Assembly: GCA_035653615.1 (NCBI GenBank)
Contig: DASRBN010000041.1
Coordinates: forward strand, 1-64,000
Origin: Ktedonobacteraceae bacterium
Lineage (GTDB): Bacteria; Chloroflexota; Ktedonobacteria; Ktedonobacterales; Ktedonobacteraceae
Reading direction: 5' to 3'
Length of the DNA stretch: 64,000 bases
Within the stretch, counting starts at the first letter, position 1, and every line of letters starts with the position of its first letter. The notes under the pieces were generated by a model. That model searched no databases and was not told the DNA's origin. It saw nothing but the letters and a program-made list of their open reading frames with translations. The translations under genes and the position numbers were made by a program. Of the stretch, positions 1 to 64,000 are shown piece by piece.

Positions 1-143
1 GTACAAAGAAACCAGTAGGAGACTTTTTACAACTTTCTCTCATGCGAAGGTCAACTCTCACTATGATACTCAGAGAGCCGAACCTATAATAGTGGTAAGC
101 AGGTCTATGTTTACCACTCTGTAGCGTGATTCTCAACGAAATG

Positions 144-550
144 ACCACTGAACCCAATCCGTTCCAGTATGCAGGAGGGTACTTTGAGAGCAGCACCGGC
201 CTGGTCAAGTTCGGCACGCGCTACGACAATCCGAAGTTGGCCGCTGGACGCAGTAGGACCCGGTGGCGGGCAGCTTGGGCAATCCGGACTCACTCAATCG
301 GTACTTATATGTCAAGGATGACCCGGTCAGTGTGGTCGATCCGAGCGGGAAATACTCTGCTGCTGGGTTATTGGGATCATGCCTTGGAGCGGCTGTTGGA
401 GCCGCAGTCGTAACTATCCTAAGCCTGGCCTTTGGAATCGTGACTATTCCGGCATCACTACCAGCTGGGGTCTTCGTTTTAGTTACAGCACTTATTGCTT
501 GCATAGGAGGAGAGATTACTTATGACGTTGTTCAAGCTATTGGAGGTTAA
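144..550 (+). pseudogene. RHS-repeat core C-terminal fragment, frameshifted
   Basis: Remnant of an RHS/YD-repeat protein (family known for large surface or secreted shells carrying variable C-terminal toxins). The core signature runs NPFQYAGGYFESSTGLVKFG then TRYDNPKL. At about 237-242 one base appears to be missing: the expected GRWTQQDP continues in the next frame, where it is also interrupted by TAG at about 252. The second frame then reads DPVAGSLGNPDSLNRY and VVDPSGK, followed by a hydrophobic, glycine/alanine-rich tail of about 65 residues ending at 550. No RHS coding is visible upstream of 144, so the 5' part is lost. The tail could be a pore-forming or membrane-active tip, but no toxin family was recognised. 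Non-functionality is inferred from two independent lesions. Confidence 0.75.
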
Positions 551-568
551 CCACCAGTAACTCTTGCA

Positions 569-607
569 GGACAGTAGCTGGGATAAATCCTATCTCTTCT
601 ACTGTCC
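569..607 (+). terminator. Rho-independent terminator after RHS fragment
   Basis: Perfect 9-bp inverted repeat GGACAGTAG / CTACTGTCC with a 21-nt loop, followed by a T-rich stretch (AATTTTCTCCTTTT). It lies 18 nt after the RHS tail stop codon, the expected place for a terminator. Confidence 0.55.
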
Positions 608-678
608 AATTTTCTCCTTTTGTCGATAGTGACGCCCATCTGCAGGCTCATTTGCTTTTGGAAGAAGGCTTACACATT

Positions 679-864
679 ATGAGATGGAAAGCAGCCTGGA
701 ATCGACCGACATTTTACCTGATGATTCTCATCGGTATTGCCGTAGCAGTCTTTGGTTTGATAGCTGGTCAACAACGCCCACTGTTGTTCGTTTTTCTGGT
801 GATAGGTATTCTTTATATCGCGATATGTTTTCTTCTGCTCTACCTGGCAAGGAGAGCCGAGTAA
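679..864 (+). CDS. Small two-TM membrane protein
   Basis: A 61-residue protein made almost wholly of two hydrophobic segments (about residues 10-30 and 35-55) with a basic C-terminal end (LARRAE). The ATG at 679 is preferred over an upstream in-frame start at 652 because GAAGAAGG lies about 10 nt before it. No family recognised. It sits directly behind an RHS core fragment with a hydrophobic tail, the usual place for an immunity gene in RHS loci, so an immunity role is a guess from position. A non-functional leftover is equally possible. Confidence 0.5.
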   Translation: MRWKAAWNRPTFYLMILIGIAVAVFGLIAGQQRPLLFVFLVIGILYIAICFLLLYLARRAE

Positions 865-1035
865 GATCTTTGATGTAGACCGTCATATACGTTCGATGCT
901 CGTTTGATAGCACTACCTGCGGCAAATGCATCAAGTAATCGGTTTGCTTACTCACCCTACCTATCATCTTAGAACAGGCCCGCAACAAGGTCGGTGCCTA
1001 TGTTCCTATAAGGCGTCTGGCATCCCTAATCCACG

Positions 1036-1159
1036 CCAGTAGGAGAAAGGCTACTTGGAGAGCAGCACCGGCCTGGTCAAATTCGGCACGCGCTACGACA
1101 ATCCGAAGTTGGCCGCGGGCCCAGCCGTCGATTTGAATGGGAACAAAAGGAATGGGTAA
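1036..1159 (+). pseudogene. Second RHS core fragment (duplicate)
   Basis: About 70 nt (1050-1120) repeat 178-245 almost exactly and encode the same ESSTGLVKFGTRYDNPKLAAG segment, including the same one-base deletion after NPKL. The preceding NPFQY motif is degraded to NPRQ followed by a stop. The frame runs on to a TAA at about 1157-1159, just before the next small gene. Because both copies share the deletion, the duplication probably followed the damage, or both derive from the same damaged parent. Confidence 0.7.
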
Positions 1160-1453
1160 ATGATTGCTGCTGATATCCTCTTGATATTGTTGTTGTATGC
1201 TGCGATTTACTTCGGTATTTTCCTGGCCTCGCACTTTTTCAATAGGTCACGTACCTTCCGGGTTCAGATGTTGATCTTGATGCTTGCCGCAATGCTGGGA
1301 ACATTTCTCCTGGTGCTAGCGAGCCAAAATGCTTCTTTACAGACACTTGCAATAGTTCTCACGATTGTTCTCGGGTTTTGCGCTGCATGCCTCATTGTTG
1401 CTATTGAGATAGTGAGGCAGAGACGGCTTGCTCGCAGAAATCCAGATAGGTAA
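1160..1453 (+). CDS. Small three-TM membrane protein
   Basis: A 97-residue integral membrane protein with three predicted helices (about residues 4-24, 35-55 and 61-83) and a strongly basic tail (RQRRLARRNPDR), which suggests a cytoplasmic C-terminus. AAGGA precedes the ATG by about 10 nt. It follows the second RHS fragment in the same way that the 61-residue membrane protein follows the first, so the two may be displaced immunity or tip-associated genes. No sequence family recognised. It converges with the aminomutase gene on the other strand. Confidence 0.6.
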   Translation: MIAADILLILLLYAAIYFGIFLASHFFNRSRTFRVQMLILMLAAMLGTFLLVLASQNASLQTLAIVLTIVLGFCAACLIVAIEIVRQRRLARRNPDR

Positions 1454-1484
1454 AGGCCAGGAATCGTTAAAATATACTTCTACA

Positions 1485-3080
1485 TTATCCCAGCAGCCGC
1501 TCATAAAACGGATTAAAATACCCCTCATCTCGCCCAATCACCCCCTCCAGCCCCCGTCCACCCTCTGGCGAGCGTTTGATATCGGCGAAAAGTCCAGCCT
1601 CCAGCCCTTTGAACAGACCAGGATTATCCATCTGTTGCAGCAGGTCGACTGCATCGCGTAGTATCTGATTTGCCCTTTTTGAGATCAGGCTATCCTCGCG
1701 CCAGTCAAATTGCTCGCCAAGATCGCGTGCGGCACGAAATACGTAGAGCGCGCTACGAATAGACAGGAAGCGGTCTTGCAAGAGTGGGGTATGGATGGCC
1801 TCGGTGGGCATGCCGAGCAGTTGGATGCCCTGACCCGTCAGGACTCCGACGAGGTTGAAGAAACTATCGAGCATGTGGCCGCGAAAGATATCGCCGGTCA
1901 TGTGCTTTGTGGGAGGCATGTACTTGACCGGGTAGCCAGGAAAAAGATCGCGCACGAGCTGCGCCGAGGCAATCTCGTGCAGCAGGTGATTGGGAGTATC
2001 GGGATTGATTTCGAAGGCGTGGCCGAGACCGATTTGCTCCGGCGGCAGACCGGCTACCTGGGCGAAACATTCGTTGATAAACTGCGAGGCAATGACGGTG
2101 TGTTCGGACTCGAGTGCATCGGCGGTAGTCAGGTAGTTATCCTCGCCGGTATTGATAATGATACCGGCGGCGGCGTTGATGCGGCGCGAGAAAAGCTGAT
2201 CGATGAGCGTGCGTTTCATGTTGATGTCGCGGAAGATGATGCCATAGAGAGCATCGTTGAGCATCATGTCCAGCCGCTCTAAGGCACCCATGGCGGCAAT
2301 TTCCGGCATGCAGAGGCCCGAACAATAGTTGGTGAGGCGTATGTAGCGGCCAACTTCGCGGCTCGTTTCATCGAGGGCAGCGCGCATGAGCTGGAAGTTG
2401 GCCTGCGTTGCGTAAGTGCCGCCAAAGCCCTCGGTGGTTGGACCGTATGGCACGTAGTCGAGCAGGCTCTGAGCGGTAGAACGGATGACGGCAATTACAT
2501 CGGCTCCCTGCCGCGCCGCCGCCTGCGCCTGCACGATGTCTTCATAGATATTACCGGTGGCGACGATGACGTAGAGCCAGGGCATTGGCGGATTGCCGAG
2601 TTCTTCAGTCAGCGCAGCTCGTTCAGCACGACGCGCACGAATGCGTTTGATGCTCTGATCTACCAATCGATGAATCTCCTCGTCGATCTTCTCCGTTGAT
2701 AGAACTTCATCCTTTGAGGTATTCGGAGCCAGTTCCTGCCCAGAGGCGATAAATTGGTTTCCTGCACCCTGCCGCATTCGCAAATCGCCACGCCCAATAG
2801 CCTCCGCGGCTGCCTGCACATCCAGGTTATTCTGAAGCATCGCCGCGACAAATGGACGTAAGATGCCACCGGGCAGCAATGACCTTGCGCTGTCTACAAC
2901 ACAATTTGGCAATGGCACACCTGTTTCATCGACGCCATCCACGCCGATCAAGCGTAAGGTGGCACGTTCAATAGCGACGGTGGTGTGAGCATAGATATAG
3001 TCAATGACGGGAGCGACAATGTGTTGGGCAAGCGCGCGTGCCTCATCAACGAGAACGGAGTCAAGCTTGAGGTGGGGCAT
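1485..3080 (-). CDS. kamD: Lysine 5,6-aminomutase alpha subunit
   Basis: A 531-residue protein matching the alpha subunit of adenosylcobalamin- and PLP-dependent D-lysine 5,6-aminomutase, which moves the terminal amino group in lysine fermentation. Family-typical stretches include VATGNIYEDIVQAQAAARQG, DYVPYGPTTEGFGGTYAT, TNYCSGLCMPEIA and PPTKHMTGDIFRGH. Length is close to the usual 515-530. AGAGGAGATA lies upstream of the ATG. In known enzymes the beta subunit (KamE) holds the B12-binding domain and the PLP lysine. No kamE, and none of the usual lysine-fermentation neighbours (kce, kdd, kal), is in this window, so the subunit is an orphan here. Its partner may lie elsewhere in the genome or the protein may have changed role. 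Confidence 0.88.
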   Translation of the reverse strand: MPHLKLDSVLVDEARALAQHIVAPVIDYIYAHTTVAIERATLRLIGVDGVDETGVPLPNCVVDSARSLLPGGILRPFVAAMLQNNLDVQAAAEAIGRGDLRMRQGAGNQFIASGQELAPNTSKDEVLSTEKIDEEIHRLVDQSIKRIRARRAERAALTEELGNPPMPWLYVIVATGNIYEDIVQAQAAARQGADVIAVIRSTAQSLLDYVPYGPTTEGFGGTYATQANFQLMRAALDETSREVGRYIRLTNYCSGLCMPEIAAMGALERLDMMLNDALYGIIFRDINMKRTLIDQLFSRRINAAAGIIINTGEDNYLTTADALESEHTVIASQFINECFAQVAGLPPEQIGLGHAFEINPDTPNHLLHEIASAQLVRDLFPGYPVKYMPPTKHMTGDIFRGHMLDSFFNLVGVLTGQGIQLLGMPTEAIHTPLLQDRFLSIRSALYVFRAARDLGEQFDWREDSLISKRANQILRDAVDLLQQMDNPGLFKGLEAGLFADIKRSPEGGRGLEGVIGRDEGYFNPFYERLLG

Positions 3081-3245
3081 GGCGAAGTATCTCCTCTGTT
3101 ACAAACAGCATATCGCGATCATATCCAATATGCACAAAAGGTGCCACTACTATGAACAGTTTATCTTGCACATGAACCTGTTCAAAGCAGCAACACCCTT
3201 GTTATGGGTTGCGGTATGAATTGTCTATTTCAAAGACTTTCGCAA

Positions 3246-3659
3246 CTATTCGTACTGAAAGTCTTCATCTGGCTCTATCTCGTCCTCTTCAATCTCCTCA
3301 TCTTCGTCATTGTATTCATCCAGATAACTCAGATCAGGATAATTACTTGAGTACGGGTCTCTCCGAATCTGGATAGTCGGGTGGATGACAGGAAAAGGCT
3401 TCAGCCCACTCTGATCGGCCGGACCCTCCATCTGCGGTTCGTAAGCTGGCAGGCCTTCGCGCACCAGCACCTCCTCGCCCCATGCCATTGATTCAAAGCC
3501 CAGTCGGCGCAGGTCCATTACCATACCCGGCCAGGTATCTTCGGGGTCAACAGCCCACCAGTCACGCCCCTCGACATGTACAGGTCGAACGCGCACAGGT
3601 CGGTTAAGATCGCCCAGATTAGCCAGCAAGGATGAATGTTTCCGTTCGGCTTTTTTCAC
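3246..3659 (-). CDS. Unknown protein with acidic C-terminal tail
   Basis: About 137 residues from a GTG at 3659, chosen because AAGGGA lies about 10 nt upstream; the frame is open further to a GTG at 3698. The central part contains RPVHVEGRDWWAVDPEDTWP and GFESMAWGEEVLVREG, which looks like a small folded domain. The last 30 residues are very rich in Glu and Asp with Tyr, ending EDFQYE, and look disordered. No TM segment, signal peptide or recognised domain. It lies alone between kamD and the sigma-MFS chimera, both on the same strand but over 150 nt away, so context gives no function. Confidence 0.6.
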   Translation of the reverse strand: MKKAERKHSSLLANLGDLNRPVRVRPVHVEGRDWWAVDPEDTWPGMVMDLRRLGFESMAWGEEVLVREGLPAYEPQMEGPADQSGLKPFPVIHPTIQIRRDPYSSNYPDLSYLDEYNDEDEEIEEDEIEPDEDFQYE

Positions 3660-3908
3660 GGCTAAACCGTCCCTTCTATAAGAAGAACAATACCCCACAT
3701 TGCCTGTCCCTCCAGAGCTTGCAGCCGAGCCATGTTTTCCTCCACCAGTAATGAATCATTCTCTCGCTGATCCCAAAAGAAGGAACCTATCAATGCTTAC
3801 CAATAACATATCACATAGACAATGCAATATGCTAGTGTTCAAAGATACGTTATGCTCGACTTTTTGGATGAAACTGGCGAGGCTAACGCATAGATGCGCC
3901 TGCGCTGC

Positions 3909-4625
3909 TTACTCAAGGCTCTCCAGAGCTGGCTTTTCTTGAATGGAATGCGGATTTTCATTTGTTTTATAAATATTGCGCAAATTTAGCATGGCATACA
4001 AAGCGCCCAGCATTACCAGCAATCCGGTTGCCGTAAAGATGGTATCGATGGGGCCGAAAGTGAATCCGAGCAATGTGGCATGGAAATTGTGCAGAATAGT
4101 GCTGGTGAGATAGCCGGCCAGTCCGATTGAGATCATCGAAGCCAGACTTGTGCTGGGAGCAAACACCGAGATCACGCGCCCAACCAGCTCATGAGGCGTG
4201 ATATGCAACAGCAAGGGGCCGAGTATAGCATCACCCGCGGTCGCGGTTACGCCCACAAAGAAAAATACAATCAATGCCGGTGTGAACGCCGTGAGACGCG
4301 AGTAGACAAGAATGAGTATTCCGGCTATACCAGCAAAATAGTCGGGTCGCACCAAACGCCGGTTTTGAAGATGATAGACATGGTTCCAGCGCATGCAAAC
4401 ATTGTGACAAATCCCGGTCAGCCAGGAATCAAAACGTTCGGGGGAGTGTAGCTGCTCAATGTGCCGCCACGCCTCCAGCATCGTCTCCTGCACAATATCA
4501 TCCACGCTATCTTGCGAGAGGCTATACTTCCGCGCATAGGTCAACAGGCGTGGCTGAGCGTTTACTAACAATTCTTGCAGGTTGGCGAATGTTCCCTTTT
4601 GAATTGTAAGTTGCTGCTCAAGCAC
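3909..4625 (-). CDS. Chimera: ECF sigma region 2 fused to MFS C-terminal half
   Basis: One uninterrupted 238-codon frame joins two unrelated pieces. Residues 1 to about 85 are an ECF sigma-70 region 2: LLTYARKYSLSQDSVDDIVQ, then EAWRHI and a FDSWLTGICHNVCMRWN segment typical of DNA-melting region 2. From about residue 95 the sequence becomes the last helices of an MFS transporter: FAGIAGILILVYSRL, a loop HITPHELVGRVISVF and three or four further hydrophobic segments, with a hydrophilic tail. Sigma region 4 and the transporter N-half are both missing. The simplest reading is a deletion that fused two neighbouring genes in frame. Whether the product is made is unknown. A membrane-tethered sigma domain lacking region 4 would be unlikely to direct transcription alone. 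Confidence 0.75.
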   Translation of the reverse strand: MLEQQLTIQKGTFANLQELLVNAQPRLLTYARKYSLSQDSVDDIVQETMLEAWRHIEQLHSPERFDSWLTGICHNVCMRWNHVYHLQNRRLVRPDYFAGIAGILILVYSRLTAFTPALIVFFFVGVTATAGDAILGPLLLHITPHELVGRVISVFAPSTSLASMISIGLAGYLTSTILHNFHATLLGFTFGPIDTIFTATGLLVMLGALYAMLNLRNIYKTNENPHSIQEKPALESLE

Positions 4626-4703
4626 GCTCTTTTCTCGCTCTCGTATTGTTTTTCTAGAAGAGGTACAGATGGAAGTGTATCACACATGGGCATATCAGGT
4701 GGC

Positions 4704-4732
4704 TTGTTGCAAAACTGAAGATCATATATAAT
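4704..4732 (+). promoter_or_regulatory. Sigma-70-type promoter for the methyltransferase
   Basis: TTGTTG (4704-4709), 17-nt spacer, TATAAT (4727-4732). It lies 56 nt before the ATG at 4789. Confidence 0.6.
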
Positions 4733-4788
4733 ACCTCTGCTAAGAGTGACCGTGGCAGCTACTACAGCACAATTAAAGGAGATGAGAG

Positions 4789-5661
4789 ATGCAGTCAGAG
4801 GGCCAGCAGCGAGAAGACACATATGTCATGGACCCGGAAAGTATGACCGAGATGGCCCGCTTGATCAACCAGCATGTTCTGATTACAGAACACATGGGGG
4901 GATTGTTTCCGCCAGAAGTTGATCCAAATGCTTTTACTTCGGTACTCGATCTCGCCTGTGGGCCTGGCGGCTGGGTACTCGACGTGGCTCGCGCCTACCC
5001 GGAGATAGAGGTGGTAGGGGTCGATATCAGCCAGACCATGATAACCTATGCAAAGGCGAGAGCTAAATCGCAGGGACTGAAGAATGCTAAGTTCCAGATT
5101 ATGAATATCCTCAAGCCTTTCACATTCCCAGATCAATCATTCGACATGGTCAATGTGCGTTTTCTCGTCGGCGTACTTTCTCCTGGCGACTGGCCGGCAA
5201 TGATCCAGGAATGTAAGCGAGTGCTGCGCCCTGGTGGGATTTTGCGCCTGACGGATGTCGATGACCTCGGCATTACCAATAGCGCTGCACTGGAGCAAAT
5301 CACCGCCCTGGGAGCTAAAGCCGCGCGCATGGCAAAGCGAGCATTCTTCTCTGAGGGACGCTATGTAGGAACCATGATTATGCTGGCACGTTTCCTGCGC
5401 GATGCCGGGTTCCAGGATATCCACCAGCAGGCCCATATGATCGATTGGTCTGCCGGCACAGATGCCTTTCCCTTACAATACGACAATGCAAGAATGGCTC
5501 TCCAACTGGGTAGTACATTTCTGACCAAAATGGGTGTCGTTACACAGGAACAATTTGACAATTTGTATTATCAGGCCGAGATTGATATGAATTCTTCTGA
5601 TTTCGTTGCCGTCATGCTATACTTGACAGCCTGGGGCAGACTGGCCAGTAATAACCCTTGA
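4789..5661 (+). CDS. Class I SAM-dependent methyltransferase
   Basis: A 290-residue Rossmann-fold methyltransferase. Motif I is VLDLACGPGGWVLDVA (about residues 52-67), followed by an acidic strand end VVGVDIS and a QSFDMVNVRFLVGVL post-motif region, as in UbiE/Methyltransf_11-type enzymes acting on small molecules. A long C-terminal helical part (about 190-290) lacks a recognised domain and probably shapes the substrate pocket. The start has AAAGGAGATGAGAG upstream. It is monocistronic, with its own promoter and about 110 nt to the next gene. The substrate cannot be deduced. Confidence 0.85.
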   Translation: MQSEGQQREDTYVMDPESMTEMARLINQHVLITEHMGGLFPPEVDPNAFTSVLDLACGPGGWVLDVARAYPEIEVVGVDISQTMITYAKARAKSQGLKNAKFQIMNILKPFTFPDQSFDMVNVRFLVGVLSPGDWPAMIQECKRVLRPGGILRLTDVDDLGITNSAALEQITALGAKAARMAKRAFFSEGRYVGTMIMLARFLRDAGFQDIHQQAHMIDWSAGTDAFPLQYDNARMALQLGSTFLTKMGVVTQEQFDNLYYQAEIDMNSSDFVAVMLYLTAWGRLASNNP

Positions 5662-5770
5662 ACTCATGGTTATCACAACAAACAATAAGAAGTTGCCGTA
5701 CTCTCATATGTACTCTTATTAAAGAACAGGCCGATCATGCATCGGATAGCTTTTCAGGAAGCAACGAACT

Positions 5771-7726
5771 ATGCCGCAGCCGGCGAAGACATTACGAGGT
5801 GTGACCCAGGCGTCTTTGCGTCGCCTGCGTAACACCCCCACCTACTTCTTCCTCATCTGGCGTTGGGTGACATGGCTCTATGCCCTGCTGGTAATTGTAA
5901 CGACCCATGTCCCCTTGAACGAAGCGCTGCTCCCGCTGGCCGTGACATTTGTTCAGGCATCGGTCGTCACCCTCTATGCTCCCGTCTTCCGAATATTCCT
6001 ACCCGATTTACCCCTACTAAAAAAGGGCCAGGCCCCTGAATCGCGCAAAGTGCGAACGAGTACCCGGCAAATACGCCTGCTGGGCAGCAGACGGCAGCAA
6101 CCAATGGCCGCTGACGATGAGGCGGAAATATTGAAACCGCTATCCGCGACCAACAATCCTAAATGGAACGCGGCCATTTACGCGCTTGACGTAATCATCT
6201 GCGGCCTGGTTACCTACTACGCCGGGATTTTCGGTAATCCTCCTTTCGGCAGTGGATCGGCATTCTATCGTTACGGCCTTTCGACGGTGCTGGCGGCGGC
6301 TTTTACGTACCGTTATACCGGTGGGCTGGCAGCGGCCTTTGGCTACGAGGCGATCATCTTGTTTGGCGCATTCGTGCCCCCACCTCATCATCACTATGCA
6401 CTCATGCTTACGACACAGGACTTCGCCAGCTCGCTAATCGATGCGCCGCTGGTAGCGCTGCTCGCGGCCTACCTTGCCACGCTGCTCAATGGCCTGACGC
6501 AAAGCAAAAGGCGCGAGCAAGATACTGTCCGCCGGCAAAATGCGCTGCTACGCGTCAGTGAAACACTGGTTGCAGGTGCCGGCGATCAGCTGCAATTCCT
6601 GCAAAAAAGCGCGGAACAGATACGTAAAGGGGGCCATTTTGAACGCCTGATCGTGGCACTCATCACTGCTGAAGATGATCGTAAGGATGCAGAGATTGAA
6701 ACAGGCCCTCTGGTCGAATCAGGTGTAGCCGGAGCCATAGCTCCTGATAAGAGTAAGACGTTGATTGAGCAAGTAGCGCGTACAGGAAGAAAATTGACGA
6801 CTTTTGAACCGTTGGAAGGCGAGCAGGCACAGGATAATGACGCCTACCGGCTGGCGCGTCTCTATCTTCCGGTGTCAAGAGAGGGCCAGGTATATATGGT
6901 GCTGGGAGCCGAGAGCCTACGACACACTCCTTTTGATCAGAAACAGGAAAATTTCCTGACTATCGCGGGAACCCAACTATTGATTGCCCTGGAGAACATA
7001 CGCCTGACCGAGCAAGCTGCCGAACTTGCTGCCGCCGCGGAGCGGGGGCGCATCGCGCGTGAGATCCACGACGGAATCGCGCAACTCATCTATATGATGA
7101 GCCTGAATGCTGAAACATGCGCTGCTCTTGTCCAACGTGTTGTTGAGGATTCAGGTGAAGAGGCACAGGCGCTTGCATCCATTACTACGTACCTGGACAA
7201 GCTGGTGACGATTTCCAAACAGGCGCTCTGGGAAACCCGCCACTATATGTTCACCCTCAAGCCCTTAATCAGCGGCACATCGACGCTGGCACAGATGCTA
7301 ACTAACCAGTTGCGCGAATTCGAGGCCATCAGCGGATTGCCGGCGCATTTAGAGGTCGAGGGCGATGAAGAGAGGCCAGATGGAGATGCCGGGCGCGCTC
7401 GTAAGATTGCCCAGGTAGGAACTGCCGTCTTCCGCATCACTCAAGAAGCACTTACCAATGCCTATAAACACGCGAATGCGGCACAGATTACTGTACATCT
7501 GCGTTATTTGCCGGGCTGCGTAGAGGTCGAGATTCGCGACGATGGTAGAAGCCCGGTCGCTATTCCGCACAGTTATGATCTTGAAGCCGGTGGAGAACGA
7601 CAGCGTATCTATGGCGGCCACGGGATACCAGGAATGCGGGAGCGAGCAGAAGAACTCGGCGGTAGTCTCGCGATAGTGCAACATGCCACCGGCGGCACCA
7701 GCGTCCGGGCACGCATTCCAATGTAA
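5771..7726 (+). CDS. NarL-type sensor histidine kinase with GAF domain
   Basis: A 651-residue membrane sensor kinase. The N-terminal third has hydrophobic helices (about residues 25-75 and 135-235) interrupted by a basic cytoplasmic loop. A GAF-like region spans about 260-410. The HisKA_3 dimerisation helix carries the phospho-accepting His433 in REIHDGIAQLIYM. The ATPase part shows FRITQEALTNAYKHANA (N box), EIRDDGRSP (D box) and GGHGIPGMRERAEELGG (G box). The stop is 11 nt before the start of the response-regulator gene, so the two form a classic two-component operon. The multi-helix sensor region resembles MASE-type integral membrane sensors, suggesting a membrane or small-molecule signal; the ligand is unknown. 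Confidence 0.92.
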   Translation: MPQPAKTLRGVTQASLRRLRNTPTYFFLIWRWVTWLYALLVIVTTHVPLNEALLPLAVTFVQASVVTLYAPVFRIFLPDLPLLKKGQAPESRKVRTSTRQIRLLGSRRQQPMAADDEAEILKPLSATNNPKWNAAIYALDVIICGLVTYYAGIFGNPPFGSGSAFYRYGLSTVLAAAFTYRYTGGLAAAFGYEAIILFGAFVPPPHHHYALMLTTQDFASSLIDAPLVALLAAYLATLLNGLTQSKRREQDTVRRQNALLRVSETLVAGAGDQLQFLQKSAEQIRKGGHFERLIVALITAEDDRKDAEIETGPLVESGVAGAIAPDKSKTLIEQVARTGRKLTTFEPLEGEQAQDNDAYRLARLYLPVSREGQVYMVLGAESLRHTPFDQKQENFLTIAGTQLLIALENIRLTEQAAELAAAAERGRIAREIHDGIAQLIYMMSLNAETCAALVQRVVEDSGEEAQALASITTYLDKLVTISKQALWETRHYMFTLKPLISGTSTLAQMLTNQLREFEAISGLPAHLEVEGDEERPDGDAGRARKIAQVGTAVFRITQEALTNAYKHANAAQITVHLRYLPGCVEVEIRDDGRSPVAIPHSYDLEAGGERQRIYGGHGIPGMRERAEELGGSLAIVQHATGGTSVRARIPM

Positions 7727-7737
7727 GGAGAACTCTT

Positions 7738-8388
7738 ATGGCAAAGATTCGCATCATGATTGTCGACGATCACGAGGTAGTGCGCATGGGCATGCGGGCC
7801 GTCATCGAGCCGGAAGTAGACCTTACGGTGGTGGGAGAGGCCGCCAATGGCGCGGAAGCCCTGGCAAAAGTTGGCATCCTGGACCCACAGGTCATCTTAA
7901 TGGATGTGCGCATGGAAAAGATGAGCGGTATCGAGGCGTGCCGCGAGATCAAAAGCCAGCATCCCCATGTAGCTATTCTTATGCTCACCTCGTATACCGA
8001 CGACGACGCCCTCTTATCGTCTGTACTCGCCGGCGCCAGCGGCTACCTCTTAAAGAACGAAAGACGCGCCGAACTGCTGAAAGCTATTCGCCTGGTAGCC
8101 TCCGGTCAATTGCTGCTCGACACGACTATAGCGAAGCAGGCGATGGAGCGCATGACCTCGCAGGCACCTGGAAGCGAACTGACCGAACGCGAGCGCGAAG
8201 TGCTGGCCCTGGTAGCACGTGGCTATACGAACAAACAAATAGCCGATACGCTCTACGTCTCTGAAAAAACTGCCCGCAACCACGTCAGCCATATCCTTGA
8301 GAAGCTGGGACTCTCAAGACGCAGCGAGGCAGCGGCATATGCGGTTGAACACAAGCTGGTGCCCCCGCGTGAGCAAAGAAAAGATTGA
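7738..8388 (+). CDS. NarL/FixJ-family response regulator
   Basis: A 216-residue regulator. The receiver domain (1-120) has the acidic pair D10/D11, the phosphorylation site Asp56 in QVILMDVRM, Thr in MLTSY and Lys in YLLKNE. The C-terminal LuxR-type HTH (about 150-212) reads LTEREREVLALVARGYTNKQ and continues IADTLYVSEKTARNHVSHIL. AAGGAGAAC lies just before the ATG. It is encoded directly downstream of the cognate kinase. Target genes are unknown. It converges with the liuC gene, and no clear terminator was seen in the 33-nt gap. Confidence 0.95.
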   Translation: MAKIRIMIVDDHEVVRMGMRAVIEPEVDLTVVGEAANGAEALAKVGILDPQVILMDVRMEKMSGIEACREIKSQHPHVAILMLTSYTDDDALLSSVLAGASGYLLKNERRAELLKAIRLVASGQLLLDTTIAKQAMERMTSQAPGSELTEREREVLALVARGYTNKQIADTLYVSEKTARNHVSHILEKLGLSRRSEAAAYAVEHKLVPPREQRKD

Positions 8389-8421
8389 TTTACTTTTCCA
8401 TTTTGCCCAGAACAGATAACT

Positions 8422-9216
8422 TTAAGCAGTCCAATTCGCTTTACGTTTTTCCAGGAAAGCGCGTAAGCCCTCCTGTCCCTCTTCACTGACACGCAGCGTA
8501 GCAATCAATTCGGCGGTAAAACGGCGCGCGGTATCGTGATCCATCTGTCCAACACTCAATGCCAGCCCTTTACAGGCCCGCAACGCCTGCGGCCCACTAC
8601 TCAGCAACTCACGCACCGTCTTCTCGACAGCAGCATCAAGTTCCTCAGCAGTCGTCACTACATGTACCAGCCCAATCTCCTTAGCACGAGTAGCACTGAA
8701 GCGCTCACCCGTCACAAACAGTACGCGAGCATGCGATTCACCGATCTTGCGTATCACATACGGCGATATAACCGCCGGAGCAATCCCCAGCTTGACCTCG
8801 CTGAAAGCCAGCCGCGCGCTTTCAACGGCGATGACGATATCCGAGACGGCCACCAGACCAAGCCCTCCGCCCATGGCCGTGCCGTTTACGCGTGCTACGA
8901 CGGGACAGGGAAAGGTATTGATATTATCGAAGAGATCAGCCAGGCCCAGGGCATCGCTCAGATTCTGTTCTTGCGTGAATGATGCCGCCGCCTGCATCAT
9001 ATTCAGATCAGCCCCGGCGCTGAAGGATGGTCCCTCGCCGGTCAGAATAACGGCATGCAGCTTTGTATCGGCGCGCAAAAAGGTAAATGCGGCCTGTAAA
9101 TCCTGAATAAGCCGGGTGTTGAACGCGTTATGAACCTCTCCACGCCGCATGGTAATGGTTGCGACTTTATCCTGGTGGCTATGTTCTATGCTGATATGCG
9201 CGTATGTTGTTGGCAT
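8422..9216 (-). CDS. liuC: Enoyl-CoA hydratase, probably methylglutaconyl-CoA hydratase
   Basis: A 264-residue crotonase-fold protein. The oxyanion-hole segments are SFSAGADLNMM and NGTAMGGGLGLVAVSDIVIA. The EVKLGIAPAVISPYVIRKIG segment is characteristic of methylglutaconyl-CoA/carboxygeranoyl-CoA hydratases rather than of generic enoyl-CoA hydratases (established family knowledge; no alignment run). The gene lies 16 nt downstream of the methylcrotonyl-CoA carboxylase beta gene on the same strand with its own AAAGGAG site. That fits the step that follows carboxylation in leucine breakdown: 3-methylglutaconyl-CoA to HMG-CoA. The biotin-carrying alpha subunit and isovaleryl-CoA dehydrogenase are not in the window. 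Confidence 0.85.
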   Translation of the reverse strand: MPTTYAHISIEHSHQDKVATITMRRGEVHNAFNTRLIQDLQAAFTFLRADTKLHAVILTGEGPSFSAGADLNMMQAAASFTQEQNLSDALGLADLFDNINTFPCPVVARVNGTAMGGGLGLVAVSDIVIAVESARLAFSEVKLGIAPAVISPYVIRKIGESHARVLFVTGERFSATRAKEIGLVHVVTTAEELDAAVEKTVRELLSSGPQALRACKGLALSVGQMDHDTARRFTAELIATLRVSEEGQEGLRAFLEKRKANWTA

Positions 9217-9232
9217 GATTTGCTCCTTTTAT

Positions 9233-10840
9233 TTACATTCTGAAGACGCCGAATGGAGTATCCGGCATGGGAGCGTTCAAAGACGCGGCTATGCCCAACG
9301 CCAGCACGGTGCGCGTATCACGTGGATCGATGATCCCATCATCCCACAGGCGCGCTGTACTGTAATAAGGATTGCCCTCTTTTTCGTATTTATCAAGGAT
9401 AGGTTGCTTGAACTCGGCCTCCTCTTCCTCAGTCATGGTTTTGCCGCGCGCCTCAAGTCCTTCTTTGCGCACAGTAGCCAGCACGCTGGCCGCCTGCTCG
9501 CCACCCATTACCGAGATACGCGCATTCGGCCACATCCATAACTGGCGCGGCGAATAAGCACGCCCGCACATACCATAATTGCCCGCGCCAAATGAGCCGC
9601 CTATGATAACCGTGAAGCGCGGCACGGGCACATTGGCGACCGCCATCACCATCTTCGCACCATCCTTGGCGATGCCGCCATTTTCATACTGCTTCCCGAC
9701 CATAAATCCTGTTATATTCTGCAAGAAGATCAGGGGGGTCTGCCGCTGCCCGCATAGTTCCATGAAATGGGTGGCCTTTAACGCGCTCTCAGAGAACAGG
9801 ATGCCATTGTTCGCAATGATGCCGACGGGATAGCCCATCAGGCGCGCAAAGCCGCATACCAGCGTGGTGCCATACAGGGCCTTGAACTCGTGGAAGCGGC
9901 TGCCATCGACGAGATGCGCAATCACCTCGCGCACATCATAGCTCTTGCGGTTATCGCGAGGGATGATACCGTACAGATCGCTCGCATCATAAAGCGGTGG
10001 CTCAGGCTCGGCAATATCCCAGGGTATATACTTGCGCCGGTTGAGGTTGGAGACGATGCTGCGACAGATTGCCAGCGCGTGCTCATCGTTGAGGGCATAA
10101 TGATCGGTCACGCCGGAGATGCGGCTATGGACATCGGCCCCGCCCAATTCTTCCGCTGTCACCTCTTCGCCCGTCGCCGCTTTCACCAGTGGCGGCCCGG
10201 CCAGGAAAATCGTGCCATTTCCGCGCACAATCACCGTCTCATCGCTCATGGCCGGTACATACGCGCCGCCTGCCGTGCAGGAACCCATCACGGCGGCGAT
10301 CTGTGGAATGCGTTGACTCGACATGCGCGCCTGGTTATAGAAGATACGCCCGAAGTGATCGCGGTCAGGAAAGACATCCGCCTGCAAGGGCAGGAAAGCG
10401 CCGCCTGAATCGACAAGATAGATGCAAGGGAGATGATTTTGCTCGGCAATTTCCTGGGCGCGCAGGTGTTTCTTGACCGTCATGGGATAATACGTACCGC
10501 CCTTGACGGTTGCATCGTTGGCGATAATGACGCATTCTTGCCCCTCGACCACTCCAATGCCGGTGATGATACCCGCTGAAGGCGCTTCATTGTCATACAT
10601 ATCCCATGCCGCGAGCGGGCTAAATTCCAGGAATGGTGTATCAGGATCGCAAAGCAACTGTACTCGTTCGCGCGCCAGAAGCTTATTACGTTTGCGATGC
10701 CTGGCAATGGCATCCGCGCCGCCACCCTGCTGCACCTGCTGCAAGCGCTCGTTCAGTTGGGCGAGCAATTCCTCAAAATGGCGCTTGTTTTCCAAAAATT
10801 GGGGACTTTTACGATCTACGTGTGTTTCGATTATAGCCAT
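9233..10840 (-). CDS. liuB: Methylcrotonyl-CoA carboxylase beta (carboxyltransferase) subunit
   Basis: A 535-residue acyl-CoA carboxyltransferase with the two crotonase-like halves expected. The N-half holds [20 protein letters not shown] and [19 protein letters not shown]; the C-half holds [20 protein letters not shown] and [19 protein letters not shown]. These match the MCC beta type more closely than propionyl-CoA carboxylase. It transfers carboxylate from biotin to 3-methylcrotonyl-CoA. First gene of a two-gene operon with liuC. AGAGGAA lies about 11 nt before the ATG. Length matches the family. Confidence 0.92.
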
Positions 10841-10963
10841 TGAAACGTGTTCCTCTCGACAACAGTGTCATGTGGAATTTCATCAGTAGCGTACTCTGCT
10901 CTTTGCAGCATAGCACCGCCTGGCAAACAGCGTCAAGTCCAGTTCTTACTCATAACGTTGACG

Positions 10964-10992
10964 TTGACGTGAACGATAATATTTCGTATCAT
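10964..10992 (+). promoter_or_regulatory. Candidate promoter of the MFS exporter gene
   Basis: TTGACG (10964-10969), 17-nt spacer, TATCAT (10987-10992). It precedes the GTG start at 11110 with a leader of about 110 nt. A repeated GTTGACGTTGACGTGAAC stretch overlaps the -35 box and could be part of an operator. Confidence 0.5.
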
Positions 10993-11042
10993 ATAAGTGT
11001 GCCAACAAGAGAATATAACATCTCACTCTTTTTTCAAACAAA

Positions 11043-11058
11043 TGCATACTCATATGCA
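11043..11058. promoter_or_regulatory. Palindrome in the MFS leader
   Basis: Perfect inverted repeat TGCATA-CTCA-TATGCA between the candidate promoter and the exporter start. A repressor operator is possible, but no regulator gene is adjacent. Confidence 0.3.
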
Positions 11059-11109
11059 ATAAGCAATGTTTCAGCAGCAATAATTATGTAGGAATGGGAG
11101 GATATATAC

Positions 11110-12462
11110 GTGAAGGTAAGCGATAAAATAACTCCTTCAAGAGGCGAGGAGCCTGCTCAGCCGCGTACTTCCCGCAGGTTTCAACAGGTAGGGCCGAACT
11201 ATAAATGGGTGGCGCTATCGAATACGACTCTGGGCGTGTTGATGGCAACAATCAACAGCAGCATTGTCCTGAGCTCGCTGCCGGCGATCTTCAATGGCAT
11301 CGGCATCAACCCGCTGTCGCCCGGCGAGACGAACTACTTTCTCTGGATGTTGATGGGGTATATGGTTGTTACCGCAACTTTGCTGGTAACATTCGGGCGC
11401 ATCTCGGACATGTTCGGGCGTGTCAGGCTCTATAACCTGGGCTTTGCCGTCTTCACAGCAGGTAGTATTCTGCTCTTTTTGACCCCTGGCTCAGGCAACG
11501 CGGCCGCGCTCGAACTGATCATTTTCAGGCTGGTGCAGGCGGTTGGCGCCGGTTTCCTCTTCGCGAACAGCACTGCGATTCTTACTGATGCATTCCCTTC
11601 GCACCAGCGTGGTATGGCGATGGGCATTAACCAGATCGCGGCCATTCTCGGCTCCATCATTGGTCTGATACTTGGTGGCGTGCTCGCCGTCGTCAACTGG
11701 CGACTGGTCTTCCTGGTGAGCGTACCATTCGGCGTCTTTGGCACCATCTGGGCCTACCGCATGCTGCGTGAGACCGCCGTCATTGGCGGCCATCAGAAGA
11801 TCGACTGGCCGGGCAACATTACCTTCGCGCTCGGATTAACTGCGCTGCTGGTCGGTGCCACTTATGGCATTGAACCATACGGCAATTCCTCGATGGGCTG
11901 GACGAATCCGATGGTGATCGGGACGCTCGCGTTTGGGATCGGCTTACTCGCCATATTCATCTGGATCGAGCTGCACGTCAGCGATCCAATGTTCCGGCTC
12001 GATCTGTTCAAAATCCGTATGTTCGCCGCCGGTAACGTCAGTGGCTTTCTTGCAAGTACAGCGCGTGGTGGCCTGCAGTTCATGCTCATCATCTGGTTGC
12101 AGGGCATCTGGTTGCCGCTGCATGGCTATAGCTTTGAGGTGACGCCGCTCTGGGCAGGCATCTACATGCTGCCATTGATGGCCGGTTTCATTGTGATGGG
12201 GCCGCTCAGTGGCTATCTTTCCGACCGCTTTGGCGCGCGCCTCTTTTCGACAACGGGCATGCTGATTCAGGTCGTAACCTTTATCATGTTGACATTCTTG
12301 CCTGCCAACTTTAACTACATCTGGTTCGCGATCATACTGGTGTTCCTGGGCATCGGTCAGGGCATGTTCGCGGCGCCCAACACGACGGCCATCATGAACA
12401 GTGTGCCGCCACAGCAGCGAGGCGTTGCATCCGGCATGCGCGCCACCTTCCAGAATGGCGCA
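11110..12462 (+). pseudogene. DHA2-type 14-TM MFS exporter, 5' part, disrupted
   Basis: N-terminal about 450 residues of an EmrB/QacA-type drug:H+ antiporter. Visible are TM1 (NTTLGVLMATINSSIVLSSL), loop motif GRISDMFGRVRLYNLG, TM5 motif AAILGSIIGLILGGVLAVVN and the later loop GPLSGYLSDRFGARLFS. A GTG start at 11110 follows GGGAGG. Homology stops near codon 450 (GMRATFQNGA), where family members continue into TM13; the frame then reads foreign DNA to a stop at 12513. A piece of the lost C-terminus lies beyond the tnpB element at 13845-14165. The exact junction is approximate. Confidence 0.8.
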
Positions 12463-12557
12463 AAGCATTCACGCAAGAGCAATCCGCCTAGCCGTTACCG
12501 TTTCATCACGTAGGAAAAAGAATAAATAAGTAGTAGTACCAGCAAGAGGTGAACCAG

Positions 12558-13844
12558 ATGCAATTAGTCGAGCAACACGTGATTAGCCGCAGCGACCCAC
12601 GCTATGCGGTGATTGATGCCGCCGCTTTTGCCTCCAAGAACCTCTACAATGCTGCGAACTACGAGCTACGGCAAGCCTTTCTTCATGAAGGCTGTTTCCT
12701 CTCCTATCCACAGTTAGACAAGCTCATGCAGTCGCATGAAGCCTACCGCGCCCTGCCTGCTAAAGTGGCGCAATGGGTACTCAAAGGGCTGGTCAAGAAT
12801 TGGCAGTCCTTCAAGCAAGCACGCGAGAGCTATGAGCATGACCCCTCCAAGTTTTTAGGACGCCCTGGTCTGCCGAAGTACAAACACAAGAGCGAGGGGC
12901 GCAATCTGCTCGTTTACACCATCCAGGCGCTGAGCAAAAAAGCCTTAAAGCGTGATCTTATCCGACCCTCTCAGCTTTCCATTGAGGTACAGACCCGACA
13001 TGCAGCCCATGTCGAGCAAGTTCGTATCATTCCACGTAAAGGGTATTACGTGGTAGAAGTGATCTACGAAAAGGCCGTCACACAAGCCCCCGTCAATGCT
13101 GCTTACTACGCTGGTATCGATCTGGGAGTGAACAATCTGGTAACGCTAGCCTCAAATAAACCCGGTTTCCAACCGCTAGTCATTAACGGGCGTCCAGTGA
13201 AATCCACGAACCAGTTCTATAACAAGCGCAAGGCAAAGTTACAGCAGCAGCTTGGACACACGGGTACAACAAAGCGTATGGAGCGTCTCACCACGAAGCG
13301 GAACCGTCGCATTGACCACTATCTGCACACCGCCAGCAAGCGGGTGATCGAGATACTGGTACGAGAAGGTATTGGGACGTTGGTCATTGGCAAAAATGAC
13401 GGCTGGAAACAGGACATCGAGATGGGCAAGCGCAACAATCAAAACTTTGTCCAAATTCCCCATGCTCGTTTTATCCACATGCTCACGTACAAGGCGGAAC
13501 TGGTCGGAATTACCGTGCTACTCACAGAAGAGTCGTACACATCAAAGGCCAGTTTTCTCGATCGTGACCCGTTGCCAGCACACACGAATGGCGATGAGAA
13601 GCAGTATAATACCTTTAGCGGCAGGCGTATCGAGCGGGGACTGTACCGTACCTCTAATGGACGATACATCAATGCCGATCTCAACGGCGCGTATAATATC
13701 ATTCGCAAGGTAGCACCTGATGCTTTCCCACAAGCGGAGGGTGTAGAGGATGGGAAGGGGATGCTTGCATCCCTGGTAGTCCATCCAGTGAGGGTTGCCA
13801 TTCCCCTCACGAAGCCAAAAAGCAGGCGGTCAATAGAACGCTAG
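12558..13844 (+). CDS. tnpB: TnpB (IS605 OrfB) RNA-guided nuclease-like protein
   Basis: A 428-residue OrfB/TnpB protein. From the ATG at 12558 (AGAGG 8 nt upstream; an in-frame GTG at 12549 is the alternative) the RuvC-like residues are Asp188 in YYAGIDLGVNNLV, Glu about 324 in LLTEESYTSKASF and Asp374 in INADLNGAYNII. The usual Cys-x2-Cys zinc-finger pairs between RuvC-II and RuvC-III are absent: that stretch reads FLDRDPLPAH and has no cysteines. This matches a subgroup I recall from cyanobacteria and relatives. Known TnpB proteins use an omega-RNA made from the element's right end to cut the empty donor site. The catalytic triad looks intact. Confidence 0.9.
   Translation: MQLVEQHVISRSDPRYAVIDAAAFASKNLYNAANYELRQAFLHEGCFLSYPQLDKLMQSHEAYRALPAKVAQWVLKGLVKNWQSFKQARESYEHDPSKFLGRPGLPKYKHKSEGRNLLVYTIQALSKKALKRDLIRPSQLSIEVQTRHAAHVEQVRIIPRKGYYVVEVIYEKAVTQAPVNAAYYAGIDLGVNNLVTLASNKPGFQPLVINGRPVKSTNQFYNKRKAKLQQQLGHTGTTKRMERLTTKRNRRIDHYLHTASKRVIEILVREGIGTLVIGKNDGWKQDIEMGKRNNQNFVQIPHARFIHMLTYKAELVGITVLLTEESYTSKASFLDRDPLPAHTNGDEKQYNTFSGRRIERGLYRTSNGRYINADLNGAYNIIRKVAPDAFPQAEGVEDGKGMLASLVVHPVRVAIPLTKPKSRRSIER
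13759..13810 (+). ncRNA. Candidate omega-RNA scaffold / right-end hairpins
   Basis: Two small hairpins at the very 3' end of tnpB: GGATGC-TT-GCATCC (13759-13772) and GTGAGGG with CCCTCAC (13788-13810). In characterised TnpB systems the guide RNA scaffold overlaps the 3' end of tnpB and the guide is the flanking DNA just past the right end, here about 13850 onward. Expression is inferred, not seen. Confidence 0.35.
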
Positions 13845-14165
13845 GCTCTTTGGAACTATTGCACGCTCTACCGGCAGCTAACCCTGCTGAGCAAGAGCTT
13901 TTTCCCGACCCTGATCTCTTCGCCGTTCATGGTTGGGCTGCACGCGGTGTTTTACCTGTCGGCGTTCATGTGTCTCGTGGCCGCTGTAGCTTCTCTGCTG
14001 CGTGGGAAACGCTACATTTATGACCAGGATCAGGAAGCGACAGGAGCCGTTGCCGTGGGATCAGCGCCAACTTCCACGGCGGCACAGAGCGTTCTGAAAG
14101 AGGATAAGAACGATGGCCTTGCCACACCACCTGGCCCCGCTCCTCATGTACATGAGAAGCGGTAA
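13845..14165 (+). pseudogene. MFS exporter 3' remnant, frameshifted
   Basis: C-terminal end of the interrupted exporter. One frame reads LLHALPAANPAEQE (about 13855-13896), the usual periplasmic loop before the last helix. The sequence then shifts by one base to SFFPTLISSPFMVGLHAVFY and the last TM helix, ending with a hydrophilic tail at 14165. Compared with family architecture, roughly 60 residues (around TM13) between the 5' part and this remnant are missing. So a deletion as well as an insertion has occurred, and together with the frameshift this means the gene is dead. Confidence 0.7.
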
Positions 14166-14182
14166 TAAAGAGAGGGGTTTTC

Positions 14183-15394
14183 TTAGCGACCCAGAGTGGC
14201 TTTGACCAGCAGCACACCGGCCAGCAGGGCTACTCCAACCACCATCCATCCGGCACGAAAGATGCTGAGATGCTGGCTCACCACCCCAAAGAGCAGTGCG
14301 AAGAGTACAAAGGCCATTGAGGAGAGGGCACTCACTCCTGAGGCAGCTCCCGCTCGCACTTCTGAGGGGAGGGAGTCATGCAGCAAGCGGGTAAAGACCA
14401 TGTTGACCCCCACTCCTCCCGCTACCAGCACTCCCTGGGCCAGGATGACGACCGCGATGTTCTTCACTACCACCAGCTCCAGACTCGACGCCACCAGCAG
14501 CACGGCCACCCCTACGATGGTGATTGGCTTTGAAAGCGCCAGACGGGTCGAAAGCAGCGAGCCTATCCCTCCAGCAGAGAGTACTGTCGCGTTGGCCAGC
14601 CCATAAAGCCCGATTGGGGCGCCCAGAGCCAGTTGCCACAGCGGGCCAAACTCGAAGATCGCTGAGAGGAGAAGCGAGGTGACGAGTAAGACGATGACAA
14701 CACGCAGGGTCTTCCCTCGCCGGAAGAGAGTCTGAGCTACCATATGCAGATGGCCGCGGAGAGAGGTACGTCCCTCGGAGTGATGCAAGCGAGGCTCACG
14801 GAAGGTGAGCAGGGCGCCCAGGGACATGGCTACCAACGGGATGGTGGCAAAGTAGGCAAGCCGGGGCGAAAGCAGTGTGGCCACCAGCCCGCCTATGAGC
14901 GAACTGGAGAGCAAAGCCAGGCTACTTAGCAGCTTTACCTGGCTCAGGCGCTTTTCAAATGTGTAACTCTCCCCGGTGTGTTCAAGCAGCGTGTCGTAGA
15001 GGATCGATTCGTAGGTGCCCGACGCGAGGGCCACCTCGACACCGAAGAAAAGAGTGCTGACCAGATAGGTCGGCACATTGCGACTGAGTCCACCAAGCAG
15101 GGCGTTGAGCATGGCGGCGACCGAGGCTAGCATGAGGATATTCTTGCGGCTCCAGCGATCAGCCAGGATACCGGAGGCCAGATCGAGTAGCGGAATCAGG
15201 CTGCTGTAGCAGGCGGCCATCAATCCGAGGGCAGCCTGGTCAAACCCAAGGCTTCTGAGAAACACCTTCTCGATAGGGGCCCAGAGCACCAATCCCTGAG
15301 AAAAAGCTGCGATGTAGAGCGGCAGCAGGCGGCGGGTAAGCGACATTCGTGACTGGAGCGCCAGAGGTTCACGGATGGTAAGAGGAAGCTGCAT
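14183..15394 (-). CDS. MFS transporter
   Basis: About 403 residues from the ATG at 15394, with 11-12 hydrophobic segments. The cytoplasmic loop signature is DLASGILADRWSRKNILMLA (an MFS motif A variant), followed by GGLSRNVPTYLVSTLFFGVE. It most resembles small-molecule or drug efflux carriers. The ATG at 15394 is preferred over an upstream TTG at 15436 because an AGAGAA site precedes it and because the upstream start would put the operator-like palindrome at 15426-15448 partly inside the gene. It converges with the broken MFS exporter. Substrate unknown. Confidence 0.85.
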   Translation of the reverse strand: MQLPLTIREPLALQSRMSLTRRLLPLYIAAFSQGLVLWAPIEKVFLRSLGFDQAALGLMAACYSSLIPLLDLASGILADRWSRKNILMLASVAAMLNALLGGLSRNVPTYLVSTLFFGVEVALASGTYESILYDTLLEHTGESYTFEKRLSQVKLLSSLALLSSSLIGGLVATLLSPRLAYFATIPLVAMSLGALLTFREPRLHHSEGRTSLRGHLHMVAQTLFRRGKTLRVVIVLLVTSLLLSAIFEFGPLWQLALGAPIGLYGLANATVLSAGGIGSLLSTRLALSKPITIVGVAVLLVASSLELVVVKNIAVVILAQGVLVAGGVGVNMVFTRLLHDSLPSEVRAGAASGVSALSSMAFVLFALLFGVVSQHLSIFRAGWMVVGVALLAGVLLVKATLGR

Positions 15395-15425
15395 ATCGTC
15401 GTTCTCTTTCTCTGAGTGGAACAAT

Positions 15426-15448
15426 TTCACTTGCAAATTACAAGTGAA
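15426..15448. promoter_or_regulatory. Perfect operator-like palindrome upstream of MFS gene
   Basis: TTCACTTG, 7-nt spacer, CAAGTGAA: a perfect 8-bp inverted repeat 31 nt upstream of the transporter ATG at 15394. Size and spacing suit a dimeric TetR, MarR or ArsR-type repressor. No such regulator is adjacent. Confidence 0.5.
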
Positions 15449-15633
15449 TGTACTATCCTATTCTCAAAGCAGGAAGCAAAAGCGGAAGCGGCGACCATCT
15501 CTCTGGCTGCTTGCCAGTGGGGTTGGCGCAAGAATGGGATATAATATAGAACAGCCGTCCGGGATACTGGCTCTGAACGATGGAGCCAGCCGGTGCTGCA
15601 ATACATACCTTAAAAGGCACGAGGAGATTCAGT

Positions 15634-18558
15634 ATGCGTGATTTACCGGCAGGAACAATCACGTTGCTTTTCACAGATATCGAGGGGTCTACTCACCTGC
15701 TCCAAAGGCTAGGTGAACGCTATGCGGAACTGCTGAACGAGTGCCGCACCCTGCTGCGCGCCGCTTTCTCTACCTATCATGGTCAGGAGGTCGATACGCA
15801 GGGGGACGCCATGTTTGCGGCTTTTGCTCGCGCCAGTGATGCCCTCGCAGCCGCGGTAGCCGCGCAGCGTGAACTCGCCGGTCATTCCTGGCCTGCTGGC
15901 GAAGCGGTTCGTGTACGTATGGGACTGCACACCGGTGAACCATCCCGCATCGTCGAGGGGTACGTGGGTTTAGATGTTCATTACGCCGCGCGTGTGATGA
16001 GCGCTGCCCATGGAGGACAGGTGCTGCTCTCACAAACCACCCGCGACCTGGTAGAACACGACTTACCGGAGGGTGTGAGCCTGCGTGATCTTGGGGAGCA
16101 CCATCTCAAGGACCTGGAGCAGGCCGTACATCTCTACCAGGTAGTGATTGCGGGTCTGCCCGCTGATTTTCCACCGCTCAGGACCCATGATCGCCGCTCA
16201 GACACGCTTCCTGTGCAGCCAACACCGCTCATTGGGCGGGAGCACGAGGTCACGGCCGTTGTGCGACTCCTGCGCCGTGAGAAGGTGCGGCTGGTGACCC
16301 TCACCGGCCCCGGCGGGACAGGCAAAACGCGCCTGGCGTTACAGGTTGCGGCAGAACTTGGCAACATATTTACCGGGGGAGTATTTTTCGTCTCGCTCGC
16401 CTCTCTCAATGACCCTGCGCTGGTCATACCTACCATTGCACGCACACTTGGCATTTGGGAGAGTGTAGGCCAGCCTGTCTTCACACGCCTGGTGGAAGTA
16501 TTGCAAGACAAGCAAGCGCTGTTGCTGCTGGACAACTTCGAACAGGTAATTGAGGCAGCGCCACAGCTAGCAGACCTGCTCGCGTCCTGCCCGCAACTCA
16601 AGCTGCTCGTCACGAGCCGGGAGGTGTTGCATGTGCGTTCAGAACGCGAATTCGCGGTGCCACCACTCGCATTACCCGATCCTGATCACCTTCCCAAACT
16701 TGCAGCACTCGCACGTATACCGGCGGTGACACTTTTTCTCCAGCGCGCGCAGGCGGTGAGGCCTGAGTTCAAGTTGAGATCTACCAATGCCAGGACAGTG
16801 GCGGAGATTTGTGTTCGTTTGGATGGGCTTCCACTGGCCATCGAGCTAGCAGCGGCACGTATGAAGTTGCTCTCTCCACAGACCCTGCTCGCGCGCCTGG
16901 ACCAGCCATTGAACCTGTTAACCGGTGGAGCTCGGGATGTACCAGCACGCCAGCAGACCTTGCGCAACACTATCGAATGGAGCTATCAACTGCTTAATGC
17001 CAGAGAGCAACGGATCTTCCGCTGGCTCTCCGTCTTTGTGGGTGGTTGCTCGCTGCAAGCAGCTGAAACTGTCTGTACCGGGCCGGACGATGAAGCGGGA
17101 CAGGTTTGGGATGACGTAGCCTCGCTCGTCGATAAGAGTTTATTGCGACGGATGGGGCAAACTCAGGAAGGAAGTGAGGACCAGCGCCTCTTGATGCTCG
17201 AAACGATCCGCGAGTATGGGCTAGAGGCACTCATCGCCAGTGGAGAAGAGCCTGCCGCTCGACACGCGCACGCCGTCTACTTCTTGCACCTGGCGGAAGA
17301 AGCCGAACCGGCGTTGAAAGGGCCACTACTTGTGGATTGGCTGGAGCGCCTGGAGCGCGAACATGACAATCTACGAGCCGCGTTACAATGGTCCCTGGAA
17401 AGTGGAAAGGGCGAGGTAGCCTTGCGTCTCGCTATTGCATTGGAGCGATTCTGGGTAGTGCGCGGCCAGCGTAACGAGGGGCTGGCATTTCTGCAAAAGG
17501 CCCTGGCAGGAAGCGCAGAGGTGACCACTACTATTCGGGCGAAGGCTTTGCTTGTTGCTGCGCGGCTTGCTTTCAACCAGAGCAACTATGCTCAGGGTGA
17601 GATACTGGCTCAGGAGAGCCTGGCACTGTTTCGCGAGCTTGGAGACAAGCGAGGCATCGCGCTCTCTCTCAATCGACTTGGTGTGGCGGCCTGGAGACGA
17701 GGCGATTTTAGTTCAGCGCGTGTTCTATTGGAGGAGGACCTGGCCCTCTTTCGAGAAATGGGTGACCGGGACCGTGTCGCCTGGTCGCTCTTCATGCATG
17801 GATTACTTGACAGTAAGCAAGGCGAATACGCCAGGGCTTCCTCCTGGTTCGAGGAGAGCCTGGCGCTTTTTAGAGAGCTGGGCAACAAGAGGGGCATCGC
17901 TGCCTCGCTAACCCAGTTAGCAGGCACGCTCTTTGTTTCCCAGGGTGTCCAGGACATGATTTACCCGCTGCTCGAGCAAGGTCTCTCGCTAGATCGGGAA
18001 GTAGGCGACAAGGAAGGTATGGCCGTCGCGTCTCTCCTGCTAGGATGGGTAGCGCTCAAACAGGGAGATAAAGCCACTGCACGAAGCCGCGTAGAGGAGG
18101 GTTTGACGCTGTACCGGGAGATGGAGCACCGCGAAGGCATAGCGGAGGCGCTCTGTATGTTGGGGAAAGTGGAGGTGGCTCGTGGCGATTACACCTTTGC
18201 CAGGACACTCTACGAAGGAAGCCTGGCGATGGCGCAAGAGATAGGCGACAAGGAACTGATCGTCTCCGGCCTGGAGGGGTTGGCGGGTGTAGTGGCCGGG
18301 CAGGGAGAACTCAGATGGGCAACGCAGCTGTGGGGAACTGCGGAGGCATTGCGCGAAGCAATCGGTGCGCCTTTGCCACCGGTTGATCGGGACGACTATG
18401 AGCAGGCAGTGGCGACTGCTCGCGATCACCTGGGAATAGAAGCTTTTGCTGCTACGTGGGCAGAGGGACGGGCTATGACAGTGGAACAGGTGCTTACCGT
18501 GAGAGAACAAGCCATTCATCCGCATCAATTCCGGCAGAACCAGCATCTTCTCAGGTAA
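15634..18558 (+). CDS. Class III cyclase domain - NB-ARC STAND ATPase - TPR protein
   Basis: A 974-residue signalling protein; start chosen for GAGGAGATTC just before the ATG. Residues 8-170 form a class III nucleotide cyclase-like domain with metal-binding Asp15 (FTDIEGST) and Asp58 (TQGDAMFAAF). The usual catalytic Asn (VNxAAR) is His here (GLDVHYAAR), so activity is uncertain. An NB-ARC/AAA-type STAND NTPase follows: GREHEV, Walker A GPGGTGKT (225-232) and Walker B LLLLDNFEQV. From about 560 to the end are TPR-like helical repeats of about 40 residues (LALFRELGDKRGIA recurring). The design suggests a ligand- or partner-gated switch. It converges with a second STAND gene of related layout. 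Confidence 0.88.
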   Translation: MRDLPAGTITLLFTDIEGSTHLLQRLGERYAELLNECRTLLRAAFSTYHGQEVDTQGDAMFAAFARASDALAAAVAAQRELAGHSWPAGEAVRVRMGLHTGEPSRIVEGYVGLDVHYAARVMSAAHGGQVLLSQTTRDLVEHDLPEGVSLRDLGEHHLKDLEQAVHLYQVVIAGLPADFPPLRTHDRRSDTLPVQPTPLIGREHEVTAVVRLLRREKVRLVTLTGPGGTGKTRLALQVAAELGNIFTGGVFFVSLASLNDPALVIPTIARTLGIWESVGQPVFTRLVEVLQDKQALLLLDNFEQVIEAAPQLADLLASCPQLKLLVTSREVLHVRSEREFAVPPLALPDPDHLPKLAALARIPAVTLFLQRAQAVRPEFKLRSTNARTVAEICVRLDGLPLAIELAAARMKLLSPQTLLARLDQPLNLLTGGARDVPARQQTLRNTIEWSYQLLNAREQRIFRWLSVFVGGCSLQAAETVCTGPDDEAGQVWDDVASLVDKSLLRRMGQTQEGSEDQRLLMLETIREYGLEALIASGEEPAARHAHAVYFLHLAEEAEPALKGPLLVDWLERLEREHDNLRAALQWSLESGKGEVALRLAIALERFWVVRGQRNEGLAFLQKALAGSAEVTTTIRAKALLVAARLAFNQSNYAQGEILAQESLALFRELGDKRGIALSLNRLGVAAWRRGDFSSARVLLEEDLALFREMGDRDRVAWSLFMHGLLDSKQGEYARASSWFEESLALFRELGNKRGIAASLTQLAGTLFVSQGVQDMIYPLLEQGLSLDREVGDKEGMAVASLLLGWVALKQGDKATARSRVEEGLTLYREMEHREGIAEALCMLGKVEVARGDYTFARTLYEGSLAMAQEIGDKELIVSGLEGLAGVVAGQGELRWATQLWGTAEALREAIGAPLPPVDRDDYEQAVATARDHLGIEAFAATWAEGRAMTVEQVLTVREQAIHPHQFRQNQHLLR

Positions 18559-18591
18559 TGCCATGCCAGGTCAGCATATCCATCAGCTCTC

Positions 18592-21243
18592 TCAGGTGAG
18601 CTTGTGTTCGATAGCAAAGCGGGTCGCTGCGCTGCGCGAGTTTACATCCAGCTTGTTGAAGATCGAACGCACATGAGCATTGACGGTATGGAGGCTGACG
18701 ACGAGTTGATCGGCAATCTGGGCGTTGGTCAAGCCCTGAGCCACCAGGCGTAGCACTTCCACCTCGCGCTCGGTCAGGTCCGCAGGGTAGGTGGATTGTG
18801 GACGCTCGCCTGCGGCAGGCAGCACTTTTTCCTGAGATTTTTCAAGCAATGAGTTCAACCATTCTCTGGCCTCAGCTGCGTCATAATGCCCCATCCCCTC
18901 AAGAATGAGTAAACTCTCCTTTGCTAGTTGGCATGCCTCAGCAGTATTACCTTGCGCTGCCGTAATGCGCGAGAGGTTATATTGGCAATAGGCAAGCAGC
19001 CACAGGTTTTCTACCGGAGCCACTTCAAGCGCCTCTCGCGCGAATTGAGCCGCTTTGTCGAGTTGCTGTTGTTTTAGATAGAGGTTACCCAGATCAACAA
19101 GCAGCGAACTCTGGTAATACTTGCTTCCAGCCTGATGTGCTACAACAAGCGCCTCCTGCAAGTACTTCTCTGCCTGGATGGGATTATTTTGTTTAGATAC
19201 AGCCTCTGCAAGATTGCTAAGTAAACCAATCATCCCTTCGCGCAAGTTATATTGCCGCGCTATTATAAGGCCCTCTCGCATTTCCTTTTCCGCTTGAAGA
19301 TACTTTTCCTGCTTCATCAATGCCCAGCCAAGATTGACGATCAGTTTACACCGCAGTTCATAGTGACCATACTGATCTGCCAGCGCCAGGCCTTCGCGTA
19401 AGTATGCCTCGGCCTGATTATGCATGCCGCGTTGCCCGGTCATGACAGCTAATTTAGACAGCAAGCCGCAGGTTCGCTCGCTATTTCCTAGTTGACGTGC
19501 CAGAACAAGTCCTTCCTGAAAATATGCTTCGGCTTGATCATACATTTTCTGATCGCCTGTCGCTATGCCCAATGTGATGAGTATATCGCAAATACGATCA
19601 GCATCCTTGATCTGGCGAGCCAGCTCTAGAGCTTCTTGCAGGTAGGTTCTGGCCTGAGAATAGTCTCCACGCCTCATGACGACGGGACCAAGAGCATGCA
19701 ATAGGTCACTCATCTGCGCAAGCTGTTCATTCTGGCGTGCTAATGCAAGACCTTCCTGCAAATATTCCCCGGCCTGTGCATACTCTCCCTGTTTCCAGGC
19801 TAATTGACCAAGATGAAGGAGCGCTTTCGATTGACCAGCAGTATCCTCTAAAGACCTGGCCAGTTGGATAGCTCTTATCAGGAAGCCTTCCGCCTGGAAA
19901 TAGAAGCCTCGTATGTACAGAAAAGAGACGAATGCATTGACTCCTCGCACAAAGTCAGTATGCAATTCCAGTTCAAAGGCGGCTTCGAGCGCTGCAATGA
20001 TATTCGCCGTTTCCTGCTCCAGGCGCAGTAACCAGTGGCGTTGCTGCGTTCCTGTAAGATATGCTTCGGCCTGCTGTACTAATGCCAGGAAATAGGCGAT
20101 ATGGGCGCGCGAAATTGCCCCGGCCTCTTCGCTCGTGCGCAGGCATTCCAGGCCAAACTCACGGATCGTCTCCAGCATCAAGAAACGCGGCTCCTCTCCC
20201 TCGTGTTCCATTTGTTGTAGCAAGCTTTTGTCGAGCAGCGAAGCGGCCACATCCAGAACGGGGATCGCTCCATTGTCAACCGTGCTGGAGATGGCTTCCG
20301 CGGCTTCCAGTGTGCAACCGCCTGCGAAAATCGAGAGCCGCCAGAAGAGGCGCTGCTCCTGATGACTCAGCAGGTCATAACTCCAGGCAATCGTACTGCG
20401 CAGCGTCTGCTGGCGCAGGGGTAGATTACTCGGCCCGCCCGTCAATACGGAGAGACGGTGCTCTAAGCGCTTGAGCAGGGCTTTTGGCGGTAGGAGTTTG
20501 ATACGAGATGCCGCGAGTACTAACGCGAGAGGCAATCCATCCAGGCGGACACAGATCTCGGCAATGGCAGGCGCATTCTCAGCGGTCAATTGAAAATCTG
20601 GCTTGACGGCCTGTGCCTGCTGCATAAAGAGGGCAACAGCCGCATACTGAACGAGTTCTTCACTACCTGGAAGCTGTTTGAGATTCGGGACCGCAAGCGG
20701 TGGAACCACATATTCGTACTCTCCATGCAAGTGCAGTACGGCCCGGCTGGTCACAAGGATTTTGAGATCGGGGCAGTCCTGCAACAATTCGATTAGCAAC
20801 GGAGCCGCATCTACAACTTGCTCGAAGTTATCTAGCAGCAGCAGCGACTGCCGATTGCGCAGGTACGCTTTCAGTAGGGGCGTACCCTGGTGGTCGCCCA
20901 CCGTACTCTTGTAGTCTTCCCAGAGATCAAGGGTATGAGCAATAGTGGGGAATACCAGGTCGGGATTGGTGATAGGAGCCAGGGAGACAAAGAAGAGGCC
21001 ATCGGGGAAATCGTGCAGCAGGTTGTTGGCCACTTCTAGCGCCAGCCGGGTTTTGCCTACTCCACCGGTGCCGGTGAGGGTCAGGAGTCGCACCTCGGGA
21101 CGCTGCAGGAGGGCGCATACCGTTGCTAACTCCGCTGCGCGCCCAATGAACGGGGTGAGTTGCACCGGTAGATTGTTTGGTACTGTCCACGCCGGTTGGA
21201 CAGGGGCCTGCCTTGTAGGAAGAAAGAAGATGTTATCCTGCAT
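18592..21243 (-). CDS. STAND ATPase transcription regulator with TPR and LuxR HTH
   Basis: An 883-residue protein from the ATG at 21243 (GGAGAGGAG upstream); the frame is open to 21381, but that would overlap the preceding gene. An NB-ARC-type NTPase comes first: FIGRAAELATV, Walker A GTGGVGKT (58-65) and Walker B LLLLDNFEQV. A long TPR array follows (about 440-780), with the recurring QAEAYFQEGLVLARQ type of helix. The last 65 residues are a LuxR-type DNA-binding domain: DLTEREVEVLRLVAQGLTNA then VVSLHTVNAHVRSIF. MalT/LAL-type regulators have this order of parts. It starts 49 nt after the cytidylate-kinase-like gene and is probably cotranscribed with it. Confidence 0.9.
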   Translation of the reverse strand: MQDNIFFLPTRQAPVQPAWTVPNNLPVQLTPFIGRAAELATVCALLQRPEVRLLTLTGTGGVGKTRLALEVANNLLHDFPDGLFFVSLAPITNPDLVFPTIAHTLDLWEDYKSTVGDHQGTPLLKAYLRNRQSLLLLDNFEQVVDAAPLLIELLQDCPDLKILVTSRAVLHLHGEYEYVVPPLAVPNLKQLPGSEELVQYAAVALFMQQAQAVKPDFQLTAENAPAIAEICVRLDGLPLALVLAASRIKLLPPKALLKRLEHRLSVLTGGPSNLPLRQQTLRSTIAWSYDLLSHQEQRLFWRLSIFAGGCTLEAAEAISSTVDNGAIPVLDVAASLLDKSLLQQMEHEGEEPRFLMLETIREFGLECLRTSEEAGAISRAHIAYFLALVQQAEAYLTGTQQRHWLLRLEQETANIIAALEAAFELELHTDFVRGVNAFVSFLYIRGFYFQAEGFLIRAIQLARSLEDTAGQSKALLHLGQLAWKQGEYAQAGEYLQEGLALARQNEQLAQMSDLLHALGPVVMRRGDYSQARTYLQEALELARQIKDADRICDILITLGIATGDQKMYDQAEAYFQEGLVLARQLGNSERTCGLLSKLAVMTGQRGMHNQAEAYLREGLALADQYGHYELRCKLIVNLGWALMKQEKYLQAEKEMREGLIIARQYNLREGMIGLLSNLAEAVSKQNNPIQAEKYLQEALVVAHQAGSKYYQSSLLVDLGNLYLKQQQLDKAAQFAREALEVAPVENLWLLAYCQYNLSRITAAQGNTAEACQLAKESLLILEGMGHYDAAEAREWLNSLLEKSQEKVLPAAGERPQSTYPADLTEREVEVLRLVAQGLTNAQIADQLVVSLHTVNAHVRSIFNKLDVNSRSAATRFAIEHKLT

Positions 21244-21292
21244 AGCCAGCTCCTCTCCACATCGCCTTTTGCAGAAGACAGAGGCTTCGTTG

Positions 21293-22048
21293 TTATTGGT
21301 ACGGTGAATCGGTAATACTTTCAGGTGGGCGGAAATCGCCGGGGCGACCGGGATAGCGAGGCAGGCCTGCACCAGGGCCAAGTTCTCCCGTTGGCGTTCC
21401 CAGCTTCAAGGCTTTGCGCTCCAGGGCCAGCGCAATCAGGTCGACAGCGCCATCCAGATCGATAACAGCAGTATTCACCACCACGTCATACAAATGCGCG
21501 TCCTCCGGGCTTTGATGATACTCTGCCTGCAAGTAACGTAGCCTGTCTCGATCTTTCATTTGAACCCGCGAGCGCGCATCATTCTGATTGAGACCTTCAC
21601 GCCGCATCACGTAGGCAATGCGCAAGTCCAGTGGAGCTACGACCCTCGCGTGCAGGACATCGCGCCGCTGCCCCAGCAGCATCTGCGCTCCACGTCCTAC
21701 GATCACTACATGTCCCTGCGTCACTGCCGCCTCTACGACATCATGTAGGGCATTGCGGTATTTTTGTTCATCCGCTTCGGGTAGTGTTCCCGGACCAATA
21801 AGCATGACCGGCTCAACCAGTTGCATACTTGTTAGAATACGTGAAATGAGGCCCTCAGCGTGTTCATCGTGAATCTGCGCCTCCGCTTCACTGACTCCCA
21901 GGGCTTTTGCTACCTCTACCACCACCTCGTGGTCAACCAGTTGCCAACCCAGATGCTGCGCAAGCCGGGCCGCTATCTCACCCCCACCGCTTCCATACTC
22001 GCGTGAGATGGTGACGGCACGCATACGGTTAATCGCATCCATATTCAT
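21293..22048 (-). CDS. Cytidylate-kinase-like family protein
   Basis: A 251-residue P-loop protein of the cytidylate-kinase-like group. The N-terminus reads AVTISREYGSGGGEIAARLA, where GSGGGEIA replaces the standard Walker A of Cmk. QHLGWQLVDHEVV and VVIVGRGAQMLLGQRRDVLH follow, as does DRDRLRYLQAEYHQSPEDAHLYD in the lid region. The start at 22048 has AGGAGGG 7 nt upstream. Members of this family are often annotated as kinases, but most have no assigned substrate. It lies 105 nt after the DNA methyltransferase and 49 nt before the STAND-LuxR gene on the same strand, so a regulatory rather than a housekeeping job is possible (inference). Confidence 0.82.
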   Translation of the reverse strand: MNMDAINRMRAVTISREYGSGGGEIAARLAQHLGWQLVDHEVVVEVAKALGVSEAEAQIHDEHAEGLISRILTSMQLVEPVMLIGPGTLPEADEQKYRNALHDVVEAAVTQGHVVIVGRGAQMLLGQRRDVLHARVVAPLDLRIAYVMRREGLNQNDARSRVQMKDRDRLRYLQAEYHQSPEDAHLYDVVVNTAVIDLDGAVDLIALALERKALKLGTPTGELGPGAGLPRYPGRPGDFRPPESITDSPYQ

Positions 22049-22153
22049 ACTGTGGCCCTCCTGCATCTCTTATTTCTGCCACAACATACTTCATTGCCGG
22101 TATATAGCTCTCATCAGGATTCTAGCATTTTGGGGGTATATCGGACAAGCAGC

Positions 22154-24595
22154 TTAAGCATATCTATGGGAAATCAGATCCACCGGTTCAGCCAGGGCGC
22201 TATAGAGAGCTTCCACCAACCCCTCAATCTCCTCCAGCTTCGACTCGATATCGGCCAGCATCTCTGCCCTCTCATCCTCTTTTATTATGTCAAGTTTTCG
22301 ATATTCGTCTTGAACGACTTCAACCAGTACAGCTATCTCCTGCTGGCGTTCAGGCGAAGCAACTTTGATCGGCAAGTATTTCCAGACATCAGGATAAACG
22401 CGATTTTTGCGCGTCCCCTCGTGCATATTAGAAGTAAGATAGGCGTGCATAAAACGGCTATTTACAATGGCTAATAGATAACGCAGATCGAAGCCGTCTG
22501 ATAGAGATGCGAGATCACCTTGCAATCCTGTTATCTGCTGTGATTTACGTAGGACTCTTCGAATACCCCGCTCTTCAAGCGCCCCAGCTATTTCCAATGC
22601 TTTCCAGGGAACCACCACCTGCACGCTATGATTAGCAAATAAGCCCTCGCGATCATAGTAACCACCAGAAGTTTCACCTAAGAGCAGCTTTTCAGAGGTG
22701 CGAAAGAGGGCAATATGCCTGGGACCGCGCATGTACGGGCGGAATTTTTCATAAGCAACAAAACGTTTTCGACGCAGAAAATAGCGATCTACATCATCTC
22801 CCAGTACACCATCATCTGGATACTCCGCAGGACGTTCTTTTCCCATAGATGGGGGTAAAAATACATCATTGAGCGTAAAGCGCTTTTGTCGTTTCCCGTC
22901 AATTACCGGGTCGGAGTCCTCATCGCTTTGTGCTTCAATACCCGTGCCAATATAAACCAGGGCGCATAATGGTATAGTTGCTTCTGACATGCTTTTATTA
23001 AGAATAGGATCATAACGCCAACGAAAAAGCTGACCATTGGAAGCTACTTGTGGAAGAGATGGGAGCGTTTCAAAATGTTTACAATCGGATTGTGTATGCC
23101 TGCGCCTTCTTACAAGATGATTCTCATCAGGGGCACGATTCTCAAGAAGCACTATCGTATTTTCTACAGCGGCATCTTGAAAAAGGCGCAATCCGGGGAA
23201 AAAGTCTATCTGTAACAGGCTATAATTTTTTGAGAGAGCTTGTCGTAACCGGTCAGCATATCCCTCTGTCTCAATCCCATTAGAGACAATCAAACCTGAA
23301 CGTCCAGTTTCAGGTCTGAGGAATTGGAGATTCCGCTCGAAAAACGGCACAAAGAGATCCCAGCGTTGGTACAATAAATGATAAATGCCAAAATTCCAGA
23401 CTTCGTTGCGGTAAAGCAAGTTTTCAGAACTTTCTCCTGCACTGACATAAGGAGGATTGCCAACCAGATAATCAATGCCCTGCCGGCCAGGATTGAGTTG
23501 TGTGAGATCAAAAGGCAATCCTTTCGCTTCCTTGATGCTGATAATTCGTCTCTCTTCCTCAGAAAGCGCCTGCCCTCGCGGGCGTGGAGGACGAAGACTT
23601 ATACGTTCAGTAGCCTTGCCATTCATTAAAGCATGCATTTGTTCCGCATACGTCGGCTCGAGAGAATCCGTACAATAAATATGGAAACGATCAACACTCC
23701 GGCACAAGTGACCTTGCTCATCAACTAAAAAAGGTAGACATTGAATAAGTAAATTCACTTCGGCTAAATAACAAGCGAAAGGATTGAGGTCAAAGCCTAA
23801 AAAAGTCTGGGTAAGCATTCGAAGAGCATATTCTGGATCAATCTCATGCTTAGCAACAAGATGTCTCAAAATGGCACTTTTACGTGCCGCTGCCGCAATC
23901 AGGAACGTCCCACTTCCACAAGAAAGGTCTCCCACCGTCTTTTCAAGAAATGCGCGAAGCTGGGCAGTACTCTGGTTATCTTGCTCACCACAATAAGGCA
24001 TACCGAGGGTATCAAGCATGTAATCCACAAGATAGTCTGGTGTGTAAAATTGCCCTGTCTCGCTGCGGCCCTTACTCTCGATGAAACTCTCGTCATATAT
24101 TCTGCCCAGCAAATCCATACCTAGAGCCTTGAAATCGTAGCGACGAAGCAGGCGAAACAGCGAGCAAATGCTTCGAGCATCAGGGGTAAACCAGTCAAAA
24201 AAATCCTGGCTTCCATAATGCCTCGATGAACAACCGGGAGGATAGACCCTCTTCAGCAGCGAAAGATACGCATCTTGGATCACAGGGGCCAGATTCCTGT
24301 CGATAACCAGGTACGGGACTAATCCATGATCTTCACATGCTCGTACAAAAAAGATGCGCACAAATTGGTGGTAAGCAGCTTGCAGGCAGAACTCTTCTTG
24401 CGGATCAGCATAAGTTCCATTTATGAGGGCTTGCCAGGCATTGAATACTTCATCCGCCTGTTTGCTGAGTGTGCCGTTTTCGACCGGGAAGAGCAGGCTG
24501 TTAAATTGGGTGCGAGCCTGCTTGCGTATTCTCTTCAATATAGGCTTGAGCTGGTGAATAAGGGCTTTTATTTCTACACGTTCTGAAACCATCAC
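22154..24595 (-). CDS. N6-adenine DNA methyltransferase (Eco57I / type IIG-like)
   Basis: An 813-residue gamma-class-like adenine methyltransferase. Motif X-like GQFYTPDYLVDYM is at 181-193, motif I GDLSCGSGTFLIAAA at 222-235, a GFDLNPFACYLAEVNLL acidic loop at 267-283 and catalytic motif IV GNPPYVSA at 379-386. A TaqI/Eco57I-like target-recognition region fills the C-terminal half. The 180-residue N-terminal helical part shows no obvious PD-ExK nuclease motif by eye, so a nuclease activity is not supported. The start (GTG 24595 or ATG 24592) overlaps the hisD stop, giving translational coupling. Base composition is visibly AT-richer than the his genes, which suggests acquisition. No restriction, BREX or DISARM partner is present. 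Confidence 0.88.
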   Translation of the reverse strand: MMVSERVEIKALIHQLKPILKRIRKQARTQFNSLLFPVENGTLSKQADEVFNAWQALINGTYADPQEEFCLQAAYHQFVRIFFVRACEDHGLVPYLVIDRNLAPVIQDAYLSLLKRVYPPGCSSRHYGSQDFFDWFTPDARSICSLFRLLRRYDFKALGMDLLGRIYDESFIESKGRSETGQFYTPDYLVDYMLDTLGMPYCGEQDNQSTAQLRAFLEKTVGDLSCGSGTFLIAAAARKSAILRHLVAKHEIDPEYALRMLTQTFLGFDLNPFACYLAEVNLLIQCLPFLVDEQGHLCRSVDRFHIYCTDSLEPTYAEQMHALMNGKATERISLRPPRPRGQALSEEERRIISIKEAKGLPFDLTQLNPGRQGIDYLVGNPPYVSAGESSENLLYRNEVWNFGIYHLLYQRWDLFVPFFERNLQFLRPETGRSGLIVSNGIETEGYADRLRQALSKNYSLLQIDFFPGLRLFQDAAVENTIVLLENRAPDENHLVRRRRHTQSDCKHFETLPSLPQVASNGQLFRWRYDPILNKSMSEATIPLCALVYIGTGIEAQSDEDSDPVIDGKRQKRFTLNDVFLPPSMGKERPAEYPDDGVLGDDVDRYFLRRKRFVAYEKFRPYMRGPRHIALFRTSEKLLLGETSGGYYDREGLFANHSVQVVVPWKALEIAGALEERGIRRVLRKSQQITGLQGDLASLSDGFDLRYLLAIVNSRFMHAYLTSNMHEGTRKNRVYPDVWKYLPIKVASPERQQEIAVLVEVVQDEYRKLDIIKEDERAEMLADIESKLEEIEGLVEALYSALAEPVDLISHRYA

Positions 24596-25899
24596 CCAAA
24601 CCGCTCCGTCACTGCGTTGGCATGGGCCGGAAAACCTTCGAAATCTGCCAGGAGGCGGGCTGTCGAACTCAGGGAAGCATAGCCCTCGGCAGTTACGTAA
24701 GCGATGCCGGTACGTTTCAGGAAATCATAGACAGATGTGCAGGAGAAGGTGTGAGCAAAACCGCCGGTGGGCAGAATCGCGTTCGTTCCGGCACAATAGT
24801 TTCCTAGACAAAATGGGGTGTAGGGGCCAATCAGTATCTCGCCAGCGTCCTCTAACATTGGCAAGAGCGCGAACGGCTCGCGCACCTGCACCTCAAGATG
24901 TTCCGGCGCGTATTCATTGACGAAATTTATCGCTTCAATCATGTCTGCTGCCAGCACAATGCCGCCGGTTCCTTCCGGTTGCTCAAGCACCGCGCGCACG
25001 AAGGCCTGGCGGGGTTCCGGTAGGGCAGCTATTTTTCCCGGCAGCAGGGCCATCACGGCTTCGGCCAGGGAACGACTATCGGTGACGAGTAGCGCCGAGG
25101 AATCGGGGCCATGCTCGGCTTCGATCAATATATCACGCGCCAGTAATTCAGGGTCCGCGCTCGCATCCGCCAGGATGATAGATTCGCTGGGACCGGCGGG
25201 CAGGCCTACATCGACCGTGCCGTATAAAAGCCGTTTGGCGGCGGCGATATATCCGCTTCCAGGGCCGGTGATTTTACGGACGCGGGCAATGGTGGACGTG
25301 CCATAAGCAAGTGCGGCAATCGCTTGCGCGCCACCAACGCGATAGATCTCATCCACACCGCACTCGGTAGCCGCTACCAATGAGGCTGGATCGATTGCTC
25401 CATCCGGTCCCGGCGGCGTACAGACGACGATGCGCGGCACTCCAGCAACACTGGCAGGAGTGGCCAGCATATACATCACCGATGGGAACGCACCCTTGCC
25501 ACGCGGTACGTACAGTCCCACCGAGCTGATCGGTGTAATCTTCTCGCCGGCCGTAACGCCCGGCTCTATCAGAGTGAACCACTGCTCGTGCGGCATCTGG
25601 CGCTCGTGGAACACGCGCACATTGTAAATCGCTTGCATGAGCGCTGAGTAGATATCTTTATCCAGTATGTCATAGGCTCGCTGGATCTCCTCGTGGCTCA
25701 CCCGTAACTGGTCGGGAGCAAGTTGCACCTTATCGAAGCGAGCCGTAAATTCCAATAGTGCCTCGTCGCCGCGTTCGCGCACGGCTCGTACAATTGGCAG
25801 CACGGCCTCGATAAGCGCATCGATCTGCAATTCCGCGCGGCGCAATAAGCGCACCCTCTGTTCTTTGCTCATGCCGGAGAGTTCGTAGAAATGTATCAT
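24592..25899 (-). CDS. hisD: Histidinol dehydrogenase
   Basis: About 435 residues, the standard length. Catalyses the last two oxidations of histidine synthesis (L-histidinol to L-histidine, NAD+, Zn2+). Recognisable segments are YVPRGKGAFPSVMYMLATPA, KITGPGSGYIAAAKRLLYG, DVGLPAGPSESIILAD, ILIEAEHGPDSSALLVT and the catalytic-histidine region NEYAPEHLEVQV, then GNYCAGTNAILPTGG. ATG at 25899, 4 nt past the hisI stop, is preferred to an in-frame TTG at 25911. Second gene of hisI-hisD, followed with overlap by the DNA methyltransferase. The remaining his genes are not in the window. Confidence 0.95.
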   Translation of the reverse strand: MIHFYELSGMSKEQRVRLLRRAELQIDALIEAVLPIVRAVRERGDEALLEFTARFDKVQLAPDQLRVSHEEIQRAYDILDKDIYSALMQAIYNVRVFHERQMPHEQWFTLIEPGVTAGEKITPISSVGLYVPRGKGAFPSVMYMLATPASVAGVPRIVVCTPPGPDGAIDPASLVAATECGVDEIYRVGGAQAIAALAYGTSTIARVRKITGPGSGYIAAAKRLLYGTVDVGLPAGPSESIILADASADPELLARDILIEAEHGPDSSALLVTDSRSLAEAVMALLPGKIAALPEPRQAFVRAVLEQPEGTGGIVLAADMIEAINFVNEYAPEHLEVQVREPFALLPMLEDAGEILIGPYTPFCLGNYCAGTNAILPTGGFAHTFSCTSVYDFLKRTGIAYVTAEGYASLSSTARLLADFEGFPAHANAVTERFG

Positions 25900-25903
25900 G
25901 ATC

Positions 25904-26899
25904 TTATCCAATCAAACCTTTTCTTCGCATCTGTTCCAGGTCATATTCCGCGGGCGCCAGCGGACTGATACCCGCCCGGGCGCATGCCTCGCCCACTAAC
26001 GCGAATCCAAGCTCCATTCCCTGCACGATCAATGAGTGTTCATTCGAGGCCAGCAGGTCCAGGCAATTTTGCTGCTGTTCGATCTCATTTCCTGTACCAC
26101 CGGTTGTCCCAGCATCGTATCCTTTGATGAGCGCGCGATGGGGCGAAAAGTCATCGTATGGCAGGTTCAGGGTCGTGGCTAGCAACAGCAACCAGTATTG
26201 AACCTGGCTGCTCTCCAGGATGGTATCGGGCTGCCTGCCGGTATGCACGTGTTCTCCACTCTGCACTTCGGCTAGTTCTTCCAGTTCATCGGCCAGGCGC
26301 GCCAGCAGGTAACTCAGGCTGCGCTCTTGCAGCAGGCGCGACGTATTGGATTCCTCGCTCAGATCATGATCTTTTAAATACAGGTAGACAGCATATAACT
26401 GGCGCAAAGCCCCTTCCAGAGGCCCTATGAATTGCGACCCATCACCGGAATCCTTTTTCTCAGCTGCATGTCCATCACCATAGACCATTTCCGGGTCAAA
26501 GACACGTTCGGCCACAGTTTCATAGCTCCCGTCCGGCAGCAGGCGGCGATAATAGCAGCTGCGATAGCCCATGTGACAGGCGGCATCGCCGTGTTGTATC
26601 ACGCGGATCAGCAGGCTATTCTCCTCACAGTTCACGAAGATAGCGCGTACTTCCTGCACATTGCCGGACTGCTCGCCCTTATGCCAGATGGCGTTGCGCG
26701 AGCGGCTGAAAAAGTGCGTCTGACCTGTCTGGCGGGTGCGCTCAAATGCCTCCTCATTCATAAAGGCGAGCATCAGCACTTCTCCGGTGATATCATCCTG
26801 GATGACGGCGGGAATCAGTCCCTGGCGATCAAATTTCAGCATGGCCGCACCGTAATCTCCTTTCGCCGCAAATAGTCCTTGCTGTGCCCATTCTAGCAT
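25904..26899 (-). CDS. hisI: Phosphoribosyl-AMP cyclohydrolase with C-terminal helical extension
   Basis: The N-terminal about 125 residues are HisI: FDRQGLIPAVIQDDITGEVL, MLAFMNEEAFERTRQTGQTH, FFSRSRNAIWHKGEQSGN and the zinc/Mg-binding GDAACHMGYRSCYYR. Residues about 165-331 are mostly helical with a LADELEELAEV motif, reminiscent of MazG/HisE-type NTP pyrophosphatases. They are longer and more divergent than a normal HisE, so the bifunctional HisIE assignment is likely but unproven. ATG 26899 lacks a clear ribosome site; ATG 26842 (MLKFDRQG) has AAAGGAGA 14 nt upstream and may be the true start. hisD follows by 4 nt. Confidence 0.85.
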   Translation of the reverse strand: MLEWAQQGLFAAKGDYGAAMLKFDRQGLIPAVIQDDITGEVLMLAFMNEEAFERTRQTGQTHFFSRSRNAIWHKGEQSGNVQEVRAIFVNCEENSLLIRVIQHGDAACHMGYRSCYYRRLLPDGSYETVAERVFDPEMVYGDGHAAEKKDSGDGSQFIGPLEGALRQLYAVYLYLKDHDLSEESNTSRLLQERSLSYLLARLADELEELAEVQSGEHVHTGRQPDTILESSQVQYWLLLLATTLNLPYDDFSPHRALIKGYDAGTTGGTGNEIEQQQNCLDLLASNEHSLIVQGMELGFALVGEACARAGISPLAPAEYDLEQMRRKGLIG

Positions 26900-27067
26900 A
26901 TCTACGCCCGTAAGCGTGCGGCCACCATGAATAAAAACCTCATAACGCCCGGCATAGAGGGATTTGAGCGCGCATCAATGGCGAGGATCATACATTTTTC
27001 TTGTAGGAATCGGGATAAAAGGCAAAGCTGGTAATTGGACTTGTAGGAAAAACAGTTGCACCCTCAG

Positions 27068-28555
27068 CTAGAGGAACCGGAATGACGCCCGCACGTGAGA
27101 AAACACCAGCTGTTCCTCTCCGCTATAAGCCGCGGGAGGAGCCAGTTGCATAATCGAATAGAAGCGGTTGTTATGTTCCGTCGCAAGCAGGATCACGGTA
27201 TATGTTGCTCCATCCTGCACTATGCTGCCCTTGACCTGTTGCCATGTAGCTCCGGCAAATGCCAGCGATGGCGAGCTTGCCTGACCTGTCATTCCTGATT
27301 GCGCAGCTTCATTCTTGATATACTGGGCGATACTACCCGTGGCCGCGGTCTCTTGAACGATCACCTGGCCGGTATGACTACTATCATAGAAGCTCACAGA
27401 GCCTTTTTTCGTATCGATATGGGCCGTCCAGCCCTGTGGATAGCGCAACGCAAAACCCAGCGTGCTATTTTGAAACGGCTGGTCCGTATTCGTCACGGCG
27501 GGAACCGTAAAGGGCGAGTCTACCACAATCCAGGCGACCAGGCCTCCAACCAGCAATAAGCCTAGCGTGATAAACATGAACACAAGCGGCTTACTGCTCT
27601 TGCGCTTAGAACGAGTCGCGCGAGGCGGCATAGCAAGCGAAGGTGGAGGAGTAGTTCGCTGCGCCTGAAACTCTCGCGCAGGCTGGTCTTTGGAATGAGA
27701 CAGCTGAGGTGATGGTAGAGGTGATAGCGGCCGCTGCAGCATAGACTGCTGAACCGGCCGGGGCATTTCCTGCACTCTGTTCTCTCGCTGTTCAACAAAT
27801 CTTCCTGCCGCCGGAGGCAAAGACTGTACCATCGCCTGTCGCTGCGAAGCCATCGGGCGAGTATCAAGCTGCTCCACCTCGTCAAGGCGCGCAGACTCTG
27901 TAGGGACTGCGGCTTGTCCCTGTCCGGCAGGGATCCTGCTGGATGCTGGCGATCTACCTCCTGGGGGCAGGTCGGAGGGGACAGAAGGAAGATGAGCTGT
28001 GGATATATTCTCGACTTCGTCGTTTGATGGTGACCGGTTTGAAATAGCAGGCTCTTTGCGCACCGGATAGGCATCCTTTTCAAAAGCGCTGGCCTCTTTT
28101 TGCGCTATAGGCGAACCAGCGTTTCCCTTGCTCTGCTCCGGCGATTCCCAGACCTTCACATGCAATTCGCGGGCAGGTGAAGGATCGGCATTCGCTATTG
28201 GATAAGCAACCTCACGTTCAAGCTTGTTGATCCAGGCTGGCGGTTCGTTATGAATAGGACGCCGGGAAGGTCGGGACGGCGGGCGATAAGCAATCTGCTC
28301 GCGTATGGCAGGGCGGTTCCCGCTATGCGAGTCCTTTTCATCTGCGGGTGGTCTGGAGGAGCTGGTGGCAGAGGATGGTCGGGACGGGGACGAATTGAAA
28401 TCATTATCCGAGCGCACCAACCCTGGCCCCTCTACATCAGGGGATGAGGGGGAAGCACTGCTCGGGCGAACAGGTTGTTCCGCTCCGCATTTGCTGCAAA
28501 ACCGCGCGTCGTCTCGCGGCAACACTATTCCGCATCGTACACATTGTGTCGCCAC
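27068..28555 (-). CDS. Zinc-ribbon, Pro/Ser-rich, single-TM protein with PsbP-like C-terminus
   Basis: A 495-residue protein in three parts. Residues 1-27 are a zinc ribbon (Cys5, Cys8, Cys20, Cys23 in CVRCGIVLP and FCSKCG). Residues about 30-320 are low-complexity linker rich in Pro, Ser, Arg and Gln. A TM helix at about 325-347 (VFMFITLGLLLVGGLVAWIV) is followed by an outside domain of about 140 residues beginning FQNSTLGFALRYPQGWTAHI, which resembles PsbP/LpqN-type domains. The linker carries an in-frame copy of a dispersed palindromic repeat at 27901-27925. It is divergent from the FHA-triple-repeat gene. Function unknown; a cytoplasmic zinc-ribbon tethered to an extracytoplasmic binding domain suggests envelope signalling or scaffolding. 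Confidence 0.8.
   Translation of the reverse strand: MATQCVRCGIVLPRDDARFCSKCGAEQPVRPSSASPSSPDVEGPGLVRSDNDFNSSPSRPSSATSSSRPPADEKDSHSGNRPAIREQIAYRPPSRPSRRPIHNEPPAWINKLEREVAYPIANADPSPARELHVKVWESPEQSKGNAGSPIAQKEASAFEKDAYPVRKEPAISNRSPSNDEVENISTAHLPSVPSDLPPGGRSPASSRIPAGQGQAAVPTESARLDEVEQLDTRPMASQRQAMVQSLPPAAGRFVEQRENRVQEMPRPVQQSMLQRPLSPLPSPQLSHSKDQPAREFQAQRTTPPPSLAMPPRATRSKRKSSKPLVFMFITLGLLLVGGLVAWIVVDSPFTVPAVTNTDQPFQNSTLGFALRYPQGWTAHIDTKKGSVSFYDSSHTGQVIVQETAATGSIAQYIKNEAAQSGMTGQASSPSLAFAGATWQQVKGSIVQDGATYTVILLATEHNNRFYSIMQLAPPAAYSGEEQLVFSHVRASFRFL
27901..27925. repeat. REP-like palindromic repeat inside a coding region
   Basis: TAGGGACTGCGGCTTGTCCC then TGTCC matches 45355-45379 at 23 of 25 positions. 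It lies in the disordered linker of the zinc-ribbon protein without breaking the frame. A hairpin GGACwG / CTGTCC is possible. Confidence 0.6.
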
Positions 28556-29018
28556 AATTCCTCCCTGTCACCTTGAATATCCAGACAATGAGATCACGTT
28601 GATCCCGGGTAAAGGTACCTTACCGTTAAGTTACTCGAATTCGGACTGCTCGTCAAGTCGATAGCCCAATGGGGTGCAAATCAGGCGAATTGGATTTCAG
28701 CATCAAATTGCCTCGCGCTCGTCAACACCCTGGTTGGTTTACTATCCTCTACCTTGTTATAACGCAAACGAGCATCGCATTGTCCTGACGAGGTTATCAT
28801 CATATCCGTCAAGTTCGTGAGAATTTTAACATGGTCCTCAGAACCATGCCACTGTTATTGCGGCCCCACACAGAATAATGCAAGGGGGATACAATGGTCG
28901 AGACTAGATAGAGATTTTGAATTCAATACGCAAAAATATGACCCTGCTATCGTAAATATGTTAGCTAGTGTGAAAGTGCGAGGCAAGCCAAGACTAGACT
29001 AGAAAGAAAAGGGAGATC
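28556..29018. other. Divergent intergenic region (463 bp)
   Basis: Separates the zinc-ribbon gene (minus) and the FHA gene (plus). AT-rich patches are present, but no promoter with good spacing, RNA gene or strong repeat was found by eye. A short open frame at 28817-29002 looks like chance. Confidence 0.5.
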
Positions 29019-30551
29019 ATGCCAGCTACATTAAAAGGTCCATATGGACAGACTATTCTAGAACCTACTGCTAATCCATACACTATTGGGAGAAGCCAGG
29101 ATAATCAACTTGTCGTACAGGATGCGAAGGTCTCATCGCATCATGCCGAGATACGCTCCCAGGGACAGAACTATGAAATCGTCGACCTGGCGAGCAGCAA
29201 TGGTACCTTCGTGAATGAGCAACGCCTGGCCCCGTATACACCACGACCACTGTCTAATGGTGATCAAATTCGCTTTGGCGATACTGTTTTTCTCTTTGAT
29301 GCGGGCGTCATGCCATCGCAGCCTCAAATCGAGCCAACCGTCTACGGCGGGCCAAATCAGGGAAGCAATCCCTCCTACCCACCCACCGTAGCAGCACCTC
29401 CTTCTTTCAATGGATATGAATATGGCGCTCAGCAGGGAGGATATACACCCCCGCCCCCTGTTGCGGCCCCTCCGCCATCCTATGGAGGCAACAATTACGG
29501 CTACCAGCAATCAGCGCCAATATCCTACCCACCCGCCGCGGCTCCTGTTGCACCCGTGCCAGAACAAAAGCGCAGCCGGCGCGGACTATTCCTTATCATA
29601 GGAGCCATCATTGCCGTACTATTGATCGCGGGAATTGCATTTGGCGCGCTTGCATACGTAAATCGCTCGACACCTACGAAAACGCTGAATGCCTTCTGTA
29701 CCGCCCTGAAGGCCGGAGATTACCAGACGGCATATAACCAGCTTTCCAGCGGCTTACAGGCAAAATTCGGCTCGGAAGCGGCTTTCGCAGCCGGTTTCTC
29801 TAATAATGAGGGGCTTGGCAAAGTGACCAGCTGCTCGGTCAGCAACGTCAATGATGGAGCCGGCACAGGCACAATCAACTATACCTTTTCGAAAGGTAGC
29901 GCGCTTCCGGTTGATTACACGCTGGTTAACGAGAACGGTTGGAAGATCAATGCTCAGAATCCACGCTCCACGCCAACGTTGACCTTGAATACGTATTGTA
30001 GCGCATTGACAGCACAGGATTACCAGACGGCCTACAATCAGTTCTCTAAGAACTATCAAAATCAAATCGGCTCGGAATCTGGCTTTGCCAGCGCCGCTGC
30101 TACTGATAAGATAAAGGGCTGTACGGTAGATAGCGTCCAGGACTCGGCGGGTACTGCTATGATTACATATGTCCGCACCGACGGGCTGAATATCCACGCA
30201 AATGAGACGCTGACAAACGAGCAGGGTACCTGGAAGATCAATAATGAGCAATTCGTCTCAACACCAACTCTGACCTTGCTCAACTATTGTAACGCGTTGA
30301 AAAACCAGGATTACCAGACGGCATATAACCAGCTTTCCAGCGCCCAACAGAGCCAGCAAACCGAGTCCCAGTTCGCGTCCAATTTCGACTCGGTTACCGT
30401 CAACGATTGTACGGTAAGCAACGTCAATGACACGGCAGGAACCGGCGAGATCACCTACACGCTCAACGGAAGCACTACCGCGACCTTTGACTACACGCTG
30501 GTCGATGAGAACAACACCTGGAAGATCAACACTGAAAAACAACACCAGTAA
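29019..30551 (+). CDS. FHA domain, single-TM protein with three NTF2-like repeats
   Basis: A 510-residue protein. The N-terminal FHA phosphothreonine-binding domain (about 5-85) shows YTIGRSQDNQLVV, SSHHAEI and SSNGTFVNEQRL. A Pro/Tyr/Gly-rich linker (about 100-185) precedes a TM helix at about 190-215 (LFLIIGAIIAVLLIAGIAFG). Three outside repeats of about 90 residues follow, each starting TPTLTLNxYCxALxxQDYQT then AYNQ. Each has a conserved Cys pair (YC and KGCTV/NDCTV-like) that could form a disulfide. The repeats look like DUF4878/NTF2-like modules. Phosphorylated partner proteins, probably from a Ser/Thr kinase, are expected inside the cell. GGGAG lies before the ATG, and a very strong hairpin follows the gene. 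Confidence 0.85.
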   Translation: MPATLKGPYGQTILEPTANPYTIGRSQDNQLVVQDAKVSSHHAEIRSQGQNYEIVDLASSNGTFVNEQRLAPYTPRPLSNGDQIRFGDTVFLFDAGVMPSQPQIEPTVYGGPNQGSNPSYPPTVAAPPSFNGYEYGAQQGGYTPPPPVAAPPPSYGGNNYGYQQSAPISYPPAAAPVAPVPEQKRSRRGLFLIIGAIIAVLLIAGIAFGALAYVNRSTPTKTLNAFCTALKAGDYQTAYNQLSSGLQAKFGSEAAFAAGFSNNEGLGKVTSCSVSNVNDGAGTGTINYTFSKGSALPVDYTLVNENGWKINAQNPRSTPTLTLNTYCSALTAQDYQTAYNQFSKNYQNQIGSESGFASAAATDKIKGCTVDSVQDSAGTAMITYVRTDGLNIHANETLTNEQGTWKINNEQFVSTPTLTLLNYCNALKNQDYQTAYNQLSSAQQSQQTESQFASNFDSVTVNDCTVSNVNDTAGTGEITYTLNGSTTATFDYTLVDENNTWKINTEKQHQ

Positions 30552-30574
30552 GCACCGCGAATCCTGAGCGCTTA

Positions 30575-30638
30575 GAAGCCCTGGCAAGAGAACGGTTGAA
30601 TGCAGCGTTGCATTCAACCGTTCTCTTGCCAGGGCTTC
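30575..30638 (+). terminator. Perfect 30-bp hairpin terminator
   Basis: Two 30-nt arms (30575-30604 and 30609-30638) are exact reverse complements around a GCGT loop, followed by CTCTTTTAAA. It lies 24 nt after the FHA gene stop. The stem is unusually long for an intrinsic terminator. The T tract is modest. Confidence 0.7.
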
Positions 30639-30716
30639 CTCTTTTAAACAACCCCAGTTGATTATGGTATACTTCCGGCAAGTGAAACGATTCATTTTTG
30701 CTCCAGGAGGAGATAG

Positions 30717-31670
30717 ATGCCTCAATCAACCATTTTGCTCCAGCCTGTAGACACGGTGAAGGTAACGATCATCATGGACAATAGCCTTGATCTGCTGATG
30801 ACCGGTACAGAGGTTGCGCAACGCATCAAGCTGGGTCCTCATCCATTTGAGCGTAACTTGCCCATCGGCGAACATGGCTTCTCAGTGCTTATCAATGTAA
30901 AGGATGGAGAAAGGAGCGGCACCGTTCTATTTGATACCGGCCTCAACCCACGGAACTTCCTGTACAATCTCGATGCTCTGGAGATCGATCTGGCGGATAC
31001 CCAGGCGATTATTCTCAGTCATGGGCACCCTGATCACGCTATGGGGCTGACCGGTCTGGTACAGCGCCTGGGCAATCGCAACCTGCCGCTGCTCTTGCAT
31101 CCCGACGCCTACCTGGAACGAAAGATCATCTTTCCTAATGGAGAGGAAAGCTTCCTACCACCTCCTCGTAAATCAGACCTGTTGCGCGAAAACATACAGG
31201 TTATCGAGGAGATAGGCCCCTCAATGCTGGTAGACAATATGATTCTCGTCTCAGGCGAGGTGTCCCGGACAACCAGCTTTGAGAAAGGCTTTGCCACCCA
31301 CTACGCGAAGCGCGAACACGGCTGGGAGCCTGACCCGCTCATTCACGACGATCAATGTGCCATCATACATGTACGAGAGAAAGGGCTGGTCATCATCACG
31401 GGCTGTGGCCATTCCGGTATTATCAATATTATCCGCAATGCTCAGGTTCTCACAGGTATCCAGACCATCTACGCGGTAATCGGTGGTTTCCATCTTACAG
31501 GCGCTTTGTTTGCCCCTATCATTCCGGCGACTGTGGCTGCGCTGCAAGAGATCAATCCGCGCTACCTGGTTCCTGGCCATTGCACCGGCTGGCAGGCGAC
31601 ACACCAGATCGCCCGCGCCATGCCCGACGCGTTTATCGCTAACAGCGTTGGGACAAATTTCGTATTGTAG
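30717..31670 (+). CDS. MBL-fold metallohydrolase
   Basis: A 317-residue metallo-beta-lactamase-fold protein. The metal-binding motif is SHGHPDHAMG (His102, His104, Asp106, His107), with further ligands expected in IITGCGHSGIINII and GGFHLTGA. The overall pattern, including FDTGLNPRNFLYN at the front, resembles the group annotated as dihydropteridine/RFA-P synthase-like MBL hydrolases. Actual substrates of this group are poorly known. GGAGGAG precedes the ATG. It is followed 69 nt later by the amidohydrolase gene on the same strand and might be cotranscribed with that cluster. Confidence 0.85.
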   Translation: MPQSTILLQPVDTVKVTIIMDNSLDLLMTGTEVAQRIKLGPHPFERNLPIGEHGFSVLINVKDGERSGTVLFDTGLNPRNFLYNLDALEIDLADTQAIILSHGHPDHAMGLTGLVQRLGNRNLPLLLHPDAYLERKIIFPNGEESFLPPPRKSDLLRENIQVIEEIGPSMLVDNMILVSGEVSRTTSFEKGFATHYAKREHGWEPDPLIHDDQCAIIHVREKGLVIITGCGHSGIINIIRNAQVLTGIQTIYAVIGGFHLTGALFAPIIPATVAALQEINPRYLVPGHCTGWQATHQIARAMPDAFIANSVGTNFVL

Positions 31671-31739
31671 CTCGTGAGAGCCGCAACGTACAGGCACACA
31701 ATGTAAACGCTTTTATCAGTTGAAAGAGAGAATATATTC

Positions 31740-33371
31740 GTGACCATAAACAGCTTTGACATCCTGATTCGTGGCGCAAAAATCGTCGATGGAACCGGTA
31801 ATCCCTGGTACTACGGGGATATCGCCATCGAGGGAGACCGCATTAGAGAGATTGTCGCGCCTGGTCGTATCCCTGCGGAAGCAGCAGGCGAGGTAGTGGA
31901 CGCGACGGGATCGGTTGCCTGCCCCGGCTTTATCGACATCCTCAGTCACTCGCATATTCCACTCATGCACGATCCGCGCGCCCTCTCTAAGATTACGCAA
32001 GGGGTGACGAGCGAAATTATGGGCGAAGGCTGGACGCCCGCACCGTTCGGTGGCCGCATCGAAGACCCTTTTCTGGACCTTTCGCAGCAGGGACGTATCC
32101 TGATCGGCGAATGGGCCGAGCGAGCGAAAAGCTGGAAACACCTGAACGATTGGTTGGATGCGATGGTCGAACGCGGTACATCGCCCAATATCGGCACCTT
32201 CCTGGGGGGCGGGACGCTGCGCGAGTACGTGAAAGGACGCGATATGGGCGCGCCCACGCCTGGCGAGATGGAAACGATGCGGCGCGTGATGGCGGAAGCA
32301 ATGGAAGATGGCGCATTCGGCGTCTCTTACGCCCTTATTTATCCCCCCGACACATATACATCGACAGAGGAGCTTATCGAGGTCGCTAAAGTAGCGAGTC
32401 GCTACGGTGGCATCTATGTCACCCACCTGCGTTCGGAGGGCGAGCGCCTGCTAGAAGCGATAGACGAGGCAGTGGAGATTGGACGCCAGGCACAACTGCC
32501 CGTCGAAATCTACCATCTCAAAGCAATGGGCAAGCATAACTGGCACAAGATGCCGCAAGCCATCGAGCGCATCCAACAGGCACGTGATAGCGGCGTGGAT
32601 ATAACGGCGGATATGTATCCCTATGCAGCTTCCGGCACCGGGCTAGATTCCGTCTTACCACCCTGGATAGCCGAAGGAGGCAGGTATTTCGAACGGCTGG
32701 CCGACCCGGACGTTCAAAGGCGCGTGCGCCAGGAAGTGCTTGCGCCATCAGGCACATGGGAGGCCATGGCACATGGCGCCGGACCAGAAGGCGTTATGCC
32801 CGTCGGACTTGAAAAGCCTGAGAACCTGCAATATGCGGGCAAACGGCTCTCCGAGATTGCCGCTATGCGCGACCAGCACTGGCTCGATACCGTGATTGAT
32901 TTGCTACTCTCCGAACAGCAGCGCGTCTTCACCATCTACTTTGTGATGGACGAGGCCAATGTCATGCTGGGACTACAGCAGCCCTGGGTGAAGCTCTCGA
33001 CAGATGCCGGCGGCGTAGACCCCACCTGGGCAAAGAGCCTGGGGCCAACGCATCCACGCGAGTATGGAACATATCCGCGCATGCTGGCAAAATACGTGCG
33101 CGAAGACAAAGCACTGACATTGGAGGACGCGGTGCGCAAAATGAGCGGGGCCGTTGCCGCGCGGCTCGGTTTGTACGACCGCGGTCTACTCCGGCCTGGC
33201 TGCTTTGCAGATATTGTCCTCTTCGACCCTGAAACAGTACAGGACCGCGCCACATTTGATGATGCGCACCAACTCTCGACTGGCATTCGCGATGTGTGGG
33301 TCAATGGAACGCGCGTGATTCGCATGGGCCAGCATACCGGCGCGACACCTGGCAGGGTTTTAAGAGCCTGA
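31740..33371 (+). CDS. D-aminoacylase / N-acyl-D-amino-acid deacylase family amidohydrolase
   Basis: A 543-residue amidohydrolase-superfamily enzyme; GTG start with AAAGAGAG upstream. Segments include IRGAKIVDGTGNPWYYGDIA (typical N-terminal beta-sandwich), the metal motif FIDILSHSHIP, then ITADMYPYAASGTGLDSVLP, HPREYGTYPRMLAKYVRE and the C-terminal GCFADIVLFDP. The family hydrolyses N-acyl-D-amino acids, and relatives attack cyclic amides. The gene is separated by 113 nt from the iclR-family gene, which has its own promoter. In this cluster it may release an amine or heterocycle that the molybdenum hydroxylase then oxidises (inference). The precise substrate is unknown. Confidence 0.85.
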   Translation: MTINSFDILIRGAKIVDGTGNPWYYGDIAIEGDRIREIVAPGRIPAEAAGEVVDATGSVACPGFIDILSHSHIPLMHDPRALSKITQGVTSEIMGEGWTPAPFGGRIEDPFLDLSQQGRILIGEWAERAKSWKHLNDWLDAMVERGTSPNIGTFLGGGTLREYVKGRDMGAPTPGEMETMRRVMAEAMEDGAFGVSYALIYPPDTYTSTEELIEVAKVASRYGGIYVTHLRSEGERLLEAIDEAVEIGRQAQLPVEIYHLKAMGKHNWHKMPQAIERIQQARDSGVDITADMYPYAASGTGLDSVLPPWIAEGGRYFERLADPDVQRRVRQEVLAPSGTWEAMAHGAGPEGVMPVGLEKPENLQYAGKRLSEIAAMRDQHWLDTVIDLLLSEQQRVFTIYFVMDEANVMLGLQQPWVKLSTDAGGVDPTWAKSLGPTHPREYGTYPRMLAKYVREDKALTLEDAVRKMSGAVAARLGLYDRGLLRPGCFADIVLFDPETVQDRATFDDAHQLSTGIRDVWVNGTRVIRMGQHTGATPGRVLRA

Positions 33372-33381
33372 GCTTCCTGGC

Positions 33382-33410
33382 TTGACACCGCTTACTGCAT
33401 TGACTATACT
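33382..33410 (+). promoter_or_regulatory. Near-consensus sigma-70 promoter for iclR-family gene
   Basis: TTGACA (33382-33387), 17-nt spacer, TATACT (33405-33410), 74 nt before the regulator ATG. Confidence 0.7.
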
Positions 33411-33423
33411 CAATCCATACATA

Positions 33424-33442
33424 AGTGGAACGCCTTTCCACT
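33424..33442. promoter_or_regulatory. IclR-type operator palindrome
   Basis: AGTGGAA-CGCCT-TTCCACT, a perfect 7-bp inverted repeat. Its core TGGAA-N5-TTCCA agrees with the published E. coli IclR site pattern as I recall it. It lies 14 nt downstream of the -10 box and so would block initiation, pointing to autoregulation by the adjacent IclR-family protein. Confidence 0.65.
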
Positions 33443-33484
33443 CCATAGAACAGAGGGCAGCATCCTGATAGTGAAGGAAGAAGC

Positions 33485-34270
33485 ATGCGACACGGCGAAC
33501 CCCTGGACGGCGAGAAAACGGTGCAGATCGTTCACCGCATTGCCAGCGTGCTGCGCGCTTTCAGCAGTCAGGGATTGCTTGGGATCACAGACCTGGCAGG
33601 CGCGACCGGTTTACCGAAGTCTACCACTCACCGGCTCGTAACCGCCCTGGTCAATGAGGGACTGCTCGTACAGGACGAGGATAGTCATAAGTACGCATTG
33701 AGCCTGCGCGTGACAGCCCTCGGCGCGAGCATCCTCAGTTCTCATACGGTGCGCAAGTCGGCGCGTCCTATTTTGATGGAGCTGCGAGACGCGACACATG
33801 AATCCGTCCACCTGGCAGTGCTGGAGGGCATGGAAGCGGTGATTATCGACACGGAAGATTCCTACTTTGTCGTGCGAGCCGTGAATGTCCCCGGGCAGCA
33901 CCTGCCCGCTCATGCCGTCTCTACCGGCAAGGTGTTGCTCGCCTATCAATGGGAGGTACGCCTGCGCGAGATACTGAACCACACCACGCTCGCAAAATAT
34001 ACCGACCGCACCATTACCGACCCCCGCCTGCTGCTCGAGGAACTGCGCCGCGTGCGCTCGCTCGGCTACGCCATCTCTTGCGGCGAATTGGAAGAGGGCA
34101 TCGATGCCGTCGCAGCTCCCATCTTCGATCACCTCGGCTCCGTCGTTGCCGCGGTTTCAATCGGCGGCCCCAGCGAGCGCTGCCGCCCCAAGCAGGGCGA
34201 ACACATCGCGGCAGTCACGCGCGCCGGACAGCAGATATCGCAGGCATTGCGCTATGTCGGCTGGCACTAG
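33485..34270 (+). CDS. IclR-family transcriptional regulator
   Basis: A 261-residue regulator. The winged HTH (about 12-70) reads IVHRIASVLRAFSSQGLLGI, TDLAGATGLPKSTTHRLVTA and LVNEGLLVQDEDSHKYALSL. The C-terminal effector domain (about 85-255) has the family's LRDATHESVHLAVLEGMEAV, VPGQHLPAHAVSTGKVLLAY, GYAISCGELEEGIDAVAAPI and SIGGPS motifs. GAAGGAAG precedes the ATG. Its promoter carries an IclR-type palindrome. Position between the amidohydrolase and the molybdenum hydroxylase genes makes those its likely targets. The ligand is presumably the substrate or a breakdown product. Confidence 0.93.
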   Translation: MRHGEPLDGEKTVQIVHRIASVLRAFSSQGLLGITDLAGATGLPKSTTHRLVTALVNEGLLVQDEDSHKYALSLRVTALGASILSSHTVRKSARPILMELRDATHESVHLAVLEGMEAVIIDTEDSYFVVRAVNVPGQHLPAHAVSTGKVLLAYQWEVRLREILNHTTLAKYTDRTITDPRLLLEELRRVRSLGYAISCGELEEGIDAVAAPIFDHLGSVVAAVSIGGPSERCRPKQGEHIAAVTRAGQQISQALRYVGWH

Positions 34271-34303
34271 ATAAGGTAATCATCATGGTAAAGCAGAGCG
34301 AGA

Positions 34304-35146
34304 ATGAACATGTCTAAGGAGTGGTCCCCGCCTTTAGTCGCAGTAAAGGGCGCCGGAGATCTCGCTACAGGCGTTATTCACCGGCTGGTTCGCTCAGGCT
34401 TTCCAGTCATAGCCACGGAACTGCCTCAACCAACCGTCCTGCGTCGCACTGTAGCTTTTGCGGAGGCAGTGTCGCTCGGTGAGATGACGGTCGAGGGGAT
34501 TACCGCCCGGCGCGCAGACTCAATAGAGGGCATCCAGGCCGCGTTAAAAAGGAGCCTCGTGTCGGTAGTGGTTGATCCTGATGGTATATTACTCAAGCAA
34601 ATGCAACCGGTGGTGTTGGTTGAGGCAACGCTTTCGAAGCGCAACAGCGGGATCACCATGGATGACGCGCCCATAGTGATCGCCCTTGGTCCCGGCTACG
34701 AGGCAGGCAGAGACGTACATGCCGTCATTGAGACCAATCGCGGTCACAATCTTGGGCGTGTCTATCTTGAAGGTAGCGCCGAACCGAATACGGGCGTTCC
34801 CGGCGCCATTGGTGGCTACAGCAGCGAGCGCTTACTACGCTCACCATGCGCGGGCACAATCTTTGGCCTGCGCCAGATCGGTGATACGGTACAGGCAGGC
34901 GAGACGGTAGCAATCGTCAAAGCATCTCCAGCAGGCAAAGACGAGATGCCGGTTATAGCGGCTATATCCGGCATATTACGCGGCCTTGTGCGTGATGGCC
35001 TGGGGGTAACCCCCGGCATGAAAATAGGAGATATCGATCCCCGCGCGGTTCGCGAACACTGCTTTACGATTTCGGATAAGTCACGTGCTGTTGCAGGAGG
35101 CGTGCTGGAGGCTATTATGTATCTTGGGAGGAAAAGAATTTCGTAA
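34304..35146 (+). CDS. yqeB: YqeB/EF2563-like molybdenum hydroxylase maturation factor
   Basis: A 280-residue protein of the group named selenium-dependent molybdenum hydroxylase system protein (YqeB). It starts VAVKGAGDLATGVIHRLVRS, a Rossmann-like glycine loop, followed by PVIATELPQPTVLRRTVAFA and VDPDGILL. It later shows ALGPGYEAGRDVHAVIETNR and a GTIFGLRQIGDTVQAGETVA segment resembling a biotinyl/barrel-sandwich fold. It is thought to help insert or activate the molybdenum (and, in some hosts, selenium-containing) cofactor; the exact role is unproven. It lies immediately upstream of the three hydroxylase genes. No selD, selA or YqeC gene is visible here, so selenium dependence is not established. 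Confidence 0.85.
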   Translation: MNMSKEWSPPLVAVKGAGDLATGVIHRLVRSGFPVIATELPQPTVLRRTVAFAEAVSLGEMTVEGITARRADSIEGIQAALKRSLVSVVVDPDGILLKQMQPVVLVEATLSKRNSGITMDDAPIVIALGPGYEAGRDVHAVIETNRGHNLGRVYLEGSAEPNTGVPGAIGGYSSERLLRSPCAGTIFGLRQIGDTVQAGETVAIVKASPAGKDEMPVIAAISGILRGLVRDGLGVTPGMKIGDIDPRAVREHCFTISDKSRAVAGGVLEAIMYLGRKRIS

Positions 35147-35167
35147 TGTTGTCGAGGTATTGCATGT

Positions 35168-36040
35168 ATGCTTAAAATTACTGCCTATCATAGCCCAACG
35201 ACAATCGCGGATGCAGTCAGGCTGTTAGCGGAAGAAGGCCGAACGATCATTGCAGGTGGGACAGACCTGCTCGTCAATCCGCGCTATATGGTTGGCGTGC
35301 GCGAAGTGGTGGATATTCGCAAATTGGGTCTAAATTATATTTCCGAAGAAAACGGCGAGCTGCATATTGGCGCGGGAGCCACCATGCGAACCGTCGCCAG
35401 GCATCCAATTGTTCAGGCACTCGCGGACGGCATACTTGCGCGAGGCGCAGCTGTGTGCGGCTCCCCAAACATCCGCAATATGGCGACGCTGGCAGGCAAT
35501 GTCGCCTCTGCCTTACCTTCCGCGGACACTCCACCTGCTTTGCTGGCACTTGACGCGCAGGCAGTGCTGGTAGGCGAACAGGGAGAGCGTATCGTGCCGT
35601 TGAACCAGTTTTTCACCGGCCCGGCTAAAAGCGTCCGTGAGCGCGAGTTGATCCGCGAACTGCGCATCCCATTGAACAGGCAAGGCATGCACGGTGGTTT
35701 TTATAAGATTGGCCGCACAGCTGAAGATATCTCGGTGGTAAACGCAGCCGCGACGCTGACTGTTCAAGACGGAGTAATTATTGCTGCGCGCCTGGTGCTG
35801 GGAGCGGTGGCCCCCACACCATTGCGTATTCCAACAGCGGAAGAGGCTCTGGTAGGACAGCCAGCCGTAGAGGAAACATTCCAGCGCATGGCGGCAATCG
35901 TGGGCGAGGAAGTGCGACCGATCAGCGATCACCGGGCATCCGCCGATTACCGCCGGCGGATGAGCGGCATCGCTGCGGTGCGGGCGCTGCGACAGGCGGC
36001 AGGGTTAGCCCCCCATGGAGAGGAATGGCATCATGCCTGA
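35168..36040 (+). CDS. Molybdenum hydroxylase FAD-binding (medium) subunit
   Basis: A 290-residue CoxM/XdhB-type flavoprotein subunit. FAD-binding motifs are TIIAGGTDLLVNPRYM (AGGTDL class) and GSPNIRNMATLAGNVASALP (the xxTxGGN-like second loop). The C-terminal CO dehydrogenase flavoprotein domain runs from about 175. It passes electrons from the iron-sulfur subunit to an acceptor. It overlaps the start of the 2Fe-2S subunit gene by 8 nt, showing tight coupling. Length is normal. Substrate class cannot be read from this subunit. Confidence 0.93.
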   Translation: MLKITAYHSPTTIADAVRLLAEEGRTIIAGGTDLLVNPRYMVGVREVVDIRKLGLNYISEENGELHIGAGATMRTVARHPIVQALADGILARGAAVCGSPNIRNMATLAGNVASALPSADTPPALLALDAQAVLVGEQGERIVPLNQFFTGPAKSVRERELIRELRIPLNRQGMHGGFYKIGRTAEDISVVNAAATLTVQDGVIIAARLVLGAVAPTPLRIPTAEEALVGQPAVEETFQRMAAIVGEEVRPISDHRASADYRRRMSGIAAVRALRQAAGLAPHGEEWHHA

Positions 36041-36503
36041 AATAGAAATGACCTTGACAGTCAATGGACAGAAAACAACCTGGCGCGTCCAGCCGGGTGA
36101 AACACTGCTGGAAGCCCTGCATGAGCATCATTATAGAGGCGCGAAACTTATTTGCGGCACCGGCGATTGCTGCGGCTGCGGCGTCATTCTGGATGGCCGC
36201 TCCATCAACTCCTGCTGCATGTTAGCGGCCCAGGCCGAGGGCGCCGACCTGCTCACCATCGAGGGCCTCGCCCAGGAAGGGAAGCTGCATCCCATTCAGG
36301 AAGCATTTGCCGAGGAGGGGGCCGCTCAATGCGGATACTGCACACCGGGTTTCATCATGCGTACTTATGCTTTTTTACAGGATAACCCACATCCCACCGA
36401 GGAGGAGGCACGAGCGGCGCTGGCCGGCAACATTTGTCGGTGTACAGGCTATGTGAAGCCGGTCGCGGCAGTCTTGAGAGCGGCTGAGAACATGAAGTCT
36501 TAA
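36033..36503 (+). CDS. Molybdenum hydroxylase 2Fe-2S (small) subunit
   Basis: About 156 residues from ATG 36033 (GGAGAGG upstream). The plant-type 2Fe-2S domain has cysteines in LICGTGDCCGCGVIL and NSCCMLA. The helical second cluster domain has QCGYCTPGFIMRTYAFL and GNICRCTGYVKPV. This is the CoxS/XdhC-type electron-transfer subunit that links the molybdopterin site to FAD. The gene start overlaps the end of the FAD subunit gene. Confidence 0.95.
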   Translation: MPEIEMTLTVNGQKTTWRVQPGETLLEALHEHHYRGAKLICGTGDCCGCGVILDGRSINSCCMLAAQAEGADLLTIEGLAQEGKLHPIQEAFAEEGAAQCGYCTPGFIMRTYAFLQDNPHPTEEEARAALAGNICRCTGYVKPVAAVLRAAENMKS

Positions 36504-36510
36504 AACAGGC

Positions 36511-36539
36511 TTGTCTCGCAATGCCAACCATGGTATGAT
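36511..36539 (+). promoter_or_regulatory. Possible internal promoter before the large subunit
   Basis: TTGTCT (36511-36516), 17-nt spacer, TATGAT (36534-36539), in the 73-nt gap between small- and large-subunit genes. It could give extra transcription of the catalytic subunit. Confidence 0.4.
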
Positions 36540-36576
36540 TCTGAAACATTGAGAAGGAGATCCTGGAAACTTACCT

Positions 36577-38979
36577 ATGGCACATGACTACTACGAACCC
36601 GGCGCAGGCAACATTGCCGACGCGAAACATCAACGAGCGCGCCAGGAAGCGCGCACCCGCGTCGTTGGACAAAAAGAGCGGCGCGTAGATGCGCGGCCAC
36701 TTGTCACAGGCGCACCCGTCTATGCTGCTGAATTTGAACAGCCCAATATGCTGCATGCCCGCATCCTGCACTCCCCACACGCGCATGCCACTATTCGCCA
36801 TATCGATAAAAGCAAGGCGCTCGCTTTACCGGGTGTTTATGCTATTCTGACCTATGAAGACCTTCCACGCGTGGCACATAGCACCGCCGGCCAGCCCTAC
36901 GTGGAGATGTCTCCCTATGATGCCTATTTGCTTGACAATCGCGTGCGTTATGTGGGAGATTGGGTCGCTTTCGTCGCGGCAGAAACCCCTGCCATCGCCG
37001 AGGAAGCCCTTGGCCTCATCGAAGTCGATTATGATGTGCTACCGGCCGTATTCGACCCGCTCGAAGCCTGCAAGGAGGGCGCTCCCCAATTGCACGAACC
37101 CGATACAACGCACCCCAACGCGGGCAAGAATCTGGGCAGCATTTATGATGCATCCCACAATATCGCCGCGCACGAGGTGATCCGGCACGGCGACTTTGAT
37201 GCCGCGATGCGCGAGGCCGATATCATCGTTGAGGGAGAATATCGCGTCCCATATATTTCACATGCCGTGTTGGAGCCGCATGTGTGCGTTGCCTACCTGG
37301 ACGGCTACGAGCGCATGATCGTCGTCAGCAGCACGCAGGTGCCATATCATACACGCCGCCAGCTGGCCTCAGTATTGCAGTTGCCCATCTCGCGCGTGCG
37401 CATCGTCAAACCGCGCGTTGGTGGTGGTTTCGGCAGCAAACAGGAGATGCTGCTGGAACCGGTTGCCGCGGCCCTGGCCCTGAAAACGCGCCGGCCCGTG
37501 CGCATCGAATACAGCCGCCAGGAAGAATTTACCGCCGGAAGATTCCGCCACCCGATGATTATGCGCATGCGCAGCGGTGTAAAGCGCGACGGCACGCTGG
37601 TTGCTATCTCCATGCATTCCATTGGCAACGCGGGCGCGTATGGGACGCATAGCTTCACCGTCACGCGCAGCACGGGGCATAAAACGTTGTGCCTGTATCG
37701 CGCCAAAGCCTATCTCTTCCAGGCCGATGCCATTTATACCAACCTGCCCATTACAGGCGCCATGCGTGGTTATGGCGCGCCGCAGGGCTTTTTTGCCCTT
37801 GAATCGCACATCGATGAAATCGCGCACCGCCTTAATATGGACCCATTGGAATTCCGGCGCAAGAATCACGTGCAGAAAGGCGATTGGGACCCCATCGAAG
37901 GCGAAGAGATAGATGGCGTATGGCACTCCAAACGTCAATTTCGTTCGTGTGGCCTGCCGGAGTGCCTGGAACGTGGGGCAGCAGCTATAGGTTGGTATCA
38001 GCCATTCGATAGAGGCGATGGCAAGCCGGCCCGGCGCGGGCGAGGCATGGCGACCGCGATGCAGGGGAGCGGCGTTGCCAGCTTTGAACTTGGCGGAGCC
38101 TCGATCAAGCTCAACGAAGATGGCTCGTTCAATGTCATGACAGGAGCCACCGATATCGGGCAGGGCAGCGATACCATCCTTGGCCAGATCGCAGCAGAGG
38201 CGCTGGGGGTCGGCATGGACAAGATCATCATGCATTCCGCCGATACCGATTCCAGCGTCTTCGACTACGGTTCGTATGCTTCCAGCACCACCTATATCAG
38301 TGGCAGCGGCGTCAAGGTCGCCGCGGAGCGGGTGCGGCAGCAAATCCTGGAAGTGGCGGGCGATATGCTCGACTGCTCTCCTGAAGACATGTCGATCATC
38401 GATGGAGTTATTTATACACCGCGCGGCGCGAGCAATCTGACCATAGCGGATATCGCGCATGAAACATTGTATGGCAGGCACCGCCAGCAGATTATGGCAA
38501 AAGGAGATTTCTGGACTGATGATTCGCCGGCTCCTTTTTTCGCACAATTCGTAGAGGTCGAGGTAGACACGGAAACGGGACAGGTACGCGTGACAAGGGC
38601 CGTCAACGCGCTTGATCTTGGCAAAGCCATCAATCCCACCCTGGCCACCGGACAGGTCGAGGGAGCAGTCACGATGGCCCTGGGCTATGCGCTTAGCGAA
38701 GAGCTCAAATTCGACGAGCAGGGCCGCGTGCGCAATCCGGGATTTGTGGATTATAAAGTCATGTCAACACTGGATATGCCGAAGATGACAACCATCCTGG
38801 TTGAGGACACCGAATACACGGGGCCGTTCGGAGCGAAATCCGCCGGTGAAGTACCCACCAATGGCATGGCTCCCGCGGTCGCCAATGCGGTCTACGATGC
38901 GTTAGGGGTACGCATTCGTAGCCTACCAATCACTCCAGAAAAGATTTTACAAGCGTTAGATGAACAAAAAGATAAATAA
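36577..38979 (+). CDS. Molybdenum hydroxylase molybdopterin-binding (large) subunit
   Basis: An 800-residue xanthine-dehydrogenase-family catalytic subunit. Features are the substrate/Moco loops VGGGFGSKQEM and TGAMRGYGAPQGFFALESHI, a GATDIGQGSDTILGQIAAEA Moco-binding segment and the catalytic glutamate region FGAKSAGEVPTNG near the C-terminus. The CO-dehydrogenase form I active-site signature (AYRCSFR) is absent; the equivalent is TGAMRGYGAP, so this is a xanthine/nicotinate/aldehyde-type hydroxylase, not aerobic CODH. It catalyses hydroxylation of a heterocycle or aldehyde with water. Substrate unknown; the cluster context (amidohydrolase, IclR) favours catabolism of an N-heterocycle (inference). 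Confidence 0.92.
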   Translation: MAHDYYEPGAGNIADAKHQRARQEARTRVVGQKERRVDARPLVTGAPVYAAEFEQPNMLHARILHSPHAHATIRHIDKSKALALPGVYAILTYEDLPRVAHSTAGQPYVEMSPYDAYLLDNRVRYVGDWVAFVAAETPAIAEEALGLIEVDYDVLPAVFDPLEACKEGAPQLHEPDTTHPNAGKNLGSIYDASHNIAAHEVIRHGDFDAAMREADIIVEGEYRVPYISHAVLEPHVCVAYLDGYERMIVVSSTQVPYHTRRQLASVLQLPISRVRIVKPRVGGGFGSKQEMLLEPVAAALALKTRRPVRIEYSRQEEFTAGRFRHPMIMRMRSGVKRDGTLVAISMHSIGNAGAYGTHSFTVTRSTGHKTLCLYRAKAYLFQADAIYTNLPITGAMRGYGAPQGFFALESHIDEIAHRLNMDPLEFRRKNHVQKGDWDPIEGEEIDGVWHSKRQFRSCGLPECLERGAAAIGWYQPFDRGDGKPARRGRGMATAMQGSGVASFELGGASIKLNEDGSFNVMTGATDIGQGSDTILGQIAAEALGVGMDKIIMHSADTDSSVFDYGSYASSTTYISGSGVKVAAERVRQQILEVAGDMLDCSPEDMSIIDGVIYTPRGASNLTIADIAHETLYGRHRQQIMAKGDFWTDDSPAPFFAQFVEVEVDTETGQVRVTRAVNALDLGKAINPTLATGQVEGAVTMALGYALSEELKFDEQGRVRNPGFVDYKVMSTLDMPKMTTILVEDTEYTGPFGAKSAGEVPTNGMAPAVANAVYDALGVRIRSLPITPEKILQALDEQKDK

Positions 38980-39007
38980 ATAGCCAGGATCAGGGAAAAG
39001 TAGAAAT

Positions 39008-39694
39008 ATGGCGCAGGAATATACATCACCAGCATATCTTCTCATCCAACAAGGCCCGCAGGCCGGTAAGCGTGTGGAACTGTGGAAAGACTGCACCACG
39101 ATTGGCCGCAGCCGCAATTGTGACATTTTCTTAGAAGACCTCGCCGTCCATCGCAAACAGGCAAGCATCTGGCATACCGATGCAGGCTACGTCCTGCGCG
39201 ATGAACATGGCAGCGGCGATTGCTTCGTGAATGAGCAGCCTGTGAGAGAGCAACTGCTGGTTGATGGAGATCGCTTGCAATTCGGCAACACACTCCTCAT
39301 CTTTTTCGCTCACGAGGGGACGCGTCCATTCCAGCTTGCTTCGTCGCGTGGCCGCGAGCTCCATATCGGCAAGCAGCCGGACCCATCAGGCAGCGCGATT
39401 GCTAAACTGAACCTTACCGGACGGCGAGGGGTCATTGTGCGTAGTTTTGAATTGCTGCCCGAGATGACAATCGGACGCAGCCGCGAATGCGATATTTTCC
39501 TGGAAGACCTGGCCGTCAGTCGTCTCCACGCAACCATCCGCCAGCTACCAGATGGTGGATACGAGATTGAGGATCATCGCTCGGCCACCGGCACCTTCGT
39601 CAATGGCATGCCCATCACACGCTATCAATTGCTCGAAGGCGACGTAGTGCAGATCGGCACAAGCAGGCTGGTATTCAAGCGCTCGACTTCCTAG
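39008..39694 (+). CDS. Protein with two FHA domains
   Basis: A 228-residue soluble protein with two forkhead-associated domains. Domain 1 (about 10-100) shows TIGRSRNCDIFLEDLAVHRK with DCFVNEQPV. Domain 2 (about 135-225) shows TIGRSRECDIFLEDLAVSRL, then HATIRQL and SATGTFVNGMPI. Domain 2 has the canonical GR/S/H/N binding residues. Domain 1 has HRKQASI where SRxHA is expected and lacks a canonical SNGT, so it may not bind phosphothreonine. It likely bridges phosphoproteins from Ser/Thr kinase signalling. It is 28 nt after the hydroxylase gene but functionally unrelated by appearance. Confidence 0.88.
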   Translation: MAQEYTSPAYLLIQQGPQAGKRVELWKDCTTIGRSRNCDIFLEDLAVHRKQASIWHTDAGYVLRDEHGSGDCFVNEQPVREQLLVDGDRLQFGNTLLIFFAHEGTRPFQLASSRGRELHIGKQPDPSGSAIAKLNLTGRRGVIVRSFELLPEMTIGRSRECDIFLEDLAVSRLHATIRQLPDGGYEIEDHRSATGTFVNGMPITRYQLLEGDVVQIGTSRLVFKRSTS

Positions 39695-39715
39695 GATTGT
39701 ACATTTCTAAAGACT

Positions 39716-40498
39716 TCACTGCTGTTCCTGTTCATCATATACATGCGTCTGCTGTATAAATCGCCGCACTTCTGGCGGCACATCCTGCAAATGCTCCTGT
39801 GGGTCCTGCCGAATGCGCGTCGAAGAGAAATCGCGATAGGACGCGCTGAACGGCAGAGGATGAATGTGCCCTGCAAATTGCAGGTTTTCGGGTTTGTGTA
39901 AAAGCGCATTGAGTTGCTGCGGGCCAGCATCTCCGCGTGGCGCAACCAGCAATTCCGCCAGGGCAAAAAGCTCCCGCAGGGCCGCATCACGGTCTTGATA
40001 ATAATGGGGATCGAGGATTTGCACAATTTTGTCAAAGCCTATCAGGAAATAGAGTCTCGTCACCTTCGGAAAACAGGTCCGTATCCCCTGCGCCTGCTCC
40101 ACATATAATCCCCGGTTCAACAGCATAATCCCCGTATGACGCAGGTGGTGCCGCAGCACAGTTTCGAGCAGCATGATGCGGTCAAGCACTGTGGGCTTCT
40201 GGACATGCTCCTTATCGACAATATGCTTGCTCATCGCGGCATAGAGCCTGATTGCCTGCTTTTTCTCACCTGTCGATATCAGGTGAGAACGCGCGTATTG
40301 CCGTGCCTGGCTCAGTAACGCCAGGTGCGCATTTGTAGGTGGATTAAACGAACCGGGGAAGACTACGACGATACCTTGCGGCACGGGCGAGCCGGGCACA
40401 ATCAAAGCCTGTGGCTCGGCTTCAGGATCGAGTTGGTCAAGCAGCGATTGTACCTGCTGGCGGCGTTGAATGGTATGTTTGGAAAGGTGTTTGTCCAT
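39716..40498 (-). CDS. NadD-like nucleotidyltransferase
   Basis: A 260-residue protein with a cytidylyltransferase-like alpha/beta core. The N-terminal signature FPGSFNPPTNAHLALLSQA corresponds to the GxFDPxHxGH loop of nicotinate/pantetheine-phosphate adenylyltransferases, but the first catalytic His is Thr and the Gly is Ala (TNAH). The C-terminal YRDFSSTRIRQ matches the ISSTxIR motif. FLIGFDKIVQILDP corresponds to the acidic central segment. A role in NAD synthesis is possible, but the altered HxGH motif and the larger size make another nucleotidyl transfer equally likely. It ends 21 nt from the oppositely oriented double-FHA gene. Confidence 0.7.
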   Translation of the reverse strand: MDKHLSKHTIQRRQQVQSLLDQLDPEAEPQALIVPGSPVPQGIVVVFPGSFNPPTNAHLALLSQARQYARSHLISTGEKKQAIRLYAAMSKHIVDKEHVQKPTVLDRIMLLETVLRHHLRHTGIMLLNRGLYVEQAQGIRTCFPKVTRLYFLIGFDKIVQILDPHYYQDRDAALRELFALAELLVAPRGDAGPQQLNALLHKPENLQFAGHIHPLPFSASYRDFSSTRIRQDPQEHLQDVPPEVRRFIQQTHVYDEQEQQ

Positions 40499-40590
40499 GA
40501 TGCATTACATTTTCTTGAAGATGAGCTTAGCGATTGGCATTTGTAGTATGTCGTAATTATACCATTCTCAGAGGCAGGAACCAATGAAAA

Positions 40591-40627
40591 ATCCCCTGCA
40601 AGCCAGATAGAGGTGCTTGCGGGGGAT
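40591..40627 (-). terminator. Rho-independent terminator after lipoprotein gene
   Basis: Inverted repeat ATCCCCTGCAAGC / GCTTGCGGGGGAT (one mismatch). On the minus strand it is followed by TTTTTC. It lies 26 nt past the lipoprotein stop. Confidence 0.7.
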
Positions 40628-40652
40628 AAGATGAAACCACTATTTCAATTGT

Positions 40653-41141
40653 TTAGTTGTCTCCTGAACTGCCGATATTCTCAGTAACACCAACCACCTT
40701 TACCTCCACAGTGGTCCACGTTGGCTGCATCGTTGTTCCTTGAATAGAAAAGCTCGCGGTTCCGCCGCCCGGAACATTATCTACATTGAAAAAAGCAGTC
40801 GCTCCCACTACTGTTCCTGAAGCATCGAGCAATAATCCCTGTACATAGATATCATGCTGTTTCGTGTCGCCATTTTTGATCTTGCCATCCACCTCAAACG
40901 TATGATGTCCGGCTACTAATTTCGCCGTGGGTGTACCAACAAGCGTCATGAGTGGAAGCAAGGCCTGTTCCGTTGTCGCTGTTGAGGTGGACTGCGTTGC
41001 TGTCGGGGATGGTGAAGTTGATGTAGATGAACCGGTGGAAGTGGTGGGCGCATTATTGCCGCACGCTGCCAATAAGAGCGTTAGCAGTAAACCGATAAGG
41101 ATAACAATAGATAGCCGGCGTTTGACAAGGGAAGTTTGCAT
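40653..41141 (-). CDS. Lipoprotein with FxLYD-like domain
   Basis: A 162-residue lipoprotein. The basic N-terminus and hydrophobic helix end in the lipobox LLAAC with Cys27 as the lipidation site. A Ser/Thr-rich linker (about 30-60) follows. The C-terminal about 95 residues form a beta-rich domain (TFEVDGKIKNGDTKQHDIYV, then GTVVGATAFFNVDNVPGGGT) resembling FxLYD domains. It is surface-anchored; function unknown. It is well separated from mntH upstream and has its own terminator. Confidence 0.82.
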   Translation of the reverse strand: MQTSLVKRRLSIVILIGLLLTLLLAACGNNAPTTSTGSSTSTSPSPTATQSTSTATTEQALLPLMTLVGTPTAKLVAGHHTFEVDGKIKNGDTKQHDIYVQGLLLDASGTVVGATAFFNVDNVPGGGTASFSIQGTTMQPTWTTVEVKVVGVTENIGSSGDN

Positions 41142-41271
41142 GAGTGCTTTCTCCTTCGTAAGAAAATAGTATTTCCCCCCTTTGGCCTCCTGGCTTTCAA
41201 CATCGTGAGGGAGTGATTGTTACTATTGAGCAATCACATTTCAAATAAACGCAGAAAAGAGGTAAGCTGGA

Positions 41272-42594
41272 TTATAAGACCGTCTGGAAAAGCTGGAATA
41301 ACAGGTACAGATTGAGCGTAACAATCAGCCCGGCAACCACCCATGCGACCAGCGTTGTATAGCGGCGATTGACCAGGTCGCCCATCAGGTTCTTTTGACG
41401 GGTGAACATCACCAACGGAATGAGCGCGAAAGGAATGCCGAAGCTGAGAATCACCTGGCTGACGACCAGCGTACTGGTAGGATCGAGGTTTAAAGCTATG
41501 ACAATTAATGCAGGCAGCATTGTTACCAGGCGCCGCAGCCATACAGGAATCTGGCGGCGCAGGAATCCCTGCATCACCACCTGGCCGGCCATTGTTCCAA
41601 CCGTCGACGAGGATAGACCAGAAGCCAGCAAAGATACGGCAAAAATCACGCTGGCTGCGCTACCAAGCAATGGCTGTAGCGTTCGATATGCCTGATCGAG
41701 AGTCCCGATACCTGTCATCCCATGAGCGAAGAAAGTCGCCGAAGCCATCACCAGCATAAACAGGTTGACCAGACCCGCTAAAGACATCGCTATGACCACA
41801 TCTATCAATTCAAAACGGAAGAGCTTCCGGCGTTCCTTCGTCCCCCTGGCAATAACGCGATTCTGAGTGAGCGATGAATGCAGAAAAATGACGTGCGGCA
41901 TCACCGTAGCACCCAGAATACCAACTGCCAGCAGCACACTACTGGTGCCGGCGAATTGCGGCACGACAGCATGGTAGCCGATCTGGGCCCAATCTGGTCT
42001 ATCGAGGACCGTCTCAATCAAATAGCTGCCGGCAACTACGCCCACCAGGGCAGTAATCACAGCTTCGAGATGCCGGAACCCACGATGCTCAAGGCCAAGG
42101 ATGATGAACGTTGTAATCCCCGTCAGAATTCCCGCTAGCAGCAAAGGTATGTGAAAGAGCAGATTGAAGCCAACCGCAGCGCCGAGAAATTCGGCCAGGT
42201 CGGTAGCCATCGCTACGATTTCTGAAAGCACCCACATTCCCAGCACGACGGGTCGAGGAAACTGCTCGCGACAGATTTCCGCGAGATTCCTTCCGGTCGC
42301 AATCCCTAGTTTTGCCGATAGGGTTTGAATGAGCATCGCCATGAGGTTACTGGCGATAATCACCCAGACCAGCAGATAACCAAATTGGGCGCCGGCCTGT
42401 ATATTGGTGGCAAAATTACCGGGATCGATATAGGCTACACTGGCAATAAAGGCAGGACCAAGGAAAGGGAGAATGCGCGTCAGAACGTTGCGCTTACTCT
42501 GTCCTTCCAGAACTTCACGCGCGGCTCTAACTGTCGCATTGTCCACACCCCCAATGAACTCTTCCTGTGTTGCTTTTGAACGTAGTAACGCCAT
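41272..42594 (-). CDS. mntH: Nramp-family Mn2+/divalent metal transporter
   Basis: A 440-residue proton-coupled metal transporter with 11 TM segments. The TM1 metal-binding motif DPGNFATNIQAG and the TM6 motif ATVMPHVIFLHSSL are both intact. It lies 29 nt downstream of the mntR-like gene on the same strand, so the two form an operon controlled by the upstream metal-box promoter. Import of manganese, possibly iron, is expected. The N-terminal cytoplasmic tail is about 35 residues, slightly long. Confidence 0.93.
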   Translation of the reverse strand: MALLRSKATQEEFIGGVDNATVRAAREVLEGQSKRNVLTRILPFLGPAFIASVAYIDPGNFATNIQAGAQFGYLLVWVIIASNLMAMLIQTLSAKLGIATGRNLAEICREQFPRPVVLGMWVLSEIVAMATDLAEFLGAAVGFNLLFHIPLLLAGILTGITTFIILGLEHRGFRHLEAVITALVGVVAGSYLIETVLDRPDWAQIGYHAVVPQFAGTSSVLLAVGILGATVMPHVIFLHSSLTQNRVIARGTKERRKLFRFELIDVVIAMSLAGLVNLFMLVMASATFFAHGMTGIGTLDQAYRTLQPLLGSAASVIFAVSLLASGLSSSTVGTMAGQVVMQGFLRRQIPVWLRRLVTMLPALIVIALNLDPTSTLVVSQVILSFGIPFALIPLVMFTRQKNLMGDLVNRRYTTLVAWVVAGLIVTLNLYLLFQLFQTVL

Positions 42595-42623
42595 GGTACA
42601 TGTCCTGTTCTATAGCCATAATC

Positions 42624-43331
42624 TCACTTGTTTGCCATCTCACCTGCTTCAATAGGTGTTACAGTAATATGTTCGGCCAGTTCTGCCCCCAACATATGTT
42701 CGACCTGCTGTGGCTTTTCGCCCACACGAATGCGCAACGGACCGCCAAATGGCGCCCGCTCGATCACCTCTACGTATGTCTCAGGATACAGCCCCAGTTG
42801 CCCAAGGTAGCGCAGCTTTTCGGGGTCCTGGTCGCTTACACGCACGATAAGAGCTGTTCGTCCCTGTGCCAGCTGCGGCAACGGAATGCCCTTACGCAGA
42901 GGAATCACCCCATCCTTACTGGGAATGGGGTCGCCATGCGGATCAACCGTGGGATAGCCGAGCAGGGCATCAAGTTTGTCTTCAAACTCTTCCGAGATAA
43001 CATGCTCCAGCTTGTCCGCCTCGTCATGCACCTTATCCCAGCTATAGCCGAGCTCGCGCGCCAGGTACAGTTCGAGCAGGCGATGATGCCGGATAACCTC
43101 CATCGCCTTGCGCTCGCCCAGGGCCGTCAGGCGCACACCGCGGTAAGGTGCGTGTTCAACCCAACCGGCCGCCGCAAAATCTTTGAATAACATCGTCACG
43201 GTCGCATCACTCACCCCCAACCGCTCGCTGACCGCTGAAGTAGAGACTTTTTGCCCCCGCTCCTGCATATCATAAATCACCTTCAAACAATCACTGATGC
43301 GAGGGGCAAGATCTTGAATCGGCTCTTCCAT
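42624..43331 (-). CDS. mntR: DtxR/MntR-family metal-responsive repressor
   Basis: A 235-residue regulator. The N-terminal winged HTH reads SDCLKVIYDMQERGQKVSTS then VSERLGVSDATVTMLFKDFA. A metal-binding dimerisation domain (VIRHHRLLELYLARELGYSW, DEADKLEHVISEEFEDKL) and a C-terminal FeoA/SH3-like domain (about 150-225, including RVGEKPQQVEHMLG) follow. The three-domain build is like IdeR/MntR of Gram-positives. It is first in the mntR-mntH operon, and its own promoter is abutted by a TTTTAG-N4-CTAAAA palindrome, consistent with autorepression in high Mn or Fe. Confidence 0.92.
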   Translation of the reverse strand: MEEPIQDLAPRISDCLKVIYDMQERGQKVSTSAVSERLGVSDATVTMLFKDFAAAGWVEHAPYRGVRLTALGERKAMEVIRHHRLLELYLARELGYSWDKVHDEADKLEHVISEEFEDKLDALLGYPTVDPHGDPIPSKDGVIPLRKGIPLPQLAQGRTALIVRVSDQDPEKLRYLGQLGLYPETYVEVIERAPFGGPLRIRVGEKPQQVEHMLGAELAEHITVTPIEAGEMANK

Positions 43332-43354
43332 GTTTATCTCTCCCGAAACAAAAG

Positions 43355-43370
43355 TTTTAGATTGCTAAAA
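43355..43370. promoter_or_regulatory. Candidate MntR/DtxR box
   Basis: TTTTAG-ATTG-CTAAAA, a perfect inverted repeat lying 2 nt downstream (minus strand) of the -10 box of the mntR promoter and 24 nt before the mntR start. It also lies in the 163-nt region shared with the divergent membrane-protein gene at 43498. Confidence 0.6.
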
Positions 43371-43372
43371 AT

Positions 43373-43401
43373 ATAGTAACATATCTTTAAAAGATTCGCA
43401 A
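43373..43401 (-). promoter_or_regulatory. mntRH promoter
   Basis: On the minus strand: TTGCGA (43401-43396), 17-nt spacer, TACTAT (43378-43373). The metal-box palindrome immediately follows. Confidence 0.55.
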
Positions 43402-43497
43402 GAGATTCTGGGCAATCACCAGAATTTTGACCTCTTGCTAGACCGGGAACAACAGCGTAAACTGAAGGAGATGTGAATCAGGGTTAAGGAGAAAATG

Positions 43498-44745
43498 ATG
43501 GCACAACCGATTGAAGCTCAGGCGCTGAACAACGATACGCTCGCCGGCGAGCGTACCTATCCTGCTTTATGGAAATTGCGCCTGGTATCAGGATGGATAA
43601 TGCTCCTGACTTCGCTGGTCGGTCTCTTTGCGGTGAGCTGGGATATCCAGTGGCATATCGCCGTGGGACGGGACCGCACGCTGACCGCACCGCACCTCTT
43701 TATTCTGGGAAGTATAACCGTGACGGGTCTCGCAGCTCTGGCAGCCGTTCTTCTAGAAACGCTGTGGGCACGGCGTAATGCATCAGTAGCTCAGGAGAGT
43801 ACGACGTTTGCGGGCATCTTCTCCAGTTCATTAGGAACTTACCTCGTCGGATATGGAGCGCTCGATGCCGCTATCGCCTTTCCGCTGGATCAATACTGGC
43901 ATACGCTCTACGGGATCGATGTCTCAATCTGGGCCCCTTTTCATATTATGGCGCTGGTAGGAGTCAGTGTGGGCTGCCTGGGAATCATATATATCCTGGC
44001 AGATGGGGCTCAGCTTGCCGCAAAACAGGGAGCGCAATGGGCAGCACAGGTAGGATATATTGGAGTGATTGTGGCATGCGCGACGCTGCTAAGTTTCCTC
44101 TCTATTCTGTTGCTCAATGCCCTCAGTACAGGGTATCTCCATTTCGGCAACCTGACTTTCACCGTCTATCCGCTGATGCTCGGCGCATTTGGCATCTTTG
44201 TGATGATGCTGGCCACTCGCGCGTTGCCATGGCGAGCAGCGTCCACAAGCGTAGTGATCGTCTACCTGGTCATTGGGCTGGGAATTTACCTGCTTGTGCC
44301 GTCCTTGATGACACTCAATCTCCACCTTGAACAGCAGGCCTTGCTTCCGAGTGCGCCAACCGTTTCTATCGTAGCGGTAGAATGGCAATACTGGGTAATT
44401 ATCGCGGCAGTACTGCTGGATATCGTTGTCTGGGTCTCGCAGCGCATGAGGTGGCCGTTGAGAAGCACAAACTGGGTGACATTTGTAGTCGCTTCGATAG
44501 GCATCAGCCTGTCGGCATTCTTCTACCCGTTGTTTCTCCGCACTGCTCGCGCGCATGCCAGCCTCGCGTCCGCCGTAAAAGGCACAGTGCAGGCTACTAC
44601 TCAATCGCAGGCAGCCGGCAATCTGCCGCATACCAACATAGTAGTGATTGTCGTAGTATCGCTCCTGCTCGGCCTGCTGGGCACATGGCTGGGATACTGG
44701 CTCGGTACAGGCACCGGCGAATCGATGCGGAGGAAGCAGGCATGA
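43498..44745 (+). CDS. Polytopic membrane protein of unknown function
   Basis: About 415 residues with 9-10 TM helices. ATG 43498 (7 nt after GGAG) is preferred over ATG 43495. The first helices contain several His and Trp (DIQWHIAVGRDRTLTAPHLF, YGIDVSIWAPFHI), which could bind metal or haem. The last loop includes a 40-residue Ala/Thr/Ser-rich stretch before the final helix. No family recognised. The stop overlaps the ATG of the following gene (ATGA), so the two proteins are probably a complex. It is divergent from mntR with a metal-box palindrome between them. Confidence 0.75.
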   Translation: MAQPIEAQALNNDTLAGERTYPALWKLRLVSGWIMLLTSLVGLFAVSWDIQWHIAVGRDRTLTAPHLFILGSITVTGLAALAAVLLETLWARRNASVAQESTTFAGIFSSSLGTYLVGYGALDAAIAFPLDQYWHTLYGIDVSIWAPFHIMALVGVSVGCLGIIYILADGAQLAAKQGAQWAAQVGYIGVIVACATLLSFLSILLLNALSTGYLHFGNLTFTVYPLMLGAFGIFVMMLATRALPWRAASTSVVIVYLVIGLGIYLLVPSLMTLNLHLEQQALLPSAPTVSIVAVEWQYWVIIAAVLLDIVVWVSQRMRWPLRSTNWVTFVVASIGISLSAFFYPLFLRTARAHASLASAVKGTVQATTQSQAAGNLPHTNIVVIVVVSLLLGLLGTWLGYWLGTGTGESMRRKQA

Positions 44746-45341
44746 AAAGGAGGACGAGTCGCTGGCAGCAATTTCTGCTCGCGCTGGGTATACTCGCGCT
44801 GATCTTCCTGCTGGTCGAAATCGGCACGACCCTGGCCGCGACACAGCATGGGAACACACCGGCACGCGTCGAACAGGTACAGGCAGGCCCTTATCGCTTC
44901 ATAGTAAGCCTCTACGACGACCCTGCTCGCGCGGGTTTCGCGCTGCCTTTCGCGATTGCTCCGCAGGGAGCGGAGCAAGGTTCCTGGAGCTACCAGGTGA
45001 CTTCTGTTCCGGTGGGGACACCTTTGCGCAACGGCCAGATTCGCATCAATGGCAAGCTTACAGCGAACCCGATCAGGGATAGTGTGAGTCCTGACCCGCG
45101 GGTGCCGGGAGGCGTGCAGGGAGACGCCGAGATCACGGTGCAGGGGCCATGGAACTTGCACGTGGTTGTAGATGGGCCACTTGGCCAGCAGTCATTTGAT
45201 GTCCCGGTCACAGCCACTACCCTGCCCGCAATACCAACCTGGCTGGGCTGGTTCATTGGTTTCATTCCTGTCTACGGGATCGCCGTTTTCCTGTGGATGC
45301 AGGCAGGGCGCAGAAGGCAAGCTATCTCTCCAACTGGGTGA
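44742..45341 (+). CDS. Membrane-anchored extracytoplasmic protein, FixH/YtkA-like
   Basis: A 199-residue protein with an N-terminal TM/signal anchor (about 11-33), a beta-rich outer domain and a second TM near the C-terminus (about 165-190). The outer domain (GPYRFIVSLYDDPARAGFAL; GPWNLHVVVDGPLGQQSFDV) resembles YtkA/FixH-type domains found with copper or cytochrome oxidase assembly genes, but this is a loose resemblance. Translation is coupled to the preceding polytopic membrane protein through a 4-nt overlap. Confidence 0.72.
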   Translation: MKRRTSRWQQFLLALGILALIFLLVEIGTTLAATQHGNTPARVEQVQAGPYRFIVSLYDDPARAGFALPFAIAPQGAEQGSWSYQVTSVPVGTPLRNGQIRINGKLTANPIRDSVSPDPRVPGGVQGDAEITVQGPWNLHVVVDGPLGQQSFDVPVTATTLPAIPTWLGWFIGFIPVYGIAVFLWMQAGRRRQAISPTG

Positions 45342-45354
45342 TTTAAAGTCCTAT

Positions 45355-45379
45355 AGGGACAGCGGCTTATCCCTGTCCA
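45355..45379. repeat. REP-like repeat, copy 2
   Basis: TAGGGACAGCGGCTTATCCC then TGTCC; 23/25 match to 27901-27925. It can fold as GGACAG / CTGTCC. Lies 14 nt after the stop at 45341. Confidence 0.6.
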
Positions 45380-45401
45380 GGTTTGGGGTCCTGATGCCCG
45401 T

Positions 45402-45425
45402 AGGGACAGCGACGCGTTCCTGTCC
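45402..45425. repeat. REP-like repeat, copy 3
   Basis: TAGGGACAGCGACGCGTTCC then TGTCC, a diverged tandem neighbour of the copy at 45355. It lies just upstream of the typA promoter. Confidence 0.5.
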
Positions 45426-45436
45426 TGCACCACAGC

Positions 45437-45465
45437 TTGACGTTCTGTTCTAGAAGAGATACAAT
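45437..45465 (+). promoter_or_regulatory. typA promoter
   Basis: TTGACG (45437-45442), 17-nt spacer, TACAAT (45460-45465). It leaves a leader of about 95 nt before the ATG at 45567. Confidence 0.6.
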
Positions 45466-45566
45466 ATAGGCGGAAAGTATCGGTCAAAAAGTTATCAAAT
45501 GTACCGGGCGACTCTAGCCGTCCGGTTTTCTTATGCCTTTAGAAAAGAAAGTCTCACATCGAAATT

Positions 45567-47423
45567 ATGCAGGTTATGAAGAGTATGACCCAGACAGAAC
45601 GTTTAGTGCGGCGCGAGGATATTCGTAACGTCGCCATTATCGCCCACGTTGATCATGGCAAAACCACCCTGGTGGATGGCCTGTTAAAGCAGAGCCACAT
45701 CTTCCGCGAAAACCAGCAGGTGGGCGAGCTAATTATGGATTCCAACGACCAGGAACGCGAACGCGGCATTACCATCCTGGCTAAAAATACCGCTATCACC
45801 TATCGAGGTATCAAGATCAATATCATCGATACACCGGGTCATGCCGATTTTGGCGGCGAAGTCGAGCGTGTGCTGAATATGGCCGATGGTTGCATCCTGC
45901 TCATTGACGCCGTTGAAGGCCCCATGCCGCAGACACGTTTCGTCTTGCAAAAGGCTTTGGAACTCAATCTGCAGCCCATCGTCGTCATCAACAAAATTGA
46001 TCGCCGCGATGCCCGCATCGCCCAGGTAGTCGAATGGACGCAGGACCTTTTCCTTGAACTGGCAACGACCGACGCGCACCTCGATTTCCCTATCCTGTAC
46101 GCGATTGGCCGCGAGGGGGTCGCCATGTATTCACCCGATGACGAGCCTCGCGACCTCGAACCATTGTTTGAGACCATCGTCAATACCGTTCCGGCCCCGC
46201 TGGTGGATACCGAAGCCCCACTGCAGATGCTGGTGGCAGCGCTCGACTACGACGACTATAAGGGCAAGTACGCAATTGGCCGCGTGGTGCGTGGGCGCGT
46301 GAAGCCCAATACGTTCGTCGCGCATATCAACCGCGACGGCATCGTCTCGCGCCAGAAAATCAATCTTGTCCTCACCTTCAAGGGCTTGCAGCGCGTTGAA
46401 GTCGATGAGGCGCTGGCGGGAGATATCGTTGCGCTCACCGGCATTCCCAACGCTAATATCGGTGAGACAATTGCCGATATCGATACGCCCGAAGCCTTGC
46501 CCACTATTGCCATCACCGAGCCTACACTGAAAATGACGTTTGGCGTGAATACCAGTCCGTTCGCCGGGCGCGAGGGAAAGTTTCAGACTTCGCGCCAGCT
46601 GCGGGCGCGGCTCTATCGTGAGTTGGAGACGAACGTCAGCCTGCGCGTAGAAGATGGCAACACGCCTGACGAATTTATCGTTTCAGGACGCGGCGAGCTA
46701 CATCTTTCGGTTTTGATCGAAACCATGCGCCGCGAAGGGTACGAATTCCAGGTCTCCCGCCCGGAGGTTATCACGCACATAGGCGAGGATGGCGAAATAC
46801 TCGAACCGATTGAGCACCTGGTTATAGATACCCGCGAGACGTACATCGGAGTTTTGACGGAAACGCTCGCCGCCCGCAAAGCGCAGCTCGCGAATATGAC
46901 CAACGATGGTTCAGGAAATGTGCGCCTGGAGTACCACATCCCAACACGCGGCTTAATCGGTTTCCGCAACGCCTTCCTGACGCTCACGCAGGGCAATGGA
47001 GCGATGAGCAGCATGTTGATCGACTACCAACCCTGGCTCGGAAAAATAGGCACGACCCGTATGGGAGCATTGATCGCTTCTGAGACCGGTGTAGCGGTAA
47101 CTTATGGATTGAACAACGCCCAGCAGCGCGGTGATACGTTTATCGAACCAGGCACGCCCGTTTACGAGGGCATGATTGTCGGCCTCAACGTGCGGCCAAT
47201 GGACATGGTGGTCAACGTCTGCAAAGAAAAGCAGAAAACGAATGTCCGCTCCTCGACCGCCGATATCGCCGTGCGCCTAACGCCACCCATCATCATGAGC
47301 CTGGAGCAATCGCTCGACTTCATCAATAACGATGAACTGGTCGAGGTGACGCCGCTAAATATCCGCCTGCGCAAACGCTACCTCACGCAGCACGAACGCG
47401 CGCGCAATCGCGATACGGAATAA
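45567..47423 (+). CDS. typA: Ribosome-associated GTPase TypA/BipA
   Basis: A 618-residue translational GTPase. G1 is AHVDHGKTT (26-34), the switch I region is [14 protein letters not shown]3 is [10 protein letters not shown] and G4 is [12 protein letters not shown]-like domains follow, with the BipA-specific C-terminal segment [20 protein letters not shown] and ending in a basic tail. It binds 70S or 50S particles and helps ribosome assembly at stress or low temperature. The start could be ATG 45567, 45576 or 45585; no clear ribosome site separates them. Highly conserved core gene, likely monocistronic. Confidence 0.95.
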
Positions 47424-47438
47424 AAATCAAAATACTAT

Positions 47439-47466
47439 CCAGGGCGGACCCTTGTGGTTGCCCTGG
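47439..47466. terminator. Weak hairpin between convergent genes
   Basis: CCAGGGC ... GCCCTGG inverted repeat between typA and the C39-like gene, 16 nt past the typA stop. No T tract follows, so intrinsic termination is uncertain. It contains a copy of a dispersed motif (47446-47463). Confidence 0.35.
47446..47463. repeat. Dispersed 18-nt motif, copy 1
   Basis: GGACCCTTGTGGTTGCCC; matches the reverse complement of 58747-58764 at 17 of 18 positions. Both copies are intergenic next to gene ends. Confidence 0.5.
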
Positions 47467-47474
47467 AAGAGACG

Positions 47475-48386
47475 TTACTTCGGCGTAACTATCGCGGAAA
47501 ATCCACCCCACCATTGCATAAATTGCTGGTGAGAGATTGCATGGCGATTAAAGATCGAGGAATCGGCTAAATAGACACTGGAACTATTTCCACCCGTCAC
47601 CACCAGAAGGTGGCCATCTGGATATTTAGAAGGTGGGAAATCCACGATGACGGGTTCTCCCTGGTTGGCAATCGCTATCACCTGGGCAAGACTACGATTG
47701 TAGCCCCAAACGGTCTTGAAACCAAATTTCGCGACCGTTTCCGCAATACCTGAATCTCTCAATAGCCCCAATTGCGGCGTAATAGCGCCTAATTGGGATT
47801 CAACCTTCAAGATATCCGTGATGCGATAATGATGTCCATAGGCATTGATTACTTCTGTCATTGACGCCGCGGAGCAGGCAGAATAGGCCCAGGTATTATA
47901 TTCCTGTGTAGAGTTGTATTGAGATGGGTCAAGCTGGCTTATACGAACGAGCTTCTGTGAGACATTATAGGTGGGCTCGCTCCCAGGAGTTTGCTGTGCC
48001 GCGGAAGCATCTTGCGAAAGGAACCACGTCGGCCCGAAAGAGGCGGGATGAGGCAGCAGGAGGTTCAAAGAGTAAAAGCCAAGTATAAAAATGGCGACGA
48101 GGCCAATGATAATGACTTTCCAGGGCAGAGACTCGCCTATATCGCGGCCCGTGGCACGTCCCCATAGCGCCGCCATTGACAGGCTCAATAAGGCCGGTTC
48201 CTCAGTAGAAGCTCTATAACGCCGTGCGCGCACCGGTTCAGTATCAACTGGATCACGCCGCCTGCCGCGCATCGCAGAATATGATGGTGGACGTTGACTA
48301 CGCGCTCGTGGTTTAGGGGAAAGCAGCAATCCGACCAGGGTAATGATCAGGGAAACCGCGAGCAACGGAATCAGGAGCATGGGCAT
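47475..48386 (-). CDS. Membrane-anchored C39-like cysteine peptidase-fold protein
   Basis: A 303-residue protein with an N-terminal TM (1-22), a basic cytoplasmic linker and a second TM (about 92-112) placing the C-terminal domain outside. The outer domain (about 150-303) has YSACSAASMTEVINAYG, with the nucleophile-position Cys, then KFGFKTVWGYNRSLAQVIAI and PSKYPDGHLLVVTGGNSS with the His. This pattern matches peptidase C39-like (papain-fold, BtrH-type) domains. It may process or bind peptides at the envelope. GGAG precedes the ATG by about 11 nt. No transporter partner is next to it. Confidence 0.78.
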   Translation of the reverse strand: MPMLLIPLLAVSLIITLVGLLLSPKPRARSQRPPSYSAMRGRRRDPVDTEPVRARRYRASTEEPALLSLSMAALWGRATGRDIGESLPWKVIIIGLVAIFILGFYSLNLLLPHPASFGPTWFLSQDASAAQQTPGSEPTYNVSQKLVRISQLDPSQYNSTQEYNTWAYSACSAASMTEVINAYGHHYRITDILKVESQLGAITPQLGLLRDSGIAETVAKFGFKTVWGYNRSLAQVIAIANQGEPVIVDFPPSKYPDGHLLVVTGGNSSSVYLADSSIFNRHAISHQQFMQWWGGFSAIVTPK

Positions 48387-48476
48387 AAAATATTTTACTC
48401 CGTACTAGCCAGCCGCCGATTGCCGACGAGTAATACCGCGTTCTTGTACAAACTTTCTAATGTTGCTTCTTAGTAA

Positions 48477-48506
48477 AGTATAGCATATGATACCATCGAA
48501 TTTCAA
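48477..48506 (-). promoter_or_regulatory. Promoter of C39-like gene
   Basis: Minus strand: TTGAAA (48506-48501), 18-nt spacer, TATACT (48482-48477), about 90 nt before the ATG. Confidence 0.5.
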
Positions 48507-48716
48507 CGTACAGATGTACTTTTTTCTCAACGAATTTTTTCCGGTTCCGTTATACCGCCAAAAGTCATAAAATGCTGTCTTCCCCTTGCCTTTCCCTGAG
48601 CCGATTTTAAACAGTGTAGCATCAAAACGAATGGCCGATATAGGTACTCACTCCTCTCAAGCGCAGGATGAAAGGCGTTGCTTGTTTGGGGCCTGCGTGG
48701 AGTCAATTAACCCATC

Positions 48717-48746
48717 TTGACAGTGAGAAGTGGTTTAATGTATTAT
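48717..48746 (+). promoter_or_regulatory. Promoter of the GntR-ABC operon
   Basis: TTGACA (48717-48722), 18-nt spacer, TATTAT (48741-48746). An operator-like palindrome begins 4 nt downstream. Confidence 0.6.
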
Positions 48747-48749
48747 TTT

Positions 48750-48763
48750 CCTATAACAATAGG
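48750..48763. promoter_or_regulatory. Operator-like palindrome of the GntR-ABC operon
   Basis: CCTAT-AACA-ATAGG, a perfect inverted repeat at the expected transcription start, well placed for autorepression by the downstream GntR-family protein. Confidence 0.5.
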
Positions 48764-48797
48764 TCTTTAGGTTTTCTTGTCGCGTCAGGTTATTTCC

Positions 48798-49202
48798 ATG
48801 ACAAATGAAAAGTCAGTAATTGAATTTTACCTGGATAGCCGTTCAGGAGTAGCTACCTACATGCAAATAGTGCAACAAGTAAGGTATGCTCTACGGCTTG
48901 GCTATTTGCAGCCGGGAGATCGATTGCCAACCATACGTGAAGTCGTCGCGAAACTTGCTATTAATCCGAATACAGTCTTTAAAGCTTATCGGCAACTTGA
49001 AATGGAAGGGTTGATAACATCACATCCAGGATTAGGAACTTTTGTACTACACGGGCTGGAGAAGCCCTTATCGGCATCCCTTGAAGTTCTTCGTCAAGAA
49101 TTATCTAGTTGGCTAGATAAAGCTGAAGCAACTGGACTGGATCAGGAAAGCATTCGAGCACTTTTCTTGAGTACGATTCAACGAAAAAAAGTGAGGATGT
49201 AA
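48798..49202 (+). CDS. GntR-family (YtrA-type) repressor
   Basis: About 134 residues from ATG 48798; an in-frame TTG at 48777 is less likely. The N-terminal GntR winged HTH reads YMQIVQQVRYALRLGYLQPG, DRLPTIREVVAKLAINPNTV and AYRQLEMEGLITSHPGLGTF. Only a short helical tail (LRQELSSWLDKAEATGL) follows, as in the YtrA subfamily that controls adjacent ABC transporters. The gene is 4 nt before the ABC ATPase gene. Base composition of this operon is more AT-rich than the surroundings. Confidence 0.9.
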   Translation: MTNEKSVIEFYLDSRSGVATYMQIVQQVRYALRLGYLQPGDRLPTIREVVAKLAINPNTVFKAYRQLEMEGLITSHPGLGTFVLHGLEKPLSASLEVLRQELSSWLDKAEATGLDQESIRALFLSTIQRKKVRM

Positions 49203-49206
49203 TGAA

Positions 49207-50109
49207 ATGATTTCATCAGTAGCATGCAACGGTCTAGGTAAGCGCTATGGGTATTCCTGGGCATTACAGGACTGCACGTTAAGTTTACCGGTGGAACGTG
49301 TAATTGGTCTGGTAGGACCCAATGGTGCAGGAAAAACAACGTTACTCCATTTGATTGTAGGACTATTAGCACCCAGTACAGGCAGTCTTAAAGTATTCGG
49401 CGTTGACCCTCAGAAGCAGCCCGAACAAATCCTCAGTAAAGTCGGCTTTGTTGCACAGGAGCATCCACTACTAAAATCTTTTACCGTAGAAGATATGTTG
49501 ACGTTTGGTCGCAAGATGAATGCCCATTGGGATAGTAATTTTGCTATGAAACGACTAAAACAATTGAACATCCCACTCCATCAAAAGACCGGCAAACTTT
49601 CAGGAGGTCAACAAGCGCAGGTCGCGTTGATTCTGGCCTTAGCCAAAAACCCTGAATTACTCATTCTGGATGAACCAGTCGCCAGCCTCGATCCCTTAGC
49701 CCGTCGTGAATTTCAGCAGTTATTGTTGGAGATAGTAGCTGATGGTAATTTCACAGTGGTTATGTCCTCACACATTGTAGCCGACCTGGAACGCTTCTGC
49801 GACTATCTTGTTATTCTATCAACCTCACATGTCCAGGTAGCGAGTGATGTGGATCAATTATTGCAATCTCACAAATTATTGATCGGGCCACGCGAACAGG
49901 CGGAGTCTCTCATGAAAAATGCTGCTGTGCTTGAGGTCACCCACGGAGAACGTCAGAGCAAGATAATGGTACGTGATTATAGTTCCAGGCTAGATGGCCT
50001 CTGGAAAGTGCAAGACGTATCTATGGAAGATATTGTCTTAGCCTACCTGGCACAGTCAAGGATGGATAGACAGGTTCATACTCATAATAAAGAGGAGGTG
50101 TTAGAATGA
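49207..50109 (+). CDS. ABC transporter ATP-binding protein
   Basis: A 300-residue ATPase. Walker A is VGPNGAGKTT (about 36-45), Q-loop VGFVAQEH, signature KLSGGQQAQVAL, Walker B LLILDEPVASLDP and H-loop VVMSSHIV. The C-terminal about 80 residues are the extra domain common in CcmA/YtrB-type exporter ATPases. The stop overlaps the permease start by 4 nt (ATGA). The operon is GntR-ATPase-permease, typical of systems answering cell-wall antibiotics or other envelope stress; the substrate is not known. Confidence 0.93.
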   Translation: MISSVACNGLGKRYGYSWALQDCTLSLPVERVIGLVGPNGAGKTTLLHLIVGLLAPSTGSLKVFGVDPQKQPEQILSKVGFVAQEHPLLKSFTVEDMLTFGRKMNAHWDSNFAMKRLKQLNIPLHQKTGKLSGGQQAQVALILALAKNPELLILDEPVASLDPLARREFQQLLLEIVADGNFTVVMSSHIVADLERFCDYLVILSTSHVQVASDVDQLLQSHKLLIGPREQAESLMKNAAVLEVTHGERQSKIMVRDYSSRLDGLWKVQDVSMEDIVLAYLAQSRMDRQVHTHNKEEVLE

Positions 50110-51068
50110 TCTGGTTTACCTGGAGGCAGCACCGTATGGAAGCAATCAGTGCAGGAGTATTGCTTTTACTCATTGTGTGCGTCGTCGTGATAACTGGCCT
50201 CAGCATCAGAAACCTCTATGATCAATCCGGTGCAGCAAAGTGTGTTTTACCTACCGTGCAATGCTTTCAATCGCTGGCAAATTTTAATAGTCAGGCTATG
50301 ACGAAAGCCTTTGGAAGCTCAACGTTTTATAATCTTTTCTCTATTTTGTTACTTGCTCTACCACCACTGGTTGGTGTATTTCTTGGCGCTCCAGCGGGAG
50401 CGCAAGAATTGGAACAGGGAACTTATCGTTTAGTCTGGACGCAAGGCGTTTCCTGGTATCGCTGGCTTATCACAAAGATTAGTTTACTTTCCATTGCAAC
50501 ACTTTGTGCTTTTACGTTCCTGTTTGTCCTATTATCCTGGTGGAGCCAGCCCTTGAGCAACGTATTAACCACCATCTGGCCTTTCTATGATGTTCGGGGA
50601 ATAGTTCTTCCTGCCTATGCACTTTTCTCATTTGTCCTGGGTTTCGCTGTAGGTATACTCCTACGAAGAACTGTTCCGGCAATGGCTATCGCCCTGGTGG
50701 TCTTTATTGTAGTGCGAATCTTGATAGAGGTCTTCTGGCGTCCATATTTTTTACCACCGCTGCATTTCGATTATTCAATTAGCTCCCCTAGCGCACAGAT
50801 TCCTGCTCAGTCATGGATAATAGCACAGGAAACAATCGATCGTCACAGTAATGTTGTACCAGATTCGGCTACTGCTGTATGTAACTCGACGGTGTCCGCA
50901 TCAGATCTTGCAGCGTGCTTTGATAGGTATGGTTTTCGGTTCAGGACGGTGTATCAGCCTGAAAATCGCTTCTGGCTCTTTCAGGGTTTTGAAACTGGTA
51001 TCTATCTGCTCTTAACTGTTGGATTCTTCGTCCTGTCGTACTGGTGGATGAAGCATAAAATTATATGA
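50106..51068 (+). CDS. ABC-2-type permease
   Basis: A 320-residue membrane protein with six TM segments (about 17-37, 75-100, 120-145, 160-185, 195-215 and 290-312). It has a periplasmic loop between TM1 and TM2 and a large one between TM5 and TM6. GAPAGAQELEQGTYRLVWTQ resembles the conserved cytoplasmic coupling segment of ABC-2 permeases (ARExExGTxxLLxxxPxS). Cysteines in both loops (CVLPTVQC; AVCNST with AACFDRYGF) could form outside disulfides. It completes the exporter with the preceding ATPase. Confidence 0.88.
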   Translation: MIWFTWRQHRMEAISAGVLLLLIVCVVVITGLSIRNLYDQSGAAKCVLPTVQCFQSLANFNSQAMTKAFGSSTFYNLFSILLLALPPLVGVFLGAPAGAQELEQGTYRLVWTQGVSWYRWLITKISLLSIATLCAFTFLFVLLSWWSQPLSNVLTTIWPFYDVRGIVLPAYALFSFVLGFAVGILLRRTVPAMAIALVVFIVVRILIEVFWRPYFLPPLHFDYSISSPSAQIPAQSWIIAQETIDRHSNVVPDSATAVCNSTVSASDLAACFDRYGFRFRTVYQPENRFWLFQGFETGIYLLLTVGFFVLSYWWMKHKII

Positions 51069-51152
51069 AGTTTCTCAGGAGATGTATCGAGTTGGGCATC
51101 TCAAGAGAGACTCCAGTTCTATAAAAGCCAATTGCCCGATGGCAAAAGACAA

Positions 51153-51191
51153 CAGCTTTGCCCACTCACACGAAGTGAGCGGGCAAAGCTG
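51153..51191. terminator. Bidirectional hairpin between ABC operon and secreted protein gene
   Basis: 17-bp stem CAGCTTTGCCCACTCAC / GTGAGCGGGCAAAGCTG with one mismatch and a 5-nt loop. It lies between two convergent genes (stops at 51068 and 51247). The T tracts are poor, so efficiency is uncertain. Confidence 0.5.
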
Positions 51192-51246
51192 GGATAAGCA
51201 AAGTCTTCAGGGTTGTTGCTTGCACTCTCCTTGTGTTCCGTGCAAG

Positions 51247-52002
51247 CTAGTTCAGTCGAATGTCCTCGTGCCAGGAAGTGTAGCCAAATTCGGGACATGC
51301 CGGGTCCACTAACCAATGCTCATATGTATAATTTACCGGCTGGGTTATATTCCAGTTAGTGGACCAGTTGTTGGTTCCGACAAAAGGACAATTATTAAGG
51401 TAACCTGTCCAACTTGCATACTGATCGCGATCCCACCAAAGAGGATTTGGGGCAGTATTACCCTGTACACCGCTAAATTGAATGAATACCGTCGTACAGT
51501 CCGAGCTCTTCGTGTAGTGGACATATGTATGCACTGAGTCACCATTGGCAGTCCAGTTTAATGAAGGCGTGGAACTCGATCCGCAAGCGATGGAAGGTCC
51601 TTGGAACGAATTCGGACTTTCTTGCTCTGCCTTTTCTCGCACCATTGCCACTAATTGCTGAAACTGTAATAAAAAGTGCTTCAGCACTTTCTCTGAGGAG
51701 GTTGACGATGGCAGAACAACATATGGTTCGTGCCGTGCCACAGCCTGCGAAAGATGAACGGTTTCTGTCTCGATAATACTACCTGCCGGACAAGCATAGT
51801 TTACTGTGAACTGTTTACGTGTTCCAACATTCAGAATCTTGCTCGCGGAGCAATGTGATGTCCTTGTGACATCTAAGGCGATAACAACTAAAGGGTCAGA
51901 TTTTGCAATAGCCTTGGATGCCGCAAAGCTTGGGCTTACAGGGATGAACGTACTCAGGAAAATAAAGACTAGCCCGAAACTCGCGTAAATCAACTTCCTC
52001 AT
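51247..52002 (-). CDS. Secreted protein of unknown function
   Basis: A 251-residue protein with a clear Sec signal peptide (basic MRKL, hydrophobic core to about 22, then PSFAASKA with likely cleavage after FAA near residue 28). The mature part has six or more cysteines (including HCSASK, YACPAG, IACGSS, SDCTTV and NNCPF), implying disulfides, and an aromatic-rich C-terminus (NPLWWDRDQYASWTGYL, VNYTYEHWLVDPACPEFGYT). No family recognised. AAGGAGAG precedes the ATG. It shares the AT-rich composition of the neighbouring ABC operon. Confidence 0.8.
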   Translation of the reverse strand: MRKLIYASFGLVFIFLSTFIPVSPSFAASKAIAKSDPLVVIALDVTRTSHCSASKILNVGTRKQFTVNYACPAGSIIETETVHLSQAVARHEPYVVLPSSTSSEKVLKHFLLQFQQLVAMVREKAEQESPNSFQGPSIACGSSSTPSLNWTANGDSVHTYVHYTKSSDCTTVFIQFSGVQGNTAPNPLWWDRDQYASWTGYLNNCPFVGTNNWSTNWNITQPVNYTYEHWLVDPACPEFGYTSWHEDIRLN

Positions 52003-52293
52003 CTTTCTTTTTGCTAATCTCTCCTTTCTGATACTGAAGACTTCCTACTATGTTTTAAAATCAAACCTGCAATGTTAAAGCAGGCTCAAACGTTCGGATA
52101 TTTCCAAGAAAAGTATATATTATAATGTCCAGTAAGTCAACCTTTTTTATTTCGAATTTATAGTATATTTGATACGTGAATAGATAATAAAATCAACTCC
52201 ATATTTCCGCCGTTCCTGCAATTGTGATGGTATAATAATTAAGGTTACGGTATGATTAGGATTCATTCTCATCACAGAGCAATGAGGGCCACC

Positions 52294-52575
52294 ATGTACA
52301 TTTATTACATCCTGCGCGGAACACAGGCGGGAAAACCAGTGGAACTGGAAGGCGATATCGACGAAGAGAGTTTTCCAGGCGTCGATCTCGACAATGGACC
52401 TGCCATCATCGACTTCCTGACCAAAAAAGTCAACCAGCAGACCGGTAAGGTCGGCTTCTGGGAGGAGTGCGAGTTGACAGAGTCGTTCTTCAACCGCGAA
52501 GATACTTTCCTCTTCTACAACGATCGTTGGATGAAACGGTCTGATACGCCCTGGCGCAAAGATAAAGGCTACTAG
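52294..52575 (+). CDS. Small conserved-looking soluble protein, unknown
   Basis: 93 residues from ATG 52294 (GAGGG upstream; an in-frame ATG at 52252 lacks a site). Sequence features are IYYILRGTQAGKPVELEGDI near the start, a predicted helix IIDFLTKKVNQQTG and a Trp/Phe-rich end (FFNREDTFLFYNDRWMKR). No TM or signal peptide. An extended -10 (TGGTATAAT) lies at about 52227-52235, giving a plausible promoter. It converges with the giant permease with only 2 nt between stops. Function not recognised. Confidence 0.65.
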   Translation: MYIYYILRGTQAGKPVELEGDIDEESFPGVDLDNGPAIIDFLTKKVNQQTGKVGFWEECELTESFFNREDTFLFYNDRWMKRSDTPWRKDKGY

Positions 52576-52577
52576 GA

Positions 52578-55500
52578 TCAGTCCTCGCTCAGCCGCAATG
52601 TCTGGCTCATTGAAGGACTTAAGACCACACGCGCCATCATGCCCAGGGCAACAATACAGACGATTATCAGCACGATGAAGACGATGTCGAGCGAGAGCGG
52701 TACGACGATGTGCGCCGGAATGATGTGCTGGAGAGCATAAAATTCATCGATATTCGTCATATTGGCGGGCGCGCCGGTAAAGATGAGCGTTGGGACGACC
52801 GTCAATGAGAGTAACGCGCCGAAAACGACTCCCAGCACCAGCGCGGCAATGTAGACAATCGCCTGTTCCCATGTCAGGACGCCGGCAACCTGGCCCGGCG
52901 AGGCCCCTAGAGCGCGCAAGACGGCAAAATTGGTTAAACGTGTGCGAACATTGAGCCACGAAGTGAGCAAGTCGCCGATCACGGCCAGCAACAGGGCAGT
53001 AATCGCCCCTATTACCAGTATAATGATAAGATCAAGGTAAAGTGGGTCATTGCTTAACGTGCTTTCGAGCGCGTAGCGATCATTCAGATTGTCGAGGTGC
53101 AGTGTCGGAGTGTTAAGCGCAGCGCGCACCTGCGCCAGCGAATGTGCATCGTCCATTGCACGCAACCAGACATGATTGATCGGAAGCAAGCTACCGCTAT
53201 TCAAGCCGCCTGCCGCGACAATCTGCGTATCGTAAATGCTAGAATATGTCATATAATCGACCAGAATACCTGCTGGCGGCACATAATCTCCTGCTGCCCC
53301 AAGGGTGGTGTTGTCATTGACGGTCGGAATATGCTGCACCTGGTCAATGACGACGAAGTTCAGGTTGGAGAAATCCCCAGAACCCACCTGCAACGTGAAG
53401 GTAGTCCCGATCTGAAGATTCAGCCTGTTCATGGCATTGGCATCGGCAATCACCGGAACATCGCCAGCACTGCTGACGCCATATTGCCGCTCAGCAGCGA
53501 GCTTTGCCATCAATGAAGAGAGAGGTTCGCTCGAATCCTGAGAGGTCCAGATAGCGGTGTTCGCAAACGTGCTGCTATCGACGGCGCGAATATCAACTGT
53601 CGTGGCAGGCGCTATTCCAGATGAAGTTGCTTCCCCCACATAGCCCGCTGTGGCAGACAGAACGCCTGGTATGCCGGAGTATTTTGCCGTAATATTCTGC
53701 AATGAGGTCACATGAACAGAAGTAGGGAGATCGCCGCTGAAATCCGCACCTGTTTCGTAGGCCGCAATATCACGGCTGTACTGAATCTGGGACGCGGAAA
53801 AGACCAGCGTGAAGATGGCAAAAGCAGTTGCCAGAGCAAGCAGCATCGTCATGCGTACCACCTGGCGAGGAGCGCGCGCTACCTGCGCTAGAGCAAGCAT
53901 GGAGACGGCGCCGCGATTGCGACCGGTAATAGTTGCTCCCCACGCCAACAGATAAGGAAAGAAGCGCAAGAAAAGCAGGATAAGCCCGATCAGCAGGAAG
54001 ATGGGAGCAACCAGCGCCAGCGGCGTCGCAACCAGCACCTGGGCACGGCTATCAAGCAGCGATCCAATGCCGGTAATGTACAGCGAGATACCATAGCCAA
54101 TCAAAGCAATCACGGCGGCTATAACATCGAGCCGGTAACGCTGCCAGAAAGGGACTTGAGTTGTGCGGGCTGTTTCTCGCCGCAGCGCCAGTACATCCAT
54201 CGTCGCGGCTCGCCTGAGCAGGAGAGCCATGGTCAGAATAGCAACCAGCACCGCCACGACTGCATACCACGCGACCCCCAGAATGGCCGAAATGGGATGA
54301 GCTGTAAGCAGCGTAATAGCATCCTGCTGGGCCGGCGGCAACATGCGCTGCGAGATCAGGACAATGGCGATAAGCGCGAGGATAGGCCCAAGGATGAGCG
54401 CAATAATACCAACGCCTATGCTCTGCATGACCAGGAAGCCATAGACCTGGCGCGTCGTCGCCCCACGGCTGCGCAGCATAGCGATGGCCGCGGTCTGCCG
54501 TTCGACCAGCAAACCGGCCATCAAACTGACAAAGAAGAGAATCAGTACGATGATCTGCAGGGAAAGAATATCGATAGGAACATTTACCACCGCGACACGG
54601 TTGTTGTATTGCAGCAGCGTCGCGGGCAATTGATATGTATTGGGTACGGGATTGTAAAGGCTCACCTGCAACATATAAGGGTAGACGATCACCCCATTTG
54701 TCTGGGCTTGATTCTGTATAGGCCCGGCCTTCGCCGCGATATCGGACTGCAAATGGTAAAGCTGTTCCGACAGGTTACTCAATTGATAGATGTTTACCCG
54801 CGAGGGATCAAGATAGTAACGCCAGGTCAACTCATATGTCTGGGGCGAGAAGACGACATTTGAATTGTGCGCGGCGGCAATCGAATCAAGCGCCGCCAGG
54901 AACGATGTACCCGGCACCAGCAGCGTATACGAGGTCTGTGAATCCTGGCTGACCGGCAGGAAATCCTGACCATGCCAGAAGGAATCGGGAATGACGTTGA
55001 AGAGTCCGACGATGTGTAGCTGAAGCGCGCCAACCCGGTGAGGACCGCCGAACATCTCCTGCGTATCCGTATAGTAATCGGGACGCAGCGTGATTACCGA
55101 TCCAACGGTGACATGCAGGCTCTGCGCCGTTTCAGGCGTCAGTATGGTTTCAATCTCACCACTCGCGGCTTGAGGAAGCCGTCCCTGGACTAAGTTGATA
55201 TGAGAAGCGGCCTGCTGAATCGAAGTGCCAAAAAGATTCAGCGTATAAGCCCCCTTAACCGGAGCAGGCGAAACAACCGTGAAGCCCGATCCCTGCACAG
55301 TAAATGCCGTGGACGAGCCGAGATAGTTCGCCAGGTCGTGCTGGATGATGGGCGCAAACTGTTGTTGTATGTTCTGCACGATGCCCGTTGATAATCCCTG
55401 CGTAGTGGTATCAAGCGTGATTTCTGAGGTAGTTGGAGTGGCTGTAAGAGAGGTGCGCAAACCGGCGGTCGTAGTGACGGTTGAAAAGAGCGGCACAGCG

Positions 55501-58500
55501 CAGACAATCACGACGGCAGCAGTGATACCAACGCACGTCAGCAAGAGCAGAAAGCGCACCTGGCGCAATCGCCACAGCGTGAGCGTCAACAGGGATGGAG
55601 TCAATGAGCGTCGGGGGCGACGATGGTTATTTTGCCCGGCCGTTGAACGCGCGATCACCAGTTCCTCTTCTCGCGATAGGAAATCCATGCGCCCATCCTC
55701 GCTCAAACGCAGCACCTGGCTCATTGAGCGATGTAAAATGACGCTCATCATCATCACAAGCGCTACAATGAGGATCGCGATCAGCACCAGAAATGCTATG
55801 CCTAGCGAAACAGGGACAACGAGCTGCACCGGTATGATCTGCTGAAGCGCGTAAAAGTCGTTATTGCTGATAAAGGTTCCGGGCGTGATACTGGTAAAGA
55901 CCAGGGCCGGCACCACTGTGACAGCAAGCAGGGCGCCAAAAAAGATGCCCAACAGAAGTGCGGCGGCATAGACGATGCCCTGTTCCCACAGCAAAACGCG
56001 GGCAATTTGTCTCGGAGCGGTTCCCAGCGCTCGCAGTAGCGCGAAGTTGGTCAGGCGCGTGCGCACGCTCAACCAGGACGCCATTAAATTGCCGGCAACC
56101 GCTAACAAGAGCGCAGCGCTTGCGCCCAGGATAAGCACGCCTATCAAATCCAGAAAGAGTGGATCGGAATGTAGAGCGCCGGCCAGCATGCGGCGATCAA
56201 CCAGGTTATCGAGTTGCAAATAGCCGCCGGTCAGAGCGGCTCGCACGCTTGCCAATGACACGGGATCATCGCTCGTTCGCAGCCAGATTTGATTCAGCGT
56301 GAGATAGGAGCGATTGACCTGGAACTGCACCGCGGACAGGCTGGCGTAATCGACCAGCACACCTCCGGCGGAAGTATCGGTGACGGTCGGGATATGCTGC
56401 ACCTCGGCGATAGCGATGTAGTGCAGGTTATCGCCGGGAGTCGCGCTGTTATTGACCGAAAAAGTTGCTCCGACGTGCAGGCCAAGGCGATTCCAGGTGT
56501 ACGCATCGACGATGGCTGGTACTGCTGTTGTCCTTATGGCATTCCCGCGCTGGGCCAGGAGTTGCGTCATCAAAGACGAGAGGGACTGCGACGAGTCCAC
56601 CGGAGTCCAGATCATAGTCTGGGCAAAGGTCGAGGGATCGACCGCGCGAATCTCAATTGGAATGCTCGGAGCCGTCAACTCTGAGAGGCCCTGGACTACT
56701 GACGCATCTGCTGTATAGCCAACAGAGGCCGAGGTGACGCCGGGTATATGCTTATAAAGCGCTGTTTGTTGGGCCAGCGGAAGAATATTCATATCCAGGC
56801 GAAAGTTGCCGCTGAAATCTGAGCCTGTCTGATATGCAGCGATATCCAGGCTGCGTTGATCCTGCGAGGCGACAAATACCAGGGTAAAGATGGTAAATGC
56901 CGTGGCAAGCGCGAGTAGCAGCGTCATACGTACAGCCTGGCGAGGAGCGCGGGCCATATGCGCCAGCGCCAGCATGGGCGCCGCGCCCCGCATACGCATG
57001 GCGAGATTCGATCCCAGCCGCAACAGGATTGGGAAGAAACGTATGAAGAGCAGCACTACGGCGAGCAAGAGGAAGATGGGGCCAATCAAGGCCAGAGGCG
57101 TGGAGATCAGGGCCTGTGTCTGGGCGCTAAGCAACCCTTGCACATTGCCAAGATAGAGCGAGACACCATATCCGGCCAGCGCAATGATGATAGCGATCAC
57201 ATCCAGATTCAGGCGCTGCAATAACGAGCGCCTTCGCCCCGCGCTGACAACATTCATACGAGACGCGCGATACAGGAAGAAGATCATGGCAACGATGGCA
57301 GCAAGCGCTGTGATGATGGCATATGCGCGAATATCCAGCAAGGCCTGGAGAGGAGCATTAGAGATAACATTGATGGCATTTTGTATCGCCGACGGCAGCA
57401 GGCGCAGGGCAATGAAATAGACAGCGACAATGGCAAGCGGTGGTCCAACGATGAGCGCGATCAGGCTTAACACAATACTCTGCGTAATGAGCGAACCGAG
57501 TACCTGCCAGTTGCTCGCCCCACGGCTGCGCAGAACCGCGATCCCCTCGGCCTGCCGGTCGACGAGCAATTGCGCCATCATGCTGACAAAGAAGAGCAGC
57601 AGCAGGATTACCTGCAAAGCGAGGATAGAAGAGGGCAGATTTGCCAGGGCCATTTGACTGCGAAAGCGCTCTAAGCTGCTGGGAGTGCTGGAAGTACTGA
57701 AAACCGAGCCGCTTAGCTGAACAGTCTGCATAAAAGGAGATTGCAGGATCATCGCAGGGTCGCCGAAGTTATTCGCGATAAAGGCTTTGGTAGCGGCCAG
57801 TTGCTTGATGAGCGTATTGAGCTGGTTGATGGAAATCCGCGCAGGAGCCAGGTGATAATACCAGTAAATATGCGAAGGCTTCGAGAAAAATACCTGGTCA
57901 ACTGAATGGCTCCGCGCCATTTGCTGAAATGTACTCAGTAACTGCTGATCGGAAGCAAGGATGTAGTAAAAGGACGGCCCATTATCAGGCGCGTAGGGTT
58001 GAAAATCCTCACCATTCCAGTAAGGATCGCCGGCTTTGACGTTGAAGAGGCCGACCACGTGCAGCTTGAACGCCAGGGGTATACCACTCTGGAAGAGCGA
58101 ACCTTTAGCAATACTGATAACCGCTGGCTGCGTGTAGTAGGAGAGCTGAATAGTGATTACGGAGCCGACGCCCACGTGCAGTTCTTTAGCAGTTTCCGGT
58201 GTGATTGCCACCTCGACATCCTGGCTCGTTGTCTGAGGCAGCCGTCCCTGTACTATCGAAAGATGAGAAGCCGATTCATGCATAGAGAATGCTTCGAGTG
58301 AGACCAGGTTGCCATCCTCTGGGGGAGAGATAAATCCAAAATTAGGGGTAGTAATCTCGCGTTCCGGTGGGCCGCTCAGATAGCTTTTCAGGAATTGTGG
58401 CACGACAGGCAGCACCTGCTGGCCGATCTGGTTGACACCATCCGTAGATAAGCCCGCGGAGTCAACCTCCAGCGTCATTTCCGAACTTGTTGGGGTCGCG

Positions 58501-58706
58501 GTCAGCGTATTGCGCAATCCGGCGGTGAGCATGACTTCGGAAAAGAGGGGAACGGCGCAGACAATCATGACGGCGGCCACTATCCCCAACCCTGTCATCA
58601 GCAGCAAAAACCAGTGCTGCCGCCAGCGCCAGAGCGCCAGTTCTACTGTAGAGGTTACCGGTGAGAGACTGATAGAGTGCTGTCCAGGTTTTGTCGAGCG
58701 AGCCAT
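52578..58706 (-). CDS. Giant double-unit FtsX/MacB-like permease
   Basis: About 2042 residues from ATG 58706 (AGAGGTGA upstream). The protein is two related units in tandem. Each begins with a TM (VAAVMIVCAVPLFSEV / TAAVVIVCAVPLFSTV) followed by TAGLRxxLTATPT. Each then has a large outer domain, three central TM helices with an FVSxMAxLLVxRQ motif and LRSRGA, a second outer domain, and closing FtsX-type TM helices with LLRALG/VLRALG, ending MSQxLRLSED. The junction is near residue 1005-1020 (genome about 55,650-55,700). Usual FtsX/MacB permeases have one unit of 400-1000 residues. No ATPase gene adjoins. Roles of such permeases include lipoprotein or peptide export and wall-hydrolase control; here it is unknown. 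Confidence 0.88.
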   Translation of the reverse strand: MARSTKPGQHSISLSPVTSTVELALWRWRQHWFLLLMTGLGIVAAVMIVCAVPLFSEVMLTAGLRNTLTATPTSSEMTLEVDSAGLSTDGVNQIGQQVLPVVPQFLKSYLSGPPEREITTPNFGFISPPEDGNLVSLEAFSMHESASHLSIVQGRLPQTTSQDVEVAITPETAKELHVGVGSVITIQLSYYTQPAVISIAKGSLFQSGIPLAFKLHVVGLFNVKAGDPYWNGEDFQPYAPDNGPSFYYILASDQQLLSTFQQMARSHSVDQVFFSKPSHIYWYYHLAPARISINQLNTLIKQLAATKAFIANNFGDPAMILQSPFMQTVQLSGSVFSTSSTPSSLERFRSQMALANLPSSILALQVILLLLFFVSMMAQLLVDRQAEGIAVLRSRGASNWQVLGSLITQSIVLSLIALIVGPPLAIVAVYFIALRLLPSAIQNAINVISNAPLQALLDIRAYAIITALAAIVAMIFFLYRASRMNVVSAGRRRSLLQRLNLDVIAIIIALAGYGVSLYLGNVQGLLSAQTQALISTPLALIGPIFLLLAVVLLFIRFFPILLRLGSNLAMRMRGAAPMLALAHMARAPRQAVRMTLLLALATAFTIFTLVFVASQDQRSLDIAAYQTGSDFSGNFRLDMNILPLAQQTALYKHIPGVTSASVGYTADASVVQGLSELTAPSIPIEIRAVDPSTFAQTMIWTPVDSSQSLSSLMTQLLAQRGNAIRTTAVPAIVDAYTWNRLGLHVGATFSVNNSATPGDNLHYIAIAEVQHIPTVTDTSAGGVLVDYASLSAVQFQVNRSYLTLNQIWLRTSDDPVSLASVRAALTGGYLQLDNLVDRRMLAGALHSDPLFLDLIGVLILGASAALLLAVAGNLMASWLSVRTRLTNFALLRALGTAPRQIARVLLWEQGIVYAAALLLGIFFGALLAVTVVPALVFTSITPGTFISNNDFYALQQIIPVQLVVPVSLGIAFLVLIAILIVALVMMMSVILHRSMSQVLRLSEDGRMDFLSREEELVIARSTAGQNNHRRPRRSLTPSLLTLTLWRLRQVRFLLLLTCVGITAAVVIVCAVPLFSTVTTTAGLRTSLTATPTTSEITLDTTTQGLSTGIVQNIQQQFAPIIQHDLANYLGSSTAFTVQGSGFTVVSPAPVKGAYTLNLFGTSIQQAASHINLVQGRLPQAASGEIETILTPETAQSLHVTVGSVITLRPDYYTDTQEMFGGPHRVGALQLHIVGLFNVIPDSFWHGQDFLPVSQDSQTSYTLLVPGTSFLAALDSIAAAHNSNVVFSPQTYELTWRYYLDPSRVNIYQLSNLSEQLYHLQSDIAAKAGPIQNQAQTNGVIVYPYMLQVSLYNPVPNTYQLPATLLQYNNRVAVVNVPIDILSLQIIVLILFFVSLMAGLLVERQTAAIAMLRSRGATTRQVYGFLVMQSIGVGIIALILGPILALIAIVLISQRMLPPAQQDAITLLTAHPISAILGVAWYAVVAVLVAILTMALLLRRAATMDVLALRRETARTTQVPFWQRYRLDVIAAVIALIGYGISLYITGIGSLLDSRAQVLVATPLALVAPIFLLIGLILLFLRFFPYLLAWGATITGRNRGAVSMLALAQVARAPRQVVRMTMLLALATAFAIFTLVFSASQIQYSRDIAAYETGADFSGDLPTSVHVTSLQNITAKYSGIPGVLSATAGYVGEATSSGIAPATTVDIRAVDSSTFANTAIWTSQDSSEPLSSLMAKLAAERQYGVSSAGDVPVIADANAMNRLNLQIGTTFTLQVGSGDFSNLNFVVIDQVQHIPTVNDNTTLGAAGDYVPPAGILVDYMTYSSIYDTQIVAAGGLNSGSLLPINHVWLRAMDDAHSLAQVRAALNTPTLHLDNLNDRYALESTLSNDPLYLDLIIILVIGAITALLLAVIGDLLTSWLNVRTRLTNFAVLRALGASPGQVAGVLTWEQAIVYIAALVLGVVFGALLSLTVVPTLIFTGAPANMTNIDEFYALQHIIPAHIVVPLSLDIVFIVLIIVCIVALGMMARVVLSPSMSQTLRLSED

Positions 58707-58746
58707 CTTCACCTCTATTTTTTAGAATTTTGTAAGACCCCGTGGA

Positions 58747-58764
58747 GGGCGACCACAAGGGTCC
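58747..58764. repeat. Dispersed 18-nt motif, copy 2
   Basis: GGGCGACCACAAGGGTCC; reverse complement matches 47446-47463 at 17 of 18 positions. With flanking GACCCC it forms an imperfect hairpin in the gap upstream of the giant permease. Confidence 0.5.
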
Positions 58765-58883
58765 CATCCCCTCAGTCCCGCCCTTACCACAACATCCAGC
58801 AATAGTCCTTTGTATCAAAGACGCAAAAAGCAGGAAAGTATTGCTGATTTCCCCTATTATAACCTAAAATTGCTTGATTGGAT

Positions 58884-60464
58884 TCACGAAGAATACAACT
58901 CGACAAGCGTCCGTGATGAAGAGAAGGTACTGACCTGCACGGTTCCTACAGCCCATAGTTCGCCGGTGCGAGGAACTTGAGCGATAGCATACAGAAGGTT
59001 GCTATCTGTGCCAAAATCTGTATTTTTGACCACGCTCCACTGTTTCCCATTCCAGTGTTCGACCAGGGCCAGCGACTCCTGCCCGGGATATCTACTGCGT
59101 GGCGAATATCCAACCGCCCAGACATCATCTGACGAACGCGCAACTACGTCATTCAGCTGATTGCCACCTACGCCCGGATTGGGACTGCTCACAATACTCC
59201 ATCGCGAGCCGTCCCAGTGTTCGATCAGGGTCTTGATGGTGCTGGAATTACTCCCGCTGGTAGAGAAGCCCACGGCCCAGATGTCGTTCGATGAAACGAC
59301 AGCCAGCCCACTCAGTATTTGTTCGTTTGCTCCCCCAAGGTTCGGACCGGACACGATGCTCCACTGCCGGCCATCCCAATGTTCGATTAAAATCAGGTTC
59401 CCGCTATTGTAATAACCACTATTAGAGCTATATCCTACCGTCCAGATATCATTCGTCGAGACAACCGCAACCTTGTAGAGGATATTCTGAGCCAGTACTC
59501 CATTGGGGCTGGGAACAATACTCCAACGACTGCCATCCCAATGCTCGATCAGCGTTTTTGAGGCCGAGGTTTTGAGATCTAACGTGTATCCCACCGTCCA
59601 GATATCATTCGATGAGACGGCGGCAATTGAAGAAAGATTGCTCTGGTCAAATTGAGGCTTTGGACTCTGGACAATACTCCATTGCTTACCATCCCAATGT
59701 TCGATCAAAGTACTCATCACCTGCTTATCCCAGCTATATCCTACCGCCCAGGCATCGTTTGACGAGAGGGCGGCTACACCCTCAAGACCATAATCGCCAT
59801 CTCCAGGCTTTGGACTCCGCACAACACTCCACTGCCGGCCATTCCAGTGTTCGATCAGGGCGCTCGTTACCACAGTATTTTGCTGTATGCTGCCATTCGA
59901 CGAGGTTCCCACTGCCCACGCATCGCTTGACGAGAGGGCATCCACACTGCCAAGTTGATTCTGGAACGTCCCGGCACCTGGGCTAGGGACAACTTTCCAG
60001 CTATAAACAGGACCAGAGCCAGTGATTGCTCCCCGATTATGTAAAGCTACTAGCGCCAGGAATGTGCCCAGCAGGGCCACCACAACCAGCACGGCAACCA
60101 GAGCCTGCGCGCCTACACGCAAACGTGGCGCATGATGAACGTTGCGAGGCACGCGAGCGGCTGTGGTGGCGATTTGCTCACTTTTCTCGCTCTCCTTCAC
60201 AAACGGAGTAGATGCCAGAGAACTGCCCTGCGCATCCCACATATAAAGTAAGCGCGCGGGTATTGCCGGCAGCGGTTTAACGTCTGGCAACTGTTCCAGA
60301 TATCTTCCCATGGCCTCATACTCGGCGCGAACGGTAGCACATGCCTGGCAGGACGCGATATGCGTTTCAAGAGCTATACGCTCAAGGGGTGCGAGATCGT
60401 CTGGATGGGTCGCGGCCAGTTTTTCGGCCCAGAACGCACACGGGGTCTGATCTATTGATTTCAT
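58884..60464 (-). CDS. Anti-sigma factor with extracytoplasmic seven-repeat propeller
   Basis: A 526-residue protein. Residues 1-50 hold the ZAS zinc motif (His35, Cys39, Cys42 in LETHIASCQACATV) that binds ECF sigma factors. A TM helix spans about 115-138 (VAVLVVVALLGTFLALVAL). From about 165 to the end seven repeats of about 50 residues each carry SSNDxWAVGY (or close) followed by LIEHWDGxxWSIVxSPxPG. Seven such repeats fit a seven-bladed beta-propeller outside the membrane. The start overlaps the sigma factor stop (ATGA), so the pair is cotranslated. The propeller is a likely sensor of an extracellular ligand or wall component (inference). Confidence 0.9.
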   Translation of the reverse strand: MKSIDQTPCAFWAEKLAATHPDDLAPLERIALETHIASCQACATVRAEYEAMGRYLEQLPDVKPLPAIPARLLYMWDAQGSSLASTPFVKESEKSEQIATTAARVPRNVHHAPRLRVGAQALVAVLVVVALLGTFLALVALHNRGAITGSGPVYSWKVVPSPGAGTFQNQLGSVDALSSSDAWAVGTSSNGSIQQNTVVTSALIEHWNGRQWSVVRSPKPGDGDYGLEGVAALSSNDAWAVGYSWDKQVMSTLIEHWDGKQWSIVQSPKPQFDQSNLSSIAAVSSNDIWTVGYTLDLKTSASKTLIEHWDGSRWSIVPSPNGVLAQNILYKVAVVSTNDIWTVGYSSNSGYYNSGNLILIEHWDGRQWSIVSGPNLGGANEQILSGLAVVSSNDIWAVGFSTSGSNSSTIKTLIEHWDGSRWSIVSSPNPGVGGNQLNDVVARSSDDVWAVGYSPRSRYPGQESLALVEHWNGKQWSVVKNTDFGTDSNLLYAIAQVPRTGELWAVGTVQVSTFSSSRTLVELYSS

Positions 60465-61048
60465 CGTAAAGGCACTCCTTTCAAGCGCCGGTATTCAAGG
60501 CGAAACTGCTCGCGCCCGCGGCTGACATATGCGCTGACACTCTTCTCACTGATGCCCAGCACGGCGGCAATTTCGCGTTGCGAGAAACCGGCAACATGCT
60601 GTAAGAGCAGGCACGACCGGCTCTGCGGTGAGAGCATTGCCAGAATCCTGGTAATACATTCCTGCTCTATAGCCCGCTCCTCTGGCCCCGCGACCTTCAA
60701 AACGTGATGAGAGGTTTCCTTTTCGTGGTCGGCCCAGGGCAATAAACCTATCAACTGCTCGCGCTTGAGATACGAACGGGCAACATTCGTGGCAATGCGA
60801 TAGAGCCAGGGACGAAAGGCGATCTCTCCCTGTAACTTCGGCAGCCCTTTCCAGGCACGGATAAACGTCTCCTGGGCAAGATCACGTCCCACCTCGTCAT
60901 TGCCCACAAGGTGCGCAAGATATTTACAAATAGGAGCGTTATAGCGTTCAAATAATTGCGTGAAGGCCTTCTGATCTCCTGCACGTGCAGATTCCAGTGT
61001 CTCTACCGGTTCTGTACCGGTAGAATCAGGGGGCAACGACTGCGCCAT
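60461..61048 (-). CDS. ECF sigma factor
   Basis: A 195-residue RpoE-like ECF sigma factor from ATG 61048 (AGGAGAAGG upstream; longer frames to 61222 have no support). Region 2 has LFERYNAPICKYLAHLVGND, DLAQETFIRAWKGLPKL and FRPWLYRIATNVARSYLKRE. Region 4 has LSPQSRSCLLLQHVAGFSQR then EIAAVLGISEKSVSAYVSRG. It forms an operon with the downstream anti-sigma gene (4-nt overlap), which presumably holds it at the membrane until an outside signal. Targets are unknown. Confidence 0.93.
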   Translation of the reverse strand: MAQSLPPDSTGTEPVETLESARAGDQKAFTQLFERYNAPICKYLAHLVGNDEVGRDLAQETFIRAWKGLPKLQGEIAFRPWLYRIATNVARSYLKREQLIGLLPWADHEKETSHHVLKVAGPEERAIEQECITRILAMLSPQSRSCLLLQHVAGFSQREIAAVLGISEKSVSAYVSRGREQFRLEYRRLKGVPLR

Positions 61049-61256
61049 CGATCCTTCTCCTGAAATAAGTTGGAGATGAAAGGGTATCGACAGTTCCTTT
61101 CTGTTCTCTCTATCCTTATAACTCTGGAAAGCGGCCAAACCCTGTGGTTTCTCAGGAAATGTTACAGATGAAGAGAAAAAATAAAGCCGATTCATCGCTT
61201 TCCATCCGATGGTGGAGAACAATGAATTGGCTTCTTACTACTATCTCAATATTGAA

Positions 61257-62888
61257 TTAATCACCCGGCGTACTTGAAACTGCCTGGTGTTGGGCGCGCA
61301 GCACCTTTTTATCGAACTTGCCCACGCTAGTCTTTGGAATAGCATCGATAAAGATCACATCATCGGGCAGCCACCATTTGGCAACTTTGGAACGCAGATA
61401 TTCGATAATCTCATCCTTCGTGATTTGCCCGGCGAAATCGGGTTTGGGCACTACATAGGCAACGGGACGCTCATCCCACTTTGGATGCGGCACGCCAACC
61501 ACACAGGCCTCAAAAACCTTTGGATGGCCCATAATCAGGCCTTCGACCTCGACCGAGGAGATCCACTCGCCGCCGGATTTCACCAGGTCTTTGGTACGGT
61601 CAACCAGCTGGATGATGCCATCTTCGTCGACGACTGCTACATCGCCTGTGCGCAGCCAGCCATCAACAAACTTCTCGCCCGTCGCGGGGTCGCCATAGTA
61701 GGCACGGGCAACCCAGGGTCCGCGCACCTGCAGTTCGCCAAAGGTTGTATTATCCCAGGGTACTTCCTCGCCGGTATCCATGTTTACGACGCGGAAATCG
61801 ACGCCCGGCAGCACTGTACCCTGTCGCGCCTTGATACGGAATTGCTCGTCAAGCGGCCAATCTTTCTGGTAGCTGCGTAACTTTGAGAGCGAGGCCAGCG
61901 GCGAGGTTTCCGTCATACCCCAGGCATGAACGATATTGATATTCTTGCGATATAGGCCCTCGATCAGCGAGCGAGGAACTGCTGAACCGCCACAATAAAT
62001 GGCACGTAGCGAGGAAAGGTCAACCTGCTCTTTGTCCAGCACGCTCAATAGCCCGATCCAGATCGTTGGCACGCCCGCTGTAACGGTCACGCGTTCGTCA
62101 GCTATGAGGTGCGCGATGCGTGCCGGGTCCATGAAACGGCCGGGGAAGACGAGCTTTGAGCCCATCATAACGGCGGCATGCGGAAAGCCCCAGGCATTGG
62201 CATGGAACATGGGAACAACCGGCAAAGCAGTATCTTGTTCAGAAAGGCCCGTGCCATCAGCCAGTCCAACGCCCATTGAATGCAGGAATACCGAACGATG
62301 GCTATAAACGACGCCCTTGGGGTTGCCGGTGGTGCCAGAGGTGTAGCACATCGCGGCAGCGGCATTCTCATCCAGCGGGGGCCAGTCGTATTTCTCAGAC
62401 TGCTTGCCAATAAAGGATTCATAGTCAACGGAGGGTTGCAGTTTGCCGGTAGCATTAGGAGCATCGCCCATAATCACGTACAGCTTCACCGTCTTGAGCT
62501 GACCCACAAGTCCTTCCAGGATGGGCACCAGGTCGCCATCAACGAAGATCACCTGATCCTCGGCATTATTGATGATGTAGACCAGTTGATCCGCGAACAG
62601 GCGAATGTTAAGCGTGTGTAGAACCGCGCCCATGCAGGGAATGGCGAAATACAGTTCGAGATGCCGGTAGGTGTTCCAACCAAATGTCGCAACGCGGTCG
62701 CCCTCCTTGACACCGGCATTATGAAGTGCATGAGCGAGTTGCTGAGTACGTTTCCCCCACTCGCCATAGGTGTAGCGATGCAATCCTTGATCGGTTAGCG
62801 TGACAACTTCCTTGCGGGAAAAAATACGAACGGCACGATTGAAACAATGCTGCAACGTCAATGGATAATCCATCATCAAACCTTGCAT
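61257..62888 (-). CDS. Medium/long-chain fatty acyl-CoA ligase (AMP-forming)
   Basis: A 543-residue ANL-superfamily enzyme from ATG 62888, which has AGGAGGTAGG upstream. P-loop-like A3 motif CYTSGTTGNPKGVVYSHRS, A5 region HAWGMTETSPLASLS, A7 GWLRTGDVAVVDEDG, A8 RTKDLVKSGGEWISSVEVE and the C-terminal catalytic Lys in KTSVGKFDKKVLR. Most similar by eye to AlkK/FadD3-type ligases (DYPLTLQHCFNRA start). It activates fatty acids for beta-oxidation or related pathways. Monocistronic. Confidence 0.93.
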   Translation of the reverse strand: MQGLMMDYPLTLQHCFNRAVRIFSRKEVVTLTDQGLHRYTYGEWGKRTQQLAHALHNAGVKEGDRVATFGWNTYRHLELYFAIPCMGAVLHTLNIRLFADQLVYIINNAEDQVIFVDGDLVPILEGLVGQLKTVKLYVIMGDAPNATGKLQPSVDYESFIGKQSEKYDWPPLDENAAAAMCYTSGTTGNPKGVVYSHRSVFLHSMGVGLADGTGLSEQDTALPVVPMFHANAWGFPHAAVMMGSKLVFPGRFMDPARIAHLIADERVTVTAGVPTIWIGLLSVLDKEQVDLSSLRAIYCGGSAVPRSLIEGLYRKNINIVHAWGMTETSPLASLSKLRSYQKDWPLDEQFRIKARQGTVLPGVDFRVVNMDTGEEVPWDNTTFGELQVRGPWVARAYYGDPATGEKFVDGWLRTGDVAVVDEDGIIQLVDRTKDLVKSGGEWISSVEVEGLIMGHPKVFEACVVGVPHPKWDERPVAYVVPKPDFAGQITKDEIIEYLRSKVAKWWLPDDVIFIDAIPKTSVGKFDKKVLRAQHQAVSSTPGD

Positions 62889-63359
62889 ACTACCTACCTC
62901 CTGTGTGAAGCTGGCACCCGCACGGGGCGCCACTATATCACCCTTCAACAAAAAACTGAGGCCTGCTTCATCTCTTGCTCTATTCTACAAGCACGACCTG
63001 ATAACTGCAAGACCCTTGCTAATTCTCCACCTCAAATACCTGTAAAAATCATGAGCTTAAATTAGAAATTGCTGAGAATTTTTCACAACCCTCAAAATCA
63101 TATTGCTCATGAGCTTCGTATTTGTTATGCTGATGATTAGAAATTATCGTTTTCCTGTATCCTTTGCTGTTGATGAGGCGTGTCTATTTATATACTCTGT
63201 AGCGCGTCACATGAAGGATATGTACACAAAGAAGTGCAACTTTTAACATTGATGAGCCGTATATTTAGAAGGAGTACACAAGAAAGTAGCACGTAGGAGT
63301 AACGTTGTATTGCGTTGAAACCTTTTGCAATTATTTTCCCAACATGAGAGGAGCCTGAA
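62889..63359. other. Intergenic region (471 bp) upstream of the KGG peptide gene
   Basis: Contains the ligase ribosome site at its left edge, two copies of a CATGAGCTT ... TTAGAAATT pattern (63051-63072 and 63108-63147) and a possible plus-strand promoter at 63103-63131. No coding or RNA gene recognised. Confidence 0.45.
63103..63131 (+). promoter_or_regulatory. Possible promoter of the KGG gene
   Basis: TTGCTC (63103-63108), 17-nt spacer, TATGCT (63126-63131). If real it leaves a leader of about 220 nt. Confidence 0.3.
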
Positions 63360-63566
63360 ATGATTTTACACACAACGAACAGACGGCCACGTGGTCTGGC
63401 TGCGATGAGCCTGGAACGCCGACGCGAAATTGCTAGCAAGGGTGGGCGTACATCACAGGCGCGAGGAACCGCGCATCAATGGACGGCTGAAGAAGCTTCC
63501 GCTGCCGGTAAAAAAGGGAGCGCGCGCTACGCGCTGAGAAAGGCCAACAGTTCCGCCCAGTCATAG
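63360..63566 (+). CDS. KGG-motif small stress-type protein
   Basis: 68 residues, basic and hydrophilic. The core RREIASKGGRTSQARGTAHQ and EASAAGKKGSAR carry the KGG-type repeats of Con-10/GsiB/YciG-like general stress peptides. GAGAGGAG lies just before the ATG. Such proteins are thought to be disordered and induced by desiccation, starvation or sporulation. A strong hairpin follows at 63631. Confidence 0.82.
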   Translation: MILHTTNRRPRGLAAMSLERRREIASKGGRTSQARGTAHQWTAEEASAAGKKGSARYALRKANSSAQS

Positions 63567-63630
63567 CCGTTCATCTCTTTGGACGTAGAGACCGGTTTAT
63601 GGAGTTTTACGAAAAGGATGCTTAGATAGT

Positions 63631-63668
63631 AAGCGGCGAGATAGATGTATGCTACTATCTCGCCGCTT
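63631..63668 (+). terminator. Rho-independent terminator after KGG gene
   Basis: Perfect 14-bp stem AAGCGGCGAGATAG / CTATCTCGCCGCTT with a 10-nt loop, followed by GTTTC. Confidence 0.6.
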
Positions 63669-63740
63669 GTTTCGAGACAACAGAACCTTGCGTACCGGCT
63701 TCCTCACGTTTCATGAGATAATCGATCCGGTGCAGGGCAT

Positions 63741-63768
63741 GTCATTCTGAGAGAAGCGAAGAATCTGC
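63741..63768. repeat. Dispersed intergenic repeat of the CATTCTGAG...GAAGAATC type
   Basis: GTCATTCTGAGAGAAGCGAA then GAATCTGC. This imperfect palindrome resembles a repeat widespread in intergenic DNA of several phyla, as I recall it. Only one copy was seen in this window. Confidence 0.5.
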
Positions 63769-63828
63769 TTTTGATTACTCAGGTAATTCCCCCCTGGTAT
63801 TCATTCTTACTTATGCTATATTTCGTGG

Positions 63829-63999
63829 TCAGTTCATCCACGGTGGGCGCATAGCACCGCTTACTTTCGCCTCTCGAAAAGTAATACGCCAACCAGCCAA
63901 AGTTGGATCATGTCATCCATTTTCATGATCGAGTCCGTGAATATCCTCCCTGGCCACCTTATCCCCACGCGCAGCCGCCCATTGCAAAACCTCTGCCGC
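63829..63999 (-). pseudogene. Partial gene at right edge, interrupted by TGA
   Basis: Reading the minus strand from the window edge gives AEVLQWAAARGDKVAREDIH then GLDHENG, an in-frame TGA at about 63912-63914, and HDPTLAGWRITFREAKVSGA then MRPPWMN and a stop at 63829. Both halves look like coding sequence in one frame. It may be the decayed end of a gene lying beyond the window, or two unrelated pieces. Family not recognised. Confidence 0.3.
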
Positions 64000-64000
64000 G

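Follow-up and report, generated by a model that had tools for sequence, protein, structure and literature searches.

A propeller-bearing anti-sigma factor and the turnover of outer domains on an ECF-ZAS chassis in Ktedonobacterales

The inputs of most ECF systems are unknown, and an anti-sigma factor that carries a large folded domain outside the membrane raises the question of what this domain is for and where it came from. Such a protein is encoded next to an ECF sigma factor in a 64,000-nucleotide stretch of contig DASRBN010000041.1 of a Ktedonobacteraceae bacterium (hereafter, the window). Here we ask whether its outer domain can be read as a receptor, how it is related to other propellers, and how stably such domains are held by the sigma/anti-sigma pairs that bear them.

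The sigma gene and the membrane anti-sigma factor

Both open reading frames and their 4-nt overlap are found where a sequence-only reading of this DNA had placed them (Table 1). The sigma gene starts with an ATG at 61048, preceded by a Shine-Dalgarno sequence of the AGGAG type. Its product matches Sigma70_r2 (1.1e-14) and Sigma70_r4_2 (8.3e-15) in Pfam and scores 86.5 bits with TIGR02937, above the cut-off of that profile. With regions 2 and 4, no region 3 and a length close to 200 aa, it has the make-up of an ECF sigma factor. The adjacency of sigma and anti-sigma genes is kept throughout the clan of related pairs described below, and the two proteins would be expected to bind each other.

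Table 1. Features of the sigma/anti-sigma locus, in positions of the window
Feature	Position	Strand	Basis
ECF sigma factor, 195 aa	60461..61048	(-)	Sigma70_r2 + Sigma70_r4_2 (Pfam)
Sigma stop/anti-sigma start, ATGA overlap of 4 nt	60461..60464	(-)	sequence
Membrane anti-sigma factor, 526 aa	58884..60464	(-)	ORF
Cytoplasmic CHCC zinc anti-sigma (ZAS) site, C9-x25-H35-x3-C39-x2-C42	60339..60440	(-)	motif, clan conservation
TM helix, residues 121-141	60042..60104	(-)	hydropathy; single-sequence AF2 helix 114-147
Predicted extracellular seven-bladed beta-propeller, residues 145-526	58887..60032	(-)	AF2 with alignment A1; Foldseek
N-terminal closing strand YSWKVV, residues 154-159, completing the last blade	59988..60005	(-)	AF2, sequence
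Seven blade anchors of D-x-W-[AT]-V-G type	58944..59924	(-)	motif search
Starts of the blade anchors	59907, 59739, 59589, 59433, 59268, 59109, 58944	(-)	

The anti-sigma factor has, as had been read from the sequence, a ZAS zinc motif and one strong TM segment; basic residues lie on the cytoplasmic side of this segment, giving an N-in C-out orientation. On the query alone the Pfam family zf-HC2 is weak (16 bits vs. a cut-off of 22) and the NCBIfam antisigma profile stays under its curated cut-off; homologues such as the paralogue L029 do pass. The ZAS assignment is made because the motif, the adjoining sigma gene and homologues above the profile cut-offs point the same way. The full CHCC motif, with a C-H spacing of 24 or 25, is present in all 24 clan anti-sigma factors, query counted, and the N-terminal Hx3Cx2C domain places the query among class I anti-sigma factors (ASDI/ZAS). 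It is not of the RsgI type, which is defined by an RsgI N-terminal domain and an autocleaving periplasmic domain, because a ZAS domain stands at the N-terminus instead and the propeller follows straight after the TM helix, leaving no room for an autocleaving domain.

A common autoregulatory ECF promoter was sought 5' of the clan sigma genes and was not found; one GGAAC-N16-TCTC-like match lies ahead of the query sigma gene and is not common to the other clan sigma genes. A conserved target gene adjoining the locus was also sought and not found; the neighbours differ between members with different sensors and thus point to no target. At 171 nt 3' of the anti-sigma gene and on the same strand, the window encodes an FtsX-like permease of 2044 aa (52578-58712, (-)), whose four FtsX stretches make up two permease units in tandem. 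Its co-transcription with the anti-sigma gene is possible. This permease is not kept next to other clan anti-sigma genes.

The predicted propeller and its unnamed family

The outer part consists of seven repeats of about 43-62 residues with a mean identity of 45% between units. The repeat motifs SSNDxWAVGY and EHWDGxxWSIV noted earlier were recovered as seven blade anchors plus six copies of EHW[DN]GxxWS[IV]V; the N-terminal YSWKVV strand completes the remaining, seventh blade. In 20,000 shuffles of the residues, at most 1 anchor and 0 EHW motifs appeared, vs. the seven and six observed. Run on the full-length protein as a single sequence, AlphaFold2 produced no usable model (pLDDT 45), and an alignment-based run took its place. 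With alignment A1 (15 sequences, the query and fourteen homologous stretches), AlphaFold2 predicted a closed seven-bladed propeller (pLDDT 89.2, pTM 0.90), its 28 strands falling into seven sets of four. The last blade takes in the first strand, which is the usual way in which propellers are closed. The sequence-only reading had proposed such a closed propeller, which the model supports. It had also named two outcomes that would speak against it, a prediction without a propeller and loss of the zinc motif in relatives; the predicted ring closes, and the motif is intact in all 24 pairs.

Among solved structures, the top Foldseek matches are YCF48 chains (TM to target 0.63-0.71) and CylK (TM to query 0.66-0.68), followed by Kelch and sialidase propellers. 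At the sequence level, a PDB search with the query gave no significant chain match, and none of the Pfam propeller families Kelch, WD40, PQQ, BNR and PD40 matched the query repeat at E<=1. There is likewise no PD40/TolB match in Pfam that would make the query an anti-sigma factor of Tt-TolB type. Pfam matches to DUF2510 and DUF6087 were rejected as short matches to the WDG motif, with no stretch passing alone. The conserved EHWDGxxW lies in the hairpin that connects the final pair of strands in a blade. Because this hairpin occupies the place of the Asp-box in YCF48 and sialidase propellers, its role is probably structural by analogy, and the variable loops would be better candidates for ligand contact. 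From propeller topology, the tether of about 12 residues between TM helix and propeller should enter on the face of the EHWDGxxW hairpins, and the WAVG-EHW loops of variable length should point away from the membrane.

The same blade occurs in about 15 further proteins of the 6.6-Mb host genome. Most of them have a signal-like N-terminus and none has an anti-sigma part; these stand-alone, apparently secreted propellers also lack any Pfam family. Other Ktedonobacterales encode similar secreted propellers, and so do genome records bearing the labels Actinomycetota, Acidobacteriota and Verrucomicrobiota. In the propeller tree, the query is placed among the secreted stand-alone propellers (100/100), the closest of which is 47% identical to it. 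A divergent form of the blade is carried by a distant sigma clade (L130, L132, L134, L065) and by one further pair (L145), and L065 matches the query propeller profile with 98.9% probability (E 1e-17). The full-length propellers of L065, L130, L132 and L145 form one clade (100/100) apart from the query. Details of this tree are rough, owing to imperfect alignment of the repeats and several long branches; the two-way split agrees with pairwise scores, which for the query propeller are 298 bits with L002 of its own genome and 67-69 bits with L145 and L130. Because tree and scores agree on this split, the blade was probably joined to ZAS anti-sigma factors at least twice independently. As to how the query acquired its propeller, its blades are up to 65% similar to blades of stand-alone propellers and up to 62% similar to one another. 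Since they resemble stand-alone blades as much as each other, we prefer capture of a whole propeller over amplification of blades inside the anti-sigma gene. The BNR sensor of L044 was tested as a source of the query propeller, and the result did not support such a descent.

In an Actinomycetota record (MGR_bin305, L040:3466-5893), an ECF sigma gene overlaps the gene for a one-TM protein that has the same blade type and no Hx3Cx2C; this may be a third version of the system, one without zinc, in another phylum.

Different outer domains on one chassis

The cytoplasmic part of the anti-sigma factor, used as a query, retrieved similarly constructed pairs from Ktedonobacterales, and among 400 sampled Chloroflexota genomes every match at E<=1e-7 lay in this order. 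A comparison set of 71 sigma/ZAS pairs was used for a sigma tree of 72 rows, and a second tree was built from concatenated sigma and ASDI sequences. In the sigma tree, the query falls into one clade (95/91) with members bearing other outer domains: PQQ in a paralogue of the same genome (L029) and in L048, L050 and L141, BNR/Sortilin in L044, and Germane in L045. The neighbour of this clade comprises members with WD40 propellers and L139 with an unassigned ectodomain. In the concatenated tree, the clan is set apart from outgroups at 100/100, and the branching order among differently equipped members has weak support. The outer domains were recognized by Pfam (PQQ_2 1e-28, WD40 e-69 to e-83, Sortilin/BNR 2e-9, Germane 1e-5), and the query propeller profile matched none of the BNR, PQQ and WD40 ectodomains. 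Between the query and the differently equipped pairs of its clade, the sigma factors are 51-57% identical and the ASDI 34-48%. BLASTP homology of the anti-sigma factors stops at residue 79 with the PQQ paralogue L029 and at residue 153, just beyond the TM helix, with the BNR member L044. Counting L139, the clan holds six kinds of ectodomain, and therefore at least five changes are needed on any tree. Other sigma clades, for example a nine-row PD40 clade, keep one kind, and within the WD40 clan the sensor is kept over many genera.

A survey of paralogues, suggested by the sequence-only reading, turned up the PQQ-bearing chassis and the stand-alone propellers and no second locus with the same fusion; nor was a close orthologue of the exact sigma/anti-sigma/propeller combination found in the genomes searched. 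A built-in ectodomain had been regarded as rare in ECF anti-sigma factors. This estimate was off because such domains are common among the relatives: most related Ktedonobacterales anti-sigma factors carry a large extracellular domain, often a propeller, and Tt-TolB, RsgI and ECF52 are precedents elsewhere. At slightly less than even odds, one ECF-ZAS-TM cassette serves in Ktedonobacterales as a receptor platform whose outer domains, mostly propellers from unrelated repeat families, have been swapped; each swap would give a single-protein receptor in which the propeller binds the ligand and which exerts direct control over transcription. Of the earlier proposal of a one-component transmembrane sensor, the membrane anti-sigma factor with its own outer domain stands; the switch itself consists of two proteins, sigma and anti-sigma.

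Other arrangements were seen in the same material. A single 798-aa frame (L206:1170-3563; G026:C2:2544669-2547062) joins an ECF sigma factor, CHCC, TM and a PQQ propeller; by its sequence, sigma and anti-sigma factor are fused here, which gives the system in a genuine one-protein form. L207:2882-3805 (G024:C1 near 5427399) combines ZAS and TM with a glucosaminidase/lysozyme-like outer domain, for which the Pfam Glucosaminidase match (0.0017) is under the cut-off, and a search with the query sigma detected no sigma gene within about 1.5 kb. In L063 (G002) and L068 (G017), ECF sigma factors adjoin ZAS-type proteins that have at least two hydrophobic segments and a ligand-binding domain of the Peripla_BP_6 family. 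The host genome (G000) has about 40 ECF-sigma-like stretches in its 6.6 Mb and at least four propeller-bearing candidate anti-sigma factors: the query, L029 with PQQ, L201 with PD40, and L204 (L204:749-2428, G000:C21), a PQQ propeller protein without the zinc motif encoded after an ECF sigma gene.

A proposed receptor switch, its alternatives and its precedents

We consider it fairly likely that the locus is a co-transcribed switch of ECF sigma and anti-sigma factor, in which the propeller is a built-in receptor and an exchangeable outer module, and in which a ligand triggers proteolysis. In class I anti-sigma factors, the zinc domain sequesters the sigma factor until the anti-sigma factor is cut. 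At rest, the cytoplasmic CHCC zinc domain would keep the sigma factor at the membrane. The propeller would bind a ligand at the surface (a wall glycan, a peptide or a secreted protein), and binding would expose or distort the juxtamembrane stretch. A site-1 protease and then an RseP-type site-2 protease would cut the anti-sigma factor, and the freed sigma factor would transcribe its regulon. The host genome has an RseP-type protease (M50 and PDZ), encoded between genes reading as dxr and ispG. The first cut would need to take away or shift a bulky propeller so near the membrane, and a ligand would be the natural trigger for it. The query chassis would have taken its outer domain from the genome's pool of secreted propellers, and its relatives carry PQQ, WD40, BNR and Germane. 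From what was computed, namely the sigma factor, the ZAS motif, the TM helix, the predicted closed propeller, the conservation of the chassis, the turnover of sensors and the RseP homologue, we infer the binding of the pair, the ligand, the proteolysis and the regulon.

Propellers of the WD40 and PQQ families often serve as scaffolds on which proteins dock, and the query propeller might instead be a docking platform: a secreted or membrane partner, perhaps a stand-alone propeller or a wall protein, would shield or uncover the anti-sigma factor, with the zinc site sensing redox inside. The C-x25-H-x3-C-x2-C spacing, which we take to be that of RsrA-type redox anti-sigma factors, would fit this account, as would the peptide binding of YCF48, the closest solved seven-bladed fold (5ojr, 5ojp). 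However, turnover of sensors on one chassis suits changing inputs better than one fixed partner, and it has been suggested that zinc in membrane-bound anti-sigma factors could have a structural and not a sensory role (Casas-Pastor et al., PMC7406223), so that we regard docking as unlikely. The outer domains might also be inert bulk that blocks site-2 proteolysis by size, with the site-1 protease responding to general envelope stress as the signal, in which case any folded domain would suffice. RseP-type proteases, as known from RseP of E. coli, exclude bulky ectodomains, and very different folds (PQQ, WD40 and others) sit on the one chassis with short tethers. Against this, the WD40 clan retains its sensor across many genera, and the query propeller retains all seven anchors and its closure, which is beyond what bulk requires; inert bulk is a poor candidate in our estimation.

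That the locus is an artefact of assembly or annotation, with an anti-sigma gene joined to a stand-alone propeller gene, is highly improbable. The genome has the stand-alone propellers for such an error, and the exact fusion is in no second genome searched. However, a mis-join is unlikely because the closest stand-alone propeller is only 47% identical, leaving no long identical stretch to cause it; the frame is uninterrupted, chassis and propeller have GC3 values of 0.545 and 0.549, and other genomes have similar fusions (L065, L130, L132, L145).

A propeller on an anti-sigma factor is already known in principle. TolB-like domains have a propeller fold. Like the query locus, that of Thermoanaerobacter tengcongensis encodes an ECF sigma factor, Tt-RpoE1, followed directly by a one-TM anti-sigma factor with a C-terminal TolB-like domain; Tt-TolB was verified in 2012, with sigma binding by its short N-terminal domain in two-hybrid and in vitro assays (PMC3397946). 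This N-terminal domain has about 39 residues, zinc is unmentioned (PMC3397946), and the repeats are of the TolB type, unlike the SSNDxWAVG/EHWDGxxW blade of the query. The SigI/RsgI systems of Clostridium thermocellum also have one chassis with many exchangeable extracellular sensors (CBM3, CBM42, PA14, GH10) and regulated proteolysis (RIP) with RseP (PMC4711584; PMC12203970). RsgI differs in that it lacks a ZAS and has a periplasmic domain that cleaves itself, and its sensors are carbohydrate modules, not propellers. SigI is not usually classified as an ECF factor. ECF52, found only in Actinobacteria, unites an ECF sigma factor with a zinc domain, TM and a carbohydrate-binding domain (SCO4117, PMC5826349), and ECF57 unites one with WD40-like repeats (PMC8999054); in both, the extra parts are fused to the sigma factor itself in one chain. 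The seven-bladed fold is shared with YCF48/BNR-type propellers (5ojr, 5ojp), and the D-G-x-x-W hairpin appears Asp-box-like in place and pattern, whereas the query has neither a significant PDB sequence match nor a Pfam propeller family. No paper describing the query anti-sigma factor or its propeller family was found among the open-access papers searched.

What is new here is the exchange of ectodomains within the clan, together with the unnamed propeller family. Class I ASDI/ZAS groups share with the query the Hx3Cx2C domain, the co-encoded ECF and C-terminal extra domains, and fused domains in them are "typically well conserved" within a group (Casas-Pastor et al., 2020, PMC7406223). The clan, in which the sensor changes, is an exception to this published rule of one fused sensor type per anti-sigma group. 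A constant sigma/anti-sigma pair with a changing outer domain amounts to a domain swap done by nature: it opens to testing the question of which part is responsible for signal specificity, and offers ready-made chimeras for sensor building.
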